This document shows, piece by piece, positions 1 through 64,000 of a stretch of DNA of 64,000 nt; positions within the stretch are counted from its first letter, which is position 1, and each line of letters starts with the position of its first letter. The DNA lies in NCBI GenBank assembly GCA_029775915.1, contig JARVKA010000005.1, positions 1 to 64,000 on the forward strand, read 5' to 3'. Made by a program: the position numbers and the translations under genes. This DNA comes from Nitrososphaeria archaeon (GTDB lineage: Archaea > Thermoproteota > Nitrososphaeria > Nitrososphaerales > JANXEG01). Below the pieces are notes generated by a model, which saw only the letters and a list, made by a program, of their open reading frames with translations, was not told where the DNA came from and made no database searches.

Positions 1-177
1 TTTTGTTACCGTAGGCCCAGTTACAGTCTCTGTTATAGTTTTTGTTATTACCTCTTTAGCTGCTGGTAATGATGCATAATATGCAGCTACACTACCACCA
101 AATATAATTGCACCAGCTATAAATGAACCGATATATTTTAAATAATCTCTTCTTGATACTTTACTTTCTGATGACAT
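1..177 (-). CDS. Partial extracytoplasmic solute-binding protein (N-terminus only)
   Basis: The minus strand reads an N-terminus from ATG at 177 to the window edge (59 codons seen). It begins MSSESKVSRRDYLKYIG, a twin-arginine-like signal (SRRDYLK), followed by a hydrophobic segment of about 20 residues and a Thr/Val-rich stretch. The leader is nearly the same as those of the TAXI binding protein at 26152 and the TctC protein at 61165-62310, so this is very likely a third transporter binding protein; the ligand-binding domain lies outside the window and the family cannot be told. There is no lipobox cysteine after the hydrophobic segment, so it may stay anchored by its N-terminus. Start chosen because a TATA box lies about 27 nt upstream. 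Confidence 0.8.
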   Translation of the reverse strand, partial: MSSESKVSRRDYLKYIGSFIAGAIIFGGSVAAYYASLPAAKEVITKTITETVTGPTVTK

Positions 178-201
178 CAAATAAACTAATTAAAAGTTCG
201 C

Positions 202-210
202 TATTTAAAT
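202..210 (-). promoter_or_regulatory. TATA box for the partial binding-protein gene
   Basis: The sequence TATTTAAAT lies about 27 nt upstream of the ATG at 177 on the minus strand. This is the spacing expected for a leaderless archaeal transcript. Assignment is by position and composition only. Confidence 0.45.
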
Positions 211-326
211 TTTTCAAAAGTTCAATTAAGGATCCTTGTTAAAGAAATTAATAGGGTTTTGATAAGGCAAATTGGTAATAAAGATTTAACCTCTTTAATT
301 AATAATTACAACACCATTCCAAAATT

Positions 327-334
327 TTTATATA
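327..334 (+). promoter_or_regulatory. TATA box for korA
   Basis: TTTATATA is centred about 26 nt before the ATG at 357, with no Shine-Dalgarno motif in between, pointing to a leaderless korAB transcript. Confidence 0.5.
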
Positions 335-356
335 ATTAAGAGCGATAAAACAAAGC

Positions 357-1499
357 ATGATAAAACCTGGATCTTACTTCATGTTAGGGAATCATGCATG
401 TGCATTAGGAGCCATATATGCTGGTTGCAAGTTTTTTGCAGCATATCCAATAACACCACAAAGCGAGATTGCTGAAGAAATGTCAAGATTATTACCAAAA
501 GTTGGTGGGATATTTATTCAAATGGAGGATGAATTAGCTTCTATATGCGCTACAATAGGCGCATCTTTAACTGGATTAAAAGCTATGACTGCAACTTCAG
601 GACCAGGATTTAGTTTAATGCAAGAAGGTATAGGTTACGCTATAGCTACTGAGACACCATGTGTTATAGTTAATGTTCAACGTGTTGGTCCAAGTACGGG
701 GAGTATTTTTGGTCAACAAGGTGATATAATGCAAGCGAGATGGGGTACTCATGGAGGCATATATGAGATAATAGCTTTATCACCTTCATCTGTACAAGAC
801 TTATTCAATCTCACAATCCAAGCATTCAATCTCTCTGAAGAATATAGAGTACCTGTAATAGTGCTATCTGAAGCTTCGGTAAGCCATTTAAGAGAAACAT
901 TAAAAGTTCCGGATATTAATGAAATAAACTTGGTAAATAGAAAATTGGCTACTTGCGATCCTAATGAATATAAACCATTTGAAGCACCATTAAATGAATG
1001 CCCTCCTATGGCAATACTCGGTAGTGGATATAAAGTGTATTATACCGGCCATCTTCATACCGAAGAGGGCCATCCTGTATTAAGTTTGGTTAGATACCAT
1101 TTGGCTGATAAAGTATGGAGGCGTTTATCTAACAAGATTAAATCAAATATCGATAAGATAATTAGGTTAGAAACTAAATATATAGAGGATGCTGAAATTA
1201 TCGTTATAGCTTATGGTATGAGTGCAAGAGCTGCACTTAAAGCAGTAATGGATGCAAGAGAAATGGGTATTAAAGCGGGTATGTTAAGGCTCATTACCAT
1301 ATGGCCATTCCATGATTCTTTAATAAGAAAGTTATGTGCATCTGCAAGGAGTATAATAGTAGCTGAAGTGAATAATGGTCAAATTCTTTATGAGGTTAAA
1401 AGAGCTGTAAATAATGATCAAAAAGTAATACCATTACTCAAATTGGTAGATACTCACACACCAGATGAAATATTGTTAAAGATAAAGGAGGTAGCTTAA
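357..1499 (+). CDS. korA: 2-oxoacid:ferredoxin oxidoreductase, alpha subunit (KorA-type)
   Basis: Catalyses, with its partners, CoA- and ferredoxin-dependent oxidative decarboxylation of a 2-oxoacid to an acyl-CoA in the cytoplasm. The N-terminal pyrimidine-binding domain has the YPITPQSE signature at residues 30-37 and a TSGPGFSLMQEG segment near 80-91; the C-terminal transketolase-like domain follows (about 280-370). At 380 residues it has the usual length of a KorA subunit. The stop at 1499 directly abuts the korB start, so the two are translationally linked. Gamma and ferredoxin subunits lie on the opposite strand at 2330-3102. Substrate (2-oxoglutarate or a branched-chain or aryl 2-oxoacid) cannot be decided from sequence. 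Confidence 0.92.
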   Translation: MIKPGSYFMLGNHACALGAIYAGCKFFAAYPITPQSEIAEEMSRLLPKVGGIFIQMEDELASICATIGASLTGLKAMTATSGPGFSLMQEGIGYAIATETPCVIVNVQRVGPSTGSIFGQQGDIMQARWGTHGGIYEIIALSPSSVQDLFNLTIQAFNLSEEYRVPVIVLSEASVSHLRETLKVPDINEINLVNRKLATCDPNEYKPFEAPLNECPPMAILGSGYKVYYTGHLHTEEGHPVLSLVRYHLADKVWRRLSNKIKSNIDKIIRLETKYIEDAEIIVIAYGMSARAALKAVMDAREMGIKAGMLRLITIWPFHDSLIRKLCASARSIIVAEVNNGQILYEVKRAVNNDQKVIPLLKLVDTHTPDEILLKIKEVA

Positions 1500-2309
1500 A
1501 TGGAGCATCCATTGAAAAAGTTAATTAAAACGGAAAATCTTCCACATGAGTTCTGTCCAGGTTGTGCTATCGGTCAAGTTTATCATTGGGTTGCAAGAGC
1601 GATAGATGAGCTTGGTATAGATATGAATAAAGTTGTACTTGTGAGTGGAATTGGATGTTGTGCAAGGGGTGTAAGATTTGTACGTTGTGATGCACTTACA
1701 ACACTTCATGGTAGGGCTCTAGCATTCGCTACAGGTATTAAACTCGCTAATCCGAATTTAAATGTAATAGTTGTAACAGGAGATGGAGATGGATCGGGAA
1801 TAGGAGGAAATCACTTAATTCATGCAGCAAGAAGGAATGTAGAGCTTACGGTAGTTTTACTTAACAATGGTGTATATGCATCTACAGGTGGGCAAGTAGC
1901 CCCAACTACACCACATGGTGCTTATACCCCAACAACGCCTTTTGGTAATATAGAAGATCCATTCGATTTATGTAAACTTCTTGAAGCTGCAGGCGCTGTA
2001 TATGTAGCAAGATGGACTACATATCATGTTAGACCTGCAATAGAATCGATAAAAAAAGGTATAAAGAAAAAAGGCTTTTCATTTATAGAGATTATAGGTC
2101 AATGTCCAACATATCTTGGTAGATACGTATTGAAACTTTATGAACCGGTAGAGTGTATAAATTGGTTTAAAAATAATTCGATAAGGAAAGAGTTAATAGG
2201 AAATTTATCAAAAGAGGAGTTGGCTAATAAAATTATCGTTGGAGAATTTGTAGATAAGGAAAAAATAGGGTTGGTTGAGCGTTATCAAAAACTTTATGGA
2301 AAAATTTGA
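1500..2309 (+). CDS. korB: 2-oxoacid:ferredoxin oxidoreductase, beta subunit (TPP-binding)
   Basis: Thiamine-diphosphate-binding half of the Kor complex. The Cys pair CPGC (residues 19-22) and the IGCC motif (51-54) are cluster-ligand positions in this family. The TPP/Mg motif starts GDGDGSGIGG at 94-103 and closes with NN at 121-122. Length 269 residues is normal for KorB-type beta subunits. Its start is immediately after korA's stop, and a GGAGG-type ribosome site (AAGGAGGTAG) lies in the end of korA. It ends 20 bp from the convergent korD gene. Confidence 0.92.
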   Translation: MEHPLKKLIKTENLPHEFCPGCAIGQVYHWVARAIDELGIDMNKVVLVSGIGCCARGVRFVRCDALTTLHGRALAFATGIKLANPNLNVIVVTGDGDGSGIGGNHLIHAARRNVELTVVLLNNGVYASTGGQVAPTTPHGAYTPTTPFGNIEDPFDLCKLLEAAGAVYVARWTTYHVRPAIESIKKGIKKKGFSFIEIIGQCPTYLGRYVLKLYEPVECINWFKNNSIRKELIGNLSKEELANKIIVGEFVDKEKIGLVERYQKLYGKI

Positions 2310-2329
2310 ATTTTTCATTTTTAAATCAA

Positions 2330-2575
2330 TCATTTAGAAACTTCTGATAAACCTATACTAAAGTCTGGGCATACAAGTTCACAAATCTTACAAGCTGTAC
2401 ATCCTGATTCATCAATAAGTTTTACAAAATGATAACCTCTTTTATTCATCTCTTCAGATAAACTTAAAACTTTTGATGGGCAGAACCATACACATATACC
2501 ACAACCTTTACAAAGATCTTCGTAAATAATTAATGAATATTCTTTATTGCGCCTTACTAAATTAAATACTGCCAT
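2330..2575 (-). CDS. korD: 2-oxoacid:ferredoxin oxidoreductase, ferredoxin (delta) subunit
   Basis: Small 2x[4Fe-4S] ferredoxin of 81 residues that passes electrons from the Kor catalytic core to soluble ferredoxin. Both clusters are intact: C22, C25, C28, C32 (CKGCGICVWFCP) and C59, C62, C65, C69 (CTACKICELVCP). It directly follows the gamma-subunit gene (3-bp gap) on the minus strand and converges on korB. The converging arrangement shows that the four subunits come from two separate transcripts. Confidence 0.88.
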   Translation of the reverse strand: MAVFNLVRRNKEYSLIIYEDLCKGCGICVWFCPSKVLSLSEEMNKRGYHFVKLIDESGCTACKICELVCPDFSIGLSEVSK

Positions 2576-2577
2576 TT

Positions 2578-3102
2578 TTACACCATCCCACTTTTAAATG
2601 CTTTTATATTATCTTCTCTAACTTGCTCTGGCAATACCATATTTATAGATTTTATTAAAGATTCTTCATTAAGTATTCTTGTGATTGAAATAAGCCTTCC
2701 CAACATTACCATGTTTACCATTGCTCTTTTCTTCAATTTATCTGCAACGCTCATAATCGGTACCTTCTTTACAATTACATCATTACGTTTAATTTCTTCT
2801 TTTACGAGATCTTCATCTAAAATAATTAAGCCTCCACTCTTTACTTTATCCACATAATTTGAAAATCCAGATGCCATTAATACAAGTACATCTATAAATG
2901 TTACTCTCGGGCATATTATTTCACTATCCGATATGATAACATCAGATATACTTGGACCTCCCCTTGTCTCAGCACCATAAGACGGCCAATGGGATGCATA
3001 CTTCCCCTCAATCGTTGCAGCCGTACCCAATATTATACCAGCCAATCTAATACCTTGCCCGCCTACGCCAGCTATTCTTATAGAGTATTCCTTGATTTGC
3101 AA
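2578..3102 (-). CDS. korC: 2-oxoacid:ferredoxin oxidoreductase, gamma subunit
   Basis: Gamma subunit of the 2-oxoacid oxidoreductase, 174 residues. The N-terminal motif IAGVGGQGIRLAG (about residues 10-22) and the GAETRGG segment are diagnostic of the family (pyruvate/ketoisovalerate oxidoreductase catalytic domain). It heads the korC-korD unit on the minus strand, convergent with korA-korB. In many archaea all four subunits form one operon; here they do not. Confidence 0.9.
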   Translation of the reverse strand: MQIKEYSIRIAGVGGQGIRLAGIILGTAATIEGKYASHWPSYGAETRGGPSISDVIISDSEIICPRVTFIDVLVLMASGFSNYVDKVKSGGLIILDEDLVKEEIKRNDVIVKKVPIMSVADKLKKRAMVNMVMLGRLISITRILNEESLIKSINMVLPEQVREDNIKAFKSGMV

Positions 3103-3193
3103 TTTATCAAATCCTAATATTTACTAATATTTAAACTCATCATTATTTTTGAATAATTGTAAATAAAACCTTTTGATTTAATATAGTGGGTTT

Positions 3194-3622
3194 ATGAATA
3201 ACCTTTTCGTGTATACCATAGGCCATGGTGCGAGAAAAAAGGATCAATTCCTAAGGCTTTTGAAAGAATACAATATTCAAGTTTTAATAGATGTGAGAAG
3301 GTGGCCGAATTCAAAAATAAGCCATTTTTGTAAAGAGGATTTGGAAAAGTGGCTTTCTGATGTTGGTATAAGTTACATTTGGTTAGGAGATACTCTTGGT
3401 GGTTATCGAAAAGGAGGTTATGAAAAATACATGACTTCAAAGGCTTTTTTAAATGGAGTAAATCAAATTCTTCAAATAGCTAAAAGAAATCGAGTATGTT
3501 TAATGTGTTTAGAAATTTCTCCTAAAGGCTGCCATCGCCGCTTTATATCAAGTTACTTAAACAAATTGGGTGTGAGTGTTATACATATATTATCTGAGGG
3601 TAAATTTGAGATTATTAAGTAA
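3194..3622 (+). CDS. DUF488 family protein
   Basis: A 142-residue single-domain protein of the DUF488 family. The diagnostic features are YTIGHGARK near the N-terminus, the DVRRWPNSK motif, the HFCKEDL segment and a C-terminal CLEISPKGCHRRF motif with a Cys...CH-R pair expected to form the active or metal site. The family's biochemical role is not established. The gene stands alone between the divergent korC and the convergent small membrane protein at 3698. Function is not inferred beyond family membership. Confidence 0.85.
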   Translation: MNNLFVYTIGHGARKKDQFLRLLKEYNIQVLIDVRRWPNSKISHFCKEDLEKWLSDVGISYIWLGDTLGGYRKGGYEKYMTSKAFLNGVNQILQIAKRNRVCLMCLEISPKGCHRRFISSYLNKLGVSVIHILSEGKFEIIK

Positions 3623-3697
3623 TAATTAAACGTATACTCTCTATAAATTGATAAATTGATTAAATATCCTAAAAATAAAAATAACTGTGATTGATTG

Positions 3698-3961
3698 CTA
3701 TTTACTCTCACTACTTTGCTTAGCTGCTTCCTCAGATGGTGTTGTAACCTCAGTTTCTAATGGTGCAGGCGGTGGTGTAGTTGCCATTGTCCAACCAATC
3801 CAAGCAACAATCCCTAAAAGTATCGCTAAAGCTAAGAATGCTGTAATTTGTAATACTATTAAAGGCCAGTAATAAATCAATAAACCATATACTATTATTC
3901 CAATTATACTCCCAATTAGGATTAAAACGCCTATAATTTGATCCTTTTGCAATTTAGCCAC
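3698..3961 (-). CDS. Small two-TM membrane protein, unknown function
   Basis: An 87-residue protein with two adjacent hydrophobic helices (about residues 9-30 and 33-57) and a hydrophilic Pro/Thr/Glu/Ser-rich C-terminal tail. The N-terminus MAKLQKDQIIGVLI suggests a short cytoplasmic leader before the first helix. I do not recognise a characterised family. It is probably a real gene because its composition is that of a well-formed membrane protein and it occupies an otherwise empty interval. No operon partner is visible. Confidence 0.65.
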   Translation of the reverse strand: MAKLQKDQIIGVLILIGSIIGIIVYGLLIYYWPLIVLQITAFLALAILLGIVAWIGWTMATTPPPAPLETEVTTPSEEAAKQSSESK

Positions 3962-4092
3962 CTATTATGGATACAATAATATGCTTAATTTACCTTTCGG
4001 ATGATTTTTAATGCTCAAAAATTAATGTAACTTCACAAAAATACCTTTAATCACAATCTTTCAACTCTCAGAATTTTATTCATTATTGATTT

Positions 4093-5103
4093 TTATTTGG
4101 ATTGAAATAATTCTTTGCCCTTAATGCCTATCCACATCACACAAAGATAACCCGGAATTACAGCTACCAATACATTGATTAAGTGAGTGAAAAAACCTAT
4201 TGGCATAAGTATCTCTGCAGGAAGTTTAAAGCCAAATAGGAATATAACCATCCAAGCAGCTTCAAATGTTCCTAAAAATCCAGGTGCAGCAGGAAATATG
4301 AATGATGCAGCCATTAAAGTTGTACCTAATATTATTATGCTCCAATGTAATTTACATGCAAAAGCTTCGAATATGAAGTAAAAACTTAAAGCGTAAACCA
4401 TCCATATTAATAATGATAATACGAAGCTTAAAGTAACTAAGCTGAACTCTTGGCCCAAACCTGAAGCACCTTCCAATATAGATTTTAAACTATTGAAAAT
4501 CTTCTCCCTCCACTTATTTGAGATTATAGAAAGCTTATTTAATAATCGCTCTGCAAAGCTTAAGAATTTAATTTGCATAATTGTTGCTATAATCACACCT
4601 ACAATTGCTATTAAAGCGAATGTAAAAATCAAGGTGAGACCATCTATAAACCACGAAGGATATGTAATATTCGATGGAAGGAATAATATAGTTATGAAAC
4701 CGATAAGGGAGATACTGAATAAATCGAGTATTCTTTCAACCGCTATTGATGAAAGCCCCTCAAATATCCCAATTCTCTCCTTTCTATTCAAAATAATCGC
4801 TCGAACAAATTCGCCTATTCGAATGGGGATTAATGTATTCACAAAATAACCGATAATAGTTATTCTAAAAGTATTAATGAGGCTTACTGAGTTCTTTACT
4901 GGTCTCAATAATATTGCCCATCTCACACCCCTAATTAAATAAAATGTTAAAAAGAATATTATGCTAATAATAACCATCTCAACTTTAAGCTTTTGTAATG
5001 TAATAAGAAAATCCTCCAACTTAATTGTTGATAGTGAGATAAATAAAAGTATCAATCCTATTATGGTTAAAATGATTAATTTAAGCCAATGTGATGGTTG
5101 CAA
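4093..5103 (-). CDS. UPF0104 / AglD-type polytopic membrane protein
   Basis: A 336-residue integral membrane protein of the lysylphosphatidylglycerol synthase transmembrane / UPF0104 superfamily, with about eight hydrophobic helices. Family motifs include GVRWAILLRP (about 60-69), TLIPIRIGEFVRA (about 93-105) and FPAAPGFLGTFEAAW near 270-285. Members act in lipid-linked sugar transfer or glycolipid handling at the membrane. It is divergent from the dolichol-phosphate-mannose-synthase-like gene at 5187 with only about 80 bp between, which fits a shared role in lipid-linked glycosylation. The exact reaction is not known. Confidence 0.8.
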   Translation of the reverse strand: MQPSHWLKLIILTIIGLILLFISLSTIKLEDFLITLQKLKVEMVIISIIFFLTFYLIRGVRWAILLRPVKNSVSLINTFRITIIGYFVNTLIPIRIGEFVRAIILNRKERIGIFEGLSSIAVERILDLFSISLIGFITILFLPSNITYPSWFIDGLTLIFTFALIAIVGVIIATIMQIKFLSFAERLLNKLSIISNKWREKIFNSLKSILEGASGLGQEFSLVTLSFVLSLLIWMVYALSFYFIFEAFACKLHWSIIILGTTLMAASFIFPAAPGFLGTFEAAWMVIFLFGFKLPAEILMPIGFFTHLINVLVAVIPGYLCVMWIGIKGKELFQSK

Positions 5104-5186
5104 TTTAGCAAAAATAAAGTTAAGCTCCTTATTAACTCTTCACCATTTTAGTAAAGAAAATAAAAACTTGGGTATAATATATAGGT

Positions 5187-5951
5187 ATGCATGGATTGGT
5201 AAATACATTAAAAAGCTATTCGAATTTTGAGTTAGTGGAGCAAAAAAATTCATTACAAAAAAGAGTTAGTGTTGTGATACCAACCTTAAATGAAGTTGGT
5301 ACTATTGGCAAGCTTATTGATGAGTTGGAAAGTTTGGGAATTGTAAATTGGATAATTGTTGTGGATGATGGTAGTACAGATGGTACGATAGATACTTTGA
5401 TTAAAATGAATGAACGTTATGGCAATATAATCTTAAAGGAGAGGGGTAAAAAATTAGGATTCGGGAGTGCGATTCAAGATGGGCTCGATATCGCATTAAA
5501 ACTTCAACCCAATCCTGATTATATTGTAGTAATGGATGCTGATTTATCCCACAATCCAAATTATATTCCTAAAATGATTGAGCTTTGTTGTAATGCTGAT
5601 ATGGTTATAGGTAGTCGCTATGTGAAAGGAGGGAAAATTGAGGGATGGGGTTTAAAAAGAAAACTTATATCGGGATGTGCAAATTGGCTTGCTAGAACTC
5701 TTCTTCGATTAAAGGTAAAGGATGCTACAACTGGTTTCAAATGTTATAGTATAAAAGCGGTAAAAGTTATTTTACCATTGGAAAATAAAGGTTATGCGAT
5801 TCAAATTGAGACTTTGTTAAAAGCACATAAAAATGGGTTGAGAATTGTTGAATTACCAATTACCTTCGTGGATCGCAAATATGGTAAGAGTAAACTTAAT
5901 TTACATGAAATAATGAATTTCCTCATTTATATCTTACGCAATGTATTTTAA
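5187..5951 (+). CDS. Family 2 glycosyltransferase (dolichol-phosphate mannosyltransferase-like)
   Basis: A GT-A fold glycosyltransferase (about 254 residues) similar to DPM1-type enzymes that transfer a sugar from a nucleotide donor to polyprenyl phosphate. Motifs: VVIPTLNEVGTIG (about 29-41), VVDDGSTDGT (about 58-67) and the metal-binding VMDADLSHNP (about 112-121). There is no C-terminal membrane domain. The start is uncertain: an excellent TATA-like run (5173-5181) lies only 6 nt before this ATG, so transcription may begin inside the first codons and a downstream TTG (5196) or GTG (5235) may be used; the conserved domain begins after these. Confidence 0.85.
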   Translation: MHGLVNTLKSYSNFELVEQKNSLQKRVSVVIPTLNEVGTIGKLIDELESLGIVNWIIVVDDGSTDGTIDTLIKMNERYGNIILKERGKKLGFGSAIQDGLDIALKLQPNPDYIVVMDADLSHNPNYIPKMIELCCNADMVIGSRYVKGGKIEGWGLKRKLISGCANWLARTLLRLKVKDATTGFKCYSIKAVKVILPLENKGYAIQIETLLKAHKNGLRIVELPITFVDRKYGKSKLNLHEIMNFLIYILRNVF

Positions 5952-5986
5952 TCATTTGAAATCCGAGTTTGATTTTATCAAAAAGT

Positions 5987-7390
5987 TTATCGTGTTAAGT
6001 ATCTTCCATAATCACTTAAAGCTGACATTACTTTTGCCACTCTTGCTGGTGATGTGTAAGTTGGAATTCTACCCTCTTTTAATATTCTTAAACCTTCAGT
6101 TATGCTCACACCACCCATCCAAAAGGCTAATATCGGCTTATCATATTTTTTGGAAAATTCAACAACAGCTCTTGCTGGTCCATCTGATGTTACGATACCT
6201 TGTGAAACATAAATAGAGATTATACCATCTATAAATTTTTCATTAGCTATAATATTAAGTATTTTTGAGTAACATTCATAATCTGCACTCCCAGTCATAT
6301 CTATAGGATTAATGGGTGATGCTATTGGTGGTAAATATAAGCGGAGTTTTTCTCTCAATTCTATTGGAAATGCTGGAATATTTAAGCCGAGTTGTGAGCA
6401 CCAATCTGCAACCATTACGCCCAACCCACCAGCATTACTCACTATAGCCACATTCTTACCCTTCATTATTGGTTGATATGATAATGCTATTGCCACATCA
6501 AGTAGCTCTTCTATATCACTTACACGGATTATACCCGCTTGCTTAAAAGCACCTTTTATTACAACATCATCAGACCCTGCGATAGAGCCTGTGTGTGATA
6601 AAGCCGCTCTCGAGCCAGCTTCACTCACACCCGATTTTATTGCTACTATTGGCTTCTTCTTTGTAACGAGCTTTGCAATATCAATTAACTTTTTACCAGC
6701 TTTTACTTCCTCAATATACATAGCGATAACATTTGTTTGTTGATCTTTCATTAAATAAGCGAGTATATCAGCTTCATCTACATCGCATTTATTACCAAGA
6801 TTAATGAATTTAGAGAAGCCAACCTCTTGCTGCAATGCGCAATCCAATAAGCCACAACACATCGCACCACTTTGAGAGATGAATGAGATTGAACCTTTTA
6901 AAGCTCTTGTAAAAGTAAATGTGAGATCTAAATTTATTTCTGTATTGATAATTCCAAAACAATTCGGACCTATTATTCTAATATTATTCTCCTTACCAAC
7001 TTTAACCAACTCTTCTTGCAAACTCTTATTACCAACTTCAGCGAAGCCAGCTGATACTACTATAGCTCCTTTAGCGCCTTTTTTTGCTGCTTCACTTATA
7101 ACTTCAATAACTCTTTCTGCTGGTACAATAATTTCAACCAAATCAATTTCTTCATCTATATCTTTAATACTTGGATATGCTTTTCTACCAAATATTGTAT
7201 TATGTTTCGGATTTACGAGATATATCTTGCCAGAATATCCACTACTGAGTGCATTTCGTGTAACTCCTTCACCTACTTTGCCTCTTACATCTGTAGCTCC
7301 CACAATTACCACAGATTTTGGCTCAATAATATACTTCATTTGCAAATAAGTTTCTTCAATCCATTCTTCATTAAATAGCTCTTTTTTCAA
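5987..7390 (-). CDS. acdA: ADP-forming acyl/acetyl-CoA synthetase, alpha subunit
   Basis: Converts acyl-CoA, ADP and phosphate to the free acid, ATP and CoA. Order of domains: CoA-binding Rossmann domain (about 20-150; VVIVGATD, IGPNCFGI near 140-147), then two flavodoxin-like succinyl-CoA-ligase domains with ISQSGAM (171-177) and the phosphohistidine motif SHTGSIAGSD, active-site His at 266. Length 467 residues matches archaeal two-subunit enzymes. The beta subunit is encoded divergently at 7798 with one small regulator-like gene between. It would draw energy from the acyl-CoA made by Kor and Por. Confidence 0.92.
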   Translation of the reverse strand: MKKELFNEEWIEETYLQMKYIIEPKSVVIVGATDVRGKVGEGVTRNALSSGYSGKIYLVNPKHNTIFGRKAYPSIKDIDEEIDLVEIIVPAERVIEVISEAAKKGAKGAIVVSAGFAEVGNKSLQEELVKVGKENNIRIIGPNCFGIINTEINLDLTFTFTRALKGSISFISQSGAMCCGLLDCALQQEVGFSKFINLGNKCDVDEADILAYLMKDQQTNVIAMYIEEVKAGKKLIDIAKLVTKKKPIVAIKSGVSEAGSRAALSHTGSIAGSDDVVIKGAFKQAGIIRVSDIEELLDVAIALSYQPIMKGKNVAIVSNAGGLGVMVADWCSQLGLNIPAFPIELREKLRLYLPPIASPINPIDMTGSADYECYSKILNIIANEKFIDGIISIYVSQGIVTSDGPARAVVEFSKKYDKPILAFWMGGVSITEGLRILKEGRIPTYTSPARVAKVMSALSDYGRYLTR

Positions 7391-7446
7391 CCCATATTAA
7401 ATATGGTAATAGTTTTAAAATAGTTTTTAAGCATTAATTTGTTGGG

Positions 7447-7710
7447 ATGGTTATGCTTTTCATAACCTTTGCAAATATAGAGTCGAAGAGAGAGAAAGAA
7501 GCATATTTAGCTGTAGCTGAGAAGATACCGAAATTGAGTGGTGTGAAAGGAGTGTATTTAACATTTGGAGCGAGGGATGTAGTAGTTTTGCATGAAGGTC
7601 CAGATCTTAAAAGTGGTGTTCAAATGGCTGTTAAATTGAGGAATATTCCCGGAATTATCAATACAGAAACTATTGTTTGCATGGATATTGAACAAGTATT
7701 TGCACCATAG
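7447..7710 (+). CDS. Solo Lrp/AsnC ligand-binding (RAM) domain protein
   Basis: An 87-residue protein made of only the C-terminal effector-binding domain of Lrp/AsnC regulators, with no helix-turn-helix. The typical beta-alpha-beta pattern is seen, with the GVKGVYLTFGARDVVV core and the PGIINTETIV strand. Such RAM proteins bind amino acids and oligomerise; their partners are usually unknown. It lies between the divergent acdA and acdB genes, so an effector-sensing role for acyl-CoA synthetase is possible but is inference. Two similar proteins occur at 29904 and 30133. Confidence 0.85.
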   Translation: MVMLFITFANIESKREKEAYLAVAEKIPKLSGVKGVYLTFGARDVVVLHEGPDLKSGVQMAVKLRNIPGIINTETIVCMDIEQVFAP

Positions 7711-7797
7711 CGTAATTAATGTTTTAAAAAGTGGATCGTAAGTAAATAAAGATTAATTTAATGAAGTTTAAAAATTAATATCGTAAAAGTGTTATTG

Positions 7798-8502
7798 ATG
7801 GAGAGAAGAGCTAAAGTTTTAGAAATTATTGAGTTAGCGATTAAAGAGGGGCGTAAAATACTTTTGGAGCATGAGGCTAAGCTTATATGTATAGAGCATG
7901 GAATATCAACGCCTAAATTCTTTCTCACAAAAAGCTTGGATGAAGCTTTAAATTGTGGAGCTATTTTAGGCTATCCATTAGTAATGAAAGTAGTTTCACC
8001 TAACATTATTCATAAATCTGATGTGGGAGGTGTGGAAATAAATATTAAAAATGAGAGTGAACTTTATTCAGCTTATCAAAGAATTTTAAAGAATGTTATT
8101 GAACGAGTACCAAATGTAAAAATTTTTGGTATATTAATAGAAGAAATGGTACCGGATGGTGTGGAAGTAGCTTTAGGCATGGTAAGAGATCATTCATTTG
8201 GACCAATTATTATGTTCGGATTGGGCGGCATATTTATCGAAGTATTGAAAGATGTTTCATTTAGAGTAGCTCCATTAAGTAGCGTAGATGCTGAGGAGAT
8301 GATAAATGAGATTAAAGGGCGTAAAATACTTAATGGCTTTAGAGGTAAACCACCCGTAGATATTAACACATTAAAGAATACTATTCTCACATTATCTGAG
8401 TTATCTATCACATACCCAGAGTTTTTTCAAATCGATTTAAACCCAATAATTATTCGTGGTAAAGATTTAAGAGTTGTAGATGCTCGTATAACCCTTCATT
8501 AA
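7798..8502 (+). CDS. acdB: ADP-forming acyl/acetyl-CoA synthetase, beta subunit
   Basis: ATP-grasp subunit of the ADP-forming acyl-CoA synthetase (about 234 residues). It shows the KVVSPNIIHKSDVGGV motif, EEMVPDGVEVALGM and GPIIMFGLGGIFIE, all standard for the family. ATG at 7798 is preferred to the in-frame GTG at 7789, because a TATA-like GTTTAAAAATT lies about 28 nt before the ATG and no Shine-Dalgarno site is present. The alpha subunit is on the opposite strand at 5987-7390; in many archaea the two are unlinked or divergent too. Confidence 0.9.
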   Translation: MERRAKVLEIIELAIKEGRKILLEHEAKLICIEHGISTPKFFLTKSLDEALNCGAILGYPLVMKVVSPNIIHKSDVGGVEINIKNESELYSAYQRILKNVIERVPNVKIFGILIEEMVPDGVEVALGMVRDHSFGPIIMFGLGGIFIEVLKDVSFRVAPLSSVDAEEMINEIKGRKILNGFRGKPPVDINTLKNTILTLSELSITYPEFFQIDLNPIIIRGKDLRVVDARITLH

Positions 8503-8567
8503 AGGCTTGATAGTAACTTTTACCATTTGATTTCTATTGTTATATCAAATTATTATGATGAATTAAT

Positions 8568-9524
8568 TTAACTCTCTTGTATAGGGCCTATAACCTCTTC
8601 TCCAACCATTTTATTTATTTCAGCAACATATTCATTAACTTGATTTTGAATCTTCTCAATCATATCTTCTGTTAAATGAGCAAAACGCCCTTGAATCTTA
8701 AGATATTCCTCAACCTTCTTTCTCTTTGGCACTCTTACCGTTACTGCCATTTTACCGTTATAAACTTCATAAAGAACCCACATACCTGTTTGTACGGCTA
8801 ACTCACCAACCCTTATTGTAAGGCTTGGATCGTATCGCCATCCAGTTGGGCAAGGTGATAAAACGTGAATGTAAGCTGGTCCTTCAACATCTATAGCTCT
8901 CTTAACTTTATTAAATAAATCTCTCCAATATGGTGAAATTACAGCTGAGGCTACGTAAGGTATTCTATGAGCTGCAGCTATCGCTACCATATCCTTCTTT
9001 TGTTGTATTTTACCCTTCAATATTTTTCCAACTGGTGAAGTTGTAGCCCAAGCTCCGAATGGTGTTGAACCACTCCTTTGTATACCAGTATTCATATAAG
9101 CCTCATTATCTTGGCATATGTATACTACATCATGTCCTCTCTCTAACATACCACTCAATGATTGAAAGCCTATATCGGTTGTGCCACCATCTCCACCAAT
9201 CACTATCACATGAATCTTTCTATCTTGTGAAATTACGCCTTTTTTCTTTAAAGATTTTAAAGCAGCCTCTACACCTGAAGCTACAGCTCCAGCATTCTCA
9301 AAAGCTATGTGAACCCAAGGGACTCTCCAAGCGGTATCTGGGAATATAGATGTTGAGACCTCAAGGCAACCAGTTGGTGTTACAATAATGCAATCTTTTC
9401 CAGCCACTTTAGTTACCCAACGAACGAGAATACCTTCAGGGCAACCTTGGCATAATCCATGACCTGGTGCAAAATATTCTTCCTTCGGAACATCCTTCAC
9501 AGTTTTATAAAATAATGTGCTCAT
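8568..9524 (-). CDS. porB: Pyruvate:ferredoxin oxidoreductase, beta subunit
   Basis: TPP-binding subunit (318 residues) of a four-subunit pyruvate:ferredoxin oxidoreductase. Motifs: GHGLCQGCPEG with a Cys pair near residues 22-28, a single Cys in TPTGCLE, and the TPP site VIGGDGGTTDIG; a further Cys lies in LSPCPTGW. It is the last gene of porC-porD-porA-porB. The start is preceded by a GAGGTGG ribosome site overlapping the end of porA. Pyruvate is the likely substrate from subunit order and similarity, but related 2-oxoacids are not excluded. Confidence 0.92.
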   Translation of the reverse strand: MSTLFYKTVKDVPKEEYFAPGHGLCQGCPEGILVRWVTKVAGKDCIIVTPTGCLEVSTSIFPDTAWRVPWVHIAFENAGAVASGVEAALKSLKKKGVISQDRKIHVIVIGGDGGTTDIGFQSLSGMLERGHDVVYICQDNEAYMNTGIQRSGSTPFGAWATTSPVGKILKGKIQQKKDMVAIAAAHRIPYVASAVISPYWRDLFNKVKRAIDVEGPAYIHVLSPCPTGWRYDPSLTIRVGELAVQTGMWVLYEVYNGKMAVTVRVPKRKKVEEYLKIQGRFAHLTEDMIEKIQNQVNEYVAEINKMVGEEVIGPIQES

Positions 9525-9525
9525 T

Positions 9526-10704
9526 TTACCACCTCACACCAAAGTATTCACAACTTCTCACCACTCTTTTTTCTCGATAAGCTTCTATAGATTTTTTAAC
9601 CATACTCTTTATATCATTTACTGTAACGTCCCTACCACCAATACCCGCTATAAAGTTTGTGAACATCGGTCTATTTTTTTCATTCATAAATACGCTCAAT
9701 ATCTCAAATAACAATGGACCAGCTACACTACCAAAGCTAATCGCTCTATCTATCACAGTAACCACTTCATACTTTGATAATAAATCTCTCCACTCATCAC
9801 TTGGGCATGGTCTAAATAATCTAGGTCTGAATAAGCCTACTTTTAACCCTTCTTGACGAAGCTCATCTATTGCTACTTTGGATGTGCTTGCGATAGCGCC
9901 CATAGTAGCTAAAACATATTCTGCATCATCCATTTTATAACACTCGTAAAGCCCATAACTTCTACCAAAGTATTCACCAAACTCCTTATCAACTCTTCTT
10001 AATGCGTTTGGAACTTTACTTAAAGCATCTATAAGTTGATACTTAAACTCATATTCATAATTTGGTAAGCAGAAAACACCGAGTGTTACAGGCTCATCAG
10101 GATTTAATACTCGCTTCACTCTCTTTGGTGCAAAATCAAGAACTTCCTTATCATCATGTACAATTACAGGCTCGTAAGTGTGGCTTAATACATAACCATC
10201 AAAGCAAATCATAACTGGCACTTGTATCTCATCAAGCTCAGCCAATTTGTAAGCTTGGATTACTGAGTCATAACCTTCTTGAGCTGATGATATATAAATT
10301 TGTACCCAACCACAATCCCTTGATGACATAGAGTCCTGATAATCTGAATGTATATTTATAGGTGCGGATAAAGTTCTACATGCTACGCCCATAACTATAG
10401 GTAATCTACAACCAGATGCGATAAAGAGGCACTCATGCATTAATGCTAAGCCTTGTGAACAAGTAGCTGTGAATGCTCTCGCACCCGCTGCAGAAGCACC
10501 TATACACGCACTCATAGCTGAATGCTCAGATTCAACTGGAATATACTCTGCATTAAGCTCACCATCAGCTATAAATTGAGCAATACGCTCTACTATATCA
10601 CTTTGTGGTGTAATAGGGTATGCTGCTACTACATCAACATCACAAGCTTTTGCAGCGTAAGCTACTGCATAATTTGTAGGTAAAGGTAATCTCTCAACCT
10701 TCAT
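9526..10704 (-). CDS. porA: Pyruvate:ferredoxin oxidoreductase, alpha subunit
   Basis: Alpha subunit (392 residues) with the YPITPQSDIVE signature near residues 27-37, the EHSAMSACIGASAAGAR segment and TATCSQGLALMHE, typical of PorA. Both the pyrimidine-binding domain and the C-terminal domain are complete. ATG directly follows the stop of porD, with GGAGATGATG upstream acting as ribosome site. It works with porB, porC and porD to make acetyl-CoA and reduced ferredoxin. Confidence 0.93.
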   Translation of the reverse strand: MKVERLPLPTNYAVAYAAKACDVDVVAAYPITPQSDIVERIAQFIADGELNAEYIPVESEHSAMSACIGASAAGARAFTATCSQGLALMHECLFIASGCRLPIVMGVACRTLSAPINIHSDYQDSMSSRDCGWVQIYISSAQEGYDSVIQAYKLAELDEIQVPVMICFDGYVLSHTYEPVIVHDDKEVLDFAPKRVKRVLNPDEPVTLGVFCLPNYEYEFKYQLIDALSKVPNALRRVDKEFGEYFGRSYGLYECYKMDDAEYVLATMGAIASTSKVAIDELRQEGLKVGLFRPRLFRPCPSDEWRDLLSKYEVVTVIDRAISFGSVAGPLLFEILSVFMNEKNRPMFTNFIAGIGGRDVTVNDIKSMVKKSIEAYREKRVVRSCEYFGVRW

Positions 10705-10980
10705 TCACATCATCTCCTCCACCATCGTAATAACCTTTACTGGACATTCCTTTGCGCATATACCACATCCTTTGCAATGATCGTAATCGACTTGGGAAAT
10801 ATCTGGAAATATTGTACCATCTGGGCAATAAATGTAACAAAGCATACATTTGATGCACTTCTCCCAATTCACAACGGGTCGAAAATCTCTCCACGCTCCA
10901 GTTTTATTTCGTATCGTACTCCCTGGAGAAGTATTCTTACTCCCTATTGGTATTTCTCTCCAAGATTTTAACTCAGACAT
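10705..10980 (-). CDS. porD: Pyruvate:ferredoxin oxidoreductase, ferredoxin (delta) subunit
   Basis: A 91-residue 2x[4Fe-4S] ferredoxin subunit. Two full cluster motifs are present: [12 protein letters not shown] and [12 protein letters not shown]. The N-terminal extension with SWREIPIG and GAWRDFRPV is characteristic of archaeal PorD. It is preceded by a perfect GAGGTGAT ribosome site and sits between porC and porA in the operon. Confidence 0.92.
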
Positions 10981-10989
10981 AATATCACC

Positions 10990-11541
10990 TCATTTTAATA
11001 TTTGAGTCTCTTTATAAGCTCTCAAAACGGCTTTAACATTCTTCTCACCAATTTTACCTTTAAATCTTTCAAGCACTACTGCTGTGATTGTATCAATTTT
11101 TACCAACTCTGTAGCTCTTACCACACTTCCAAGTATAGCAGTATTCACAATTGGAGCGCCTAACTCCTCTATAGCGATTTTATTTGCATTTACAGTTGCT
11201 ATAAGTCCATTTACATTCATCATTTTCTTAATATCTTCTGGTTGCATCGTTGTATTTATAATAATCCCTCCACCATTTTTCAAACCATCAGTAACATTTA
11301 CAGTTGATGTAAGTGTTGGATTGAGAATTACAACGATATCCGGATTGTAAATATTGCATCTTACATTAATCGGTTTATCATCAATTCTTGTAAATGCTAC
11401 TACAGGTGCACCTCTTCGCTCAGGACCGAATTCTGCAAATGCTTGTGCATACTTACCCTCATTAATAACTGCTCTGGCGAGTAAAACAGCTGCTGTTACC
11501 GCTCCTTGCCCTCCTCTACCATGCCATCTGATTTCTATCAT
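10990..11541 (-). CDS. porC: Pyruvate:ferredoxin oxidoreductase, gamma subunit
   Basis: Gamma subunit, 183 residues with the start used here. The N-terminal IRWHGRGGQGAVTAA motif and FGPERRGAPV segment are diagnostic. The longer reading from 11574 is not preferred: the ATG at 11541 is six nt after a perfect GGTGATG ribosome site, and the family normally begins with MIEIRWHGRGGQG. First gene of porCDAB. Confidence 0.92.
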   Translation of the reverse strand: MIEIRWHGRGGQGAVTAAVLLARAVINEGKYAQAFAEFGPERRGAPVVAFTRIDDKPINVRCNIYNPDIVVILNPTLTSTVNVTDGLKNGGGIIINTTMQPEDIKKMMNVNGLIATVNANKIAIEELGAPIVNTAILGSVVRATELVKIDTITAVVLERFKGKIGEKNVKAVLRAYKETQILK

Positions 11542-11825
11542 TTTATCATCACCATAGCCTCTATTTTTACTCATAAATAAACGCTATGCTATGATAATTA
11601 TTATAAAATTAAATTTTTAAAATTTACATTATTAAATTAAGAAGTTATACAATCTCGATTTGAATCAACTACTTTTTACAAAATTGAGAAAAGATTAAAG
11701 ATATAAATCAAAAATTCCATTTGTCAATCCTTTCATGTTATTAAATCAAATTTACAAATAAGCCAAACTTCCCAAATTAAAGATTCAAATACAATCTTCA
11801 TTAAATTGGAAGGTGGTGATTAAGT

Positions 11826-12209
11826 TTGGGCAAGATCGTTATTAAATCCAATCGTTTAGCACCTCCTATAGGCCCATATTCCCATGCGGTTAAAGCGAGC
11901 AACTTCATCTTTCTCTCTGGACAAATAGGATTGGATAAGAACGGGAAGGTTGTTCAAGGAGGCATTTCAGAGCAAACAAAGCAAGCTTTGGAGAATATGA
12001 AGGCAATTTTAGAAGATGCAGGATACTCTTTAGATGATGTGGTGAAGGTTACTGTGTTCTTAAAGGATATTCGCCACTTTAGCGAGATGAATGAAGTTTA
12101 TAAAAAATACTTCCCATTTAATCAACCTGCAAGATCAACCGTAGAGGCGAATATGGCATCTCCAGATTTACTCGTTGAGATAGAAGCAATTGCCTATAAG
12201 GATTCTTAA
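11826..12209 (+). CDS. ridA: RidA (YjgF/YER057c/UK114) family protein
   Basis: A 127-residue RidA-family protein, which hydrolyses reactive enamine/imine intermediates released by PLP enzymes. Characteristic segments are APPIGPYSHAV near the N-terminus, FLSGQIGLD, and the C-terminal PARSTVEA (with the conserved substrate-binding Arg) and VEIEAIAY. Translation starts at TTG 11826 after a strong AAGGTGGTGAT ribosome site. It is a single-gene unit; the threonine synthases at 33-35 kb are not nearby. Confidence 0.93.
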   Translation: MGKIVIKSNRLAPPIGPYSHAVKASNFIFLSGQIGLDKNGKVVQGGISEQTKQALENMKAILEDAGYSLDDVVKVTVFLKDIRHFSEMNEVYKKYFPFNQPARSTVEANMASPDLLVEIEAIAYKDS

Positions 12210-12476
12210 TATTCCTTTAGAGTTTTTGGTAAAGTAATAATATAAATAGTTAAAATGTTAGAGTTAACTGAAGCTTATAAAAATTTCTAAAAAATCTAAT
12301 ACTGAATCTGAACTAATATAACTTCATCATTAAAAAATAATGATTAAGAAACTAATTTTTAAGATATAACTTTTTTAGTTTTTAAATTACAATTTATTCG
12401 CTAAATAACAAAGCTTTTTCACTAACGTCTATAAAAACGTTTGAGCTTACCTTCTTATGTGTTATTTTTATAGATG

Positions 12477-12550
12477 TGCCGAGGGCCGGACTTGAACCGG
12501 CGACAGCCCGGTCTTCAGCCGGGTGCTCTCCCACGCTGAGCTACCTCGGC
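12477..12550 (-). tRNA. tRNA-Phe (GAA)
   Basis: A full cloverleaf on the minus strand: acceptor stem GCCGAGG/CCTCGGC, TA at 8-9, D arm, anticodon stem CCCGG/CCGGG with loop CTGAAGA (anticodon GAA), five-base variable region, T arm GCCGG-TTCAAGT-CCGGC and discriminator A. There is no intron and no encoded CCA. G37 is present, the base modified to wyosine derivatives by the pathway that uses Taw1, encoded at 15977. Confidence 0.96.
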
Positions 12551-12964
12551 TCTATTTTAATTTGGATTAAAAAAAGGTAATTAAATCTTCTCTTTAACCT
12601 TCTCAATTTTTTAACAATAAAAGTTTTATCAGAAAAGTGCTGGAAGATTCAAGTTAATTGGAAGTTCTTGGGAAAGGAGTATTATATAGATAGTAGATAG
12701 GGATTAGCATTATGCAAAGAGATATTCTATAGCCTTTTAAGGTGAAAATTGCATCCCTCAAGACTTGATGTGATAGGCTTTCAAATAAAAAGTGAATTAA
12801 AGCCACTCGATTTGCCACTCGATTTATCACTAATGCAATTAAGGATAACTTTTCTGGGTAATATTATTCTTATGTAACTATATTTTCTCATTAACTTTTA
12901 ATTGTTATAAAAATCATGCGGAGTCGGTAAGCTAATTTTATTAGTAAAAAAGCTTTAAGAATTG
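12551..12964. other. Non-coding spacer between tRNA-Phe and topoisomerase IB
   Basis: About 410 bases of A+T-rich sequence without a convincing reading frame or RNA fold. The only structure noticed is a perfect 12-bp tandem duplication (12802-12825). A T-rich stretch just upstream of the tRNA gene (12560-12570 read on the minus strand) could hold its promoter. Confidence 0.5.
12802..12825. repeat. Perfect tandem duplication, 2 x 12 bp
   Basis: The unit GCCACTCGATTT occurs twice in direct contact (12802-12813 and 12814-12825). It lies in non-coding sequence; no function is apparent. Confidence 0.8.
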
Positions 12965-14542
12965 TTACTTAACTTTTAATAAAGGTATTTCATTCTCAAC
13001 CCAAATAAACTTACGTTGTAAAGACTTTGGATATATACGCTTCCAATCCAATCCAATTTGTTTTGACCATTCATAATAAACCCTTGGATCGATGTAATTC
13101 TTAAGTGATGTATTCAAATTGTATTCTTTAATTGCTTTTGCAAGTTCTAATTGAAGCTTAGCTTTTTTAATCCGTTGCTCTAACCTTTGCAAACCTTTCT
13201 CAGTTTTTGGTTTTGGTGTTGCTAAGAGTTTTGCAAGTCGCTCTTCCTTCTTTTTTATACTCTCTTCCCAATTTTTAGGCGGTGTTCGCTTATGATTACA
13301 CTTTATAGCAGCTTCTAAATTGGCTAATTTTGCATAATAAAGCTTTACATATTCATCTTCATTCTTAATGGTATCATTAACCTTCTCAAGAAATTCTTTA
13401 ACGGTTTTTGTCGCTATGTAAGTGCGAAAAACCTTTGCTGTAAGCCCTTTATCAAACCTTTTAAGGAAGTCATTAACCTTTTCAGACGTAATGCCATCAA
13501 ATATAAGATCTTGTGGTTTTTTCCCTTTCATAAACTCTTTAAAATTATCTATGAGCTGAAGATTAGGATTCTCTATAACCTTTTGCCATCTCACACAATC
13601 CTTTCCTAAAAAGTCAAACTCTATACTATTTTTATTTAACTTCACATGCTCCACTCTAAGTGTTGTAGCACCAACCGTATCAGCCTCATCTTCATCCTTT
13701 TCATCACCAACTCTCAAAGCTAAGGTATCTATTAAGTAACAAACGGTAGCCACCTTTCTAATACTCTTTCTCTTAGAAGAAAGCATCTTTACAATCACAC
13801 CTCTAATCCTATCAATTTTCTTATCCAACTTTGATGCTATATCATACTTGAGATAATCTTGACGTTGTCTTAAGAAGGATGATTCAGATAACCAAACATA
13901 CTTATTCTTACTGGGATTGATTTTATCAACCCATTTTGCTAACCACATACTGGTATGATCATGTACTATACCACCCCAATTACCTTCAGGTATAGGCGCA
14001 TCTTCTCCAAGATTTAATATGATATCTTCGAATTTAACCCGCTCTTTCCATTTGCCACGAAGAGGGTGATTGCCCCGACCCATGAATATACCAGGAGGTT
14101 CAACCATCCAATTTGAGATCTCCACCTTTATTCCATCCACGATAGCATAACCATACTTTGCTTTAAGCTCCTCACGCATTTTTTTCCGTTCTTGAGTTAA
14201 TCTCTTCTTCTCATCTTTGCTTAAAGATTCTTTTTTCCTTTTCTCCTCATCTATAAATTTATAGTATTCAGACAAATCTATATCGTTAAACGTTATATCT
14301 CTGTAAGCTGGTGGTAAGTGAGGCTTTAAAGATTCAAGAAAGTTTTTTTGAAAAACTTCATCTTTTACATATGGTGTGTCCTTCTTTTTTGCCCAAGCGT
14401 AAAGCATCTCTTCCACTATTGGATCAGGTATTAACCAATCACCTTTTAAACCAACTTTTATACCCTTAGCCTCATATTCAGGTGGAAGAGCTACACCATT
14501 ATGTATGAGCGTTTTCCATTTCATTCCTCTCAATGTGCTCAT
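12965..14542 (-). CDS. DNA topoisomerase IB (eukaryotic type)
   Basis: A 525-residue topoisomerase that relaxes DNA through a 3'-phosphotyrosine. The core and C-terminal domains are joined by a coiled-coil linker (about 420-465, Lys/Glu-rich). Catalytic elements match the human enzyme: Arg in LALRVGDEKDEDEADTVG, Lys/Arg in KVFRTYIAT, His in CNHKRTPPKNW, and the nucleophile Tyr483 in TSLKNYIDPR. The N-terminal core with EPPGIFMGRGNHPLRGKWK is also present. Archaeal topoisomerase IB is known from Thaumarchaeota and close relatives, so this gene is the main clue to the lineage. It is not part of an operon. Confidence 0.96.
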   Translation of the reverse strand: MSTLRGMKWKTLIHNGVALPPEYEAKGIKVGLKGDWLIPDPIVEEMLYAWAKKKDTPYVKDEVFQKNFLESLKPHLPPAYRDITFNDIDLSEYYKFIDEEKRKKESLSKDEKKRLTQERKKMREELKAKYGYAIVDGIKVEISNWMVEPPGIFMGRGNHPLRGKWKERVKFEDIILNLGEDAPIPEGNWGGIVHDHTSMWLAKWVDKINPSKNKYVWLSESSFLRQRQDYLKYDIASKLDKKIDRIRGVIVKMLSSKRKSIRKVATVCYLIDTLALRVGDEKDEDEADTVGATTLRVEHVKLNKNSIEFDFLGKDCVRWQKVIENPNLQLIDNFKEFMKGKKPQDLIFDGITSEKVNDFLKRFDKGLTAKVFRTYIATKTVKEFLEKVNDTIKNEDEYVKLYYAKLANLEAAIKCNHKRTPPKNWEESIKKKEERLAKLLATPKPKTEKGLQRLEQRIKKAKLQLELAKAIKEYNLNTSLKNYIDPRVYYEWSKQIGLDWKRIYPKSLQRKFIWVENEIPLLKVK

Positions 14543-14683
14543 CCCTTAATTTACAACACGAACTACTTTGGATTGTAGTAAAAATTTTTCTAAGATTTTA
14601 ATAAGAATAGAGCTACTACATGAATTGATATGTAAATAAAAGTTATCGATGATATAAGATTAATTAATAATCAATTCATGTTT

Positions 14684-15850
14684 TTATTTACAAGTTTTAC
14701 AATAATACTTTTTAAAGATTAATCCCTTTAAAATGGCACAATCGCTACAAAGATTTTTACCACATAATTCACAACGCTTCCAATGCTTTTGGCAAACGAT
14801 ATTTCCACAACTCTCACATACAATTATAGCTTTAGCTTTACAAATTGAGCAAAAAATTGTCTCATCCAAAACTTCTTTTCCAATAGCTCCTTGAATAACT
14901 CTTCGATAATTTTTATCCTTAGCTTTAAATAATAATGAAATTGTAGGAATATTAATGAGCTTACAATCTAAAATTTGAGTATCTTTTACTAATGGTGTTA
15001 ACACCTTAACCCCCTTAGCATACTTATACTCAAAGCATAATTTTTTAACGATTTCTCGTTGAGCTAGTTTTCTAGCATCAAATGGTGTAAGTTTAGGCCG
15101 ATTAACAATTACATAATCAAACTCTTTCTTTAAATCTGATATATTTAATGATGTAAGCTCAAAATTTGAATAATTAGCAAGTCCTATACCTTTCGGTAAA
15201 GATGGTTGCACACCTTCAGCTATAGAATCAACAATTTTTGAGAATATTGCATCAATTACAACGATGCCTTTACTCTCTATATTTACTACATTCCCACTCA
15301 CCTTATGTTGTGAAAAGCAATCGTAACTCACAAAATAATATGGATAAAAATCCAATTTTGCTTCAATTAAATGAAGTTCTTTAGCATTTAAAAGATGATG
15401 GAGATCGATTGCATCATATTTTGAAATTTTAATCTTTAAAGTATTGTTAATAAGCTCATCTTGAGTTTTAACCTCGTTAAGCTTACGTTGCAAAGTATCT
15501 AAATCCCATAATTCAACCTCTAAAGCTTTTGCATGTAATTTAGCTTCAGATGTAAAACCTCCAGTGGAGATAAATATACCTTTAGTTAATCCTAAAGCTC
15601 GAAGTTTATCATAAAAATTTCTTACCTCTTTAATATCGATAGGTGATTTTACATATTTGCATTCAATAGCGATTTTAATCGTACCGAAAACTTCAGTCTT
15701 TGATGCTAATACATCTATTTCATGAGAAACATCATATCTATCTTTAAGTTTGCACCTAACTTCTGTATCAAAACCCCAACGGCGAAAGAGATTTGCTACC
15801 GCATCTTCTAAGATAATGCCTTTCCACTTCATCGATGTGGTATCGCTCAA
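14684..15850 (-). CDS. Mrr-like restriction-endonuclease-fold protein with C-terminal zinc fingers
   Basis: A 388-residue protein. The N-terminal third is a PD-(D/E)XK nuclease domain of the Mrr/restriction-endonuclease type: the pattern EIDVLAS ... IAIECKY (about residues 44-66) supplies Asp and Glu-x-Lys, and the helix GIFISTGGFTSEAK follows. The middle (about 130-330) is not recognised. The C-terminus (about 335-388) has Cys/His pairs CSICKAK, CESCGNIVCQKHW, CELCGKNLCSDC and CKTC, suggesting two zinc-binding modules. It could act in DNA repair or in cutting foreign DNA; no methylase is adjacent, so a classical restriction system is unlikely. Confidence 0.75.
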   Translation of the reverse strand: MSDTTSMKWKGIILEDAVANLFRRWGFDTEVRCKLKDRYDVSHEIDVLASKTEVFGTIKIAIECKYVKSPIDIKEVRNFYDKLRALGLTKGIFISTGGFTSEAKLHAKALEVELWDLDTLQRKLNEVKTQDELINNTLKIKISKYDAIDLHHLLNAKELHLIEAKLDFYPYYFVSYDCFSQHKVSGNVVNIESKGIVVIDAIFSKIVDSIAEGVQPSLPKGIGLANYSNFELTSLNISDLKKEFDYVIVNRPKLTPFDARKLAQREIVKKLCFEYKYAKGVKVLTPLVKDTQILDCKLINIPTISLLFKAKDKNYRRVIQGAIGKEVLDETIFCSICKAKAIIVCESCGNIVCQKHWKRCELCGKNLCSDCAILKGLIFKKYYCKTCK

Positions 15851-15976
15851 ATCTATCTTTATTTTGTAAAAGTAAGTAATAAGTCTTTTAAAACCTTGAG
15901 TATATGAAGCTACCGAAAAATTATAATTTTACAAGTTTTAATTTAAATTTAGCTTATCTTAACTGGGAGTAGAGCA

Positions 15977-16960
15977 TTGCTATCTAGTAAATCGTTAATT
16001 GTAGAGCCTGAAATTGAAAGGAGATTAAAAAAAGCACATTACGGTATTTATAAGCATGGAGCGGTAGAAATTTGTAAATGGACAAAAACTTCCATAAAGA
16101 ATGAAGGAGATTGTTATAAAGGTAAATTTTATGGTATAGATACGCATCGCTGTATGCAATTTACACCTATGGCAATATGGTGCCAACATAATTGCATCTT
16201 TTGCTGGCGCCCAATCGATTTATTTAAAATGGCAAAGATTGATGAAAGCATGGTTGTAGAGCCAAAAGAACTTATTGATGGTTTAATTAAAGAAAGATTG
16301 AGATTACTTTCAGGATTTGGAGGTAATAAAAATGTTGATAAGATGAGATTAAAGGAGGCATTTATACCTACTCATTACGCAATCTCACTTTCAGGTGAGC
16401 CAACTTTGTATCCAAAGCTATCTGAACTTATTCAATATTTGCATCAATTAAAACATACCAAATCTATCTTTTTAGTAACAAATGGGCAAGAGCCAAGTAT
16501 GCTTCAAAAATTACAAAAAGAGAATTCTTTACCCACTCAACTTTATTTATCAATAAACGCTTCAAATAAGGCTCAATTTTTAAAGATTCACTTACCAGAG
16601 TATAAAGATTGTTGGGAAAGATTTATTGAAAGTTTAAATTTGATTCAAAAAATTAATACTCGTAGTGTAATAAGATTAACAATGATTAAAGGTATTAATA
16701 CAAATGAAGAATGCATATTCGAATTCTCAAAACTTATAGAAATGGGTAAGCCTCACTTTTTAGAGATTAAATCATATATGCACATAGGTTCATCTATACA
16801 ACGTCTCAATCATAGCCACATGCTTAGCTTTAATGAGATTTATGAGTATGGGAAAAAGTTTAATTCTCTTTTACCTAAATTTAAAATTATTAATTACGAT
16901 GAATCTTCACGCATAGTTTTATTGCAAAATATGGAGCGCTATATTAATGTAAAAATTTAA
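15977..16960 (+). CDS. taw1: tRNA 4-demethylwyosine synthase, radical SAM
   Basis: Condenses N1-methylguanosine-37 of tRNA-Phe with pyruvate to form the tricyclic wyosine core. The radical SAM cluster cysteines are C69, C73 and C76 (CX3CX2C, WCQHNCIFCW), and C33, C46 and C59 would bind the second [4Fe-4S]; both sets have the same spacing as the characterised Methanocaldococcus enzyme. LSGEPTLYP matches the SAM-binding region. Start is TTG at 15977. The substrate tRNA-Phe (GAA) gene lies 3.4 kb upstream, and pyruvate metabolism genes are nearby. Confidence 0.93.
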   Translation: MLSSKSLIVEPEIERRLKKAHYGIYKHGAVEICKWTKTSIKNEGDCYKGKFYGIDTHRCMQFTPMAIWCQHNCIFCWRPIDLFKMAKIDESMVVEPKELIDGLIKERLRLLSGFGGNKNVDKMRLKEAFIPTHYAISLSGEPTLYPKLSELIQYLHQLKHTKSIFLVTNGQEPSMLQKLQKENSLPTQLYLSINASNKAQFLKIHLPEYKDCWERFIESLNLIQKINTRSVIRLTMIKGINTNEECIFEFSKLIEMGKPHFLEIKSYMHIGSSIQRLNHSHMLSFNEIYEYGKKFNSLLPKFKIINYDESSRIVLLQNMERYINVKI

Positions 16961-17010
16961 AATTTGAGCAAATAACTTAAATACAAGGCTTTTCTCTTAA
17001 TACAACTCAA

Positions 17011-17598
17011 ATGAGCTTTGATAAAATTTATGAAAAAGCGTATAACTTTTCAAAAGAGTCTTTAAAAAATGAGAAAGTATCAAATTTAGATCATACATTA
17101 AGGGTATTGAAATGGTGTGAGCGCATAGGTATGGAGGAAAAAGCAGATCTCGAGGTTTTAAGGCTTGCAGCCATTTTACATGATGTGGCAGTACCTAAAG
17201 TGGGTAGAAAGAAGCATTGTGAAGAAAGTGCAAAAATGGCTAAGAATCTTTTAGCAGAGGATCTTCCTAAAGATAAATTAGAGAAAATAATTGGAGCTAT
17301 ATCTACACATAGTAAGTTTGTGAATGGAGAGCCTAAAACAAAGGAAGCTAAGATACTTTATGATGCAGACCTCTTGGATTGTATAGGAGCTATAGGCATA
17401 GTGAGAGCAGTATTAAGAGCTATTTCTGATGGGGCTAGTGGTAATTTAGATGAAATGTTGGATGTATTAAAAAATGTGCAAAAAACTTTTAGTAGCAAAC
17501 TCCATTTTGATAGTGCTAAAAAAATAGGAGAAGAGAGGTTAAAATTCTTAGAGGGATTTATAAAAGAATTAGAGATGGAGTTAAAAGGAGAAAAATAA
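17011..17598 (+). CDS. HD-domain phosphohydrolase
   Basis: A 195-residue HD-superfamily metal-dependent phosphohydrolase. Metal ligands visible are H28 (LDHTLRV), the H57-D58 pair (AAILHDVA), a His in KKHCEESA and a downstream Asp in DADLLDCIGA. The substrate is unknown; members hydrolyse nucleotides or cyclic nucleotides. It follows taw1 by 50 bp and may have its own TATA box. It converges on the thermosome gene. Confidence 0.85.
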   Translation: MSFDKIYEKAYNFSKESLKNEKVSNLDHTLRVLKWCERIGMEEKADLEVLRLAAILHDVAVPKVGRKKHCEESAKMAKNLLAEDLPKDKLEKIIGAISTHSKFVNGEPKTKEAKILYDADLLDCIGAIGIVRAVLRAISDGASGNLDEMLDVLKNVQKTFSSKLHFDSAKKIGEERLKFLEGFIKELEMELKGEK

Positions 17599-17654
17599 AG
17601 TTTAGATGTAAAGAATATGATTAGAATTTATCTTAGAACTATTAAAACTATTTA

Positions 17655-19277
17655 TCAAGATTGAGCTTTAGTTTTTGATGATTCTTCTTCTCTAGTTGCA
17701 AAGATAATATCATCAATTTTTAAAATTAATGTAGCTGCTTCAATAGCCGATTTAATAATCTGCTCCTTTACTTTAACTGGTTCAAACACATCCTTCACAT
17801 ACATATCACATACCTTTCCCTCAAATACATCAATCCCATACCACTTATTCCCTTTAGCATGTTGCAAATTAAGCTCAACTTGTATATCGATAGGATTTAA
17901 TCCTGAATTCTCCGCTAATGTTAGTGGGATTGTTTCCAATGCTTCAGCAAATTTTTGCACAACCAATTGCTCTTTACCGGAAAGCGTATTGGACCACTTT
18001 CGAATTCTTTGAGCAATATGTGCTTCTGATGCTCCTCCACCAGCCACTATAAACGGTTTCTCTATAACATTTTTTACCGCTATTAATGCATCATGTATAG
18101 CTCGTTCTACCTCATCAATTACACGATCTGATCCTCCTCTAATTAAAATGCTTACAGCTTTTGGATTTTTACATCCTTCCACAAATATCAACTTATCATT
18201 CCCAACTTTTCGCTCTTCAATTAATTCAGCAAATCCTAAATCTTCATTTTTTAATTCATCCAAATCCGTCACAACTCTACCACCAGTAGCTTTTGCTAAT
18301 TTAACCATATCACTATCCTTAACACTTTTCACAGCTAATATCCCAGATTTAACCATGAAATGTTGAATAAGATTATCAATATCTTTTTGGCAAATAACTA
18401 CATTTGCACCAGTTGATAAAATTTTATCAAACATTCTTTTTAATATTTCAACTTTCTCATTTAAAAATCGCTTCATTTGATTAGGATCATTAATTCTAAT
18501 TTCAGTACTAATCGCAGTTCTTTCTATTTCTAAAGCTGAGTTAATTAAAGCGATTTTAGCATTCTTAATGCATTTAGGCATATTTGGATGAGCCACTTCT
18601 TTACTCAAAATAATACCATTTATAAGCTTGGTATCTTTGAGAGAATCACCAACTTTCTTTTCAATTTTAACATTATCAATCTCAACTTTATAATCAGCAT
18701 TAATCTTTTCACTAACCCTTAATAATGCATTTACCACTAACTCTGCTAACTCATATGCATCTCTTCCAACCAATTTAGTAAGCATGACAGTAGCAGCAAT
18801 TTTATTAAGCCGAGTTCGATCATTCACATTAATTCTCTCAGCAATTTCATTCAATATCTCCAATGCTTTATCCGCTGCAATTTTATAACCATCAGCGATT
18901 ATAGTTGGGTGTATATCTTTATCTATCAACTTTTCAGCTTTATCTAATAAAGCTCCAGCCAAGATTACAGCCGATGTAGTCCCATCACCAACTTCACTAT
19001 CCGTAGTTCTAGCTATCTCTACCAATATTTTTGCAACTGGATGCTTTACATTAATCTCCTTAAGAATTGTAGCACCATCATTTGTAATTAGAATATCACC
19101 AAAACTCGTGATTAACATTTTATCCATACCACGAGGGCCAAGAGATGATTTCACTAACTCTTTAACTAACTTTGCAGCCATAATATTGTTCCTTTGAGCT
19201 TGCTTACTACGGCTCTCATACGTGCCCTTCTTTAAAATAAAAGTTGGTTGAATACCATTTACAACTTTTGGTATCAT
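17655..19277 (-). CDS. Thermosome (group II chaperonin) subunit
   Basis: ATP-driven protein-folding chaperonin that forms double rings in the cytoplasm. It has the N-terminal KSSLGPRGMDKML, NDGATILKE, the catalytic GDGTTSAVILAG and the C-terminal AGGGASEAHIAQR and LAENSGLNP motifs. The reading frame extends to TTG 19295, but ATG 19277 gives the usual MIPKVVNG-type start, so about 540 residues. The C-terminus lacks the glycine/methionine-rich repeat seen in many thermosomes. A 106-bp MITE is inserted 70 bp upstream of this start and may affect the promoter. Confidence 0.95.
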   Translation of the reverse strand: MIPKVVNGIQPTFILKKGTYESRSKQAQRNNIMAAKLVKELVKSSLGPRGMDKMLITSFGDILITNDGATILKEINVKHPVAKILVEIARTTDSEVGDGTTSAVILAGALLDKAEKLIDKDIHPTIIADGYKIAADKALEILNEIAERINVNDRTRLNKIAATVMLTKLVGRDAYELAELVVNALLRVSEKINADYKVEIDNVKIEKKVGDSLKDTKLINGIILSKEVAHPNMPKCIKNAKIALINSALEIERTAISTEIRINDPNQMKRFLNEKVEILKRMFDKILSTGANVVICQKDIDNLIQHFMVKSGILAVKSVKDSDMVKLAKATGGRVVTDLDELKNEDLGFAELIEERKVGNDKLIFVEGCKNPKAVSILIRGGSDRVIDEVERAIHDALIAVKNVIEKPFIVAGGGASEAHIAQRIRKWSNTLSGKEQLVVQKFAEALETIPLTLAENSGLNPIDIQVELNLQHAKGNKWYGIDVFEGKVCDMYVKDVFEPVKVKEQIIKSAIEAATLILKIDDIIFATREEESSKTKAQS

Positions 19278-19338
19278 TATTCCTAAAATATACAAAATTA
19301 AAATTATGGTATTTTATCTTTTACTTTGGCTTGTAATC

Positions 19339-19460
19339 ACATAAAGGATACTGTCAAGTTATGTTTTAAGGGTTTTTGAAGGACCGCTTGATGAAAAATC
19401 ACCTCCAAAAGCAGCTTCTCAAAGCTCCCATAAAACATAACTTGACAGTATCACATAAAG
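19339..19460. mobile_element. MITE: 106-bp element with 22-bp perfect inverted ends and 8-bp target duplication
   Basis: The element proper is 19347-19452. Its ends are perfect inverted repeats of 22 bp starting GATACTGTCAAGTTATG (19347-19368 and 19431-19452), extended to 25 of 26 by GGG. It is flanked by the direct repeat ACATAAAG (19339-19346 and 19453-19460), the hallmark of transposition. It holds no gene; on the minus strand it carries a perfect GGAGGTGAT ribosome site, perhaps left from a lost transposase gene. The end sequence resembles the end of the IS6-like remnant at 57085-57526. Confidence 0.88.
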
Positions 19461-19498
19461 AGAGCAATATTAAAAAGAAGATTAATTAAGATAACTGG

Positions 19499-20620
19499 CT
19501 ATAAAGCCCATCGCTGAATTAAGTGATTAAGCCTTTTAAAAGCAGAGATTTTCTCCTCTCTCCTTACATCTGAAGAATCTACCAACTCTTTTAGAAATTG
19601 TATACTTTCATCCATACTCTTTCTATTCACAGGAAATGGGACGCCATCCTTACCACCATAAGCAAAGCTAAATTTTACTGGATCACGCCAACATGCTTTT
19701 TTCCCATAAATTAACTCAGATACTAAAGCCAATGCTCTAATAGTAGCTGGGCCCACACCCTTAAATGCTAGAAGTTCCTCATAATTGGTTGGTTGATAAT
19801 CGTATAATTTTTTAAATAAATCCCAATTGAGATTTTTAGGCATTATGAATGCTTCATACTTATCAGATAAATAAGATTCATCACTTAACCATTTATCAAG
19901 ACTCGATTTATTAACACTTAACTTTTTAATAGATGATATAAGATTTTGTGGATTTCCTTTAACCAAATCTACACATAATTTACGATTCTCCTCAGCCTCC
20001 TTAGCTGTCATATTCAAAACCATTGGTTTTACACAATCACCCACTATAGCATCGTGAGGTTCAACAATAAAATTATCGATATGTTTTGAGAGCCAATGAT
20101 ACCTCCTTGCCGTTTTATCAACTTCACATAAACCTTGTTGAATTAAAGCCCAATCTCCAGTTTCAGATATAAAGAATGCATGATGATAAATTGGGTATCC
20201 AGCTTGTATGGCTGAAGTATCAACTTTAGCACACATTCTACTCGCATACTTTAATCGCTCTATTTTATTTGAAGAAAGTCCAAGATAATCACCAATTTTA
20301 TCAATTTCATTAGGAGTATTTTTAGATGCACGACCTTTACCACCAGCCATCATAACACCATGCTTCTCAAAAGTTAAAACATCCTTTAACACTCCAGTTA
20401 CTACCGTAGTTAAGCCTGATGAGTGCCAATCGAAACCGAGTATACAACCAAAAGCTTGGAACCAATATGGGTCTGAAATGCGTAAAAGAAATTCATTTGG
20501 ACCATACTCTTCATTCATTATTCGAATAATTTCATTAGCTAAGCGCTTCATGCGTGAAATAAGCCATTTTGGCGCATGTCCATAATGTAAAGGGAGAATA
20601 ACGCAACCGCTCTTTCTCAA
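19499..20620 (-). CDS. DUF763 family protein
   Basis: A 373-residue protein of the DUF763 family, found mainly in Archaea and thermophiles and not functionally assigned. The family N-terminus MRKSGCVILPLHYGHAPKWL is seen, then WFQAFGCILGFDWHSSG, and AGGKGRASKNTP. A helix-hairpin-helix-like segment LLAFKGVGPATIRALAL (about 285-301) suggests nucleic-acid binding. The gene sits upstream of the thermosome on the same strand, with the MITE between them. Confidence 0.85.
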   Translation of the reverse strand: MRKSGCVILPLHYGHAPKWLISRMKRLANEIIRIMNEEYGPNEFLLRISDPYWFQAFGCILGFDWHSSGLTTVVTGVLKDVLTFEKHGVMMAGGKGRASKNTPNEIDKIGDYLGLSSNKIERLKYASRMCAKVDTSAIQAGYPIYHHAFFISETGDWALIQQGLCEVDKTARRYHWLSKHIDNFIVEPHDAIVGDCVKPMVLNMTAKEAEENRKLCVDLVKGNPQNLISSIKKLSVNKSSLDKWLSDESYLSDKYEAFIMPKNLNWDLFKKLYDYQPTNYEELLAFKGVGPATIRALALVSELIYGKKACWRDPVKFSFAYGGKDGVPFPVNRKSMDESIQFLKELVDSSDVRREEKISAFKRLNHLIQRWAL

Positions 20621-20843
20621 TGCTCTCTGAAAAATATAGTAGGGAGGTTATATTTAACTTAAAGCCCCATTGGAAAGCATGTATATTCATTTTATCAAAT
20701 TACCAATTTTAAATTGATAAAATGAAATGATAATACCATCTTTCTTATTAATGTTTAATGGTAATCACAAATTTTGGAAAATTTTAAAAATTGGTAATTA
20801 AATTAGGATTATATGTATTACCATAAGGAGAGGTGTATGAAGC

Positions 20844-21119
20844 TTGTCATCAAAAAAGCGAAAGGAAAATTTGGAAAAACTTGCGCGCGCTATTAACACT
20901 CTTCAAACCATTGTAGATAATGTGAATGTACCGAGGAATATTAGAAAGATTGTTAAAGAGTCTATAACAATGCTTCAAGATGAAAAGTTAAGTCCAGCAG
21001 TTCGAGCAGCTAATGTTATTAGTATGCTTGATGAAATTTCACAAGATCCCAATATGCCATCATTCACGCGTGTAACACTTTGGTCAGCGGTATCAACATT
21101 AGAAGGTATTAAGGAGTGA
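20844..21119 (+). CDS. UPF0147 family small helical protein
   Basis: A 91-residue all-helical protein of the archaeal UPF0147 family (function unknown). Recognised by NVPRNIRKIVKES, LSPAVRAANVISMLDEISQDPNMP and the C-terminal TRVTLWSAVSTLE. Start is TTG 20844, with GGAGAGGTG at 20828-20836 as ribosome site. An ATG at 20837 is out of frame and would make only a 19-codon peptide. It precedes the CoA gene cluster by 80 bp. Confidence 0.88.
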   Translation: MSSKKRKENLEKLARAINTLQTIVDNVNVPRNIRKIVKESITMLQDEKLSPAVRAANVISMLDEISQDPNMPSFTRVTLWSAVSTLEGIKE

Positions 21120-21201
21120 GTTAAAATAAATATCTTTTTTCTTTATAGTTCTATAAACTTTTCATAGAATATTTTAATAAAGTATTAATTCTATAAATAA
21201 A

Positions 21202-22107
21202 GTGATGAGAGCTGAAGCTTTCTCACCAGCACATATAACTGGCTTTTTTGAAATTTGTGATAATCAAGCAAACCCTTTATATATTGGTTCTAAAGGTGCT
21301 GGTTTTAGTATTATTCAAGGTGTTACTACAAAAGTAAGTATTGAACCTTATCACAAACCTTCTTTTGAGATAAGAATAAATGGATATCCAACTCAATCTG
21401 CATGTGTATCAGAGAGAGTATTAAAATTATTCTTAAAGCTTGTAAAAAGGAATTACCAAATAATTGTAGATCATAATATTAATATTCCGATTGGAGGGGG
21501 TTTTGGTTCGAGTGGTGCTGGTAGTTTGAGCTTATCTTTAGCTTTAAATGAAGCTTTAGGTTTAGGATTATCAAAGATTGAAGTTGCACAAATTGCTCAT
21601 ATAGCAGAAGTAGAGTGTAAAACTGGTTTAGGAACTGTTATTGCAGAAATGTATGGTGGATTTGAATTAAGGTTGAAGCCTGGAGCACCAGGTGTTGGAG
21701 AATTAAAAAAAATTCCTGTAAATGGTGATTACTCGATTTTATGCCTCAATTTTGGACCAATTTCAACTAAAAGAGTTTTAACCGATCCAAATTATCGGGA
21801 TAAGATAAATGGTATGGGAGGAAAATTACTTAACGAATTGTTATCACATCAATCGATTGAAAACTTTCTTAAACTTTCTCGCCAATTTACAAATTATTTG
21901 AATATAATGACCGATAGGGTGAGAAATGTTTTAAAAGATGCAGATAGTAGAGGCTTTACTTGTAGTATGATGATGTTTGGTGAAGGAGTTTTCTCAATCG
22001 TAAAGAATGATGCAAAGGATTTAATGAAAATCCTCCATAAGTATTCGAGTATGGGTGGTAAAGTGATTTTAACAAAGATTGATTGTGATGGTGCGAGAGT
22101 TTTATGA
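21202..22107 (+). CDS. Pantoate kinase (archaeal GHMP kinase)
   Basis: ATP-dependent phosphorylation of pantoate to 4-phosphopantoate, the archaeal replacement for the bacterial pantothenate route. The 301-residue protein belongs to the GHMP kinase superfamily: N-terminal [13 protein letters not shown]-binding [20 protein letters not shown] (about 97-116) and a Gly-rich C-terminal motif [10 protein letters not shown]. It overlaps the next gene by 4 bp (ATGA), showing translational coupling with phosphopantothenate synthetase. Confidence 0.92.
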
Positions 22108-22874
22108 ATGAATCTTTTATTCCAGAAAATCATCCAAGAGCAGAATCTTTAAAGATTCGTGAAAAATTGGTTAAGTATTTTAAAATTGGAGTGGTAGTTC
22201 CTGAAGGATTAATTGCACATGGGCGGGGAGAGGCTTTCGATTATATACTTGGTGAAAAAACTATAACTCCAGCTCTTGATGCAATTAAAGCAGCAGCTGC
22301 TACTCTTTTACTCGCTAATTATCCAGTTATTTCTGTGAATGGTAATGTAGCTGCATTAGTTGCTAATGAAATAGTAAATTTAGCTAAAATTACTAATAGC
22401 AAGATTGAAGTGAATTTATTCAATAGAACACTTGAGAGAGAGATTATTATTCAAAAGGTTTTGAAAGAAGCTGGTGCTGAGGAAGTTTTAGGTGTTGGTA
22501 ATAATGCATCTGCAAAAATACCAGAGTTAAGTAGTGAGCGAAGAAGAGTTGATCCTAATGGTATTTTAAAGGCTGATGTTGTTCTTGTACCTTTAGAGGA
22601 TGGTGATCGTACTGAAGCTTTAGTTAAGATGGGAAAGATTGTTATAGCTATAGATTTAAACCCACTCTCACGCACATCTAAAAGTGCTAATATCACTATA
22701 GTGGATAATGTGGTTAGAGCTATACCAAAATTAATAGATGAAGTTTCTAAACTTCGCTTTGAAAGTAAAGAAAAGCTTCAACAAATTGTTAAAAACTTTG
22801 ATAATAAAAAGAATCTCAATTTATGTATTGGGAGGATTATTGAATATCTCTCAAATCAAGCAAAAGTGGTATGA
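22104..22874 (+). CDS. 4-phosphopantoate--beta-alanine ligase (phosphopantothenate synthetase)
   Basis: Joins 4-phosphopantoate and beta-alanine with ATP to give 4'-phosphopantothenate. The 256-residue archaeal protein has [14 protein letters not shown] near the N-terminus, [12 protein letters not shown], the [12 protein letters not shown] motif and [13 protein letters not shown]-like ending (seen as [15 protein letters not shown]). It is placed exactly between pantoate kinase and panB, which confirms the assignment. The source of beta-alanine is not encoded in the window. Confidence 0.92.
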
Positions 22875-22875
22875 A

Positions 22876-23742
22876 ATGGAATCATCGATTGTAAAAAAGG
22901 TTACAACTTTAAGTTTATTAAAAATGAAAGAAGAGAAGAAAAAAATCGTTATGATTACCGCTTACGATTATCCAACTGGATTGTTAGCAGATAAAGCTGG
23001 TGTGGACGTTGTTTTAGTTGGAGATTCTTTAGGCATGGTAGTATTGGGTTATGAGAACACGTTACCAGTTACTATGGATGAAATGCTAACCTTTTGTAAA
23101 GCAGTTTCGAGAGGTGTAAAAAGGGCTTTTATTGTGGCTGATATGCCATTTATGTCTTATCAAGTGAGTAAAGAAGAGGCTATTCGAAATGCTGGAAGAT
23201 TAATAAAGGAAGGTGGTGCGGATGGTGTGAAATTAGAGGGTGGTATAGAGATTAAGGATACAGTTGAAGCGATTGTTCAAGCTGGTATACCAGTAATGGG
23301 GCATATAGGTTTTACACCCCAAAGTGTTCATAAATTGGGTGGTTATAAAGCACAAGGAAGGAGTTGTGATGAAGCATTAAAAATTATAAGGGATGCTCAA
23401 GCATTGGTAGATGCTGGAGTTTTTTCAATTGTGTTAGAATTTATGATGAGTGAAGTGGCTGAATTAATTACTCGTAAAGTAAAGGTACCTACAATCGGCA
23501 TTGGGGCTGGTCAATATTGTGATGGTCAAGTCTTAGTTATTCATGATGCTTTAGGGCTTTACGATCGGGTTACACCAAGGTTTGTTAAGCAATATGTTAA
23601 GCTCTCTGAGATTATACTCGATGCTTTACAAAAGTATAGTAATGAAGTGAGATCCGGAATCTTTCCTGAAGATAAACATACATTCCACATGAGTGAAGAA
23701 GAGTATAAAAAGCTTCTGGAAGCTTTGGGGGATGATAGATGA
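22876..23742 (+). CDS. panB: 3-methyl-2-oxobutanoate hydroxymethyltransferase
   Basis: Adds a hydroxymethyl group from a C1-pterin to 2-oxoisovalerate, giving ketopantoate. Standard PanB motifs are visible: MITAYDYPTG, VGDSLGMVVLGY, KLEGG, MGHIGFTPQS and IGIGAGQYCDGQVLV. The open frame runs upstream inside the previous gene, but the ATG at 22876 (one base after the previous stop) is the natural start, giving 288 residues. The C1 donor in this organism is probably a methanopterin- or folate-type carrier. Overlaps panE by 4 bp. Confidence 0.94.
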   Translation: MESSIVKKVTTLSLLKMKEEKKKIVMITAYDYPTGLLADKAGVDVVLVGDSLGMVVLGYENTLPVTMDEMLTFCKAVSRGVKRAFIVADMPFMSYQVSKEEAIRNAGRLIKEGGADGVKLEGGIEIKDTVEAIVQAGIPVMGHIGFTPQSVHKLGGYKAQGRSCDEALKIIRDAQALVDAGVFSIVLEFMMSEVAELITRKVKVPTIGIGAGQYCDGQVLVIHDALGLYDRVTPRFVKQYVKLSEIILDALQKYSNEVRSGIFPEDKHTFHMSEEEYKKLLEALGDDR

Positions 23743-24713
23743 GAATAGCTATTATTGGTGCTGGAGCTATTGGATGTTTATTTACTGCACTCTTTACTGA
23801 GGGTGGTGAAGACGTAATTTTAATAGATAGAAAGGCTGAGAGAGCAAGATTGATTCATGAAAGAGGTTTAAAGATTAGTGGGGTGAGTGGTGAAAGAATT
23901 ATTCGAGTGAATATAGTAACTAACCCTTTATTGGCTGAGGAGTCGGATTTGATAATTATAGCGGTTAAATCTTATGATACAGATACCGCTGTGAATAGTA
24001 TTTTACCAATAATCCATGAAAAAACTGCAATTTTGACTTTGCAAAATGGTTTGGGGAATGTGGAAAAGATTGTGAGTAAAGTAGGTGTAAAGTATGTTTT
24101 AGCTGGTGTAACTACTCAAGCATCTACCTTAATTAACTATGGTGAGATTTATCATGCAGCTCGAGGATTAACGATAATTGGCGAGTTAAATGGCATTATT
24201 ACGGAGAGGGTTCGGAATATTGTGAATAAATTTAACCAATCCGATATTGAGGCAAAAGCAAGTTCCAACATTTATGGAGCTATATGGGAAAAAGTATTGG
24301 TGAATATAGGGATAAATGCTTTATCAGCAATTACTGGTATGAGAAATGGTGAATTATTAAATATACCGGAGATTAAGGAGATAATGATTGAAGCGGTGAA
24401 AGAAGGGTTAAGAGTGGCAAAAGCCATAGGGGTTAAATTGGAAAATGATGATCCTGTAAGAGTTATGTTAAATGTAGCGGAGATAACGAGATTGAATAAA
24501 TCATCAATGTTACAAGATATTGAGAGGGGCTCTAAAACTGAGATCGATTCGCTAAATGGAGCTATTGTGAAGTTAGGAAGTATTTATGGCATACCCACAC
24601 CAATTAATAAAGCCTTAACCGATATGGTGAAAGGTTTGGAGAAAGGTGTAAAGTTTGATAAGCAAGAATTACTTAATTCATTAATTAAGATCGCATCTAT
24701 AATAAATAGATAA
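23739..24713 (+). CDS. panE: 2-dehydropantoate 2-reductase
   Basis: NAD(P)H-dependent reduction of ketopantoate to pantoate. It has the Rossmann motif IIGAGAIGCLF at the N-terminus, the LQNGLGNVE segment (about 101-109), the catalytic Lys region WEKVLVNIGINALSA and the C-terminal SMLQDIERGSKTEID motif. At 324 residues it is standard length. It ends the four-gene CoA cluster, completing the path from 2-oxoisovalerate to 4'-phosphopantothenate together with the three genes before it. Confidence 0.93.
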   Translation: MRIAIIGAGAIGCLFTALFTEGGEDVILIDRKAERARLIHERGLKISGVSGERIIRVNIVTNPLLAEESDLIIIAVKSYDTDTAVNSILPIIHEKTAILTLQNGLGNVEKIVSKVGVKYVLAGVTTQASTLINYGEIYHAARGLTIIGELNGIITERVRNIVNKFNQSDIEAKASSNIYGAIWEKVLVNIGINALSAITGMRNGELLNIPEIKEIMIEAVKEGLRVAKAIGVKLENDDPVRVMLNVAEITRLNKSSMLQDIERGSKTEIDSLNGAIVKLGSIYGIPTPINKALTDMVKGLEKGVKFDKQELLNSLIKIASIINR

Positions 24714-24751
24714 AAATTAATTATTAAGAAAAAAGAAATACTATAAATTGA

Positions 24752-25294
24752 TTGAAATTGATACTTAATAAGATTGAGTTACATGGAATAATAATTAGTG
24801 TTATGAAGGGAGATATTACTCAATTGAATGTGGATGCGATTGTAAATCCTGCTAATACTCTCTTATTAATGGGTGGAGGGGTGGCTGGAGCTATTAAAAG
24901 AGCTGGTGGTAATATAATTGAAGAAGAGGCTGTGAAAAAAGGTCCTATACCCATTGGTGAGGCTATAGCTACAACCGCTGGTAAGTTAAAAGCAAAGTAT
25001 GTTATACATGCACCAACAATGGAAGCTCCAGCTCAAATTACCAATGTTGAAAATGTGTACTCTGCCACAAGAGCGGCGTTAAAATGTGCAAAAGAGTTAA
25101 GGATTCAAAGTATAGCTATACCGGGCATGGGTACTGGTGTGGGAAGGGTTAAACCAAAGGATGCTGCAAAATCGATTATAAAAGCGGTAAAGGAGCATAT
25201 TTGCTTGGGAATTGAATTGAAAAATATCATTTTGATCGATATCAATGATGAGATAGTGAAGAGCTTTCAAGAAGCTATTAAAGAATTAATTTAG
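24752..25294 (+). CDS. Macrodomain (ADP-ribose-binding) protein
   Basis: A 180-residue single macrodomain. The family core is clear: KGDITQLNVDAIVNPANTLL, the GGGVAGAIKRAGG loop, and the IAIPGMGTGVGR segment, all part of the ADP-ribose pocket. Such proteins remove ADP-ribose or O-acetyl groups from ADP-ribose adducts. The start is TTG 24752; a shorter start at the ATG before KGDITQ is possible. It lies 38 bp behind panE and may be co-transcribed. Confidence 0.9.
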   Translation: MKLILNKIELHGIIISVMKGDITQLNVDAIVNPANTLLLMGGGVAGAIKRAGGNIIEEEAVKKGPIPIGEAIATTAGKLKAKYVIHAPTMEAPAQITNVENVYSATRAALKCAKELRIQSIAIPGMGTGVGRVKPKDAAKSIIKAVKEHICLGIELKNIILIDINDEIVKSFQEAIKELI

Positions 25295-25439
25295 TTTGGG
25301 TTATTATCTTCTATATTGGTGTTAAATGTGATAAAAATTATTTTTTCTTTTGAAAATCCGACACTGAATGAAAGTTAAATTCAATATTTATTAATAAAAC
25401 CATTTATATGTTAACTCCTATTTAAAATGTTGAGGAGAG

Positions 25440-25958
25440 ATGGAATTTTTTGAGGTTATTAAAAAGAGAAGGAGTGTGCGAGCATTTAAGCCCGATCCTA
25501 TAGATGATTCACAATTAAAGAAGATTTTGGAAGCGGCAAATTCAGCACCATCTGCTGGAAATTTACAAGCTTATGAGATTTTCTTAATTAAAGATATGAA
25601 GAGAAAAAGGGGTTTGGTTAAAGCGGCTTTGTATCAAGATTTTATTGCAGAAGCGCCCATAGTTTTAGTCTTTTGTGCCAATCCTCTTCGTTCAGCTTCA
25701 AGGTATGGTCGAAGAGGTGCAGAGTTATATTCATTACAAGATGCTACGATTGCTGCTACTTTTGCTCAACTCGCAGCTACGGCCTTAGGATTGGCATCGG
25801 TATGGGTTGGCGCATTCGATGATGGTATGGTTTTACAAGAATTGGGCAATCCTCCTAACTTAAGGCCTATAGCGATCTTACCCATTGGATATGCAGCTGA
25901 GGAACCAGAGCCAACACCAAGAAGAAGTTTAAAGGATTTGGTACATATTCTTGAGTAA
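25440..25958 (+). CDS. Nitroreductase-family FMN protein
   Basis: A 172-residue flavoprotein of the nitroreductase family. The N-terminal KKRRSVRAFKPDPI supplies the FMN phosphate-binding Arg residues, SAPSAGNLQAYEI is the second FMN contact, and LGLASVWVGAFDD with LPIGYAAEEP completes the fold. Substrate unknown. It stands alone, with about 145 bp of spacer before and 190 bp after. Confidence 0.9.
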   Translation: MEFFEVIKKRRSVRAFKPDPIDDSQLKKILEAANSAPSAGNLQAYEIFLIKDMKRKRGLVKAALYQDFIAEAPIVLVFCANPLRSASRYGRRGAELYSLQDATIAATFAQLAATALGLASVWVGAFDDGMVLQELGNPPNLRPIAILPIGYAAEEPEPTPRRSLKDLVHILE

Positions 25959-26121
25959 AAGAATATGTAAAATAAAAATTTTAAAAACATCTTAGTTTGG
26001 AAGAATGAGTGAAAGAATTGAAACAATATTTCAATAAATATTGACCTAAATTGTGTATAATTACGATTGAAAAGAGGTTTTAAAGGAAATTTTTCTTTAT
26101 CATCCTTTATTTTTTTTAAAG

Positions 26122-26130
26122 TTTATATAA
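26122..26130 (+). promoter_or_regulatory. TATA box for the TAXI binding-protein gene
   Basis: TTTATATAA is centred 26 nt before ATG 26152. The upstream in-frame ATG at 26137 would be only 11 nt away, so it would not be in the transcript; this decides the start. A run of eight T lies just upstream (26109-26117). Confidence 0.6.
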
Positions 26131-26151
26131 CTTGTTATGATAATTGATATT

Positions 26152-27303
26152 ATGCCTTCAGAAAGTAGATCCTCAGCTAAAGTGAGTAGGCGCGATTATT
26201 TGAAATATATTGGCTCATTTATCGCTGGTTTAATTATAGCTGGTGGTGGTGTTGCAGCTTACTATGCCTCATTACCTCCAAAGGAGAGGATTGTAGAGAA
26301 GACTATTGAAAGAACGGTAACAGTTACCATTACCCCTACTCCTACACCCACTCCCACACCAACACCTACTCCTACGCCCACACCTACACCAACGATCGAA
26401 AGATTTTCAATAGCTTCTGGAGGAATAGGTGGAGTTTACTTTTATTATGCTGCAGGTGTAGCTAGTATGATAACCAAGTATGCGGCTCCACTCGAAGCAA
26501 CTCACATGGCTACAGCTGCAAGTGTTGCGAACTTAGGTATGATAAGGGACAAAGGACCAAGCTTTTTAGCTGAAGTCATGGCTGATGCAGCCTTTGATGC
26601 GTATAAAGGCTTAGGCGCTTTTAAAGATAAGCCCGTCCCAGTTCGCAATTTATGGGTGATGTACACAAACTACTGGCATGTAGTAACGACAAAAGCGACT
26701 GGTATTAAATCATATTATGACTTAAAGGGAAAGAGAGTTTCAACTGGTGCTCCAGCCAGCGGTACTGAATATAAAGCCTTTAGGATGTTAGAGGCTCATG
26801 GTATAAAGCCTGAAGATTTTAGCAAATGGGAGAGGCTTGGAGCTGCTGAATCTGCAGCTGCTTTGAAGGATGGAAAGATTGATGCTTATTGTTGGAGCGG
26901 AGGTCTTCCTACAGGCTCCGTAACTGATTTAGCCGTAGCCTTACAACTAAAGGGTGATAGTATTTATCTCGTACCTTTTGTGGATGAGAAGGCTTTAAAG
27001 TATATTGATGAAAAATGGCCTGGACTTTACTATCCAGCCAAAATACCAAAGGGAACATACCCTGGGCTTATTGAAGATATACAAACAACAGCACTAGATA
27101 ACCTATTCGTATGCCATGCAGACCTCTCTGAAGATGCTGCTTATAAAATAGTGAAAGCTGTTTTTGATAATATTAAGGACTTACATGCAGTTCATACGGC
27201 TGCAAAAGAAACAACTTTAGAGAAAGCTCCAACATCGAAAGCCATACCCTATCATCCAGGTGCGATAAAGTATTATAAAGAGAAGGGCGTCTGGAAAGAC
27301 TAA
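26152..27303 (+). CDS. TRAP transporter solute-binding protein, TAXI family
   Basis: Extracytoplasmic ligand-binding protein of a TRAP-TAXI transporter, 383 residues. It begins with a Tat-like signal (VSRRDYLKYIGSF), a hydrophobic segment, and a Thr-Pro linker (PT repeat) that would hold the binding domain away from the membrane. The binding domain has the family features FSIASGGIGGVYFYYA and GKRVSTGAPASGTEYKAF. Start at ATG 26152 follows from the TATA box position. The matching fused membrane subunit is encoded next. Typical substrates of the family are C4-dicarboxylates, glutamate and similar acids. Confidence 0.92.
   Translation: MPSESRSSAKVSRRDYLKYIGSFIAGLIIAGGGVAAYYASLPPKERIVEKTIERTVTVTITPTPTPTPTPTPTPTPTPTPTIERFSIASGGIGGVYFYYAAGVASMITKYAAPLEATHMATAASVANLGMIRDKGPSFLAEVMADAAFDAYKGLGAFKDKPVPVRNLWVMYTNYWHVVTTKATGIKSYYDLKGKRVSTGAPASGTEYKAFRMLEAHGIKPEDFSKWERLGAAESAAALKDGKIDAYCWSGGLPTGSVTDLAVALQLKGDSIYLVPFVDEKALKYIDEKWPGLYYPAKIPKGTYPGLIEDIQTTALDNLFVCHADLSEDAAYKIVKAVFDNIKDLHAVHTAAKETTLEKAPTSKAIPYHPGAIKYYKEKGVWKD
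26332..26394 (+). repeat. Thr-Pro linker simple repeat
   Basis: A 63-bp run of degenerate six-base units (AC-CC-N type) encodes alternating Thr and Pro between the signal anchor and the binding domain. A similar run of independent codon choice is in the TctC gene at 62090-62140. Confidence 0.9.
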
Positions 27304-27316
27304 ATAACCACCCCTC

Positions 27317-27325
27317 TTATTTTTT
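27317..27325 (+). terminator. T-tract between binding protein and permease
   Basis: A run ending in six T (27320-27325) directly after the TAXI binding-protein gene and before the permease start at 27334. Archaeal RNA polymerase terminates at such T-tracts; partial termination here would make more binding protein than permease. This is inference from position. Confidence 0.35.
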
Positions 27326-27333
27326 GATGATTT

Positions 27334-29211
27334 ATGAGCGAAACATCCGAGTTCATTACAACAAGGAGATTGAAAGGTGTTCCAGCTCTAATCTTCAGCG
27401 CCATCGCAATATCGATGTCTCTCTATCAATTAAGTATAGTCGTTCTTTTGATTATGGAGCATATGGTAAGAGGTATACATTTAATGTTCGTTCTTTTATT
27501 GAGCTTTTTATTATATCCACCTTTCAAAAAGTTTAGGCATAGTAGAATTGTATTTGGGCTTGATATATGCTTAGCAATACTCTCAGCTTTAGGTATACTC
27601 TATATGTTGATCTATTTTAATGAACTCATTATGCGTAATTATGCTCCAACGAGTACGGATGTATTCTTCGGTTTATTAACTATCATCTTGGTATTGGAAG
27701 CTTCAAGAAGAGTTGTTGGACCGGCTTTACCAGTTCTCGCACTCTTTATGTTATTATACGCTCTCTATGGTGGATATATACCTGGCTTTTGGGGGCATAG
27801 AGGGTTAGAATTTGATTTGCTAATAGGTCACATGTATGCTACAACGGAGGCCTTATTCGGTTTACCTTTAGGCGTTTCAGCCACATTCGTTTTCCTCTTC
27901 ATCCTTCTAGGCTCTTTTTTAGAAAAGTCTGGTATGGGCGACTTTTTTATGAAGTTAGCTATGGGACTTGTAGGTCAAGCGAGGGGGGGACCTGCAAAAA
28001 TAGCAGTAGTATCGAGTGCGCTCTTTGGCACTATATCAGGAAGTGCTGTAGCCAATGTATATGGCACAGGTGTTTATACAATACCTATGATGAAGAAGCT
28101 TGGTTATAAGCCTCATTTTGCAGCAGCAGTTGAAGCAGCAGCATCCACAGGTGGGCAGATTATGCCTCCAATCATGGGTGCAGCAGCATTCATTATGGCT
28201 GAGGTTCTTGGCAAATCTTATATTGAAATCGCTATTGCAGCAGCGATTCCCGCAATTCTATACTTCATTTCGGTATTCTTTATGGTTCATTGGGAGGCTG
28301 TAAGAACTGGCTTGAGGGGGATGAGAAAGGATGAGTTGCCAAATTTAAGGGTGGTAATTCCAAAGGGCTTTCACTTACTCATCCCATTGATTGTGCTCGT
28401 CTACTTATTGATAAAGGGCTATACAGTTATGATGGCAGCATTCATTTGTGTTATTTTGGCTTTAATTGTAAGCTTCTTCAGAAGTGAGACTAGAATGGAT
28501 ATTAAAAAGATTTTGAGCGCTTTAGAAGCAGCGGCTAGAGGTGCTTTAATTATAGGGACTGCTTGTGCTTGTGCAGGGATAGTTGTAGGCGGGATGGTTT
28601 TTACAGGCTTAGGCTCCAAATTCACTGATTTTATCATCATGGTATCGGGTGGAAACTTGCTTATCGCTTTACCACTTGTGATGATAGCATCGATAATCTT
28701 AGGGATGGGTTTGCCTACTACAGCTGCGTATATAATGGTGGCTGTTCTCGGTGCCCCAGCATTAATAAAGTTAGGTGTACCTCCACTCTCAGCTCATATG
28801 TTCACCTTCTACTTTGCGATCATATCAGCACTAACACCACCTGTAGCTTTAGCAGCTTATGCTGGAGCGAGTTTAGCTGGCTCAGATCCTATGAAGACAG
28901 GTTTTACAGGAACACGATTAGCTTTGGTCGCCTTCTTGGTACCATACATGTTCGTTTTTAACCCAGCCTTGTTGATGATAGGCTCTATTCCTGAAGTAAT
29001 TTTAGTATTCATAACCGCTGTATTAGGAAGTATAGCTTTAGCATGTAGTGTACAAGGAGTATTCTTTATAAAAACGAATATTTTTGAGAGAATAGCTCTT
29101 GGTATCGCATCTATCACACTCATACATCCAGGTCTTATCACCGATCTTATAGGATTTGGTTTATTAGGTATGACAATCTTTTCGCAAAAGGTTCTTCGTA
29201 AAAAAGCTTAA
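27334..29211 (+). CDS. TRAP transporter fused 4TM/12TM membrane subunit, TAXI type
   Basis: A 625-residue polytopic protein joining the small (DctQ-like, about 1-130) and large (DctM-like, about 130-625) TRAP membrane subunits. Motifs of the large subunit are seen: GTISGSAVANVYGTG, STGGQIMPPIMGAAAFIMAE and LGMGLPTTAAYIM with SALTPPVALAAYAGA. It imports an organic acid, driven by an ion gradient (usually Na+), using the TAXI protein encoded just before it. It is followed by a DUF1850 protein often linked to such systems. Confidence 0.94.
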   Translation: MSETSEFITTRRLKGVPALIFSAIAISMSLYQLSIVVLLIMEHMVRGIHLMFVLLLSFLLYPPFKKFRHSRIVFGLDICLAILSALGILYMLIYFNELIMRNYAPTSTDVFFGLLTIILVLEASRRVVGPALPVLALFMLLYALYGGYIPGFWGHRGLEFDLLIGHMYATTEALFGLPLGVSATFVFLFILLGSFLEKSGMGDFFMKLAMGLVGQARGGPAKIAVVSSALFGTISGSAVANVYGTGVYTIPMMKKLGYKPHFAAAVEAAASTGGQIMPPIMGAAAFIMAEVLGKSYIEIAIAAAIPAILYFISVFFMVHWEAVRTGLRGMRKDELPNLRVVIPKGFHLLIPLIVLVYLLIKGYTVMMAAFICVILALIVSFFRSETRMDIKKILSALEAAARGALIIGTACACAGIVVGGMVFTGLGSKFTDFIIMVSGGNLLIALPLVMIASIILGMGLPTTAAYIMVAVLGAPALIKLGVPPLSAHMFTFYFAIISALTPPVALAAYAGASLAGSDPMKTGFTGTRLALVAFLVPYMFVFNPALLMIGSIPEVILVFITAVLGSIALACSVQGVFFIKTNIFERIALGIASITLIHPGLITDLIGFGLLGMTIFSQKVLRKKA

Positions 29212-29267
29212 GAGGCTAAATGAATAGTATTTACATGTAATCTTTTCTTATTTTAAAAGGTGTTATT

Positions 29268-29732
29268 ATGAAAAAGAGAGTCTTCATTATGATAACCTTG
29301 TTGATTATATTCATTACCCTCACTTATCTTTTACAAGAAGTGTGGATATTAGAAGTTTATGTGGATGGTAAAATTCTTCACATTCCAGTTAAGATAGGTG
29401 ATCACTTTAATATCACTTATAAACATTCCGTTTACGGGGATGAAGTTCTACAAGTATTCACTATCGGTAAAGGGGTAATGATCTTAAATGATATTATAAG
29501 TACTGTTAGAGTGATAGAGTATTCTTATCCAAATCAAAAGTATGAATTAATGGGAGAGTTAGCGCATATAAAATCCTTAAACTTGATTGTAAAGAGTTTT
29601 CAAGCAGTAGGTTATGAGAAGTTAGAGTATAAAGATAAGCTTATTCTCATAGGTGAGTTATTTACAAAGAGTACAATAGTAATTGAGATTAAAAAGGCTA
29701 TGTTGTTTACTACGTTAAAACATATATTATGA
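29268..29732 (+). CDS. DUF1850 protein, TRAP-TAXI associated
   Basis: A 154-residue protein with one N-terminal transmembrane helix (residues 5-22) and an extracytoplasmic domain. The family signature FNITYKHSVYGDEVLQVF is present near the N-terminus of that domain. DUF1850 proteins are commonly encoded next to TRAP-TAXI permeases, but the role is unknown. It lies 56 bp after the permease and is likely in the same transcript. The domain is short for the family and ends soon after the second conserved strand. Confidence 0.72.
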   Translation: MKKRVFIMITLLIIFITLTYLLQEVWILEVYVDGKILHIPVKIGDHFNITYKHSVYGDEVLQVFTIGKGVMILNDIISTVRVIEYSYPNQKYELMGELAHIKSLNLIVKSFQAVGYEKLEYKDKLILIGELFTKSTIVIEIKKAMLFTTLKHIL

Positions 29733-29903
29733 TACTATAATTTGGTAAAAGTCAGATAGTGAAGACTCTCTAGATGTTTAAAAGCATCCTTTTTTTAGAA
29801 TATTGAGTAAATCATGTTAAATATAAAGCGATTAGAATACATAATAATTTCCCACAGCTTTTTCACCTAAAAATTTTTATCATCCTCGATTCGATCATAT
29901 AGT

Positions 29904-30146
29904 ATGGTCTCAGCTTGCATTCTTATAAGAACTGAAAAGGGAAAGTATGCAGACGTAGTAAAAAGAATAAAAATGTTTAAAGGAGTAAAAAGAGCTTTTC
30001 CAGTATTAGGAAGGTATGATATAGTTGTGGATTTAGAAGCGGAGAGTTTTGAGAAGCTTGGGAATACAATATTAAGAATAGGTCAATTATCTGGCGTGGT
30101 ATTTACTGAGACAATGGTAGAGGTGATTAAGAGTGAAGAAGCTTAA
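29904..30146 (+). CDS. Solo Lrp/AsnC ligand-binding (RAM) domain protein 2
   Basis: An 80-residue RAM-type protein lacking a DNA-binding domain. The pattern SACILIRTEKGKYADVV, a VKRAFPVLGRYDIVVDLEA core and a GVVFTETMVEV end are typical. It overlaps the next gene (30133) by 14 bp; the two probably form a heteromer. There is no enzyme gene in the same transcript to suggest a ligand. Confidence 0.83.
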   Translation: MVSACILIRTEKGKYADVVKRIKMFKGVKRAFPVLGRYDIVVDLEAESFEKLGNTILRIGQLSGVVFTETMVEVIKSEEA

Positions 30147-30363
30147 TTGTTGTATATTACTCAAAACCGTTCCTACCAAAATTTACAGTATTGTTGATGC
30201 TATTAAAAAAATTGAGGGAGTTAAAAAATGTTACATTACTTACGGTAGGTTTGATGTAGTAGCTTTTATAGAAGTTTCGAATTATGATGAAGTTCGAGTT
30301 ATATCTACAAAGATTAATGAGTTGGATGGAATAAGAAGTACTGAAACATTAGTGGAGGGTTAA
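30133..30363 (+). CDS. Solo Lrp/AsnC ligand-binding (RAM) domain protein 3
   Basis: A 76-residue RAM-type protein, overlapping and paralogous to the gene at 29904. The core GVKKCYITYGRFDVVAFIEV and the DGIRSTETLVEG end match the family. No helix-turn-helix is present. Translational coupling with its neighbour (14-bp overlap) suggests a fixed stoichiometry. Confidence 0.83.
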   Translation: MKKLNCCILLKTVPTKIYSIVDAIKKIEGVKKCYITYGRFDVVAFIEVSNYDEVRVISTKINELDGIRSTETLVEG

Positions 30364-30461
30364 CTTATTGCAAAGGATTGAAAAATTAAGTTTTCAAAGA
30401 TTTTCTAATTGATTTCACATTCTTTTTTAAACTTAAATTCCAGTTTCACCTTATTAAAATT

Positions 30462-31745
30462 ATGAAAGTAGAGGATTTAAGATGCTTTATTCCCATTGGT
30501 GGTAGAGCTTTAAGATTAAGACCCTTAACACATGATGTAGCAAAGCCTTGTATCAGATTTTTGAATAGACCTTTAATTGAGTTCGCTTTATGTGAATTGG
30601 CTGAGCAAGGTGTGAAGAACTTTATATTTGGAGAATGTGGATATACCAATTATACAAACCTCTTTGACCAATATGGTGAAGGTGTTGGTTTTTCTGCAAA
30701 ATATAAAATCGAGCCTAGAGTTCATATTAAGCATCAACCTAATTTGGATGATTGTGGAAGTGCTGACTCTTACCGATTGAATATAGAGTATTATGATGTT
30801 CAAGATCCTGTTATCGTTGTGCAAGGGGATAATATCTTTCGTATAGATCTTCAAGATTTTATAAAGAATCATGAAGAAAGAGGAGCTATGGCAACTATAG
30901 CGCTCTTTAAAGTAAAGAATGTGGAGGGTTTTGGTGTTGCAGAATTAGATTCAAATATGAGGATTAAAAGATTTGTTGAAAAGCCTCCACCAGATAAAGC
31001 ACCCAGTAATTATGCTAATGCTGGCATATACCTTTTCTCACCAGAAATTAGAAATGAAGTAAATAGTGAGGCTGTGATGAAAATAATGAAAGAGAGAAAT
31101 AGATTGGATTTTGGTTATGATTTTATACCATACTTGGTTGATAAAGGTATACCAGTTTATGGTTATGAGTTAAAAGTATGGTATGATGTAGGGAGTCCAG
31201 AGAATTATTTGAAAGCGATGAAGGATATTTTGTATGGAGTGATAAATATAAGAATTGCAGAGGAAAGGCTCTTTCCAGATAAAAATATTTGGGTTCAAGG
31301 GTATAGTAAGGAGGCTTTGAAAGTGAGAAATGATATATTGAGAAGATGTATTGAGGGAAAGTTATCAATAGAAGGAGCGGCTTTAATCGGTAGGCATACA
31401 AGAATAGGAGATCATAGTAGAATTATTGATTCAAATATTGATAATTATTGTATAATTGGTGAATATGTGAATATAGAAAGTTCAGCAATTATGGATGCGG
31501 TTAAGATTGGGGATTACGCTAAAATATCAAATAGTATTATAGGTAGGAAGGTTGTGATAAATTCAACTCGTCAAAACCCAACTCACATTGAAGGTTTATC
31601 AGTTATCGGTAACGCTGTTCGTATTGGAGAGGGTTGCAAACTTATAAACACTAAAGTGAATCCATACTTAATAATCCCTTCACATATGACATACATTAAT
31701 AAATTCATTCAAAGTTATGAGGATATTGTGAGATTGGCTGAATGA
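30462..31745 (+). CDS. Sugar-1-phosphate nucleotidyltransferase with left-handed beta-helix domain
   Basis: A 427-residue two-domain protein. The N-terminal nucleotidyltransferase (1-240) has a GGRALRLRPLTHDVAKP signature (usual GxGxRLxPLT-K with changes), VVQGDNIF, and FVEKPP. The C-terminal part (about 310-410) is a hexapeptide-repeat beta-helix (IGRHTRIGDHSRI, IGDYAKI, IGEGCKL). It would make an NDP-sugar (mannose or glucose type) for cell-surface glycans; the exact sugar is not decidable. The first glycine motif is less rich than usual. Confidence 0.87.
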   Translation: MKVEDLRCFIPIGGRALRLRPLTHDVAKPCIRFLNRPLIEFALCELAEQGVKNFIFGECGYTNYTNLFDQYGEGVGFSAKYKIEPRVHIKHQPNLDDCGSADSYRLNIEYYDVQDPVIVVQGDNIFRIDLQDFIKNHEERGAMATIALFKVKNVEGFGVAELDSNMRIKRFVEKPPPDKAPSNYANAGIYLFSPEIRNEVNSEAVMKIMKERNRLDFGYDFIPYLVDKGIPVYGYELKVWYDVGSPENYLKAMKDILYGVINIRIAEERLFPDKNIWVQGYSKEALKVRNDILRRCIEGKLSIEGAALIGRHTRIGDHSRIIDSNIDNYCIIGEYVNIESSAIMDAVKIGDYAKISNSIIGRKVVINSTRQNPTHIEGLSVIGNAVRIGEGCKLINTKVNPYLIIPSHMTYINKFIQSYEDIVRLAE

Positions 31746-31827
31746 TAAGCTAATTACAATTAAAAATTTCAACATTTCTTTTTACATAAATCCACAACTT
31801 TTTATAAAAGGTTGAAAAAGACTAGCG

Positions 31828-32979
31828 ATGCAGATTAATATGCACATTAATCAACGTGCAATACTTTACATATTTGCTTCAACATTTATCGTTACACTAG
31901 GCTTTGGAACTTATGTGTATTTAATACCCGTATTCGCAATAACACTCAATGCATCATATATAGATCTTGGGTTAATTGGTACAGCGGCTGCTATACCTTA
32001 CGCTATTGTACCAATATTTAGTGGTTATTTATCAGATAGATTTAATCGTGCTTGCATCTTTTTACTCTCAATTTTATATAATGTAGTAGCTACAATTCTA
32101 TTAATTATAGCGAGTGATGCTAAACAACTCATTATAATAAGATTGGTTGGTGGTGTAGGCCTTGCTATTTTTTGGCCTATTGCAGAAGCGATTGTTTCAT
32201 CAATCACACCATCTGAGCATTTAGTTAAGATTATGGGTAGATTTAGTGCAACATGGGCATTAGGTTATTTAATAGGTCCATTTTTAGGAGGATATATTTC
32301 GCAAAGTTTTGGTTATCGCTCACTCTTCTTAATCTCATCAATTATTATAGCATTAGCCACTATCACATTCATTAAAACTCTACCCCATTATCAGCATTAT
32401 CAATTAAATATTAATCCGAAAAATAGTTTTAATACTTCAATAATTAAGAGAGTACTCCCTTTATACTTATTAATTCTACCTCAAGCGCTCATTTTTAGTG
32501 TATTAATATCAATATTTCCTGGATATGCGAGTAGTCTTAAAATTAGTGATTTAGAGATTGGCATTCTTTTTACTTTATTTGGTTTAGCCAGAATTACCTT
32601 TTTCTTACTCTCAAACTCTTTAATTAAATTCGGTATTAAGCTTTTAATGATAATCGCTTCACTCACTCTTTTCTCATCCTTTATTATGTTAGCGATTTTT
32701 AAAACCACTTTAACTCTTATCATACCATTGATTATGATAGGTATGGCGATAGGAATTTTATCCCCAACTGTAATGAGTGTGCTTATTAAAATATTTCCAC
32801 GTGAACGAGTTGGATTGGCTTTAGGAATTTATGAATCATTCTTTGGGATCGGTTTTACTGTAGGGCCAATTTTAGCAGGTATTATAGCTGAATTATTGCT
32901 ACCTAACATACCTTACATTTTAATAGGAAGTACAGCGCTTCTTATGATTCCTTGCATTATTAAATTAGATTATCAATAA
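31828..32979 (+). CDS. MFS transporter (12 TM)
   Basis: A 383-residue major facilitator with about twelve hydrophobic helices in two halves. The loop 2-3 motif PIFSGYLSDRFNRA (G-x-L-S-D-R type) is the MFS signature, and GYLIGPFLGGYISQSFGYRS marks helix 5, the motif C region of drug/proton antiporter-like members. Substrate unknown. Its ATG has a 40-bp leader; it is not clearly joined to its neighbours. Confidence 0.88.
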   Translation: MQINMHINQRAILYIFASTFIVTLGFGTYVYLIPVFAITLNASYIDLGLIGTAAAIPYAIVPIFSGYLSDRFNRACIFLLSILYNVVATILLIIASDAKQLIIIRLVGGVGLAIFWPIAEAIVSSITPSEHLVKIMGRFSATWALGYLIGPFLGGYISQSFGYRSLFLISSIIIALATITFIKTLPHYQHYQLNINPKNSFNTSIIKRVLPLYLLILPQALIFSVLISIFPGYASSLKISDLEIGILFTLFGLARITFFLLSNSLIKFGIKLLMIIASLTLFSSFIMLAIFKTTLTLIIPLIMIGMAIGILSPTVMSVLIKIFPRERVGLALGIYESFFGIGFTVGPILAGIIAELLLPNIPYILIGSTALLMIPCIIKLDYQ

Positions 32980-33011
32980 ATACCACTTGTATTTAAATAA
33001 AGTAGAGCGAC

Positions 33012-34232
33012 ATGTATTTCTCATGTATCAATTGTGAAGAGAAGTATAGCATAAATGAGAATATATACACATGTAGAAAGTGTGGAGATCTTCTCGAAGT
33101 TAAGTTAGATATTCAAGAGGTGAAGCGTAAAATTAAAGATGAAAAGTGGCGCTCAATACCAATCTCAGTATGGAGGTATAGCGCATTTATACCGATAAGG
33201 GATTACTCAAAAATTATCACACTTAATGAAGGTGGTACAAGGCTTCATTTTTGCCAAAGATTAGCTCAAGAATTGGGAATTAAAAGCCTTTATGTGAAGA
33301 ATGAAGGTGATAATCCAACCGCATCATTTAAAGATCGTGGTATGACAGTAGGGGTAACGAGAGCTTGTGAATTAAATGCTAAAAATCTCATTTGTGCATC
33401 AACAGGCAATACATCAGCCTCATTAGCTGCATATGCAGCCAAAGCTGGTTTAAATTGCTATGTAATTGTACCTTCAGGTAAGATCGCTTATGGCAAGTTA
33501 GCTCAAGCGATTATACATGGAGCACATGTGATTCGTATAAGAGGAGATTTTGATCAAGCTTTAAAAATGGTTTTTAAATTTTCATGCGAAAATAAAGATG
33601 TATACTTACTTAACTCTATAAATCCATTTAGAATTGAGGGGCAAAAAACACTTTCTTATGAAATTTGTGAACAATTAAATAAACCTCCAGATTGGATTAT
33701 CATACCCGTTGGGAATGCTGGCAATATTAGTGCGGTATGGAAAGGGTTTGTGGAGTTTAAAGAGTGTGGTTTAATTGAGAGCCTCCCGAGATTAGCTGGT
33801 ATTCAAGCCGAAGGTGCTGCACCTATAGTTAAAGCCTTTGAGAAAAGGGTTGATATTATTGAACCTATACCTAATCCTGAGACTATTGCATCAGCGATTA
33901 GAATTGGTGCACCAGTAAGTTGGAAAAAAGCTTTGAAAGCGATTTATGAATCAAAAGGCGTTGCAATAACCGTATCAGATAATGAGATATTAAAAGCTCA
34001 AAAGGATTTAGCGAGTAAAGAAGGTTTATTCGTAGAGCCTGCTAGCGCATCAACAATCGCTGGTCTTCATAAACTTTTAAAATTTAACATTATAAAAAGG
34101 GATGAATTAGTGGTATGTATAGCTACGGGCCATGGTTTAAAGGATCCTGATATCGTTTTAAAAATGATAGATTCTACAATTGAGATAGAGGCTGATTTAA
34201 ATAGCTTAATAAATTTAATTAAGAGTGTTTAA
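33012..34232 (+). CDS. thrC: Threonine synthase
   Basis: PLP enzyme converting O-phosphohomoserine to threonine. The 406-residue protein starts with a zinc-ribbon of four Cys (CINCEEK and CRKCG), then has the PLP-lysine motif NPTASFKDRGMTVG, the phosphate-binding CASTGNTSASLAAY and the C-terminal VCIATGHGLKDP. All features of archaeal threonine synthase are intact. It abuts a second, diverged copy downstream by one base. Confidence 0.9.
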   Translation: MYFSCINCEEKYSINENIYTCRKCGDLLEVKLDIQEVKRKIKDEKWRSIPISVWRYSAFIPIRDYSKIITLNEGGTRLHFCQRLAQELGIKSLYVKNEGDNPTASFKDRGMTVGVTRACELNAKNLICASTGNTSASLAAYAAKAGLNCYVIVPSGKIAYGKLAQAIIHGAHVIRIRGDFDQALKMVFKFSCENKDVYLLNSINPFRIEGQKTLSYEICEQLNKPPDWIIIPVGNAGNISAVWKGFVEFKECGLIESLPRLAGIQAEGAAPIVKAFEKRVDIIEPIPNPETIASAIRIGAPVSWKKALKAIYESKGVAITVSDNEILKAQKDLASKEGLFVEPASASTIAGLHKLLKFNIIKRDELVVCIATGHGLKDPDIVLKMIDSTIEIEADLNSLINLIKSV

Positions 34233-34233
34233 A

Positions 34234-35340
34234 ATGAATCTTGAGTTTTATTTAACTTGCACAAATTGTAATAAAAAGTATGATATAAAAGTTAAGTATT
34301 GGAGATGTCCATCATGCAACTCACCCTTAGAGGTTAATTTAGAATATCCAAAAATTGATAACTTCCCATCAATTGTTAATAAAAATGAGTTTAACATTTG
34401 GAGGTATAAATTGCTACCATTTTTTGAAAATAGAATAAGTTTAGGAGAAGGATTAACACCCATTATAAAACATCGTAAAGATGGCTTGGAAATCGATTTT
34501 AAGCTCGAGTATATAATGCCTACAAGCTCATTTAAAGATAGAGGGTCCACAGTAAGTATAACGAGAGCTAAAAGTTTGAATGTTGAAAAAATTGTAGAAG
34601 ATTCTTCTGGAAATGCAGGTGTATCTTATTCAGCTTATTCTGCAATAGCTAAGCTCAAATCAAGAATTTACGTGCCTAAAGATGCACCTATAGCCAAAAT
34701 TACGCTTATGAAAATGTGTGGTACAGAGGTTATTGAGTGTGAGACTAGGGAAGAAGCATCAAAAAGAGCGATATTTGAACTTAAAGAAAATGAGTTATAT
34801 GTAGGCCATATATGGGATCCATTTTTTATAGAAGGAATGAAAACGGAAATTTATGAGCTTTTTGAATTTCGAAATCTTAATTATGATTCTATAATAATAC
34901 CTGTATCTAGTGGTACACATATTTTAGGCATTTACAAAGGATTAAAGGATTTAATGAATATGGGCTTTATTAATCACATTCCAAGATTATACGCTGTACA
35001 AGCTGGAGGTTGTACACCAATTTATGATAATTACTACAATGTGAGATGGAGTGGTGAAGAAGGATTATTGGCTGATGGATTAAGAGTAAAAAACCCTCCA
35101 AGGCTTAAAATGATAATTAAAGCTATAAGAGATACCAATGGTGATATTTTAGTAGTTGGTAATAGCGAAATAATAAGTGCTTTAAAGTATTTATATCGCT
35201 TAGGTTTAATTGTAGAGCCAACTTCAGCTACCGCTTACGCTGCATTTGAAAGATTAAAACAAAAAATTGGGAAAAAGATTCTTATACCATTAACTGGTAG
35301 TGGTATGAAAACGATTGATAAAATTATATCGATTAAATAA
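34234..35340 (+). CDS. Threonine synthase paralogue (PLP fold type II)
   Basis: A 368-residue paralogue of the gene before it, also with an N-terminal Cys4 ribbon (CTNCNKK, CPSCN) and a PLP-lysine in TSSFKDRGSTVS, phosphate loop EDSSGNAGVSYSAY and C-terminal PLTGSGMKT. ATG 34234 is one base after the previous stop; an in-frame GTG at 34225 would overlap it. It may be a second threonine synthase or act on another O-phospho substrate (the related cysteate synthase is known in methanogens). Which is open. Confidence 0.8.
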   Translation: MNLEFYLTCTNCNKKYDIKVKYWRCPSCNSPLEVNLEYPKIDNFPSIVNKNEFNIWRYKLLPFFENRISLGEGLTPIIKHRKDGLEIDFKLEYIMPTSSFKDRGSTVSITRAKSLNVEKIVEDSSGNAGVSYSAYSAIAKLKSRIYVPKDAPIAKITLMKMCGTEVIECETREEASKRAIFELKENELYVGHIWDPFFIEGMKTEIYELFEFRNLNYDSIIIPVSSGTHILGIYKGLKDLMNMGFINHIPRLYAVQAGGCTPIYDNYYNVRWSGEEGLLADGLRVKNPPRLKMIIKAIRDTNGDILVVGNSEIISALKYLYRLGLIVEPTSATAYAAFERLKQKIGKKILIPLTGSGMKTIDKIISIK

Positions 35341-35361
35341 TATTAACTACGCTTACATTAA

Positions 35362-36885
35362 TTATGCATCATTTTTATTAGAATTTTTCCAATTGCGTAA
35401 AAGTTGTGTAATAAGGCGTACACCAAAGCCTGTAGCACCCCTCGGTATGTATGTTTTATCCAAGCTACCCTCTTGTGTATATGCAGTACCAGCTATATCT
35501 AAATGTACCCATGGATAATTACCCGCGAATTTTTTGAGAAACATCGCTCCAGTAATCGCTCCCGCAGTTCTTCCACCAACATTTTTCACATCAGCCACTT
35601 CACTTTTAATAAGCTCCTCATAATCTTTCCATAAAGGCAATTCCCAAACCATCTCTCCAGATAATTTCATCGCCTCCATTATTCTTTTTTTCAATCGCTC
35701 ATCATTACCCATCATACCACTAGCAATAGTACCAAGAGCTATTACACATGCTCCAGTAAGTGTGGCAAGATCAATAATCGCCTCAGGTTTATATTGAGTA
35801 GCGTAAGAAAGAGCATCAGCGAGTATTAATCTACCTTCCGCATCTGTACTTACAATTTCAACCGTTTTTCCCCCATATATTTTGATTATATCACCGGGCT
35901 TGTACGCTTTACCACTCGGTAAATTCTCTGTAGCTGGTACAATCCCTATAATACGTAATGGGAGTTTTAGTCTCGCTACAGTTTGCATAATAGCAATTAT
36001 TGCAGAGCCACCAGATTTATCATACTTCATTTCATTCATTCTTTCACTAGGTTTGAGTGATATACCACCACTATCGAAAGTTATCGCTTTACCAATTAAC
36101 ACTATAGGTGATACTTGCTCATTAAATGGGTTATACTCTAAAATAATGAATTTAGGCGGTTGTTCACTACCTTTTGATACACTTAATATACCGCCCATAC
36201 CCAATCGCTCCATATCTTCTCGCTCCAAAATTTCACATCTCAATCCATAATTTTTTGCAATCTCCATAGCTTTCTCAGCTAAGAATGTGGGTGTGCATAC
36301 ATTACTTGGTTCATTAGCTAAATCTCTCGCAAGCTTTACACCATCCACTACAATCTTACCAATCCTTATCCCTTCATGAATTTGAGGTATTAAATTCTCA
36401 TTAGGTGTGTAAATAATCAATCTCTCTATTTGCTTAACTTTATCTTCCTCTTCCGTTTTATATTGATTAAACCGGTATAATGCTAATTCACTCCCTTCTA
36501 ATATAGTTTGAGCAAGTATATCCACATCAAACTCTGTATTACTAATAAGTAATTGAGCGTAACTTTTTAATCCAAGCTCACGTACAATTTGTGCAACCTT
36601 TCCTGATGTATTCCTCACTACCTCTAAATCAAACTCTTTCTTTTCACCTAAGCCGATTAGTAATATTCTTTTAATTTTAAGCTTACCCATTGTATAAATA
36701 AGATTGGTTTGATTCAATTTACCTTGAAACTCTCCAATCTCGATAAACTCTTTGATAAGCCCATTAAGCGTCTCATCAATAAGCTTTACAATAGGTGATG
36801 ATGGCTTTTCTTTCTCAAAAAGGCTTATTGCGAAAAGCTCGTAATTCTTATCTTTAATATCACCAGTTTCTACAATGATTTCCAT
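35362..36885 (-). CDS. pepA: Leucyl aminopeptidase, M17 family
   Basis: A 507-residue cytosolic di-metal aminopeptidase that releases N-terminal residues from peptides. The signature STDAEGRLILADAL is present and metal ligands sit in IGKAITFDSGGISLKPS and in MKYDKSGGSA; the catalytic Arg is in EGR. The N-terminal macrodomain-like part (1-160) is normal. It supplies amino acids for the 2-oxoacid oxidoreductases of this genome. Single-gene unit, convergent with the thrC pair. Confidence 0.95.
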   Translation of the reverse strand: MEIIVETGDIKDKNYELFAISLFEKEKPSSPIVKLIDETLNGLIKEFIEIGEFQGKLNQTNLIYTMGKLKIKRILLIGLGEKKEFDLEVVRNTSGKVAQIVRELGLKSYAQLLISNTEFDVDILAQTILEGSELALYRFNQYKTEEEDKVKQIERLIIYTPNENLIPQIHEGIRIGKIVVDGVKLARDLANEPSNVCTPTFLAEKAMEIAKNYGLRCEILEREDMERLGMGGILSVSKGSEQPPKFIILEYNPFNEQVSPIVLIGKAITFDSGGISLKPSERMNEMKYDKSGGSAIIAIMQTVARLKLPLRIIGIVPATENLPSGKAYKPGDIIKIYGGKTVEIVSTDAEGRLILADALSYATQYKPEAIIDLATLTGACVIALGTIASGMMGNDERLKKRIMEAMKLSGEMVWELPLWKDYEELIKSEVADVKNVGGRTAGAITGAMFLKKFAGNYPWVHLDIAGTAYTQEGSLDKTYIPRGATGFGVRLITQLLRNWKNSNKNDA

Positions 36886-36950
36886 TTTTGCTCACCAATA
36901 TTAAATTTGTTAAAAATACTTAACATTTAGGGTTCTGAGAATTATTAATT

Positions 36951-38516
36951 TTAATACAATGGCGAATCTTGAATGTAACTCTTGCCCAATTTTAATGCAA
37001 TTTCAGCTTTTTGAAGCTCAGAGCCTATGTATGCAGCATGATCGAGTAAAGAGATTAAACCATTATTAATGATGCATTTGTATATACTCTCAGCATTTTT
37101 ACCCTCAATAATTAAATTTGGTTTACTTGAATTGGAATGATTATAATGTGTGACGATAATCTTCTCCTCCTCTCTATCCACATATATTTTAAAGTATCCC
37201 TTTAAATCAGCCTTGTAATACTTTTGAGGTTCAGTAGCGGTAATTACTTTAACTTTATCTTTTAAGCTTGTATCAAATGGTGTATCTCTTAACTTTCTAT
37301 CCCTCATTATAAGCAAATCTATACCTAAGCCTTTTGGTATACAATTTCTCTTTTTTGCAATAAACATCATTTTTGATGCAATAGAGAGTTCACGAACATT
37401 TCCACGATTTTTATCGCTCACCTCTGTAGTAAGAATTACACTCACACCCAATTCGGTAGCTATACCTGTCATAATCGCACTCACACCAACTGTATCAGCA
37501 TCCATTAACTCAGTTACATTCCCTACACCCATGAATAAAGGCGTATTTGGATTTCTTCTTCTAAACTCATAATAAGCAACTATCGATTCAGTTATTCCAG
37601 GGCTAATTACTGGATCAAGAATGAGATCCGCCATAATTTTATTCAAGCCGAGTTCACGAGCCCTTTTTAAATTCTCCTCTAAAACTCTCACTCTTTCAGA
37701 AGCAAGTTTTGGAAAGTATTTTTCACGAAAGTTTGTAGGAATTACTACAAAAGCTGTTTTTGATGCGAATTTTGAAACTTCTTCCATATTTCCAGCATCT
37801 ATACTTAATATCATATCCGCACCAATTGAGATTGCAACCTTAATCTCCTCAATATCCATTGTATCCACACTTATAGGCACATTTACCACTTTTCTCACAC
37901 ACTTTATTGCACGTATAACATCCATTGGGCGTGATTCATTAGCGATCATACCTAAATCTACAATATCTGCACCACAATTCACATAATACAAAGCCTTTTT
38001 TTGAATCTCTTCATCTGATAATAATGGCGCATCAACAATCTCTGCCATAATTCGAATTGGGAAATCTTCACCAACAGCTAAATTACCAATCTCTAAATTC
38101 CCTTGCTTTTTAAGTAAAATATCGCGATTCTCCTCAACCTCTTTTAAAGATTCAAAAATTCTCTTTTGAAGCTCATTTTTTACTAAATCATCCGCAGGGG
38201 TAACCTTTGATAACTTTAATTTGTCCAATAAATTGAGAATTAATGGAAGATCTGCTGCATAACGAGGACCTTTAAATGTTGGGATATGAGTAACTTCCTC
38301 AACTAATGAAACATCACCAAATACCAAGCCAGGTAAGAGAATTAAATTGAAATCCTTTAATGTTTCTTTCTTTAACTCTCTCGCTATGTATTTTGGACTC
38401 ATAAGTGATGCTACAGCCATTGGTAAGGAGATAACCTCTGCCTCCACATTACTCTCTCTGCAATACTTTTGAACGATATCTTTAGCTAATTGCCCAGTTA
38501 CCAAAAGGACTTTCAT
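36951..38516 (-). CDS. Dihydropteroate synthase-related protein
   Basis: A 521-residue archaeal protein with a central TIM-barrel of the pterin-binding type: GADIVDLGMIANESRP, VPISVDTMDIEEI and LIMADLILDPVISPG correspond to the DHPS substrate loops. An N-terminal domain of about 170 residues with KVLLVTGQLAKD precedes it and a C-terminal domain of unknown role follows. The family (dihydropteroate synthase-like, TIGR00284) is thought to act in methanopterin-type C1-carrier synthesis, but the reaction is not certain. It may supply the C1 carrier for panB and gcvT. Confidence 0.82.
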   Translation of the reverse strand: MKVLLVTGQLAKDIVQKYCRESNVEAEVISLPMAVASLMSPKYIARELKKETLKDFNLILLPGLVFGDVSLVEEVTHIPTFKGPRYAADLPLILNLLDKLKLSKVTPADDLVKNELQKRIFESLKEVEENRDILLKKQGNLEIGNLAVGEDFPIRIMAEIVDAPLLSDEEIQKKALYYVNCGADIVDLGMIANESRPMDVIRAIKCVRKVVNVPISVDTMDIEEIKVAISIGADMILSIDAGNMEEVSKFASKTAFVVIPTNFREKYFPKLASERVRVLEENLKRARELGLNKIMADLILDPVISPGITESIVAYYEFRRRNPNTPLFMGVGNVTELMDADTVGVSAIMTGIATELGVSVILTTEVSDKNRGNVRELSIASKMMFIAKKRNCIPKGLGIDLLIMRDRKLRDTPFDTSLKDKVKVITATEPQKYYKADLKGYFKIYVDREEEKIIVTHYNHSNSSKPNLIIEGKNAESIYKCIINNGLISLLDHAAYIGSELQKAEIALKLGKSYIQDSPLY

Positions 38517-38581
38517 AATCTACAATAATGTGATTAAAGCTAAATATTAGATGTTACGATAAATGCTTTTCATATAGTAAT

Positions 38582-39223
38582 TCAAATAACCATTTTAGAA
38601 GGTTCACAAAATGGATTATACCTTCGCCCTTGCCTAAGAGCGATGAGACTTGCAGATTTTCGATCCCTAACCCCTCTTTTACTCGCTTTAGATAATGAAG
38701 TTGTTCCTCGCTCATCAACCAACTCAATTATTGCAGAATCTTTTAAGCAATTGTAAAGGCGTTTTGCAATCTTATTTGCAAGAATCGGGTCGCCATTGCC
38801 AATTCTTATCTTTTTTTCCACAGCTGGATAACTATTTATTAACATCATCACTTTATCCACTAAATCATTTACATTTATTGTAACATCACTATCAACCTCT
38901 TTTTGTTGATAATATACAGCAAAACCGATTCTTTCACCAGGATCGATACCTATAATTAATGAGCCATTTTCTTCTCCATAAAGAGCTGAAAAAATCCTCC
39001 TCTTAGCGGTAATTAAATCATTTTCTAAACTTTCTATACATAAAACCTTATTATGTTGAATTAAAGGGGCTTCCCTTTTTGTAGTTAAGACCAATTTAAT
39101 TTGTTGATAAATTTTTTCATTTGGTGGAATATCAACATAAGGGATGTTAAGTTTTTTGAGTAAATTGGTTATCGTATAATATGCTTTACCATCAACTGTA
39201 ACTACAGCTACCTCTTTATCCAA
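38582..39223 (-). CDS. RuvC/YqgF-like RNase H-fold protein
   Basis: A 213-residue protein. The N-terminal 85 residues (VTVDGKAYYTITNLL) form an unrecognised domain. The C-terminal part has an RNase H-fold pattern like RuvC/YqgF: D94 in IIGIDPGERIGFAVYY, E171 in LVDERGTTSLSKA and D187 in RGVRDRKSASLIAL, giving the expected D-E-D acidic triad. This suggests a Holliday-junction or structure-specific nuclease. It is divergent from a RecA-fold protein (39316) with 92 bp between, a possible repair pair. Confidence 0.65.
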   Translation of the reverse strand: MDKEVAVVTVDGKAYYTITNLLKKLNIPYVDIPPNEKIYQQIKLVLTTKREAPLIQHNKVLCIESLENDLITAKRRIFSALYGEENGSLIIGIDPGERIGFAVYYQQKEVDSDVTINVNDLVDKVMMLINSYPAVEKKIRIGNGDPILANKIAKRLYNCLKDSAIIELVDERGTTSLSKASKRGVRDRKSASLIALRQGRRYNPFCEPSKMVI

Positions 39224-39315
39224 ATTCTTTATCTTACATCACCCAATATCCTTCAAAATTATTAAGAGGGGTTACACTTTATTTACTTTTTCTTAAATAT
39301 AAAAAATAGAGAAAA

Positions 39316-39993
39316 ATGCCTTCAAAATTTGATGAAGAGTTGGCTGAATTTTTAAATAAAGTGCAATCAATGGTGAATATAAGTTGGTTTGATACACCAT
39401 ATCTTTTGATGAAAGGTTGTATTAATGCTATTTTATGCAATGATCCCCATATTAGAACAACATTAACTCGTAATATTGTTTATAAAACTTTGGAGCGTGA
39501 TGAATTAGTTGTATACATAGATTTAGATACAATGTTTACAATCAGCCTTGAATTTGAGAAGTTACAAGCTCAAAATTTGGATAATCTTGTAATTTCCAAT
39601 CCCGATGATAGCAATATCGATTATATAATAGCTGAAGTATCTTCTTTAAACTTTCCCAACTTAGGTTTAGTAGTCTTCGACTCAATAAATACATTTTATC
39701 ACATTTTTCCAAGTGATGTAAATTATGGTAAATTAAATCAAAAATTGGGCATATATTTATTCCTCTTAAAGAAATTGGCAATTAGATTAAATACTCGCAT
39801 ACTCATTTTAAGCTTATTAAGAGCGAAGAAGGTTTTAAATTCATGGATTTATAGCTACGCGGGTGGTAGAGTTTTGAATAAAATGGGTGATGTAATAATC
39901 ACTTTATCGAAGATTAATAACCAAGTTGAGATAAAGTTATTAAAACATCCAAATAAGGGATTGGAAGGTAAAGCCTTCTTTTTATCACTTTAA
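39316..39993 (+). CDS. RecA/RadA-fold protein without a P-loop
   Basis: A 225-residue protein that resembles a RadA/RadB/KaiC-type core. A Walker-B-like strand LGLVVFDSINTFY (Asp122) and a late strand TRILILSLLRAKK are present, and the order of strands fits a RecA fold. The expected Walker A is replaced by ILCNDPHIRTTLTRN (residues 39-53), with no GKT, so ATP binding is probably lost. It may be a regulatory RadA paralogue. It is divergent from the RuvC/YqgF-like gene and converges on a membrane protein gene by 4 bp. Confidence 0.55.
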   Translation: MPSKFDEELAEFLNKVQSMVNISWFDTPYLLMKGCINAILCNDPHIRTTLTRNIVYKTLERDELVVYIDLDTMFTISLEFEKLQAQNLDNLVISNPDDSNIDYIIAEVSSLNFPNLGLVVFDSINTFYHIFPSDVNYGKLNQKLGIYLFLLKKLAIRLNTRILILSLLRAKKVLNSWIYSYAGGRVLNKMGDVIITLSKINNQVEIKLLKHPNKGLEGKAFFLSL

Positions 39994-40421
39994 AATCTCT
40001 TAATACCATATATAAATAGCTCTATAATAATCGCTAAAAATATCATAAAAAACCCCGTGATTAAGTATAAGTTTGATATACGTTGCCTCACAATTTGCTT
40101 CCCGCTTTTATATAAAAGGTAAATACCAGATGTGCCAAAAATGATAGCAAATGAATTAATTACAGTCTCACTTAAAGTTTGAAGGGATGGTGATGGTGCA
40201 ATTATATAACCTGCTGGTAAACGAGAACCTTCCAAAATTGCATTCACTACACCACTTGCAAGAATGGCAATGAATAATAAATAAGCGATTTCTAAAGCTT
40301 TATTCAATTCGGATAATAATGAAAATTTAAAGAATCTTCTTGTAATTTTAATACTACTCATCCTTTGCCAAAGTGATTTAAATAAACCCATCACTCTTCT
40401 TTTTAATGCCATGTGATTCAC
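39990..40421 (-). CDS. Membrane protein, unknown function
   Basis: A 143-residue protein with a basic N-terminal part of about 45 residues and three hydrophobic helices (about 45-65, 80-105 and 117-140). I recognise no family. The stop overlaps the end of the RecA-fold gene by 4 bp on the other strand. Confidence 0.6.
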   Translation of the reverse strand: MNHMALKRRVMGLFKSLWQRMSSIKITRRFFKFSLLSELNKALEIAYLLFIAILASGVVNAILEGSRLPAGYIIAPSPSLQTLSETVINSFAIIFGTSGIYLLYKSGKQIVRQRISNLYLITGFFMIFLAIIIELFIYGIKRF

Positions 40422-40577
40422 TTCGATTACTATGTTAATTTAACGTTGAGAGAGCGAAATATAAATCTTTTCTATTTAAGCCATTATATAAATGTGAAGA
40501 GAACTTCTCGTGATTTACTTGCATATATACAATACTCTGATAAATTTATATTCAAGCTCAATTTATTATAAAGTTAA

Positions 40578-40748
40578 ATGGTATTTGAAATTGTTTGTAG
40601 CGCTTGTGGTGCAACTTTGTATTTAGGTACTGAATTGAAATCTGCAAAGGATATTCTTCGAGCTTCAAATGGTTGTTGTAAGAAATGTGGTAGAAAGCTC
40701 TCAACACAAGATTTCACATTAGATATTATAACGGTAGATAAAATGTAA
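40578..40748 (+). CDS. Small zinc-ribbon protein (56 aa)
   Basis: A short open frame of 56 codons from ATG 40578 to TAA 40748. It has two Cys pairs, CSACG (residues 7-11) and CKKCG about 25 residues later, with a Thr/Ile-rich end, the pattern of an archaeal zinc ribbon. It has no partner of known function; two other orphan genes follow. Its small size and the correct Cys spacing argue that it is real. Confidence 0.7.
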   Translation: MVFEIVCSACGATLYLGTELKSAKDILRASNGCCKKCGRKLSTQDFTLDIITVDKM

Positions 40749-40825
40749 GTTTTTATATAATTTGTCAAAGAAGCTTGATTATCCATTTTAAGATATTAAC
40801 GATTAACAAAAATCCTTGATGATTT

Positions 40826-41083
40826 ATGGTTCTTATACTTACTGAGGATGATGCAGGAATTATTCGAGTTGATCATCGTGAAGCTATAAAATTGGAGAAA
40901 TATTTTGATATAGTTATAGATTATGTGAAAGAGCTGTATGCGAATTGTAATCGTATATTTGTATGCTTTCCAGATACACAAGCTGCAAATAAGTTTCGAA
41001 GGATTTATCGTGAGCGTGTAGGTGAACTTAGTGAACATGATTTTGGGAATGATGAAGAAGTTATATTAAAATTCTCTTTGTGA
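40826..41083 (+). CDS. Hypothetical protein (85 aa)
   Basis: A soluble 85-residue protein without a recognised domain. It begins MVLILTEDDAGIIRV, has a central helix (HREAIKLEKYFDIVIDYVKEL), a hydrophobic strand RIFVCFP, and an acidic end. It lies six bases before the next orphan gene, so the two are very likely one operon, with the zinc-ribbon gene before them. Confidence 0.65.
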   Translation: MVLILTEDDAGIIRVDHREAIKLEKYFDIVIDYVKELYANCNRIFVCFPDTQAANKFRRIYRERVGELSEHDFGNDEEVILKFSL

Positions 41084-41089
41084 ATAAGT

Positions 41090-41470
41090 ATGAGTGAAAG
41101 TGTGGAAGTGAATTTAATTAATAAACTTTTAAATGTGATTAATGAGATAAAATATGGTTTAGACCCTAATGTTTTAGCTGATTGGTATAGAATTATAGAA
41201 GCGGATGCAAAAGCTTTATGCCCCGAGGAGCTTCGTGAGAGTATTTGTGTAAAGCAAGACCCAATATTATGGATGAAGTTTGAGTTTAAAGCTTCTAAAA
41301 GAGCAGTTCCATATATTATTGAAGCAATTGAAAGAAATTTAAATTTAATGCCATTCGCCACCAGACTTTATTTCCAAAAGTTAGAGGAGATAATTATTCA
41401 AGAAGTTTCCAAAGTTAATAATGAAGATAGTTCACCTTATTTTTCTTCCTATCACACTAAGCCCTCTTAA
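41090..41470 (+). CDS. Hypothetical protein (126 aa)
   Basis: A 126-residue mostly helical protein with no recognised domain. Sequence features are an acidic centre (DWYRIIEADAKALCPEEL) and a basic helix (EFKASKRAVPYIIEAI). Its last 39 bases overlap the end of cofE on the other strand. It follows the 85-residue orphan by six bases. Confidence 0.62.
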   Translation: MSESVEVNLINKLLNVINEIKYGLDPNVLADWYRIIEADAKALCPEELRESICVKQDPILWMKFEFKASKRAVPYIIEAIERNLNLMPFATRLYFQKLEEIIIQEVSKVNNEDSSPYFSSYHTKPS

Positions 41471-42250
41471 ATAAATGCATCTTTTATAGTTAATTATAAT
41501 TTCTTTTTTATTAATCGATCTATCAGTAAATGTTATGGGATTTTGTTGCAAATCTTTTAATCTAACGATAACAATAGGTATGCTCTCATCAGCCTCACCC
41601 ATTAGTAATTGAGCACCTGAACTAATATCATCAGCTAATGCTTGGCGGGTGACTTTTAAAACATTTCCAAATAAATCTTTCTTACCTCTTAAATCACGAA
41701 TAGGTTCAAATCCAGCAACACCAATCGCAACACCTATTGTACCAATTCTTGTGGGGAAAAGTCTGCTATCTGTGATAATCACACCAATCTTCTTTCCAGT
41801 CTTCTCAAAAATCCTCTTTCTTAATTCTTCAGCTTTTTCAAAAGGCTTAGATGGATGTAAAATCACATAACCTTTATATATATTTGACTTATCTATTCCA
41901 GCATTCGGTGATAAAACACCATCCTTTAAAGTCAATACATAGCCTGGTACTCCACCAAACACGACATCTGCCTCTTTAAGAATGAGCTCAGCAAGCCTTG
42001 AGCTTATATTCAATTTTTTTGCAAGCCTCTTAGCTTTTTCACTTGGATGAACACTACTTAACTTAACAACCCTACCTTCAGCCATAGCAACAAATTTACT
42101 TGCGATTACAATAATATCATTATCTAAAAGAGATTCTCGATTCTTTTCAATCGCTTCTATAATCTTTTGAACGAGATCGAATTTATCCCTTTGAGGCTCT
42201 ACTTTAATTGGTATATATTCTAACTTACCAATTTTTGATTCTAATACCAT
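41432..42250 (-). CDS. cofE: Coenzyme F420-0:L-glutamate ligase
   Basis: GTP-dependent addition of glutamate to F420-0. The 272-residue enzyme has the family signature: IVIASKFVAMAEGRVV near 46-61, GYVLTLKDGVLSPNAGIDKSN (about 103-123), IITDSRLFPTRIGTIGVAIG (about 158-177) and ADDISSGAQLLMGEA. It shows that the organism makes F420, which serves oxidoreductases. Other cof genes are not in the window. Confidence 0.93.
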   Translation of the reverse strand: MVLESKIGKLEYIPIKVEPQRDKFDLVQKIIEAIEKNRESLLDNDIIVIASKFVAMAEGRVVKLSSVHPSEKAKRLAKKLNISSRLAELILKEADVVFGGVPGYVLTLKDGVLSPNAGIDKSNIYKGYVILHPSKPFEKAEELRKRIFEKTGKKIGVIITDSRLFPTRIGTIGVAIGVAGFEPIRDLRGKKDLFGNVLKVTRQALADDISSGAQLLMGEADESIPIVIVRLKDLQQNPITFTDRSINKKEIIINYKRCIYLRGLSVIGRKIR

Positions 42251-42369
42251 CTTTTACGACCTTGAATAGTACAAAATTAAAGTTTTTAAAAATTATCTTA
42301 AAACCTTCTTAACCTCTTTTTTTAATATATCTTTTAGAAAGTGAAAAGAATTAAGATGACTTATGAATT

Positions 42370-42690
42370 TTACAATCTCTTTAATTTTACAGCAGTTCCA
42401 TATGCAATAATTTCAGAAGCCCCAGCAGCTATCATAGTTGTTACATATCTAACACCAATTACAGCATCAGCCCCCAGCTTCTCAGCTTTTTCAATCATTC
42501 TTTTACAAGCCTCGTTTCTCGCTTTATCCATAAGATCACTATAATAAGTTAATTCTCCTCCAATTATTCTTTTAAAAAACCCTCTAATGTGCTTACCTAA
42601 ATGAACAGTTTTAACAGAACTTCCATCCACAAGCCCTATAATTCTCTCAATTTCGTATCCTGGGATAATTTCAGTGGTAGTGATAATCAT
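42370..42690 (-). CDS. YbjQ/UPF0145 family protein
   Basis: A 106-residue protein of the YbjQ (UPF0145) family. Recognised by ITTTEIIPGYEIERIIGLV, the SDLMDKARNEACKRMIEKA helix, and GADAVIGVRYVTTMI followed by a conserved GTAV. The family forms pentamers; its role is not established. The frame begins at 42690 and stands alone upstream of gcvT on the other strand. Confidence 0.85.
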   Translation of the reverse strand: MIITTTEIIPGYEIERIIGLVDGSSVKTVHLGKHIRGFFKRIIGGELTYYSDLMDKARNEACKRMIEKAEKLGADAVIGVRYVTTMIAAGASEIIAYGTAVKLKRL

Positions 42691-42921
42691 ATATCTTCAT
42701 ATCGATTTATTCTCATTAACTATATTAATTTTCTGATCGTTAACAATCTAATTAAACATTTTGATTTGTTATTCATTGTTAAATAATAAAAATTTCTCAC
42801 GCTCACCCCCACTAAATAAGGGAGGATAATCCATTATCTTGATAATTTCATTCAACTCATTAGAAAAGCTTATTTAAAATGATTTAAGCTAAAAATTGAA
42901 GATTAGCATAGGTTGGGATTG

Positions 42922-44076
42922 ATGACAAAATCAAAAACTCCCAAAATAACCCCTCTTTACTCTTATCATAAAGAACATGGTTACATAATCTCATTCGCCA
43001 ATTATCTCTTACCATTGTGGTTTAAAGGTATTGTTGAAGAGCATTTAGCGGTAAGAAATTCTGCTGGTTTATTCGATGTGTCTCACATGGGTCGATTTAT
43101 AATAAAGGGTAGAGAAGCGATTAACTTTTTAGATTACACACTACCAACAAATCTCAAAAAGACTTATGATGGTAGATGCTTTTATTCAATTATGTGTAAT
43201 GAGAAAGGTGGTATAATTGATGATTTGGTAACTATGAGAGTGAAAGATGATGAGTTTATTATGGTGGTAAATGCTATTAATCGAGAGAAGGATTTTGAAT
43301 GGCTCTCTAAAAACTCGATGAATTTTAGTGTAGATTTAATCGATATTACTGATGAATCTGCTTTAATCGCATTACAAGGCCCTTTAGCCCCAATGATTCT
43401 TCAAAAAATGGTTGATATTAATCTCTCTAATATAAAAAGGTATCATCATGCTTCAGCTAAGATAAATGGTATTAATGTTCAAATATCGAGAACTGGTTAT
43501 ACTGGTGAAGATGGTTTTGAAATTTTAATATCAAGTTGCTCTATAAATGAATCAATGAAAGCTGAAAAAATTTGGGATATGATTCTCACCATTGGAAAAG
43601 ATGTGAATCTTTTACCTTGTGGTTTAGGTGCGCGTGATACATTAAGGTTAGAGGCTGGCATGGTACTTTATGGTCAAGATATTGATGAAAATACCACACC
43701 TTTAGAAGCGAAATTGGATTGGTTAATACCTATGGATAAAGTTAATGATTATGTGGGTAAGCGAGCTATTTTAGAGCAAATGAAAAAAGGTGTGGAAAAA
43801 GTAAGAATTGGTTTTGTAATGAAAGAAAAAGGAATACCACGAACTGGCTATGAAATTTTAATTGATAATAAAGTAGTAGGTAAAGTAACGAGTGGGACTT
43901 TTTCACCAATCTTAAAGAAAGGTATTGGTATGGGATATATACCAAAAGATTTGGAGCAATTAGGTAAAGAGTTAAGCATATCTATTCGAGGAGTTTTAAG
44001 CAATGCAATTATTACCAAACCTCCATTTTATGATACGGAGAAGTATGGTTTAAATAGAAAAATGAAATCGATATAA
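42922..44076 (+). CDS. gcvT: Aminomethyltransferase (glycine cleavage T-protein)
   Basis: Transfers the methylene group from aminomethyl-lipoyl-protein to a C1-pterin. At about 384 residues it has VRNSAGLFDVSHMGRF, the pterin-binding YTGEDGFEI, CGLGARDTLRLEAGM and GKVTSGTFSPILKKGIGMG. ATG 42922 is chosen over TTG 42913 as it lies after it in frame. No other gcv gene is in the window, so the protein could also be a GcvT-like enzyme for another methylamine substrate, though the glycine-cleavage signature is strong. Confidence 0.9.
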   Translation: MTKSKTPKITPLYSYHKEHGYIISFANYLLPLWFKGIVEEHLAVRNSAGLFDVSHMGRFIIKGREAINFLDYTLPTNLKKTYDGRCFYSIMCNEKGGIIDDLVTMRVKDDEFIMVVNAINREKDFEWLSKNSMNFSVDLIDITDESALIALQGPLAPMILQKMVDINLSNIKRYHHASAKINGINVQISRTGYTGEDGFEILISSCSINESMKAEKIWDMILTIGKDVNLLPCGLGARDTLRLEAGMVLYGQDIDENTTPLEAKLDWLIPMDKVNDYVGKRAILEQMKKGVEKVRIGFVMKEKGIPRTGYEILIDNKVVGKVTSGTFSPILKKGIGMGYIPKDLEQLGKELSISIRGVLSNAIITKPPFYDTEKYGLNRKMKSI

Positions 44077-44093
44077 TTTTATGAAAATTTAAG

Positions 44094-44807
44094 TTATAAG
44101 GTTGCTAATAACTTTCCATAACCCTTTATTCGTTCTCTTACACCAAGCTCTTTAAGTGCTAGCCATAAAGATGCTGAGTTGCTAGATACTACTGGTTTAT
44201 TTAAATCAATTTCAAGTTTTTCAAGAATATCAAAGGTTCGAAAGTTTGTACAACTTATAAAGATACCGTCAGCTTCTGGTGTGTAAACATCCTTTGCCAA
44301 CTTATATGATACCCATGAAGGTTGCTTACCAATCTCTGTATTCTTTAAAATATTCAAACCTTTTATCTTCACAACTTTAAACCCACACTCCTCAAGAAAT
44401 AATTTCTCCCTTTCATTAAGCTCATTTATGTATGGTGTTGCTACAGCTACACTCTTTATCGATAACTCTTTTAAAGCCTCATTAACCGCAAAAGCGGTTG
44501 TTATCGTTTTTATACCAGTTCTCAACCTTATTTTTTCACTAAGCTCTTGCTCCCATTTAACACCTCCAATGAGTGAACCAGTTGTGCATCCATAAAGTAT
44601 GATATTAACATCAGCGGTAGCGAGATCATCCGCAGCTTTAAGTGCATCATTGACCATTTCTTTAAGACTCTCAATTGTAGCTTCAATTAATCTCATTCTT
44701 GCAACATGTATAGAAATGCCATCAGGTACAACCTTCCACAACTCACTCTCCATTGTAGTATTTGATGATGGTATTAACAATCCAATACGCCCACGCCAAC
44801 CATACAA
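44094..44807 (-). CDS. Maleate isomerase / Asp-Glu racemase superfamily protein
   Basis: A 237-residue protein of the maleate cis-trans isomerase/arylmalonate decarboxylase group. It has PSSNTTMESELW near the N-terminus and two cysteines in the equivalent catalytic positions: Cys in LYGCTTGSLIGG and Cys in GIFISCTNFRTFDI. These two-Cys enzymes isomerise maleate to fumarate or act on related acids. It is divergent from the fumarate-reductase-like gene at 44900, which supports a role with a C4 acid. Confidence 0.82.
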   Translation of the reverse strand: MYGWRGRIGLLIPSSNTTMESELWKVVPDGISIHVARMRLIEATIESLKEMVNDALKAADDLATADVNIILYGCTTGSLIGGVKWEQELSEKIRLRTGIKTITTAFAVNEALKELSIKSVAVATPYINELNEREKLFLEECGFKVVKIKGLNILKNTEIGKQPSWVSYKLAKDVYTPEADGIFISCTNFRTFDILEKLEIDLNKPVVSSNSASLWLALKELGVRERIKGYGKLLATL

Positions 44808-44899
44808 ATTTCATCACCTTAAATTTCAAAAATTTCTCTTTAGAAATTCTTAATAAATCTTATCTTTATAAATGGAATTATACGGAGAGGAAAAATGAA

Positions 44900-46657
44900 T
44901 TGATTGATAAAATCATCACAACAGATGTATTAATCATAGGTAGTGGAGGTGCTGGTGCTAGTGCTGCAATAAAAGCGAGCGAATGTACTGTGGATGTAAC
45001 TATTGTAACTAAAGGTCGTATGGGCCATTGTGGTGCAACGGTAACTGGAGAAGCAGATTGTGATGTAGATGGTAAAAGCCTTTGTGATTTTGGATTACCT
45101 GCAGATCCAAGAGATAATCAAGAAATATTCTTTGAAGATATAGTAAAAGGAGGAAAGTTTCTAAGTAATCAAAAGCTCATTGAAATCCATGTAAAAGAAG
45201 CGCCAGATCGATTAAAGGAATTGATCGAATGGGGTGTAAGAATTGAAAGGGTGGTAAAAGCATCAGGCCATACTTATAAGCGTGGCGCAATTATCCCCGG
45301 CAATACACTTATGCCAATTCTTAAAAGGGAGGTTGAAAAGCGAGGTGTGAATGTGATAGAGGATACGATGGTTACAAATCTTTTAACGAATGGAGGGAGG
45401 GTAGTTGGCGCTGTTGCTCTCGATATTCAAAATGGTGAATTTATAGTCTTTAAAGCTAAGGCTGTAATAATGGCTACGGGAGGTTGCATGGGAATTTATC
45501 CTTTTACTACAGCTCCAGAAGAATTAACTGGTGATGGTTATGCAATAGCATATCGTGCGGGTGTTGAGCTTATAGATATGGAATTCCCAATGTTTATACC
45601 TGGGGCTTTCGTATGGCCACCTGCATTAAAGGGTGTAATCGTTCCTTTCCTATTATCTGCTGCTGGAGAAGTGCATGGATGGTTACTTAATAAATTTGGT
45701 GAACGTTTCATGGAAAGATGGGCACCAAAGACTATGGAGCATAGCACTAGAGATATCGTATCGGTTGCGATGATGATGGAGATTTTAGAGGGTAGAGGGT
45801 CGCCACATGGTGGCGTTTATGTATCGTTGAAGCACTTACCCGATAATTTAATAGAAGATATTCCAAATTGGAGGCCTATGGTAAAGGATTGGAAGTATGG
45901 TGGATTCGATTTAAAAGAATTCTTCCCATTGGATAAGCTTAAGAAAGAGGCGATGGAAGCTGCTCCTTATTGCCATTTTACTAACGGTGGTATAAAGATT
46001 AATGAGAAATGTGAGACGAATTTATTAGGATTGTATGCAGCTGGTGAGGTTGCTGGTGGTATTCATGGTAGTAATAGACTCTCTGGTAATGCTTTTACAG
46101 CGATGTTAGTTTGGGGCGCTAGAGCTGGTAAGTTCGCATCTGAATATGCGCTTAAAACCGATTTTGGTGAAATCGATATTAATCAAGTTGAGGCTTTCAA
46201 AAATAAAATATTCAAAGTTTTTGAAAGAACTGAAGGTATTAAACCTATAGAGTTAAGAAAGCGAATACAAAAACTCGCTTGGGAGAATTGTGGAGTTATT
46301 AGGGATGAATCTGGGTTGAAATTTGCTATTAAAGAAATTGAGAGAATGAGAGATAATGAATTACCTCGCCTTTATTTAACTGTAAAGACTAAAGTGTATA
46401 ATAAAGAGTGGGTTGAGGCTTTACAAATTGATAATATGCTTTTAATACTCGAAATGATAGCACGTGCAGCTTTGCTAAGAACTGAAAGTCGTGGTGCACA
46501 TTATAGAAAAGATTATCCATACACTGATTACAAAAATTGGAGTAAAAATATCGTTATAAGAGAATTAAATGGTAAAATGGATTTGTATACTCAACCTGTG
46601 ATTGTAACAAAATTAAAGCCTCCAGAAAAAATTCTTCCATATGGGATGGTAGAGTAA
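44900..46657 (+). CDS. Fumarate reductase/succinate dehydrogenase-type flavoprotein
   Basis: A 585-residue FAD protein. It starts with the Rossmann motif VLIIGSGGAGASAAIKA; the FAD His-type motif, substrate-binding HFTNGGIKI (family HYTMGGI) and GLYAAGEVAGGIHGSNRLSG are typical of the flavoprotein subunit of fumarate reductase and its relatives (L-aspartate oxidase, adenylylsulfate reductase). The open frame goes upstream, but TTG 44900, nine bases after a GGAGAGG ribosome site, is the best start, as it does not overlap the divergent gene. The next gene is its electron-transfer partner. Substrate not proven. Confidence 0.87.
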   Translation: MIDKIITTDVLIIGSGGAGASAAIKASECTVDVTIVTKGRMGHCGATVTGEADCDVDGKSLCDFGLPADPRDNQEIFFEDIVKGGKFLSNQKLIEIHVKEAPDRLKELIEWGVRIERVVKASGHTYKRGAIIPGNTLMPILKREVEKRGVNVIEDTMVTNLLTNGGRVVGAVALDIQNGEFIVFKAKAVIMATGGCMGIYPFTTAPEELTGDGYAIAYRAGVELIDMEFPMFIPGAFVWPPALKGVIVPFLLSAAGEVHGWLLNKFGERFMERWAPKTMEHSTRDIVSVAMMMEILEGRGSPHGGVYVSLKHLPDNLIEDIPNWRPMVKDWKYGGFDLKEFFPLDKLKKEAMEAAPYCHFTNGGIKINEKCETNLLGLYAAGEVAGGIHGSNRLSGNAFTAMLVWGARAGKFASEYALKTDFGEIDINQVEAFKNKIFKVFERTEGIKPIELRKRIQKLAWENCGVIRDESGLKFAIKEIERMRDNELPRLYLTVKTKVYNKEWVEALQIDNMLLILEMIARAALLRTESRGAHYRKDYPYTDYKNWSKNIVIRELNGKMDLYTQPVIVTKLKPPEKILPYGMVE

Positions 46658-46986
46658 TGGCTGAGGTTAAAAAGATAATAACAGTAAAGATTTTTAGATT
46701 CAATCCAAAAGAGGGTCAAAATCCTAAATATCAAACTTATAAAATCCCACTTACAGAGGGTATGAGTGTTTTATCAATTCTTAAATACATATATGAGAAT
46801 GAAGATAGCAGTTTAGCATTTTACTACTCTTGCCGCATAGGCAAATGCAATGGATGTTACTTAATAGTGAATGGTAAGATAGTTAAAGCATGTACCACTA
46901 TAGTGCATGATGATATTACTATAGAACCATTACATGGTTTTAAGATTATTAGAGATTTAGTTGTGGATTTAAAAGTAAAAACTTAA
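46657..46986 (+). CDS. One-domain [2Fe-2S] iron-sulfur subunit (SdhB/FrdB N-terminal domain)
   Basis: A 109-residue protein that matches only the N-terminal ferredoxin half of succinate dehydrogenase/fumarate reductase B-subunits. The four ligands fit C-x4-C-x2-C-x11-C (YSCRIGKCNGC ... KACTT), and the end IEPLHGFKIIRDLVVDLKV corresponds to the linker before the missing second half with [4Fe-4S] and [3Fe-4S] clusters. It overlaps the flavoprotein gene by one base, so the two form a unit. No membrane anchor subunits follow, so the electron acceptor may be soluble. Confidence 0.85.
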   Translation: MAEVKKIITVKIFRFNPKEGQNPKYQTYKIPLTEGMSVLSILKYIYENEDSSLAFYYSCRIGKCNGCYLIVNGKIVKACTTIVHDDITIEPLHGFKIIRDLVVDLKVKT

Positions 46987-47078
46987 GGATTAATTAATTA
47001 ATCCGTTATGTAACTTTTATCAATTTTTTTACTTTTCTATCGAAATTCTTAAATATTAAATTTATATATGCCATAATT

Positions 47079-47324
47079 ATGAGCAAGGAAGAAGAAAAAG
47101 TTGAAATTCGTAGCCATATCATACCGAGAAAAACATCCGATAAAATTCTCCTACTGCTAACCTTCATCTGCTTATTGATGCTATGGTGGCCTGGTTGGCT
47201 TATCGCTGGAGCCCCTCGTGCAATACCATTCGGAGGATTCTCTCTCGCATTTTGGTGGGCAACGATTTGGTGGCTTATATTGGTAATAATACTAGCGATA
47301 GTAGTATTCAAATTATGGAGGTGA
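47079..47324 (+). CDS. Small membrane protein partner of SSS symporter
   Basis: An 81-residue protein with two hydrophobic helices (about 24-43 and 55-78) after a charged N-terminus. The LWWPGWLIAG ... IPFGGFSLAFWWATIWW pattern resembles the small DUF3311-type subunits encoded before sodium/solute symporters. It abuts the symporter gene. A TATA-like CTTAAATA about 26 nt upstream suggests a leaderless transcript. Confidence 0.75.
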   Translation: MSKEEEKVEIRSHIIPRKTSDKILLLLTFICLLMLWWPGWLIAGAPRAIPFGGFSLAFWWATIWWLILVIILAIVVFKLWR

Positions 47325-48890
47325 GTGAGTATGGTTGAAGCTTGGGTTATATCCACAAGTGTTATTATTGGTTATGCTATTGCATGCTTAATTATTGGCT
47401 TTATAACTATGAGAATATTAAAACTCACTATAGATGACTTCTTCGTAATGGGAAGAACCGCTGGACTTTTAGTATTATTCCTTACCACTGCTGCTACTTA
47501 CCATAGCGCTTTCGCAGTTTTAACATCCGCAGCAACAGCTGTAACACATGGCGTTGCTTGGTGGGTAGGCTCATGTGGATGGACAGTTTGTGCTGGTATG
47601 GTTGCGATAGTTATGGGCCCAAGGTATTGGCATCTCGGTAGAAAATTTGGTTATATCACTTTAGCTGATCTTTTAGCAGACTTTTATGAGAGTAAACTTT
47701 TGAGATGGATTGTTGCCATACTCATGGCTCTTTGGGTAATACCTTACATTACAGTTCAAGCTATTGGATTCGGTTTAATAACAACGATAGCAAGCGAAGG
47801 TAGAATTCCTTACATATGGGCATCATTACTACTCACTATTGTTACAGTGATTTATTGTGTAATGGGTGGGCAAAGGGCGACAGCTTGGACTGATGTTATT
47901 CAAGGGATTTGGATGTATGCATTGGTTTGGATAGTTTCACTTGTTGTGGTCTTTAATGCGATTGGTGGTCCTGGACCATTATTTGAGGAAGTATTAAAAG
48001 TTAAACCAGAGTTGCTCTCAGTACCTATGACAGGATGGAGTGCACCGGGAGCGATATTATCAAATTATCTTCTCTTTAGCATAGGCTTGATGCTCACAAT
48101 GCAACATCTTCAAATGAAGTTCTACGCAGCAAGGGATCCTCCAACCATAAGAAAGTCTCAATTCTTAACAACACTTTATTTATGTACTATTTATGTACCA
48201 CCAGTACTCACTGGGTTAACTGGCTTTCTCTTAATACAAAGAAAGATAATACCACCATTAGCAGATATAACAAAAACGTATGGTACCGTTGATGCTATGC
48301 TACCTTTAATCACCTTCATGTATGCACCAGCTTTATTAGCTGGTTTACTCTTTGCTGGCGCTATTGCAGCAGCTATGTCTACACAAGATAACTTTTTCAT
48401 AGCCACATCCACTGTTATTACTAATGACATGTTACGTAAAGGTGTGAATATAAAATTGAGTGAAAAAGGATGGGTTAATGTTGGAAGGGTCATCATGATA
48501 ATCTTCGCTTTTATAGCATGGTATTGGGCGGTTGTTAGACCTGGTTATATATTCGATTTAGTCGCTTTAGCTACAGCTGGGTGTTTACAATTCGCTCCAG
48601 CATCTTTAGTAGTTATTTATCCACATAAAAGAGTTTTAATTACGAAGTGGGGCGCTATAATTGGCATCATCGTTGGCACTTTAATCCTCGTTTTGGGCTA
48701 TCTTAAGATTATTACATTGCCAGTATTTGGTGCTTTTGGAACTTTACATGCAGGGGTTTGGGGCTTCATATTCAACATAATAGTGGCATTAATCGTTAGC
48801 CTCTTCACAAAGCCACCATCAAAAGAAACGATTACAAGAATTTATGGATACTTAGAAGAAGCGCTTTATGGTAAATCTTCTACTACTTAA
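47325..48890 (+). CDS. Sodium/solute symporter (SSS family) 1
   Basis: A 521-residue permease with about 13 hydrophobic helices. Features of the SSS family: DDFFVMGRTAGLLVLF, TAATYHSAFAVL, the YWHLGRKFGYITLADLLAD segment, VIYCVMGGQRATAWTDVIQG and AGAIAAAMSTQDNFFIATST. Substrate is an organic acid or similar in most related systems, driven by Na+. It is translationally linked to the small protein before it and followed by a T-tract. Confidence 0.93.
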   Translation: MSMVEAWVISTSVIIGYAIACLIIGFITMRILKLTIDDFFVMGRTAGLLVLFLTTAATYHSAFAVLTSAATAVTHGVAWWVGSCGWTVCAGMVAIVMGPRYWHLGRKFGYITLADLLADFYESKLLRWIVAILMALWVIPYITVQAIGFGLITTIASEGRIPYIWASLLLTIVTVIYCVMGGQRATAWTDVIQGIWMYALVWIVSLVVVFNAIGGPGPLFEEVLKVKPELLSVPMTGWSAPGAILSNYLLFSIGLMLTMQHLQMKFYAARDPPTIRKSQFLTTLYLCTIYVPPVLTGLTGFLLIQRKIIPPLADITKTYGTVDAMLPLITFMYAPALLAGLLFAGAIAAAMSTQDNFFIATSTVITNDMLRKGVNIKLSEKGWVNVGRVIMIIFAFIAWYWAVVRPGYIFDLVALATAGCLQFAPASLVVIYPHKRVLITKWGAIIGIIVGTLILVLGYLKIITLPVFGAFGTLHAGVWGFIFNIIVALIVSLFTKPPSKETITRIYGYLEEALYGKSSTT

Positions 48891-48897
48891 AAACCCC

Positions 48898-48908
48898 CTT
48901 CTTTTTTC
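48898..48908 (+). terminator. T-tract after symporter 1
   Basis: CTTCTTTTTTC directly behind the stop codon, with six consecutive T. Archaeal polymerases stop at such runs without a hairpin. Confidence 0.5.
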
Positions 48909-49360
48909 ATTCCACAAAACATACGTATACCATTTAAAATATTGCAAATTCCTTCAACTTCATTTGGTAATTCCTATCATATAATATTCTCCATTAAATA
49001 GATGAATGAGTTTTAACGCTTTTTAATTTAATGAACAATCTTAAACATAGTTTACTCTAAACTTTTGGATAGCTTTATTGTTCTACGCTTATCTAAAGAT
49101 CCTTTTAATCTTAACTTACGTTACACTTTATACTTTAATACTATATTTCCGTCCATAAACCCCGATCCCTTTATTATATCTAACTACAGTTAGGATAATC
49201 AAAACCTATTCTACAAATCTAAAACCCCTAATAAGACATTACGGATTAAGATTTTAATTAAGAATTACAAGAGTAAACATGGGATGGTTTTATATAGGAA
49301 TTACCATCTCAAAAAGTGTAAGGTTTATATTGATTATTAATATATACCTAAAGGGAGACT
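48909..49360. other. Non-coding interval between the two symporters
   Basis: About 450 bases without a credible reading frame. It holds an imperfect inverted repeat ATC-TAACT-ac-AGTTA-GGAT at 49178-49196 that could be an operator, and a TATA-like TTTATATT at 49324-49331 before the small peptide gene. Long for this compact genome; it may hold regulatory sites or a small RNA, but nothing can be claimed. Confidence 0.45.
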
Positions 49361-49471
49361 ATGTCAGACTTTATAGGACTTATAGTACTATTTTTTATAA
49401 TGTGTTTCATTATGATACCTATTTATTACTGGCTTAGAAAACGATTTGGAGATAGTCTTAAGGGTGAATAA
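49361..49471 (+). CDS. 36-residue single-TM peptide next to symporter 2
   Basis: A short frame with ATG 49361, a GGGAG ribosome site at 49353-49357, a continuous hydrophobic helix from residue 4 to 24 and a basic tail (WLRKRFGDSLKGE). The stop at 49471 is two bases before the ATG of the symporter, and the symporter's ribosome site GGGTGA lies in its last codons. Its design is like the tiny accessory peptides of bacterial symporters. It is probably a real subunit. Confidence 0.7.
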   Translation: MSDFIGLIVLFFIMCFIMIPIYYWLRKRFGDSLKGE

Positions 49472-49472
49472 T

Positions 49473-50933
49473 ATGCAGATCGAAGTGTTAACTGTAACTA
49501 TAATATACATGGCAATTGTGCTTATCATCGGCTTATATGCAGCAAAGTATGTTAAATCTGTGAGAGACTACTTAATATATGGACATAGAATGGGGTTAAT
49601 CCCTCTTACCTTCACATATTTTGCAACATACTTAAGTGCCGTTTCAGTATTCGGATTTACAGGTTTAGTCTATAGAAGTGGTTGGTCTGGTCTTTGGCTA
49701 CCTATAATTTGGGCTAGTGGAAGTATTATGGGCATGTTCATAGCTTTAAGGTTAAGAAGAGTGAAGTTATTATCACCACATGAATACTTTAAGACTAGAT
49801 TCGGCTTGCCAACTGGTTTTCAAGTCTTTGCAGGCTTGCTCACAATTATAGCAGTATTAGTATCATTAATCGTTCAGATAAAGGCTATGGGTATAACATG
49901 GAGCCTTGCTTTGAATAGACCTATTGAAGAAGGAATTATCATTTCGATGTTTGTACTATTAGTGTATACTGTTGTTGGAGGTCTCTATTCAGTTGCCTAT
50001 ACGGATGTGTTTCAAGGTGCTTTATTCACAGTAATGTTAATAGGTGGAGGAGTATGGGCTCTTTCAGCTATGGGAGGTTTAGAAAACCTTTATGCAATGG
50101 CTGCAAAGATAAATACACCTCCAACTCCTGGAGCAGCACCTACTCCTGAAGGAGCGCTTGTCTCAGCCATTGGTACTTACACACCATTTGGATTGATATT
50201 TTTATGGCTTAATTGGGCACCTGGTGTTGCGGCTCATATTAGGTATACTCAAAGGCAATTAGCTGCTAAAAACATCGATAACTCTTTAAAGATGTACGTT
50301 ATAGCATGGCCCATCCTATTCCTTATATACTTATGCATGGGTTTCACAGCATTAGCTGGTAGAGTCCTCATACCAACTATGCCTAAAGGCATGTCTGTCG
50401 ATCATATTATGCCGCTAGTCTTTCTACAATACATGCCTCCAGTAGTTACAGGTTTACTTTACGCAGGACTTCTTGCTGCAGCAATGTCAACCGTTGATAG
50501 TGAAGTCCAAATATGTAACTCAATCCTATTTATCGATATACAAAGGTATGTAAAGCTCTCTGAAAAAGGAATGCTAAATATAGCAAGAGTGTTAGGAATT
50601 GTTATAATCGCGATTGCTACTTTAATAACACTTTATCCACTTCCTATAATCATCGAATTCTCGGCTTATAGTTGGGGCATACTTGGCTGCCTCTACTTTG
50701 CACCTATGCTCATAGGATTATACTGGAAGCGAGTTAATAAATGGGGCGTTATCTCAGGGATCTTTGGCGGCCTTATCGTATTCGCTACATGGCAATTGTT
50801 ATGGGGTACAAGGATCTATGGAATACTTCCCTTCGGAGTAGGGGTTTTAGTATCCATAATATTAACAATTCTAGTTTCAGCAGTTACTAAGCCTCCACCT
50901 GAAGAATACTTAAAGGGATACTTCACATCTTAA
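49473..50933 (+). CDS. Sodium/solute symporter (SSS family) 2
   Basis: A permease of 486 residues with about 13 helices; ATG 49473 follows a GGGTGA site, so the upstream extension from 49446 is not used. SSS-type segments: DYLIYGHRMGLIPLTFTYFA, FGFTGLVYRSGWSGLW, VYTVVGGLYSVAYTDVFQG and AGLLAAAMSTVDSEVQICNS. Substrate unknown; the metE-like/hyuAB genes downstream on the other strand may use what it imports. Similar to symporter 1 in plan but a different sequence. Confidence 0.92.
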   Translation: MQIEVLTVTIIYMAIVLIIGLYAAKYVKSVRDYLIYGHRMGLIPLTFTYFATYLSAVSVFGFTGLVYRSGWSGLWLPIIWASGSIMGMFIALRLRRVKLLSPHEYFKTRFGLPTGFQVFAGLLTIIAVLVSLIVQIKAMGITWSLALNRPIEEGIIISMFVLLVYTVVGGLYSVAYTDVFQGALFTVMLIGGGVWALSAMGGLENLYAMAAKINTPPTPGAAPTPEGALVSAIGTYTPFGLIFLWLNWAPGVAAHIRYTQRQLAAKNIDNSLKMYVIAWPILFLIYLCMGFTALAGRVLIPTMPKGMSVDHIMPLVFLQYMPPVVTGLLYAGLLAAAMSTVDSEVQICNSILFIDIQRYVKLSEKGMLNIARVLGIVIIAIATLITLYPLPIIIEFSAYSWGILGCLYFAPMLIGLYWKRVNKWGVISGIFGGLIVFATWQLLWGTRIYGILPFGVGVLVSIILTILVSAVTKPPPEEYLKGYFTS

Positions 50934-51079
50934 GAAAGTATAACCTTGAAGATTGAATAAGCGTGGTAACTTAGAGGTAATAATATCCTTGTAATTTAAG
51001 AAACTTAGTCAATAGTTTAAATCCCAATAGTCTTCTTATCTTCATCATTCAATGTAAAGTTTAATAATCTCTAAAATAG

Positions 51080-52792
51080 TTAGCCCCTTAACCTTCTTGT
51101 CTCCTCATAATCGATTTTACCATTTTTAATAACTACACCATACTCTTCCAATGCTTGATTTAATGTAATATAACCATTTTCAACATCTTTAATTACAAGC
51201 TCAGGCTCTCTATCAAATGGCTTTCCATAACCTCCACCACCCGCGGTTTTAATTATGAATACATCACCATAATCCATTCTTATCGTTTGTTTTGATTTTA
51301 ACTTAATAATCTCTCCATTCGTTTTTATTATAAATGCCTCACCAGTCTTACCACTCTCTCCACCAAATAAGCCCCAAGGCGGTATTTTATGCCTCTCAGA
51401 AACTATTGAAACGGTAGCGGTTGGTGCAAGAAGTTTCCAAGATCTTTCAACACCACAACCACCTCTATACTTTCCAGCTCCACAACTCCCATCTCTAACT
51501 CCATACTTTAAGAATAATATTGGATAATTCCTTTCTATCGCTTCTATTGGTGTATTCATTGTATTTGTCATATGTGTATGTATAGCATCTACACCATCAA
51601 TACCAAATCTCCCACCATAACCTCCAGCTATCGTTTCATAAAAAGCCCATGTCCTTCCATTTTCATCCACACCACCAAACGCTACATTATTCATAGAGCC
51701 TGTACAAGCTGCACATACTTTATTTGGCACTATTTGAGCAAATGCTTTTAAAAGAACATCAACATTTCTTTGTGATGTTTCTGTATTACCACCACTAACT
51801 GGTGCTGGCTTTTTTGGATTTAATATAGTTCCTTCAGGTATATTTATTAAAATTGGTTTGAAGAAGCCATCATTCATAGGTATTTCAGGATTTGTTATAC
51901 AAAGCATAGTATAATATATGCCAGCTACAGCTACACCGTAAGCTGCATTTATTGGTCCATCAACTTGTTTACTCGTACCCGTATAATCAAAAATTATTTC
52001 ATCCTCTTTTACCGTTATCTTAACTTTTATCTTCGCAATTTCATCCTTAGACCCTATATCTTCCATAAAATCCTCAGCTTCAAAAACCCCTTTAGGCATT
52101 TTATTAATTTCAATTCTTAACTTACGTTCAGAGTATTCTATGATTTTATCAATTGCTTCGAAAAATTTTTCAATGCCGTATTTTGAGCAAATCTCTTTTA
52201 CTCTACGTACACCTAGCATATTCGCAGCCACTTGAGCTCTTAAATCCCCAATCCTTATGTAAGGCTCTCTAACATTGCTCAATATTAAATTAAGAATCTC
52301 TTTATCCACTACTCCTTTTTTCACAAACTTTATTGGCGGTATTATTATTCCTTCTTGAAAGAGCTCATTAACATCGCTAGGCATACTACCAGGTACTTTA
52401 CCCCCAACATCTGAATGATGAGCTTTATTAGCTACGTAACCGATAAGTTTATTGTTAAAGTATATCGGTGCAACTAATGTTATATCTGGCAAATGGGTTC
52501 CACTAACGTAAGGATCATTGTAAAGAAGAATATCACCATCTTCAAGCTCTCCTTCATAAACCTCAATCCCTTTCTTTACACCATATGGTAATGAACCTAA
52601 GTGTGCGGGTATATGCTCAGCTTGAGCGATAAGCCTCGCATTAAAATCGAATATAGCACAAGAGTGATCCATTCTCTCTTTAATATTTGGAGAGTAAGAT
52701 GAGTTTCTAAGTGATATTCCCATTTCCTCAGCTGCATATATTAATGCTCCCTTTATAACCTCAACAGTTACTATATCAATCATTTTTTCCAC
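51080..52792 (-). CDS. Hydantoinase B / oxoprolinase-type subunit
   Basis: A 570-residue HyuB-type subunit. Recognised by EEMGISLRNSSYSPNIKERMDHSCAIFD at the start, NDPYVSGTHLPDITLVAPIY, the NTETSQRNVDVLL segment and the glycine-rich TAGGGGYGKPFDREPE near the C-terminus. With HyuA it cleaves cyclic imides such as hydantoins or 5-oxoproline using ATP. It overlaps hyuA by 13 bp. Acetone carboxylase and other relatives share the fold, so substrate is uncertain. Confidence 0.9.
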   Translation of the reverse strand: MEKMIDIVTVEVIKGALIYAAEEMGISLRNSSYSPNIKERMDHSCAIFDFNARLIAQAEHIPAHLGSLPYGVKKGIEVYEGELEDGDILLYNDPYVSGTHLPDITLVAPIYFNNKLIGYVANKAHHSDVGGKVPGSMPSDVNELFQEGIIIPPIKFVKKGVVDKEILNLILSNVREPYIRIGDLRAQVAANMLGVRRVKEICSKYGIEKFFEAIDKIIEYSERKLRIEINKMPKGVFEAEDFMEDIGSKDEIAKIKVKITVKEDEIIFDYTGTSKQVDGPINAAYGVAVAGIYYTMLCITNPEIPMNDGFFKPILINIPEGTILNPKKPAPVSGGNTETSQRNVDVLLKAFAQIVPNKVCAACTGSMNNVAFGGVDENGRTWAFYETIAGGYGGRFGIDGVDAIHTHMTNTMNTPIEAIERNYPILFLKYGVRDGSCGAGKYRGGCGVERSWKLLAPTATVSIVSERHKIPPWGLFGGESGKTGEAFIIKTNGEIIKLKSKQTIRMDYGDVFIIKTAGGGGYGKPFDREPELVIKDVENGYITLNQALEEYGVVIKNGKIDYEETRRLRG

Positions 52793-54876
52793 CTCATTAT
52801 CACATTACCATAATTATCAATCTCAGCCAACCAATTTGGATATACTACTATAGTTGAGTCATACTGCTCAATAATCGCAGGCCCATCAATAATATTCCCA
52901 GATTTTAACTTCTCTCTATTAAATACTTTACAATTAATATATTGATTAGATTCTTCAAAGAAAACTTCTCTCTCTCCAATTACACTATCGATTGAATATT
53001 GAGCTTCTCCTTTCTCAATTACTTTCAATCTCGGTTTTTTAACAATACCTATAATTACAACTCTAGCATTCACAATCTCAACATCACCCTCTCTCGCTGA
53101 ATATCCATAAGTTTCTTCATGCTTATTGTGAAAATCATCTATAAGCTTCATTAAACTCTCATTTGTAAGTGGTTTAGCTATTGGTATAATCAATTCATAA
53201 GATTGGCCAACATACCTCATATCGAGATACCTTTGCACTATTATATCACCTTTAAAGAATTTTGGCATCATATTCAAACCTTCAATCTCAAGATCATTAA
53301 ATACTCGCTCTACTTCATTAACAATTTCAAAACTTACATTTTTCATTATCGATTTTATTACTTCATACTTAAAGTCTGAGACAACAAGTCCTAAAGCTGA
53401 GAAGAGACCTGGATTTGGAGGTATAATTACTGAGTGTAAATTTATTTCTTCAGCTAAGGCACAAGCGTGCATCGGTCCAGCACCACCAAAAGCGATCATA
53501 GTAAAATCTCTTGGATCATACCCTCTTTCAACAGATACTATACGTATAATCTTAGCCATCTCTGAATTAGCGATCTTAATAATACCTGCAGCCGCTTCTA
53601 TTAATGATAAGCCAGTTTTATTGCAGATTCTTTCTTCTATCGCTCTTTTCGCTAAATCCATACGTATTTGCAATTCACCACCAAGTAAAAATTTTGGGTT
53701 TAATCTGCCAAGAATTAAATTCGCATCAGTTACCGTTGGTTCTAATCCGCCCAAACCATAACAAGCTGGTCCGGGATAAGCACCCGCACTTAATGGGCCA
53801 ACCCTTAATGCACCTATCTCATCAACCCATGCCATAGTTCCGCCACCAGCACTACACTCAGCCAAATCTATAAAAGAGCCTCTTATTGGATAACCGCTAC
53901 CTTTTACAATTCTACCTTTATGCACACGACCAGCAACCTCATACTCTGATGTTGATTCTATAATCCCCTTTCTAATACTACCCGCTTTTGCAGTCGTTCC
54001 ACCCATATCAAAGCTTATAACATCTCTTAATCCAAGAATATTTGAATAAAATGCTGATGCAACCACACCTGATGCCGGTCCTGATTCAATAATAGTTGTA
54101 GGCTTTTTAGAAACATAATCTATAGATGCCATACCTCCACTCGATTGCATAATGAAAAAAGGTGCTGAAATCTTAAACTCTCTTAATCCATCTATTAAAT
54201 TCTTAAGATACTTGGATACAATAGGCATGAGCATAACATTAACGATAGTTGTACTAAATCTTTCATACTCTCTATATTCTTTTGTAACTTCAGATGAGCA
54301 ACATACATAGAGATTAGGCAGATTTTTTATAACCTCCTCTTTAACTCTCAATTCGTGAATTGGATTTACATATGAGTTTAAGAAGCATATAGCTACAGCC
54401 TCTATACCTTCGCTCTTAATCTTATCGATAATCGAGTACACATCATTAATATTTAATGGCTCTATAATATTACCAAAAGCATCTATTCGCTCCCTTACCT
54501 CAAATCTAAATTTACGTTGAATGAGTTGCTTAGGTTTTTGGAAGAATAAGTTATAAAGCTCAGCCCTTCTCTGCCTTCCAATTTCAACAATATCTTTGAA
54601 TCCATAAGTTGTTATTAATGCTGTTTTTGGAAGATTTAACTCAACCTGCCCGAGTATCGCATTTGTAGCTATCGTTGTTGCATGAACGATTAACTCGATA
54701 TCTTTCACATCGATACCTTTAGTAAATCTATGGAAGGAGTCTAAAACGCCTATTGATGGATTTTTAGGCGTTGTAGGTACCTTAATATTTATAATCTCAC
54801 CACTCTCTCCTAAAGCTACCAAATCTGTAAATGTCCCACCTATATCTACACCAACTCTAAACAATTTTTTCTCCAT
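52780..54876 (-). CDS. Hydantoinase A / oxoprolinase-type subunit
   Basis: A 698-residue HyuA-type ATP-binding subunit. N-terminal VGVDIGGTFTDLVAL (phosphate-1 motif of the ASKHA fold), HATTIATNAILG, ISFDMGGTTAKAG and MIAFGGAGPMHACALAEE are all typical. It forms a complex with the HyuB protein encoded in overlap after it. A MetE-like gene lies 77 bp upstream on the same strand and may be in the operon. Confidence 0.92.
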   Translation of the reverse strand: MEKKLFRVGVDIGGTFTDLVALGESGEIINIKVPTTPKNPSIGVLDSFHRFTKGIDVKDIELIVHATTIATNAILGQVELNLPKTALITTYGFKDIVEIGRQRRAELYNLFFQKPKQLIQRKFRFEVRERIDAFGNIIEPLNINDVYSIIDKIKSEGIEAVAICFLNSYVNPIHELRVKEEVIKNLPNLYVCCSSEVTKEYREYERFSTTIVNVMLMPIVSKYLKNLIDGLREFKISAPFFIMQSSGGMASIDYVSKKPTTIIESGPASGVVASAFYSNILGLRDVISFDMGGTTAKAGSIRKGIIESTSEYEVAGRVHKGRIVKGSGYPIRGSFIDLAECSAGGGTMAWVDEIGALRVGPLSAGAYPGPACYGLGGLEPTVTDANLILGRLNPKFLLGGELQIRMDLAKRAIEERICNKTGLSLIEAAAGIIKIANSEMAKIIRIVSVERGYDPRDFTMIAFGGAGPMHACALAEEINLHSVIIPPNPGLFSALGLVVSDFKYEVIKSIMKNVSFEIVNEVERVFNDLEIEGLNMMPKFFKGDIIVQRYLDMRYVGQSYELIIPIAKPLTNESLMKLIDDFHNKHEETYGYSAREGDVEIVNARVVIIGIVKKPRLKVIEKGEAQYSIDSVIGEREVFFEESNQYINCKVFNREKLKSGNIIDGPAIIEQYDSTIVVYPNWLAEIDNYGNVIMRWKK

Positions 54877-54953
54877 TTATACACAAATACTTTATTTATA
54901 AACGCTATGCTAAATCGCTATAATTGAATCTGAATAGCAAAATTCATTCGATC

Positions 54954-55928
54954 TTAAAAGAATTGTGCAGATAAACTTAGATTTTCCAATATTTTCTCTG
55001 CCACTAAGGGTGGGGTATTTCTTAAACCACAATCTGGATGTATATACTCAATATTCTCCTCACCCAAAATATTCTTTATATTACGTAATCTTTTTACTAC
55101 TTCATCCACACTCTCAACATCATCCTCCTTTACCGCAACTACAGATATGCAACCCACACCAATCTTAACCTTATGCTCCTCAACCTTCTCCTTTGAGAGA
55201 ACTTGAATATTGGATGATTCTAATGAGCTACTAAAAGCAAGGCTCAGTGTTGGAATGTGTAGCTTTAATAAATTATTAAACAGCTCTTTTGTTAACGCTC
55301 CACACACATGCGCACTCATCCTACTCATTAATCGATTAGGGATACCATCTATCATAGAATTAATAATCTTAATCGCTTTATCAATATCCATAAATCTGGT
55401 TGAAAGAATCGGTTCATCTATTTGTACCAAAGAACCGTTTTCAAGAAGCTCGATTATTAAAGGTTGTATCGCATTAGCCAAATCTGAGTAAATGCGATAA
55501 TCCTTGATACTACTGTAATATTCAACTCCATTAATAGCACAATTTAAACCTAAGGTGATAGGGCCGGTTACGGCAGTTTTTATCTTCACATCGAACCTAT
55601 TCAACTCCCTCAAGTAAGCTTGAGTATATTTAAAGTCTTGAACTTTTATAAACTCTGAAGGATTATCCATAGGTTTAATTTTACCACCTATACGAAGGCC
55701 TTTAGCTAACTTTACCAATCCTGGGATTTGATAAAAGTATTCAATCATATCCGCACGTGGTTCACCATCTGAGACTATATCGATACCATACTTTAATTGT
55801 AGGTTTAAATTCGATTTTATCAACTCATGAGTAGGGATATTCAATATTGGGAGACTACCTATTACTGTTTTTACCAATGGCATAATTGTGTTAAACTTTT
55901 CCAAAGTATCATATAAGACCATCGTCAC
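54954..55928 (-). CDS. MetE-like methyltransferase, short archaeal form
   Basis: A 324-residue protein matching only the C-terminal catalytic barrel of cobalamin-independent methionine synthase. The zinc ligands His and Cys are in SAHVCGAL and Cys in HPDCGLRNTP; VQIDEPIL and DGEPRADM are substrate-loop motifs. The folate-binding N-terminal half is absent, as in archaeal short MetE proteins that take the methyl group from a corrinoid protein. It precedes hyuA on the same strand. Confidence 0.85.
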   Translation of the reverse strand: MTMVLYDTLEKFNTIMPLVKTVIGSLPILNIPTHELIKSNLNLQLKYGIDIVSDGEPRADMIEYFYQIPGLVKLAKGLRIGGKIKPMDNPSEFIKVQDFKYTQAYLRELNRFDVKIKTAVTGPITLGLNCAINGVEYYSSIKDYRIYSDLANAIQPLIIELLENGSLVQIDEPILSTRFMDIDKAIKIINSMIDGIPNRLMSRMSAHVCGALTKELFNNLLKLHIPTLSLAFSSSLESSNIQVLSKEKVEEHKVKIGVGCISVVAVKEDDVESVDEVVKRLRNIKNILGEENIEYIHPDCGLRNTPPLVAEKILENLSLSAQFF

Positions 55929-56004
55929 ATAGCTGGTTAAAATTTAGCTTATTTCTCTATTCAAAAGCTTAAAATCATACAATTGATATTAATTTTTAAG
56001 GGAT

Positions 56005-56427
56005 ATGTTAAATTGTGTATTTTGCAACATTATTGGAGGTAAGAGTGACGCAGCTATTATATATAATGATGAATCTTTTATAGCCTTTATGGATCATCGC
56101 CCAATCACCAAAGGGCATACGCTTGTTCTTCCAAAGAAACATTATCCTACGATTCTTGATATGCCTCCTTCAGAAGTTTGTAAACTTTTCATTTTAGTAG
56201 TAAAAATCGCTAAGGCAGTGAGGGATGCGATGCATGCAGATGGTTTTAATTTAGGTCAAAATAATGGAAAAGCCGCTTCTCAAATAGTCCCTCACGTGCA
56301 TGTACATATTATACCTAGATATATAAATGATAATTTTAAACGTTCTTCACGAAAACTGGTTGCATTAGAAGAATTAAAAAAAGATGCAGAACTTATAATA
56401 AAAGAGATTTTAAGAGAGAATATATGA
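56005..56427 (+). CDS. HIT family nucleotide hydrolase/transferase
   Basis: A 140-residue histidine-triad protein. It begins CVFCNIIGGKSDA with a Cys pair, has HTLVLPKKHYPTILDM, and the HIT motif VPHVHVHIIPRY (about residues 94-105). Such proteins cleave nucleotide phosphoramidates or dinucleotides. It converges on the nicotinamidase gene 8 bp away. Confidence 0.93.
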   Translation: MLNCVFCNIIGGKSDAAIIYNDESFIAFMDHRPITKGHTLVLPKKHYPTILDMPPSEVCKLFILVVKIAKAVRDAMHADGFNLGQNNGKAASQIVPHVHVHIIPRYINDNFKRSSRKLVALEELKKDAELIIKEILRENI

Positions 56428-56434
56428 AATAGTT

Positions 56435-57034
56435 TCATTGAGTGAAAATTTGGGATAAAGTTGCTTTCTCTGCACCTTTCTCCATCATTATCTTTATCGC
56501 TCTTTCACTATCACCTTTATTAACATCAACACCTTTAGAAGCGTCTTCAAGAAATACTACATGAAAACCCTCTTTCAAAGCATCTAAAACTGTAGCCTTT
56601 ACACAATAATCGGTAGCGAGACCACCTATAAAAACTGTTTTAATCCCTTGATCTTTAAGTAATGATGAAAGATTCGTCCCCTCAAAGCCTGAGTAAGCTT
56701 CACGATCAGGGCTCGTACCTTTCGATATTATCTTAACACCTTTTGGTAAAGCTAATTTTGGATGAAATTCCGCACCTCTCGTATTTTGTATGCAATGTGG
56801 CGGCCATGTTCCACCCCTAGTTTTAAATGAGATGTGATTTGGAGGGTGCCAATCTCTAGTTGCATAAATACTTGCTCCAGCTTTTACAAATTTTTCAATA
56901 TACTTATTCAAAATAGGTATAATTTTATCACCATCCGGTACGGGTAAAGCACCGTTAGGACAGAAATCATTTTGCACATCTATAATCAAGAGTGCAGAAT
57001 CTTTACCAATAATATATCGCTTCTCCAATTTCAT
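56435..57034 (-). CDS. pncA: Nicotinamidase (isochorismatase family)
   Basis: Hydrolyses nicotinamide to nicotinate for NAD salvage. The 199-residue protein has the catalytic Asp in IIDVQNDFCPNGALPVP, metal ligands in TRDWHPPNHISF, the HCIQNTRGAEFHP loop and the nucleophilic Cys in GGLATDYCVKATVLDA, as in characterised archaeal nicotinamidases. It is a single gene, convergent with the HIT gene. Confidence 0.93.
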   Translation of the reverse strand: MKLEKRYIIGKDSALLIIDVQNDFCPNGALPVPDGDKIIPILNKYIEKFVKAGASIYATRDWHPPNHISFKTRGGTWPPHCIQNTRGAEFHPKLALPKGVKIISKGTSPDREAYSGFEGTNLSSLLKDQGIKTVFIGGLATDYCVKATVLDALKEGFHVVFLEDASKGVDVNKGDSERAIKIMMEKGAEKATLSQIFTQ

Positions 57035-57084
57035 CGTATATTGCCTATACGCTCACACAAATAAGCATTGTGGTTATGCATAAA

Positions 57085-57526
57085 GGTAATGTCCGGATAA
57101 GGTAGGTATTTAAGGTGGCAGACCCAGCTTTATTACACGATATAGTGGTCTGCAGGAGACATAGAATCAAATGAGTTATTGGTTCTCGAGGCATCTTGTG
57201 GAAGAAGTTGTCTAAACGCCCTTCTATTCCTAAGAAGATCCTCAGATTATAAATAAATAAGACTAAGGTGATCGTCGATAAGGGTAATGATATTCATTGG
57301 CATTGAATAGGCTTGGATTAGAGTATGAGCATCATAGATTCAGAGAGAGGATAAGGTTAAGAGGTTCTTCAGATACTTGAAAGAAGGGCGTCTATATTTC
57401 ACCACAAGCTTAGCTCAAGAATCCATGATAAGGAATAATTAATCTTAACCTATTCTTGAATCTATTCACATTCTACTACCAGACAATAAGTACGGGGTGG
57501 ATAGACATGGTTATCTGGACAGTATC
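57085..57526 (+). mobile_element. Decayed IS6-like insertion sequence remnant (442 bp)
   Basis: Bounded by imperfect inverted ends: GGTAATGTCCGGATAA (57085-57100) and, read outward on the minus strand, GATACTGTCCAGATAA (57526-57511), matching in 13 of 16 positions. Between them is the C-terminal half of a transposase broken by several frameshifts (next entry). No target duplication is seen. The right end shares GATACTGTC-AG-TA with the ends of the 106-bp MITE at 19347-19452. Confidence 0.7.
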
Positions 57527-57529
57527 ATA
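57146..57529 (+). pseudogene. IS6-like DDE transposase, truncated and frameshifted
   Basis: Reading across three forward frames restores a transposase C-terminal half. Pieces in order: WSAGDIESNELLVLEAS and GRSCLNALLFLRR (frame from 57146 to the stop at 57256), KVIVDKG (57265), LNRLGLEYEHHRF (57303), DKVKRFFRYLKEG (from 57350) and LFTFYYQTISTGW (57462). At the position of the third acidic residue (family NAVERFF) there is Lys, so it would be inactive even without frameshifts. The N-terminal half is missing. Confidence 0.75.
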
Positions 57530-57596
57530 ATGGATTATCATCAAATAATTTATAAATGAATAAGTTTAAAAGCACTCTTCTTATCATTACAATAAT

Positions 57597-57950
57597 ATGC
57601 ATTTATCTGATATACAAAAGTTGAGTAGAGATTTTGAATTGGAGCGAGGTTGGGAAAAGTTCCCAAGCTCATTGGTATTTGTTCACTTAATTGAAGAGTT
57701 AGGTGAAATTGGTAGATATATTACATATGAAGAAGGGTATAAAGCTCCTGGATTGGGTCATCATTGGAAGAAAAAAGGATTAAGTAGAGAGTTTGCTCAA
57801 GCATTTTCATTATTCATTCAATTAGCGAATCGTTACAATATCGATTTGGAAAAAGAGTTTGAGAAGGAGTTAAAATTAATGAGAAAGAGATTCAAAGTTG
57901 AAGAGTGGAGAGAATATATGAATAAATATACTCAAAGGAATAAACCATAA
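57597..57950 (+). CDS. MazG-like nucleotide pyrophosphohydrolase-fold protein
   Basis: A 117-residue protein with the helix pattern of MazG: HLIEELGEIGRYI (EE-x-x-E) and REFAQAFSLFIQLANRYNIDL. In active enzymes the second motif is usually E-x-x-D (as in ELADVL); here Gln stands for the Asp, so nucleotide hydrolysis is doubtful. A TATA-like AAGTTTAAAAG lies about 28 nt before the start. Confidence 0.72.
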   Translation: MHLSDIQKLSRDFELERGWEKFPSSLVFVHLIEELGEIGRYITYEEGYKAPGLGHHWKKKGLSREFAQAFSLFIQLANRYNIDLEKEFEKELKLMRKRFKVEEWREYMNKYTQRNKP

Positions 57951-58044
57951 AAAGTTTTCAAATGAGTTTAATTTTAAAAGGTAAATTGAAAATTTTTATG
58001 TTAAAGTGCGCTTTCTTTTTTATTAAGATGTTTAAAGCACTATA

Positions 58045-59148
58045 TTAAATGTTAATTGGATATTTACCGTACTTCCTCGCTGCTTTTACCATAGCTAAAC
58101 AATTCTCTAACTTCGCATCAACTACCCAAGTATTGCTACTTGATAGTATATAACCTCCACCTGGAGCAGCACATTTAATAATTCGCTTTACTTCCTCTTC
58201 AACTTCATTTACACTCCCTCTTGGTAATAAATAACTAGTATCAACATTTCCCATTAACACAAGTTTATCACCATACTTCTTTTTCACTTCACATATATTC
58301 ATTCCAGCCACTGGTTCTAAAGAATGGATTCCATCAACGATTTCACTCAACTTTGGTAATAGTAAATTTATATTTCCATCACTATGTTTGATATACTTCA
58401 ACCCTTTGCTATGAGCAGTATCTACTTCTCTCTTTAAATTGGGCCAAATCATATCCTCATAATACTTTAAAGGCATTAGTGGACCTGATTTTTCAGCAAA
58501 GTCACCAGCACTCATTATAAAGTCTGCTCCAAGTTCTGCTGCAATCTTTATCTCTTCACAAGCATAATTCGTTATTCGAGAAATTAATCTTTTAACAGAC
58601 TTAGGATTTTCGCGTAACGCTTTAAAGAAATTTGTAATGCCTAAGCTATACCATGCAGTAGCAAATGGTGTATCCATTTTATGGTATACAGCCATTTCAC
58701 CCTTTACGATTTTTACTAAGTATTTCAAGCCTGGGATATCTTCTGGCATATTTGGAAAATTAGCCTCAAATTCCTCTATGGTAGTTCCATTAGCTCCTCC
58801 ACGTAAATAAGTCAATGCATTTGCATAGGGGTTATAGCCCCATATAGCTCCCCATTGATCTGCTACGGTACCATCGGGTAAGAGCTTGTATACCTTACCT
58901 TTAAACATACTATTGGTAGGTCTATGAAGTATAGCATCAAAACCAACCTTTTTGCAAAATTCTACATTCAACTCTACATAATGCTTTACATTCTCTTCAT
59001 AACCCATCTTCACCACTTCAGAAGGTTCTTGAATGATCTTTTTGCCCAATATATTCTCCATATGCACCGTTTCTACTTGATCTGTAATAGGAACCATATC
59101 TGGCTCTTCATGGTCAAGAGTTTTGAGAACCCTTTCTCTACTATTCAT
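58045..59148 (-). CDS. Uroporphyrinogen decarboxylase family protein (corrinoid methyltransferase-like)
   Basis: A 367-residue TIM-barrel protein of the URO-D superfamily that includes heme enzymes and the methylcobamide:CoM-type methyltransferases (MtaA, CmuA). It begins MNSRERVLKTLDHEEPD, typical of the methyltransferase-like branch; HSDGNINLLLPKL, GIHSLEPVAGMNI and LVLMGNVDTSYLLPRGS follow. No other heme gene is nearby, so a methyl-group or catabolic function with the tct operon is more likely. It is the last gene of the minus-strand unit, 39 bp behind tctA. Confidence 0.82.
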   Translation of the reverse strand: MNSRERVLKTLDHEEPDMVPITDQVETVHMENILGKKIIQEPSEVVKMGYEENVKHYVELNVEFCKKVGFDAILHRPTNSMFKGKVYKLLPDGTVADQWGAIWGYNPYANALTYLRGGANGTTIEEFEANFPNMPEDIPGLKYLVKIVKGEMAVYHKMDTPFATAWYSLGITNFFKALRENPKSVKRLISRITNYACEEIKIAAELGADFIMSAGDFAEKSGPLMPLKYYEDMIWPNLKREVDTAHSKGLKYIKHSDGNINLLLPKLSEIVDGIHSLEPVAGMNICEVKKKYGDKLVLMGNVDTSYLLPRGSVNEVEEEVKRIIKCAAPGGGYILSSSNTWVVDAKLENCLAMVKAARKYGKYPINI

Positions 59149-59187
59149 AAATTTCTAAAAATTTTAAGTAATGAAGTTTATTTAACT

Positions 59188-60684
59188 TTATTCTTTCGCT
59201 TCAATTATGGGGATTCTTTTTCCTCGAATTTTACTTAATAATGGTATTAATAGCAAAATGATTGTAATGGCTAGAATTGTTCCACTTATCGGTCTTGTGA
59301 AGAATATCATTGGATTTCCTCCTGAGACTAACAAGCTTCTACGAAGGTTCCTTTCAGTCAATTCGCCAAGTACCAAGCCCATAACTATTGGAGCGAGTGG
59401 CCATTTATACTCCTCTAATATATATCCAATAATACCAAAGATGAAAAGTATCCAAACATCGATTATATTATTTCTAACGGCGAATGTACCACCTATGCAA
59501 AGAATCAATATCAATGGTCCTAGAATACCTTTAGGGATTTGAAGCAATTTTACAAAGTATCGAATGAATATTGGTGAAATTAAGATTATAGATATATTAG
59601 CAAAAATCGCTCCAAAAATAACTGTATATGCAAATACTGGGAATTGTGAAAATAGGAGTGGGCCGGGTCTGAGCCCATGGAAGATAAGACCTCCAAGCAG
59701 GATAGCTGTAGTCGCACTACCGGGGATTCCAAAGGCGAATAAAGGTATCATAGCACCCATAGCTGCAGCATTATTCGCTGATTCAGGAGCAGCGATACCT
59801 TCAGGTATCCCAGTTCCAAACTTTTTATCCCTCCACTTACCGGAGGCTAAAGCGTAACTAACGAAAGCGGCTGTAGTTGCACCTATACCTGGAAGAATTC
59901 CAATACCCAAGCCTACTGGTATAGTTAAGGAGTAAATTGGGGAGACTTTTTTAATCGCTTTCAGCTTGGGTAAAACCGTTTTAACCTCCCCTGTAATCTT
60001 CATCATTCCAAGTGGATCTTGAACCATTCTGAAGACTTCAGATACGGCAAAAAGCCCTAAAACGACTGAAATAAAATCTATCCCTGCATTAAGGAATGGA
60101 ATACCGAATGAAAAGCGAGATATTCCAGTCATAGGGTCTAAGCCTATCGTTGAGAGCCAAAGTCCGAAAAATGCCCCGATGATGGCTTTTATTGGGTTAG
60201 CTACCGCTAACGCAGATACTGCACATAGTGCTAGGATAACAAGGGAAAAAGTCTCTGGTGATTCAAAGAGTAAAGCTGCCTCAGCCAATGGAGGGGTTAA
60301 AGTAAGTAAAACTAATGCACCTATTGTACCACCTAGGAATGAGCTGAATATACTCCAACCGAGCGCCTCATGAGCTAAGCCTTTCTTCGTCATTTCATAT
60401 CCATCGAATACCGTAGCAGATGCTTCTGGAGCACCTGGAACTCTAAATAAGATAGCGGTGATAGAACCTGAGAAGACCGATGTTGCGTAAATTGCTGATA
60501 GGAGGATAAATGCAGTATCAGGGGGCATTTTATATGTAAAGGGCATCATAACAGCGACCATCATTGTGCCACTAACCCCAGGAGTAGCTCCAGCGAACAT
60601 TCCTAATATTATTCCAATTAGTAATGTAGCAAAGTTTAATGGTGTAAACACATTCATTAAGCCTTCTATTATTCCTTCAAACAT
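59188..60684 (-). CDS. tctA: Tripartite tricarboxylate transporter, large membrane subunit TctA
   Basis: A 498-residue permease with about 12 helices. Family signatures: GMFAGATPGVSGTM near residue 30, FRVPGAPEASATVFDGYEM (about 83-101), GIGILPGIGATTAAFVSYAL and MGAMIPLFAFGIPGSATTAILLGG. ATG 60684 is preferred to the upstream frame start at 60735, as it is after the tctB stop and starts MFEGIIEGLMNV. Takes up carboxylates (citrate-like or aromatic) with TctB and the binding protein TctC. Confidence 0.93.
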   Translation of the reverse strand: MFEGIIEGLMNVFTPLNFATLLIGIILGMFAGATPGVSGTMMVAVMMPFTYKMPPDTAFILLSAIYATSVFSGSITAILFRVPGAPEASATVFDGYEMTKKGLAHEALGWSIFSSFLGGTIGALVLLTLTPPLAEAALLFESPETFSLVILALCAVSALAVANPIKAIIGAFFGLWLSTIGLDPMTGISRFSFGIPFLNAGIDFISVVLGLFAVSEVFRMVQDPLGMMKITGEVKTVLPKLKAIKKVSPIYSLTIPVGLGIGILPGIGATTAAFVSYALASGKWRDKKFGTGIPEGIAAPESANNAAAMGAMIPLFAFGIPGSATTAILLGGLIFHGLRPGPLLFSQFPVFAYTVIFGAIFANISIILISPIFIRYFVKLLQIPKGILGPLILILCIGGTFAVRNNIIDVWILFIFGIIGYILEEYKWPLAPIVMGLVLGELTERNLRRSLLVSGGNPMIFFTRPISGTILAITIILLLIPLLSKIRGKRIPIIEAKE

Positions 60685-60697
60685 TTTTACACACCTA

Positions 60698-61168
60698 TCA
60701 ATAAAATATGAGGTTAATCTCCCTAAAAATACCAATACCTCTTGGTATAGGTACTAACATTAATATTGGGAATAGTATTATTAGCACTAATGAAATCCCT
60801 ATTGTAGCAAAAAGTAACCATTTCCAATTTTTAATCCCTATTGCATACATGTATGTTGCAAGAGCTATTGGTGTTAAAGGTATTAAGCCCATTATTTCAA
60901 GAAGGTAAATGTAGCTCAATAGGAAGAGTATTGAGAATATAACATTCTTTGTAATCCTTAACCTTGATTTAATCTCTTTTTTAATGCTATTGTAAATGAG
61001 TAAGATTGAGAGAAGCATGATGGTACCAAGTAAAAATTCTGGGAAGACTTCTGGGCCTATCTCCATAGTAACAGGCCCGGTAATTTGAGTTGAAAGATAG
61101 AAAAAGTATATGGAAAAAATAAAAAAGGAGAGGGAGATTATGAGTTCCCCTTTATTCACGTTCTTCAT
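60698..61168 (-). CDS. tctB: Tripartite tricarboxylate transporter, small membrane subunit TctB
   Basis: A 156-residue protein with four hydrophobic helices, diagnostic of TctB only by context and by GPEVFPEFLLGTIMLLSI, the P-x-x-FP motif of the family. Overlaps tctC by 4 bp and precedes tctA by 13 bp, so the three are translationally linked. Confidence 0.88.
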   Translation of the reverse strand: MKNVNKGELIISLSFFIFSIYFFYLSTQITGPVTMEIGPEVFPEFLLGTIMLLSILLIYNSIKKEIKSRLRITKNVIFSILFLLSYIYLLEIMGLIPLTPIALATYMYAIGIKNWKWLLFATIGISLVLIILFPILMLVPIPRGIGIFREINLIFY

Positions 61169-62310
61169 TTAATGAAGCCGAGCTCCTTTAACATAGCTGT
61201 GAAAAATTCTGCTTCTTTCTTTACAAATTCAGTAAATTCCTTTCTTCCCATCCAACCTGGCCTTAAATGTAAGAATTGATCTCTTTCAACTTTTTTATAC
61301 TCTGGAGTTTGATAAGCAGCATAAAATACTTTTTCTAAATAATCTACAATATCCTCAGGTACGCCTTTTGCTAAATGAAAGCTTCTCCACCTCCCTATAG
61401 TAATATTCCAACCTTTCTCCACGGTTGTAGGAACATCCTTTAACAAAGGCTCATCTACTCTTTTTTCTACGAAGAGAATCATCGGCTTCATTCTTTTACC
61501 CTCAATGAGTGATAGTACTACGCCGGGCTCTTCGAACATCACATCAATCTCACCACTAAGTAATGCTTTATGTGCATCTGGCGCTTTATCATAAGGGACA
61601 TAAGTAGCTTTAATACCCATAGCTTTTGCTAATGCCATAGTAGCTACATCATCCATACCTCCAGAACCAGTCCCACCTATCAATACCTTATTATCTTTTG
61701 CATACTTTACAAACTCATCAACATCTTTGAACCTTTTATCATCAGGCCTTATAAGCCATGCTCCAAGATCATGTTGAACTCTACAAAGGTGTATGTAATC
61801 ATCCAGCTTATTCTTATTCCTCCCTAATGGTATGTTAATCGCTATATCTATCCCGCCAGCTAGAATTGTGTAGCCATCTGCTGGTTGCTTGAGTAAAGCA
61901 TCTTCAGCTATAGATGCTGCTGCACCTGGTAAATAGGTATACACAAATGGCTGACCAAGAATTTGTGAAGCAGGTCCTCCTATTCCTCTTGCAAATAAAT
62001 CTGTCCCTCCTCCAGGGCCATAACCTATCAAAACTGTGATTGGTCTTTCAGGATACTTAGGGTGCTTCTCTGGCTTTGGAATGAGTGTAGGCGGCGTAGG
62101 TGTTGGCGTGGGTGTAGGAGTGGGAGTAGGTGTTGGAGTTACGGTTACAGTCACAGTTGTGGTAACAGTCTTTTCTACTACCTTTTCAACTACTTTAGGT
62201 GGTAAAGATGCATAATATGCAGCTACTCCTCCTCCAAAAACTATAGCTCCTACAATAAATGATCCAATATACTTAAGGTATGCTCTTCTATCAATCTTTT
62301 CAGCTGACAT
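61165..62310 (-). CDS. tctC: Tripartite tricarboxylate transporter, solute-binding protein TctC
   Basis: A 381-residue binding protein. The N-terminus is a Tat-like leader (IDRRAYLKYIGSFIVG) with a hydrophobic segment and a long Val/Thr stretch ending in a Thr-Pro linker; the Bug/TctC domain begins with PERPITVLIGYGPGGGTDLFAR, typical of the family. The leader is nearly the same as in the TAXI protein at 26152 and the partial protein at 1-177. A TATA-like element 25 nt upstream supports the ATG at 62310 and an extra internal promoter. Confidence 0.93.
   Translation of the reverse strand: MSAEKIDRRAYLKYIGSFIVGAIVFGGGVAAYYASLPPKVVEKVVEKTVTTTVTVTVTPTPTPTPTPTPTPTPPTLIPKPEKHPKYPERPITVLIGYGPGGGTDLFARGIGGPASQILGQPFVYTYLPGAAASIAEDALLKQPADGYTILAGGIDIAINIPLGRNKNKLDDYIHLCRVQHDLGAWLIRPDDKRFKDVDEFVKYAKDNKVLIGGTGSGGMDDVATMALAKAMGIKATYVPYDKAPDAHKALLSGEIDVMFEEPGVVLSLIEGKRMKPMILFVEKRVDEPLLKDVPTTVEKGWNITIGRWRSFHLAKGVPEDIVDYLEKVFYAAYQTPEYKKVERDQFLHLRPGWMGRKEFTEFVKKEAEFFTAMLKELGFIK
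62090..62140 (-). repeat. Thr-Pro linker simple repeat in tctC
   Basis: A run of degenerate Thr-Pro codons that links the membrane-near leader to the binding domain. Codon choice differs from the repeat at 26332-26394, so the two have not been copied recently. Confidence 0.85.
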
Positions 62311-62330
62311 ACTAATTTATAACCCTATTC

Positions 62331-62340
62331 AATTTAATAA
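62331..62340 (-). promoter_or_regulatory. TATA-like element upstream of tctC
   Basis: AATTTAATAA on the plus strand (TTATTAAATT on the minus strand) is centred about 25 nt before the tctC ATG, in the 45-bp gap behind the upstream gene. It may give tctCBA an internal promoter, which would allow extra binding-protein expression. Confidence 0.35.
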
Positions 62341-62355
62341 GCTTTTTCGACCGAG

Positions 62356-63000
62356 TTATTTTTTTACTAGCTTTTCAATAAGCTCTTTTGCTCGCTCTAC
62401 ATTGAAGATTCCACACGTGCAGCATTTTGCTAAAGTTCTTGCCGCTTCATCAGAGGATATGATACCTAACTTTACATCCTTAGCTAGCTTTTTTACGAGA
62501 TTCTTAGAGATTAACCCATGGCCACACATCGTTTGTATATCGAGAATTTCAGGCTCCTCGGGTAAAAGATCTGTTTTGCCCCAAATCCCTAATGATACCA
62601 TAACGGTGTGGGGTGTTAATCCGATTTCACGTGCTGCATTAAGGGTTTCATTATAAAGACCACTTACTACAACAGACATACCAAGATTCGCATCTTTTAA
62701 ATCTTTTAAAACCATCTTCACAGTTTCAATATCCTTATACACTCCATGAAAGATGCTGGTATCTGTAGCCTTTTCTACGATCTTTTCAAAGTTATGATCC
62801 TTTGTCCATATACTTCCAGTCTTCATATCACCCATATTTATAGGATTATAACGGGCTAAAATCTTCAATGCTTCTACAAGCTTTGGTGCAGCTCCTGCAT
62901 CATTAAATCCTCTACATGACATTACTAACACTACATAATCTTTCTTTAAAGACTCTATTTCACCAGTTCTATGAAGAGTATGAGTCATTCCATTCACCAC
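62356..63000 (-). CDS. Unrecognised Cys-containing protein in the tct operon
   Basis: A 214-residue soluble protein whose family I do not recognise. Features that look functional: Cys29 in VLVMSCRGFNDAG, Cys159 in MCGHGLIS and Cys193, Cys194 and Cys196 in CCTCGIFN; these could bind a metal or cluster. An Asn-Met-Gly segment (PINMGDMKTGSI) and VSGLYNETLNAA are other conserved-looking parts. It overlaps the ferredoxin-type gene before it by 7 bp and precedes tctC by 45 bp. Its role is probably in the metabolism of the acid imported by TctCBA; inference from location. Confidence 0.75.
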   Translation of the reverse strand: MVNGMTHTLHRTGEIESLKKDYVVLVMSCRGFNDAGAAPKLVEALKILARYNPINMGDMKTGSIWTKDHNFEKIVEKATDTSIFHGVYKDIETVKMVLKDLKDANLGMSVVVSGLYNETLNAAREIGLTPHTVMVSLGIWGKTDLLPEEPEILDIQTMCGHGLISKNLVKKLAKDVKLGIISSDEAARTLAKCCTCGIFNVERAKELIEKLVKK

Positions 63001-63734
63001 CTCACCTTATCAGGCACCCTTATTGATGCTAACGGTCTACCTAAGCCCATATTGATCTTCATATTCGGCTTATAAGGTATGCCTAGTCTATCAAGAATGT
63101 TAAATATGGGTATGGTACCATCTACCCTTACAGTGCTCGCCAAACCCACCGAAACTACTGTATCAATCTCTTTTACCACTTCTCTTAATGTATTTAAGAC
63201 AACTTCAGTCTTTTCTATAGGGAATTTGCATTCAATAATGGGCTGGTAAGCCCTTACTTCTCTTAATCGATCGTCTTTTAATCTTCCCGTAGTCCAATCG
63301 AAAAGCATGTTAAGAGGATTCTCCTTCTCAAACTCTACGCCCAACTTCACTAAAGCCATAAAGACCTTCTCAACATCCTTAAAGGATGTTGATATTGCTG
63401 GCCTTCCAAAATCTAACGCGAGACCCACTTCGCCAGGCTTCACTCTACCCGTAACTTCATTCGTTTTTACCTCCTCCGTTCCTCTTCCAGCCATCCTCGT
63501 TGTAGCCCAATCCTTTGTTGGTACTGCAAAGTTCCACATCAAATCTCTAGGAAAAACCATTTCTGCAGGTTTAAAAGCGGATACAGGGCATTGAAAGATC
63601 TTGTAGCAAACCCAGCATTCTATGCACTTCTCTTGATCTACAGTAGCTTTTTTATCCCCAATCATTTTAATAGCACCAACAGGGCACCAAGGGATACATG
63701 AGGCGCAACCTACACATCGATCAGTTATTTCCAA
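62994..63734 (-). CDS. Ferredoxin-domain protein, unknown C-terminal domain, first gene of tct operon
   Basis: A 246-residue protein. The N-terminal 55 residues form a 2x[4Fe-4S] ferredoxin: C7, C10, C13, C17 (CVGCASCIPWCP) and C37, C40, C43, C49 (CIECWVCYKIFQCP), the second with an unusual C-x5-C end. The rest is a domain I do not recognise, with RGTEEVKTNEVTGRVKPG, DFGRPAISTSFKDVEKVF and NMGLGRPLASIRVP. Translation starts at TTG 63734 after a GGTGAT ribosome site (63742-63747). It could be an electron-transfer reductase partner of the next gene. Confidence 0.78.
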   Translation of the reverse strand: MEITDRCVGCASCIPWCPVGAIKMIGDKKATVDQEKCIECWVCYKIFQCPVSAFKPAEMVFPRDLMWNFAVPTKDWATTRMAGRGTEEVKTNEVTGRVKPGEVGLALDFGRPAISTSFKDVEKVFMALVKLGVEFEKENPLNMLFDWTTGRLKDDRLREVRAYQPIIECKFPIEKTEVVLNTLREVVKEIDTVVSVGLASTVRVDGTIPIFNILDRLGIPYKPNMKINMGLGRPLASIRVPDKVRW

Positions 63735-63741
63735 TTAATTA

Positions 63742-63778
63742 ATCACCAGCTTATAGCGGAGCTGGATTTTAAATAAAC
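63742..63778 (-). promoter_or_regulatory. Promoter and ribosome site of the tct operon
   Basis: A TATA-like ATTTAAAATCC-type element lies at 63766-63778 (minus strand) and a GGTGAT ribosome site at 63742-63747, spaced 7 nt from the TTG start. The transcript would have a short leader with the ribosome site, unlike the leaderless binding-protein genes. Confidence 0.45.
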
Positions 63779-63850
63779 CTTTCGGAAATTTAAATGATTT
63801 TCCTACAATAGTCTGTTTTAAAACCATCTAAAGCATAGTATAACTTCCAA

Positions 63851-63904
63851 TGATTTGAATGGTTAAAGGTTTATCAATATTAATTGAGTTCAAATCAATA
63901 AACC
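63851..63904. repeat. Interlocked inverted repeats upstream of the tct operon
   Basis: Two inverted repeats cross each other. A: TGATTTGAA (63851-63859) with TTCAAATCA (63889-63897). B: GGTTTAT (63868-63874) with ATAAACC (63898-63904). The order A-B-A'-B' would allow an H-type pseudoknot in RNA, or two regulator sites in DNA. It lies 117-170 bp before the TTG start. Confidence 0.45.
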
Positions 63905-63963
63905 ATCCTCGTAACCTAATATTTAGAGAGTAAAATTTTTAGTATCCCTACCCTACTCTTAAA

Positions 63964-63985
63964 ACTTTTTATATAAATAAAAAGT
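63964..63985. repeat. Inverted repeat with TATA-like centre
   Basis: ACTTTTTAT (63964-63972) and ATAAAAAGT (63977-63985) are perfect 9-bp arms around ATAA. It may be a promoter or operator of a gene outside the window. Confidence 0.45.
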
Positions 63986-64000
63986 ATACTATTGCGAAGG

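Follow-up and report, generated by a model that had tools for sequence, protein, structure and literature searches.

A conserved pair of predicted iron–sulfur proteins largely outside known families accompanies carboxylate transporters in bacteria and archaea

Two adjacent genes of an archaeal operon, here called P1 and P2, form a conserved, co-evolving pair that is linked to carboxylate transporters and to redox genes and that matches no known family or fold beyond the ferredoxin half of P1. Our best explanation, to which we give a probability of about one half, is that the pair is an iron–sulfur oxidoreductase of an undescribed family, each protein being one of its two subunits, and that it acts on imported (hydroxy)carboxylates; that the pair is an enzyme of some kind is likely. 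The word new is used here in the sense that P2 and the unnamed domain of P1 have no family or fold match in the searched libraries, and not in the sense of new chemistry demonstrated.

The P1-P2 genes head a probable six-gene operon

The window, a stretch of 64,000 nucleotides from a Nitrososphaeria archaeon (host assembly of 1.47 Mb, 99% complete, with proteins of archaeal appearance), carries six minus-strand genes in the order P1, P2, tctC, tctB, tctA and a gene of the URO-D superfamily (Table 1). This order had been proposed in the original prediction, and all the open reading frames are indeed present, with Pfam backing TctC, TctB, TctA, the URO-D protein and the ferredoxin half of P1. 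TctC, TctB and TctA, encoded in one operon, scored 82, 48.5 and 446.8 bits against Pfam cut-offs of 27, 29.1 and 28.9, and TctC has a hydrophobic N-terminal anchor and a TP-rich linker.

Table 1. Features of the operon region, in window coordinates.
Feature	Position	Strand	Description
P1	62994-63734	minus	246 aa; 2[4Fe-4S] ferredoxin N-terminus followed by an unnamed domain of about 190 aa
P2	62356-62988	minus	210 aa counted from the conserved ATG; the GTG-started ORF is 62356-63000, 214 aa
TctC solute-binding protein	61165-62310	minus	PF03401, 6.9e-23; PDB relatives
TctB small membrane subunit	60698-61168	minus	PF07331, 1.3e-12
TctA large membrane subunit	59188-60684 (probable start ATG 60684; ORF to TTG 60735)	minus	PF01970, 8.6e-134
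URO-D superfamily protein, corrinoid-methyltransferase-like	58045-59148	minus	PF01208 match; 78% paralogue elsewhere in the genome
Inverted repeat, 7-bp arms	63746-63765	no strand	11 bp upstream of P1; terminator-like scan

The intergenic gaps are 5, 45, −4, 13 and about 39 nt from P1 to the URO-D gene, and a single transcript for the six genes is therefore likely. The 4-bp overlap of tctC and tctB is real. A 7-bp overlap had also been claimed for P1 and P2, which needs the upstream GTG; P2 probably starts at the ATG at 62988 (MTHTLHR), the start conserved in the family and the point to which the profile match on the window also reaches. For tctA, the ATG 13 nt past tctB is probably the start, rather than the TTG at 60735. 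The operon had been drawn to end at 57996 and has to be shortened, the stop of the URO-D gene being at 58045.

A malic enzyme gene is divergent from P1 upstream (L086:1010-2344 on G000:C6, from about 64010 onward), and none was found adjoining P1-P2 at other loci. The inverted repeat upstream of P1 might possibly be an operator, a weak candidate from a scan whose matches were few above chance. No structured RNA was found in the region. Elsewhere in the window (44094-46986), a gene for a protein of the arylmalonate decarboxylase family is divergent from genes for a fumarate-reductase-type flavoprotein and a small cysteine-bearing (2Fe-2S-like) protein, possibly a second acid-handling locus.

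P1 and P2 co-evolve as one widespread module

Searching 84,980 genomes gave at least 528 relatives of P1 in bacteria and archaea, some of which may match by the ferredoxin half alone; the best 79 loci were retrieved, and these match P1 along the whole protein. In at least 87 of 97 cases the P2 gene came no more than 300 bp after that of P1, mostly at 25 bp or less or overlapping. In several of the remaining cases a profile search placed P2 as expected, for example at L024 and L075, where the gene caller had missed it, and several seemingly unpaired P1 genes are explained by long antisense ORFs of this simple gene caller. The distance matrices of P1 and P2 over 119 pairs were correlated with r=0.76, as compared with 0.06 for the best of 1,000 shuffles. 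P1 and P2 are thus one co-evolving module.

The carriers belong to the Bathyarchaeota, Lokiarchaeota, Sulfolobales, Dehalococcoidia, Clostridia, Syntrophales and Synergistales, together with a few gut bacteria, groups that are mostly anaerobic. The function of the pair is testable now in carriers available in culture (Desulfosporosinus lacus, Desulfotruncus arcticus, Mesosutterella multiformis and Dakarella massiliensis). P2 is present in just 4 of 398 genomes of a sample of the host's phylum and in 1 of 300 genomes of its class, that of the host itself, and is lacking in the host's congener; horizontal gain by this archaeon is therefore likely. No viral or plasmid carriage of P1-P2 was found.

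Several genomes hold 4 to 10 copies of P2 in different operons, as expected of substrate-specific enzymes. The clostridial genome G400 (L090-L097), with ten copies across tct, TRAP and AOR operons, is the best single organism for mapping substrates. A short form of P2 (139-140 aa) that lacks the cysteine half is conserved in several Desulfosporosinus/Gracilibacter genomes, where a second P1 and a permease of the AbrB type adjoin it (L024:14238-14657, L042:17884-18303, L050 and L074:14246-14668). We rejected a split P2 in Desulfosporosinus, the fragments being this short form and separate degenerate copies.

P1 and P2 keep cysteine motifs outside known families

P1 matches ferredoxin families across its first 55 residues or so only (Fer4_10 over cut-off), with eight cysteines in two CxxCxxCxnC motifs (C7, C10, C13, C17 and C37, C40, C43, C49) that are kept in 116 to 119 of 119 relatives. 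The remaining 190 residues or so had no counterpart in Pfam even at E=10; this domain has invariant GRGTEE..K and GRP motifs, and G83-R84-G85-T86, E88, K90, G110-R111-P112 and P140 are kept over the 119 pairs. The AlphaFold model of P1, made from an alignment of 83 sequences, is confident (pLDDT 88.8), and a Foldseek search against the PDB gave no match to the C-terminal domain at E≤0.001, all matches being to the ferredoxin half or to weak ferredoxin-like domains.

The model of P2 (67 sequences; pLDDT 93.4, pTM 0.90) is also confident and consists of an alpha/beta N-terminal half and a helical C-terminal half that holds the invariant cysteines. Numbered by the GTG-started ORF of 214 residues, R11, G107, G141, C159, G160, H161 and C194 are identical in 119 of 119 sequences. 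Two of the five cysteines of P2, C159 and C194, are among these, and C196 is present in all 118 readable rows, so that the motifs read C159-G160-H161 and C194-x-C196. The intact cysteine motifs of the original prediction were confirmed. C159, C194 and C196 are a candidate three-cysteine [4Fe-4S] site, as judged from their invariance.

The original prediction had also called both proteins unrecognised, and they remain so: neither P2 nor the C-terminal domain of P1 falls under a family of Pfam or NCBIfam, and P2 and 66 relatives gave no match above chance in either library. HAD_2, at E=0.0064, was under cut-off and was seen in 9 of 67 members only; we judged it to be a chance match. Foldseek found nothing for the P2 model in the PDB at E≤0.001 (best 0.017); the weak matches are ferredoxin-like alpha/beta domains, and the alpha/beta parts of P1 and P2 may share this common topology. 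P2 and the P1 domain showed no homology to each other, and neither protein matched the AFOR domains (PF02730/PF01314). A possible relation to 6-hydroxynicotinate reductase gave no NCBIfam match and no convincing plasmid relative.

Three invariant cysteines together with invariant histidine and arginine residues are also what the site-differentiated cluster of a hydro-lyase needs. P1-P2 might accordingly be a [4Fe-4S] enzyme that works on hydroxy acids without redox chemistry, as a lyase, dehydratase or racemase. The P2 cluster would then be a Lewis acid, like that of aconitase or fumarase, and the P1 ferredoxin would be structural or would keep the cluster reduced. We consider this possible, if on the unlikely side, and return to it below.

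The pair accompanies several importers

TctA was encoded within 5 kb of at least 33 of 112 P2 loci (48 genomes), where 2.7 were expected from random placement given the TctA count of each genome; none of 200,000 simulations gave more than 13. The order P1-P2-tctCBA was seen in the window and at L080, whose TctA is the closest to that of the window (54%) within an identical gene order; the TctC proteins of L076 and L080 share 42% identity with the TctC of the window. Other loci have tctC-P1-P2-tctBA (L042, L050 and L074) or dctPQM-P1-P2 (L012, L022 and L056). P1-P2 is a constant companion of several importers. The expected recurrence of the pair with tctCBA was therefore found, far above chance, while that with URO-D was seen in only 2 of 79 loci; the pair does recur beside transport genes, and the family searches above gave it no known unrelated function. 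On comparison of the 79 loci, URO-D, MetE, hydantoinase and malic enzyme were rejected as conserved partners.

The recurrent hydroxy-acid genes nearby, named by our reading of cluster sequences and not from curated matches, are HIBDH, PdxA, DapA, LarA, the malate/lactate dehydrogenase type and glycerate kinase, and IlvD and IPM-dehydratase-like genes are further neighbours read in this way; many operons consist of P1-P2 and a transporter only. A non-redox lyase would suit both the hydroxy-acid catabolism to which LarA, PdxA, DapA, HIBDH, IlvD and the IPM-dehydratase-like neighbours point and the operons in which the pair stands with a transporter alone. The pair could also be a redox sensor or a regulatory or accessory device of the transporters and not a catabolic enzyme, in keeping with its place within or beside tct, TRAP, ABC and MFS genes and with the variety of the other enzymes. 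However, the pair is also found with sets of AOR and CODH-like genes that lack transporters, neither P1 nor P2 matches a DNA-binding family, and separate GntR/sigma-54 regulators are frequent; we regard such a device as quite improbable. A ferredoxin-linked reaction on an imported carboxylate, as proposed in the original prediction, fits the neighbouring genes.

The pair changes places with tungsten enzymes in redox operons

A second type of operon combines P1-P2 with a HycB-like ferredoxin, a CODH homologue and a PadH-like FAD protein (L062, L070, L076, L105, L119-L121, L140 and L152). In the same genomes, other loci (L164-L167) hold the same HycB/CODH-like/FAD set with the tungsten-containing aldehyde oxidoreductase AOR instead of P1-P2. 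At L043:6871-8112, P2 is fused in frame to a HycB/CooF-like polyferredoxin, with an FAD oxidoreductase gene upstream, a single case in one metagenome-assembled genome. By the exchange with AOR in sister operons and by the fusion, the pair thus takes the position of a catalytic oxidoreductase. Together with the strict conservation of all eight ferredoxin cysteines, both point to electron transfer, which argues against a non-redox lyase. More tentatively, P1-P2 may be a new class of iron–sulfur oxidoreductase with a new P2 fold, one that stands in for tungsten enzymes on electron-transfer modules common to the two and through which anaerobic bacteria and archaea bring many carboxylates into metabolism.

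Within 5 kb of the 119 pairs we counted Tct at 48, AOR at 22, TRAP at 14 and CODH-like genes at 10. Tct and AOR were nearly exclusive, with both present at only 2 pairs. If the pair served to mature or activate tungsten or CODH-like enzymes, its AOR and CODH-like neighbours would be accounted for; however, this would leave the many pairs near Tct, just 2 of which are near AOR. Of the genes listed in these genomes, moreover, most of those for AOR and all of those for canonical CODH sit away from the pair. We consider this role highly improbable.

The CODH homologues (about 320-575 aa; L062:13825-15546, L119-L121, L105, L151, L164-L168, L172 and L173) lie in operons with HycB-like and FAD genes and either P1-P2 or AOR. 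All four B-cluster cysteines are present in 18 of 18 copies. The C-cluster cysteine, histidine and lysine residues examined were intact only in L070, that is in 1 of 13 full-length pair-linked copies (counting L168, whose short contig did not show the pair); those of L105 and L151 keep the C-cluster cysteines only and the other 10 have lost them. The homologues have the look of CODH scaffolds that were converted to subunits for electron transfer. A term search of the available text of three CODH surveys (PMC6344411, PMC13056359 and PMC13240472) returned no mention of tricarboxylate transporters, and the available part of a tungsten-enzyme survey (PMC13328260) describes no such pair.

The URO-D gene is an addition of this lineage

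The URO-D protein scored 67.6 bits, far below the cut-off of 235.4 for TIGR01463, the NCBIfam model of MtaA/CmuA, and reads H-S-D where MtaA has its H-x-C zinc motif. Below 1e-3 it has a single solved relative, CdmB, a zinc-free corrinoid methyltransferase (PMC13222342). A paralogue with 78% identity starts 2 nt past a gene for a B12-binding protein (L193:8727-10489 on G000:C4 for the two), both standing behind a branched-chain-type ABC importer. This makes methyl transfer a plausible role for the window protein, for which the corrinoid protein would be supplied by this second locus. The window operon has no corrinoid gene. Of the methyltransferase-like assignment in the original prediction, the corrinoid methyltransferase role therefore stays plausible, from the paralogue and from CdmB, while the MtaA/CmuA cut-offs were missed.

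A URO-D homologue is near the pair in so few of the 79 loci that the gene is an addition in this lineage and not part of the P1-P2 module; one conserved pathway of all six genes, as had been supposed, is not supported. In one of these loci (L040), a related URO-D gene and a corrinoid gene adjoin a TRAP transporter, with the pair some 7 kb away. This arrangement, the paralogue next to a B12-binding protein and the tight gene order of the window would suit a single pathway in which one methoxylated or aromatic acid is taken up, stripped of a methyl group and reduced, but the rarity of URO-D beside the pair and the lack of a corrinoid gene in the operon make it unlikely, and nothing indicates an aromatic or methoxylated ligand.

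A proposed mechanism

For an iron–sulfur oxidoreductase, the third cluster, the open site, the electron flow and the substrate class are what we infer. TctCBA would import a small carboxylate, probably hydroxylated or substituted. The two [4Fe-4S] clusters of P1 would relay electrons of low potential between the ferredoxin of the cell and P2. A third cluster, held by C159, C194 and C196 of P2, would have one iron left open; this iron and the invariant histidine and arginine residues would handle the carboxylate. Reduction is our guess for the direction of the reaction, and in this archaeon the URO-D-like corrinoid methyltransferase may remove a methyl group from the same substrate. Against an oxidoreductase speak the transporter-only operons, with no dedicated redox partner besides P1, the persistence of the short P2 beside a second P1, and the neighbouring enzymes, too varied for a single substrate to emerge.

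Hundreds of anaerobes carry the pair, frequently more than once per genome and in association with carboxylate uptake, yet it has no name, no family model and no match among solved folds. Should it be an enzyme, present metabolic maps lack a step by which anaerobes of sediments and the gut bring organic acids into metabolism.

Comparison with known systems

The transporter of the window is a TctCBA system in all three subunits, and the catabolic genes next to it presumably deal with the carboxylate that it brings in; it differs in that the operon carries P1-P2, which to our knowledge is in no described TTT system. Among methyltransferases, the URO-D protein shares PF01208 with CdmB, MtoB, OdmB, MtaA and CmuA, and its paralogue has a corrinoid protein as neighbour, but it departs from them by its low MtaA/CmuA score, its H-S-D motif and an operon without a corrinoid gene. 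P2 resembles the three-cysteine [4Fe-4S] hydro-lyases (aconitase, class I fumarase and L-tartrate dehydratase) and the IspG/IspH-type reductases in its three invariant cysteines, histidine and arginine, but it has no sequence match to them and no fold match in the PDB below E=0.001. Some P1-P2 operons, like the Ni-CODH/CooF/FNOR units, combine a CODH homologue with a ferredoxin similar to CooF and an FAD protein similar to PadH, but most of the pair-linked homologues lack the C-cluster ligands. The pair is like WOR/AOR with its WorS/HycB-like subunit by context, replacing AOR in the HycB/CODH-like/FAD operons, and is probably also ferredoxin-linked and anaerobic; in contrast, P1 and P2 match no AOR family and are far smaller.
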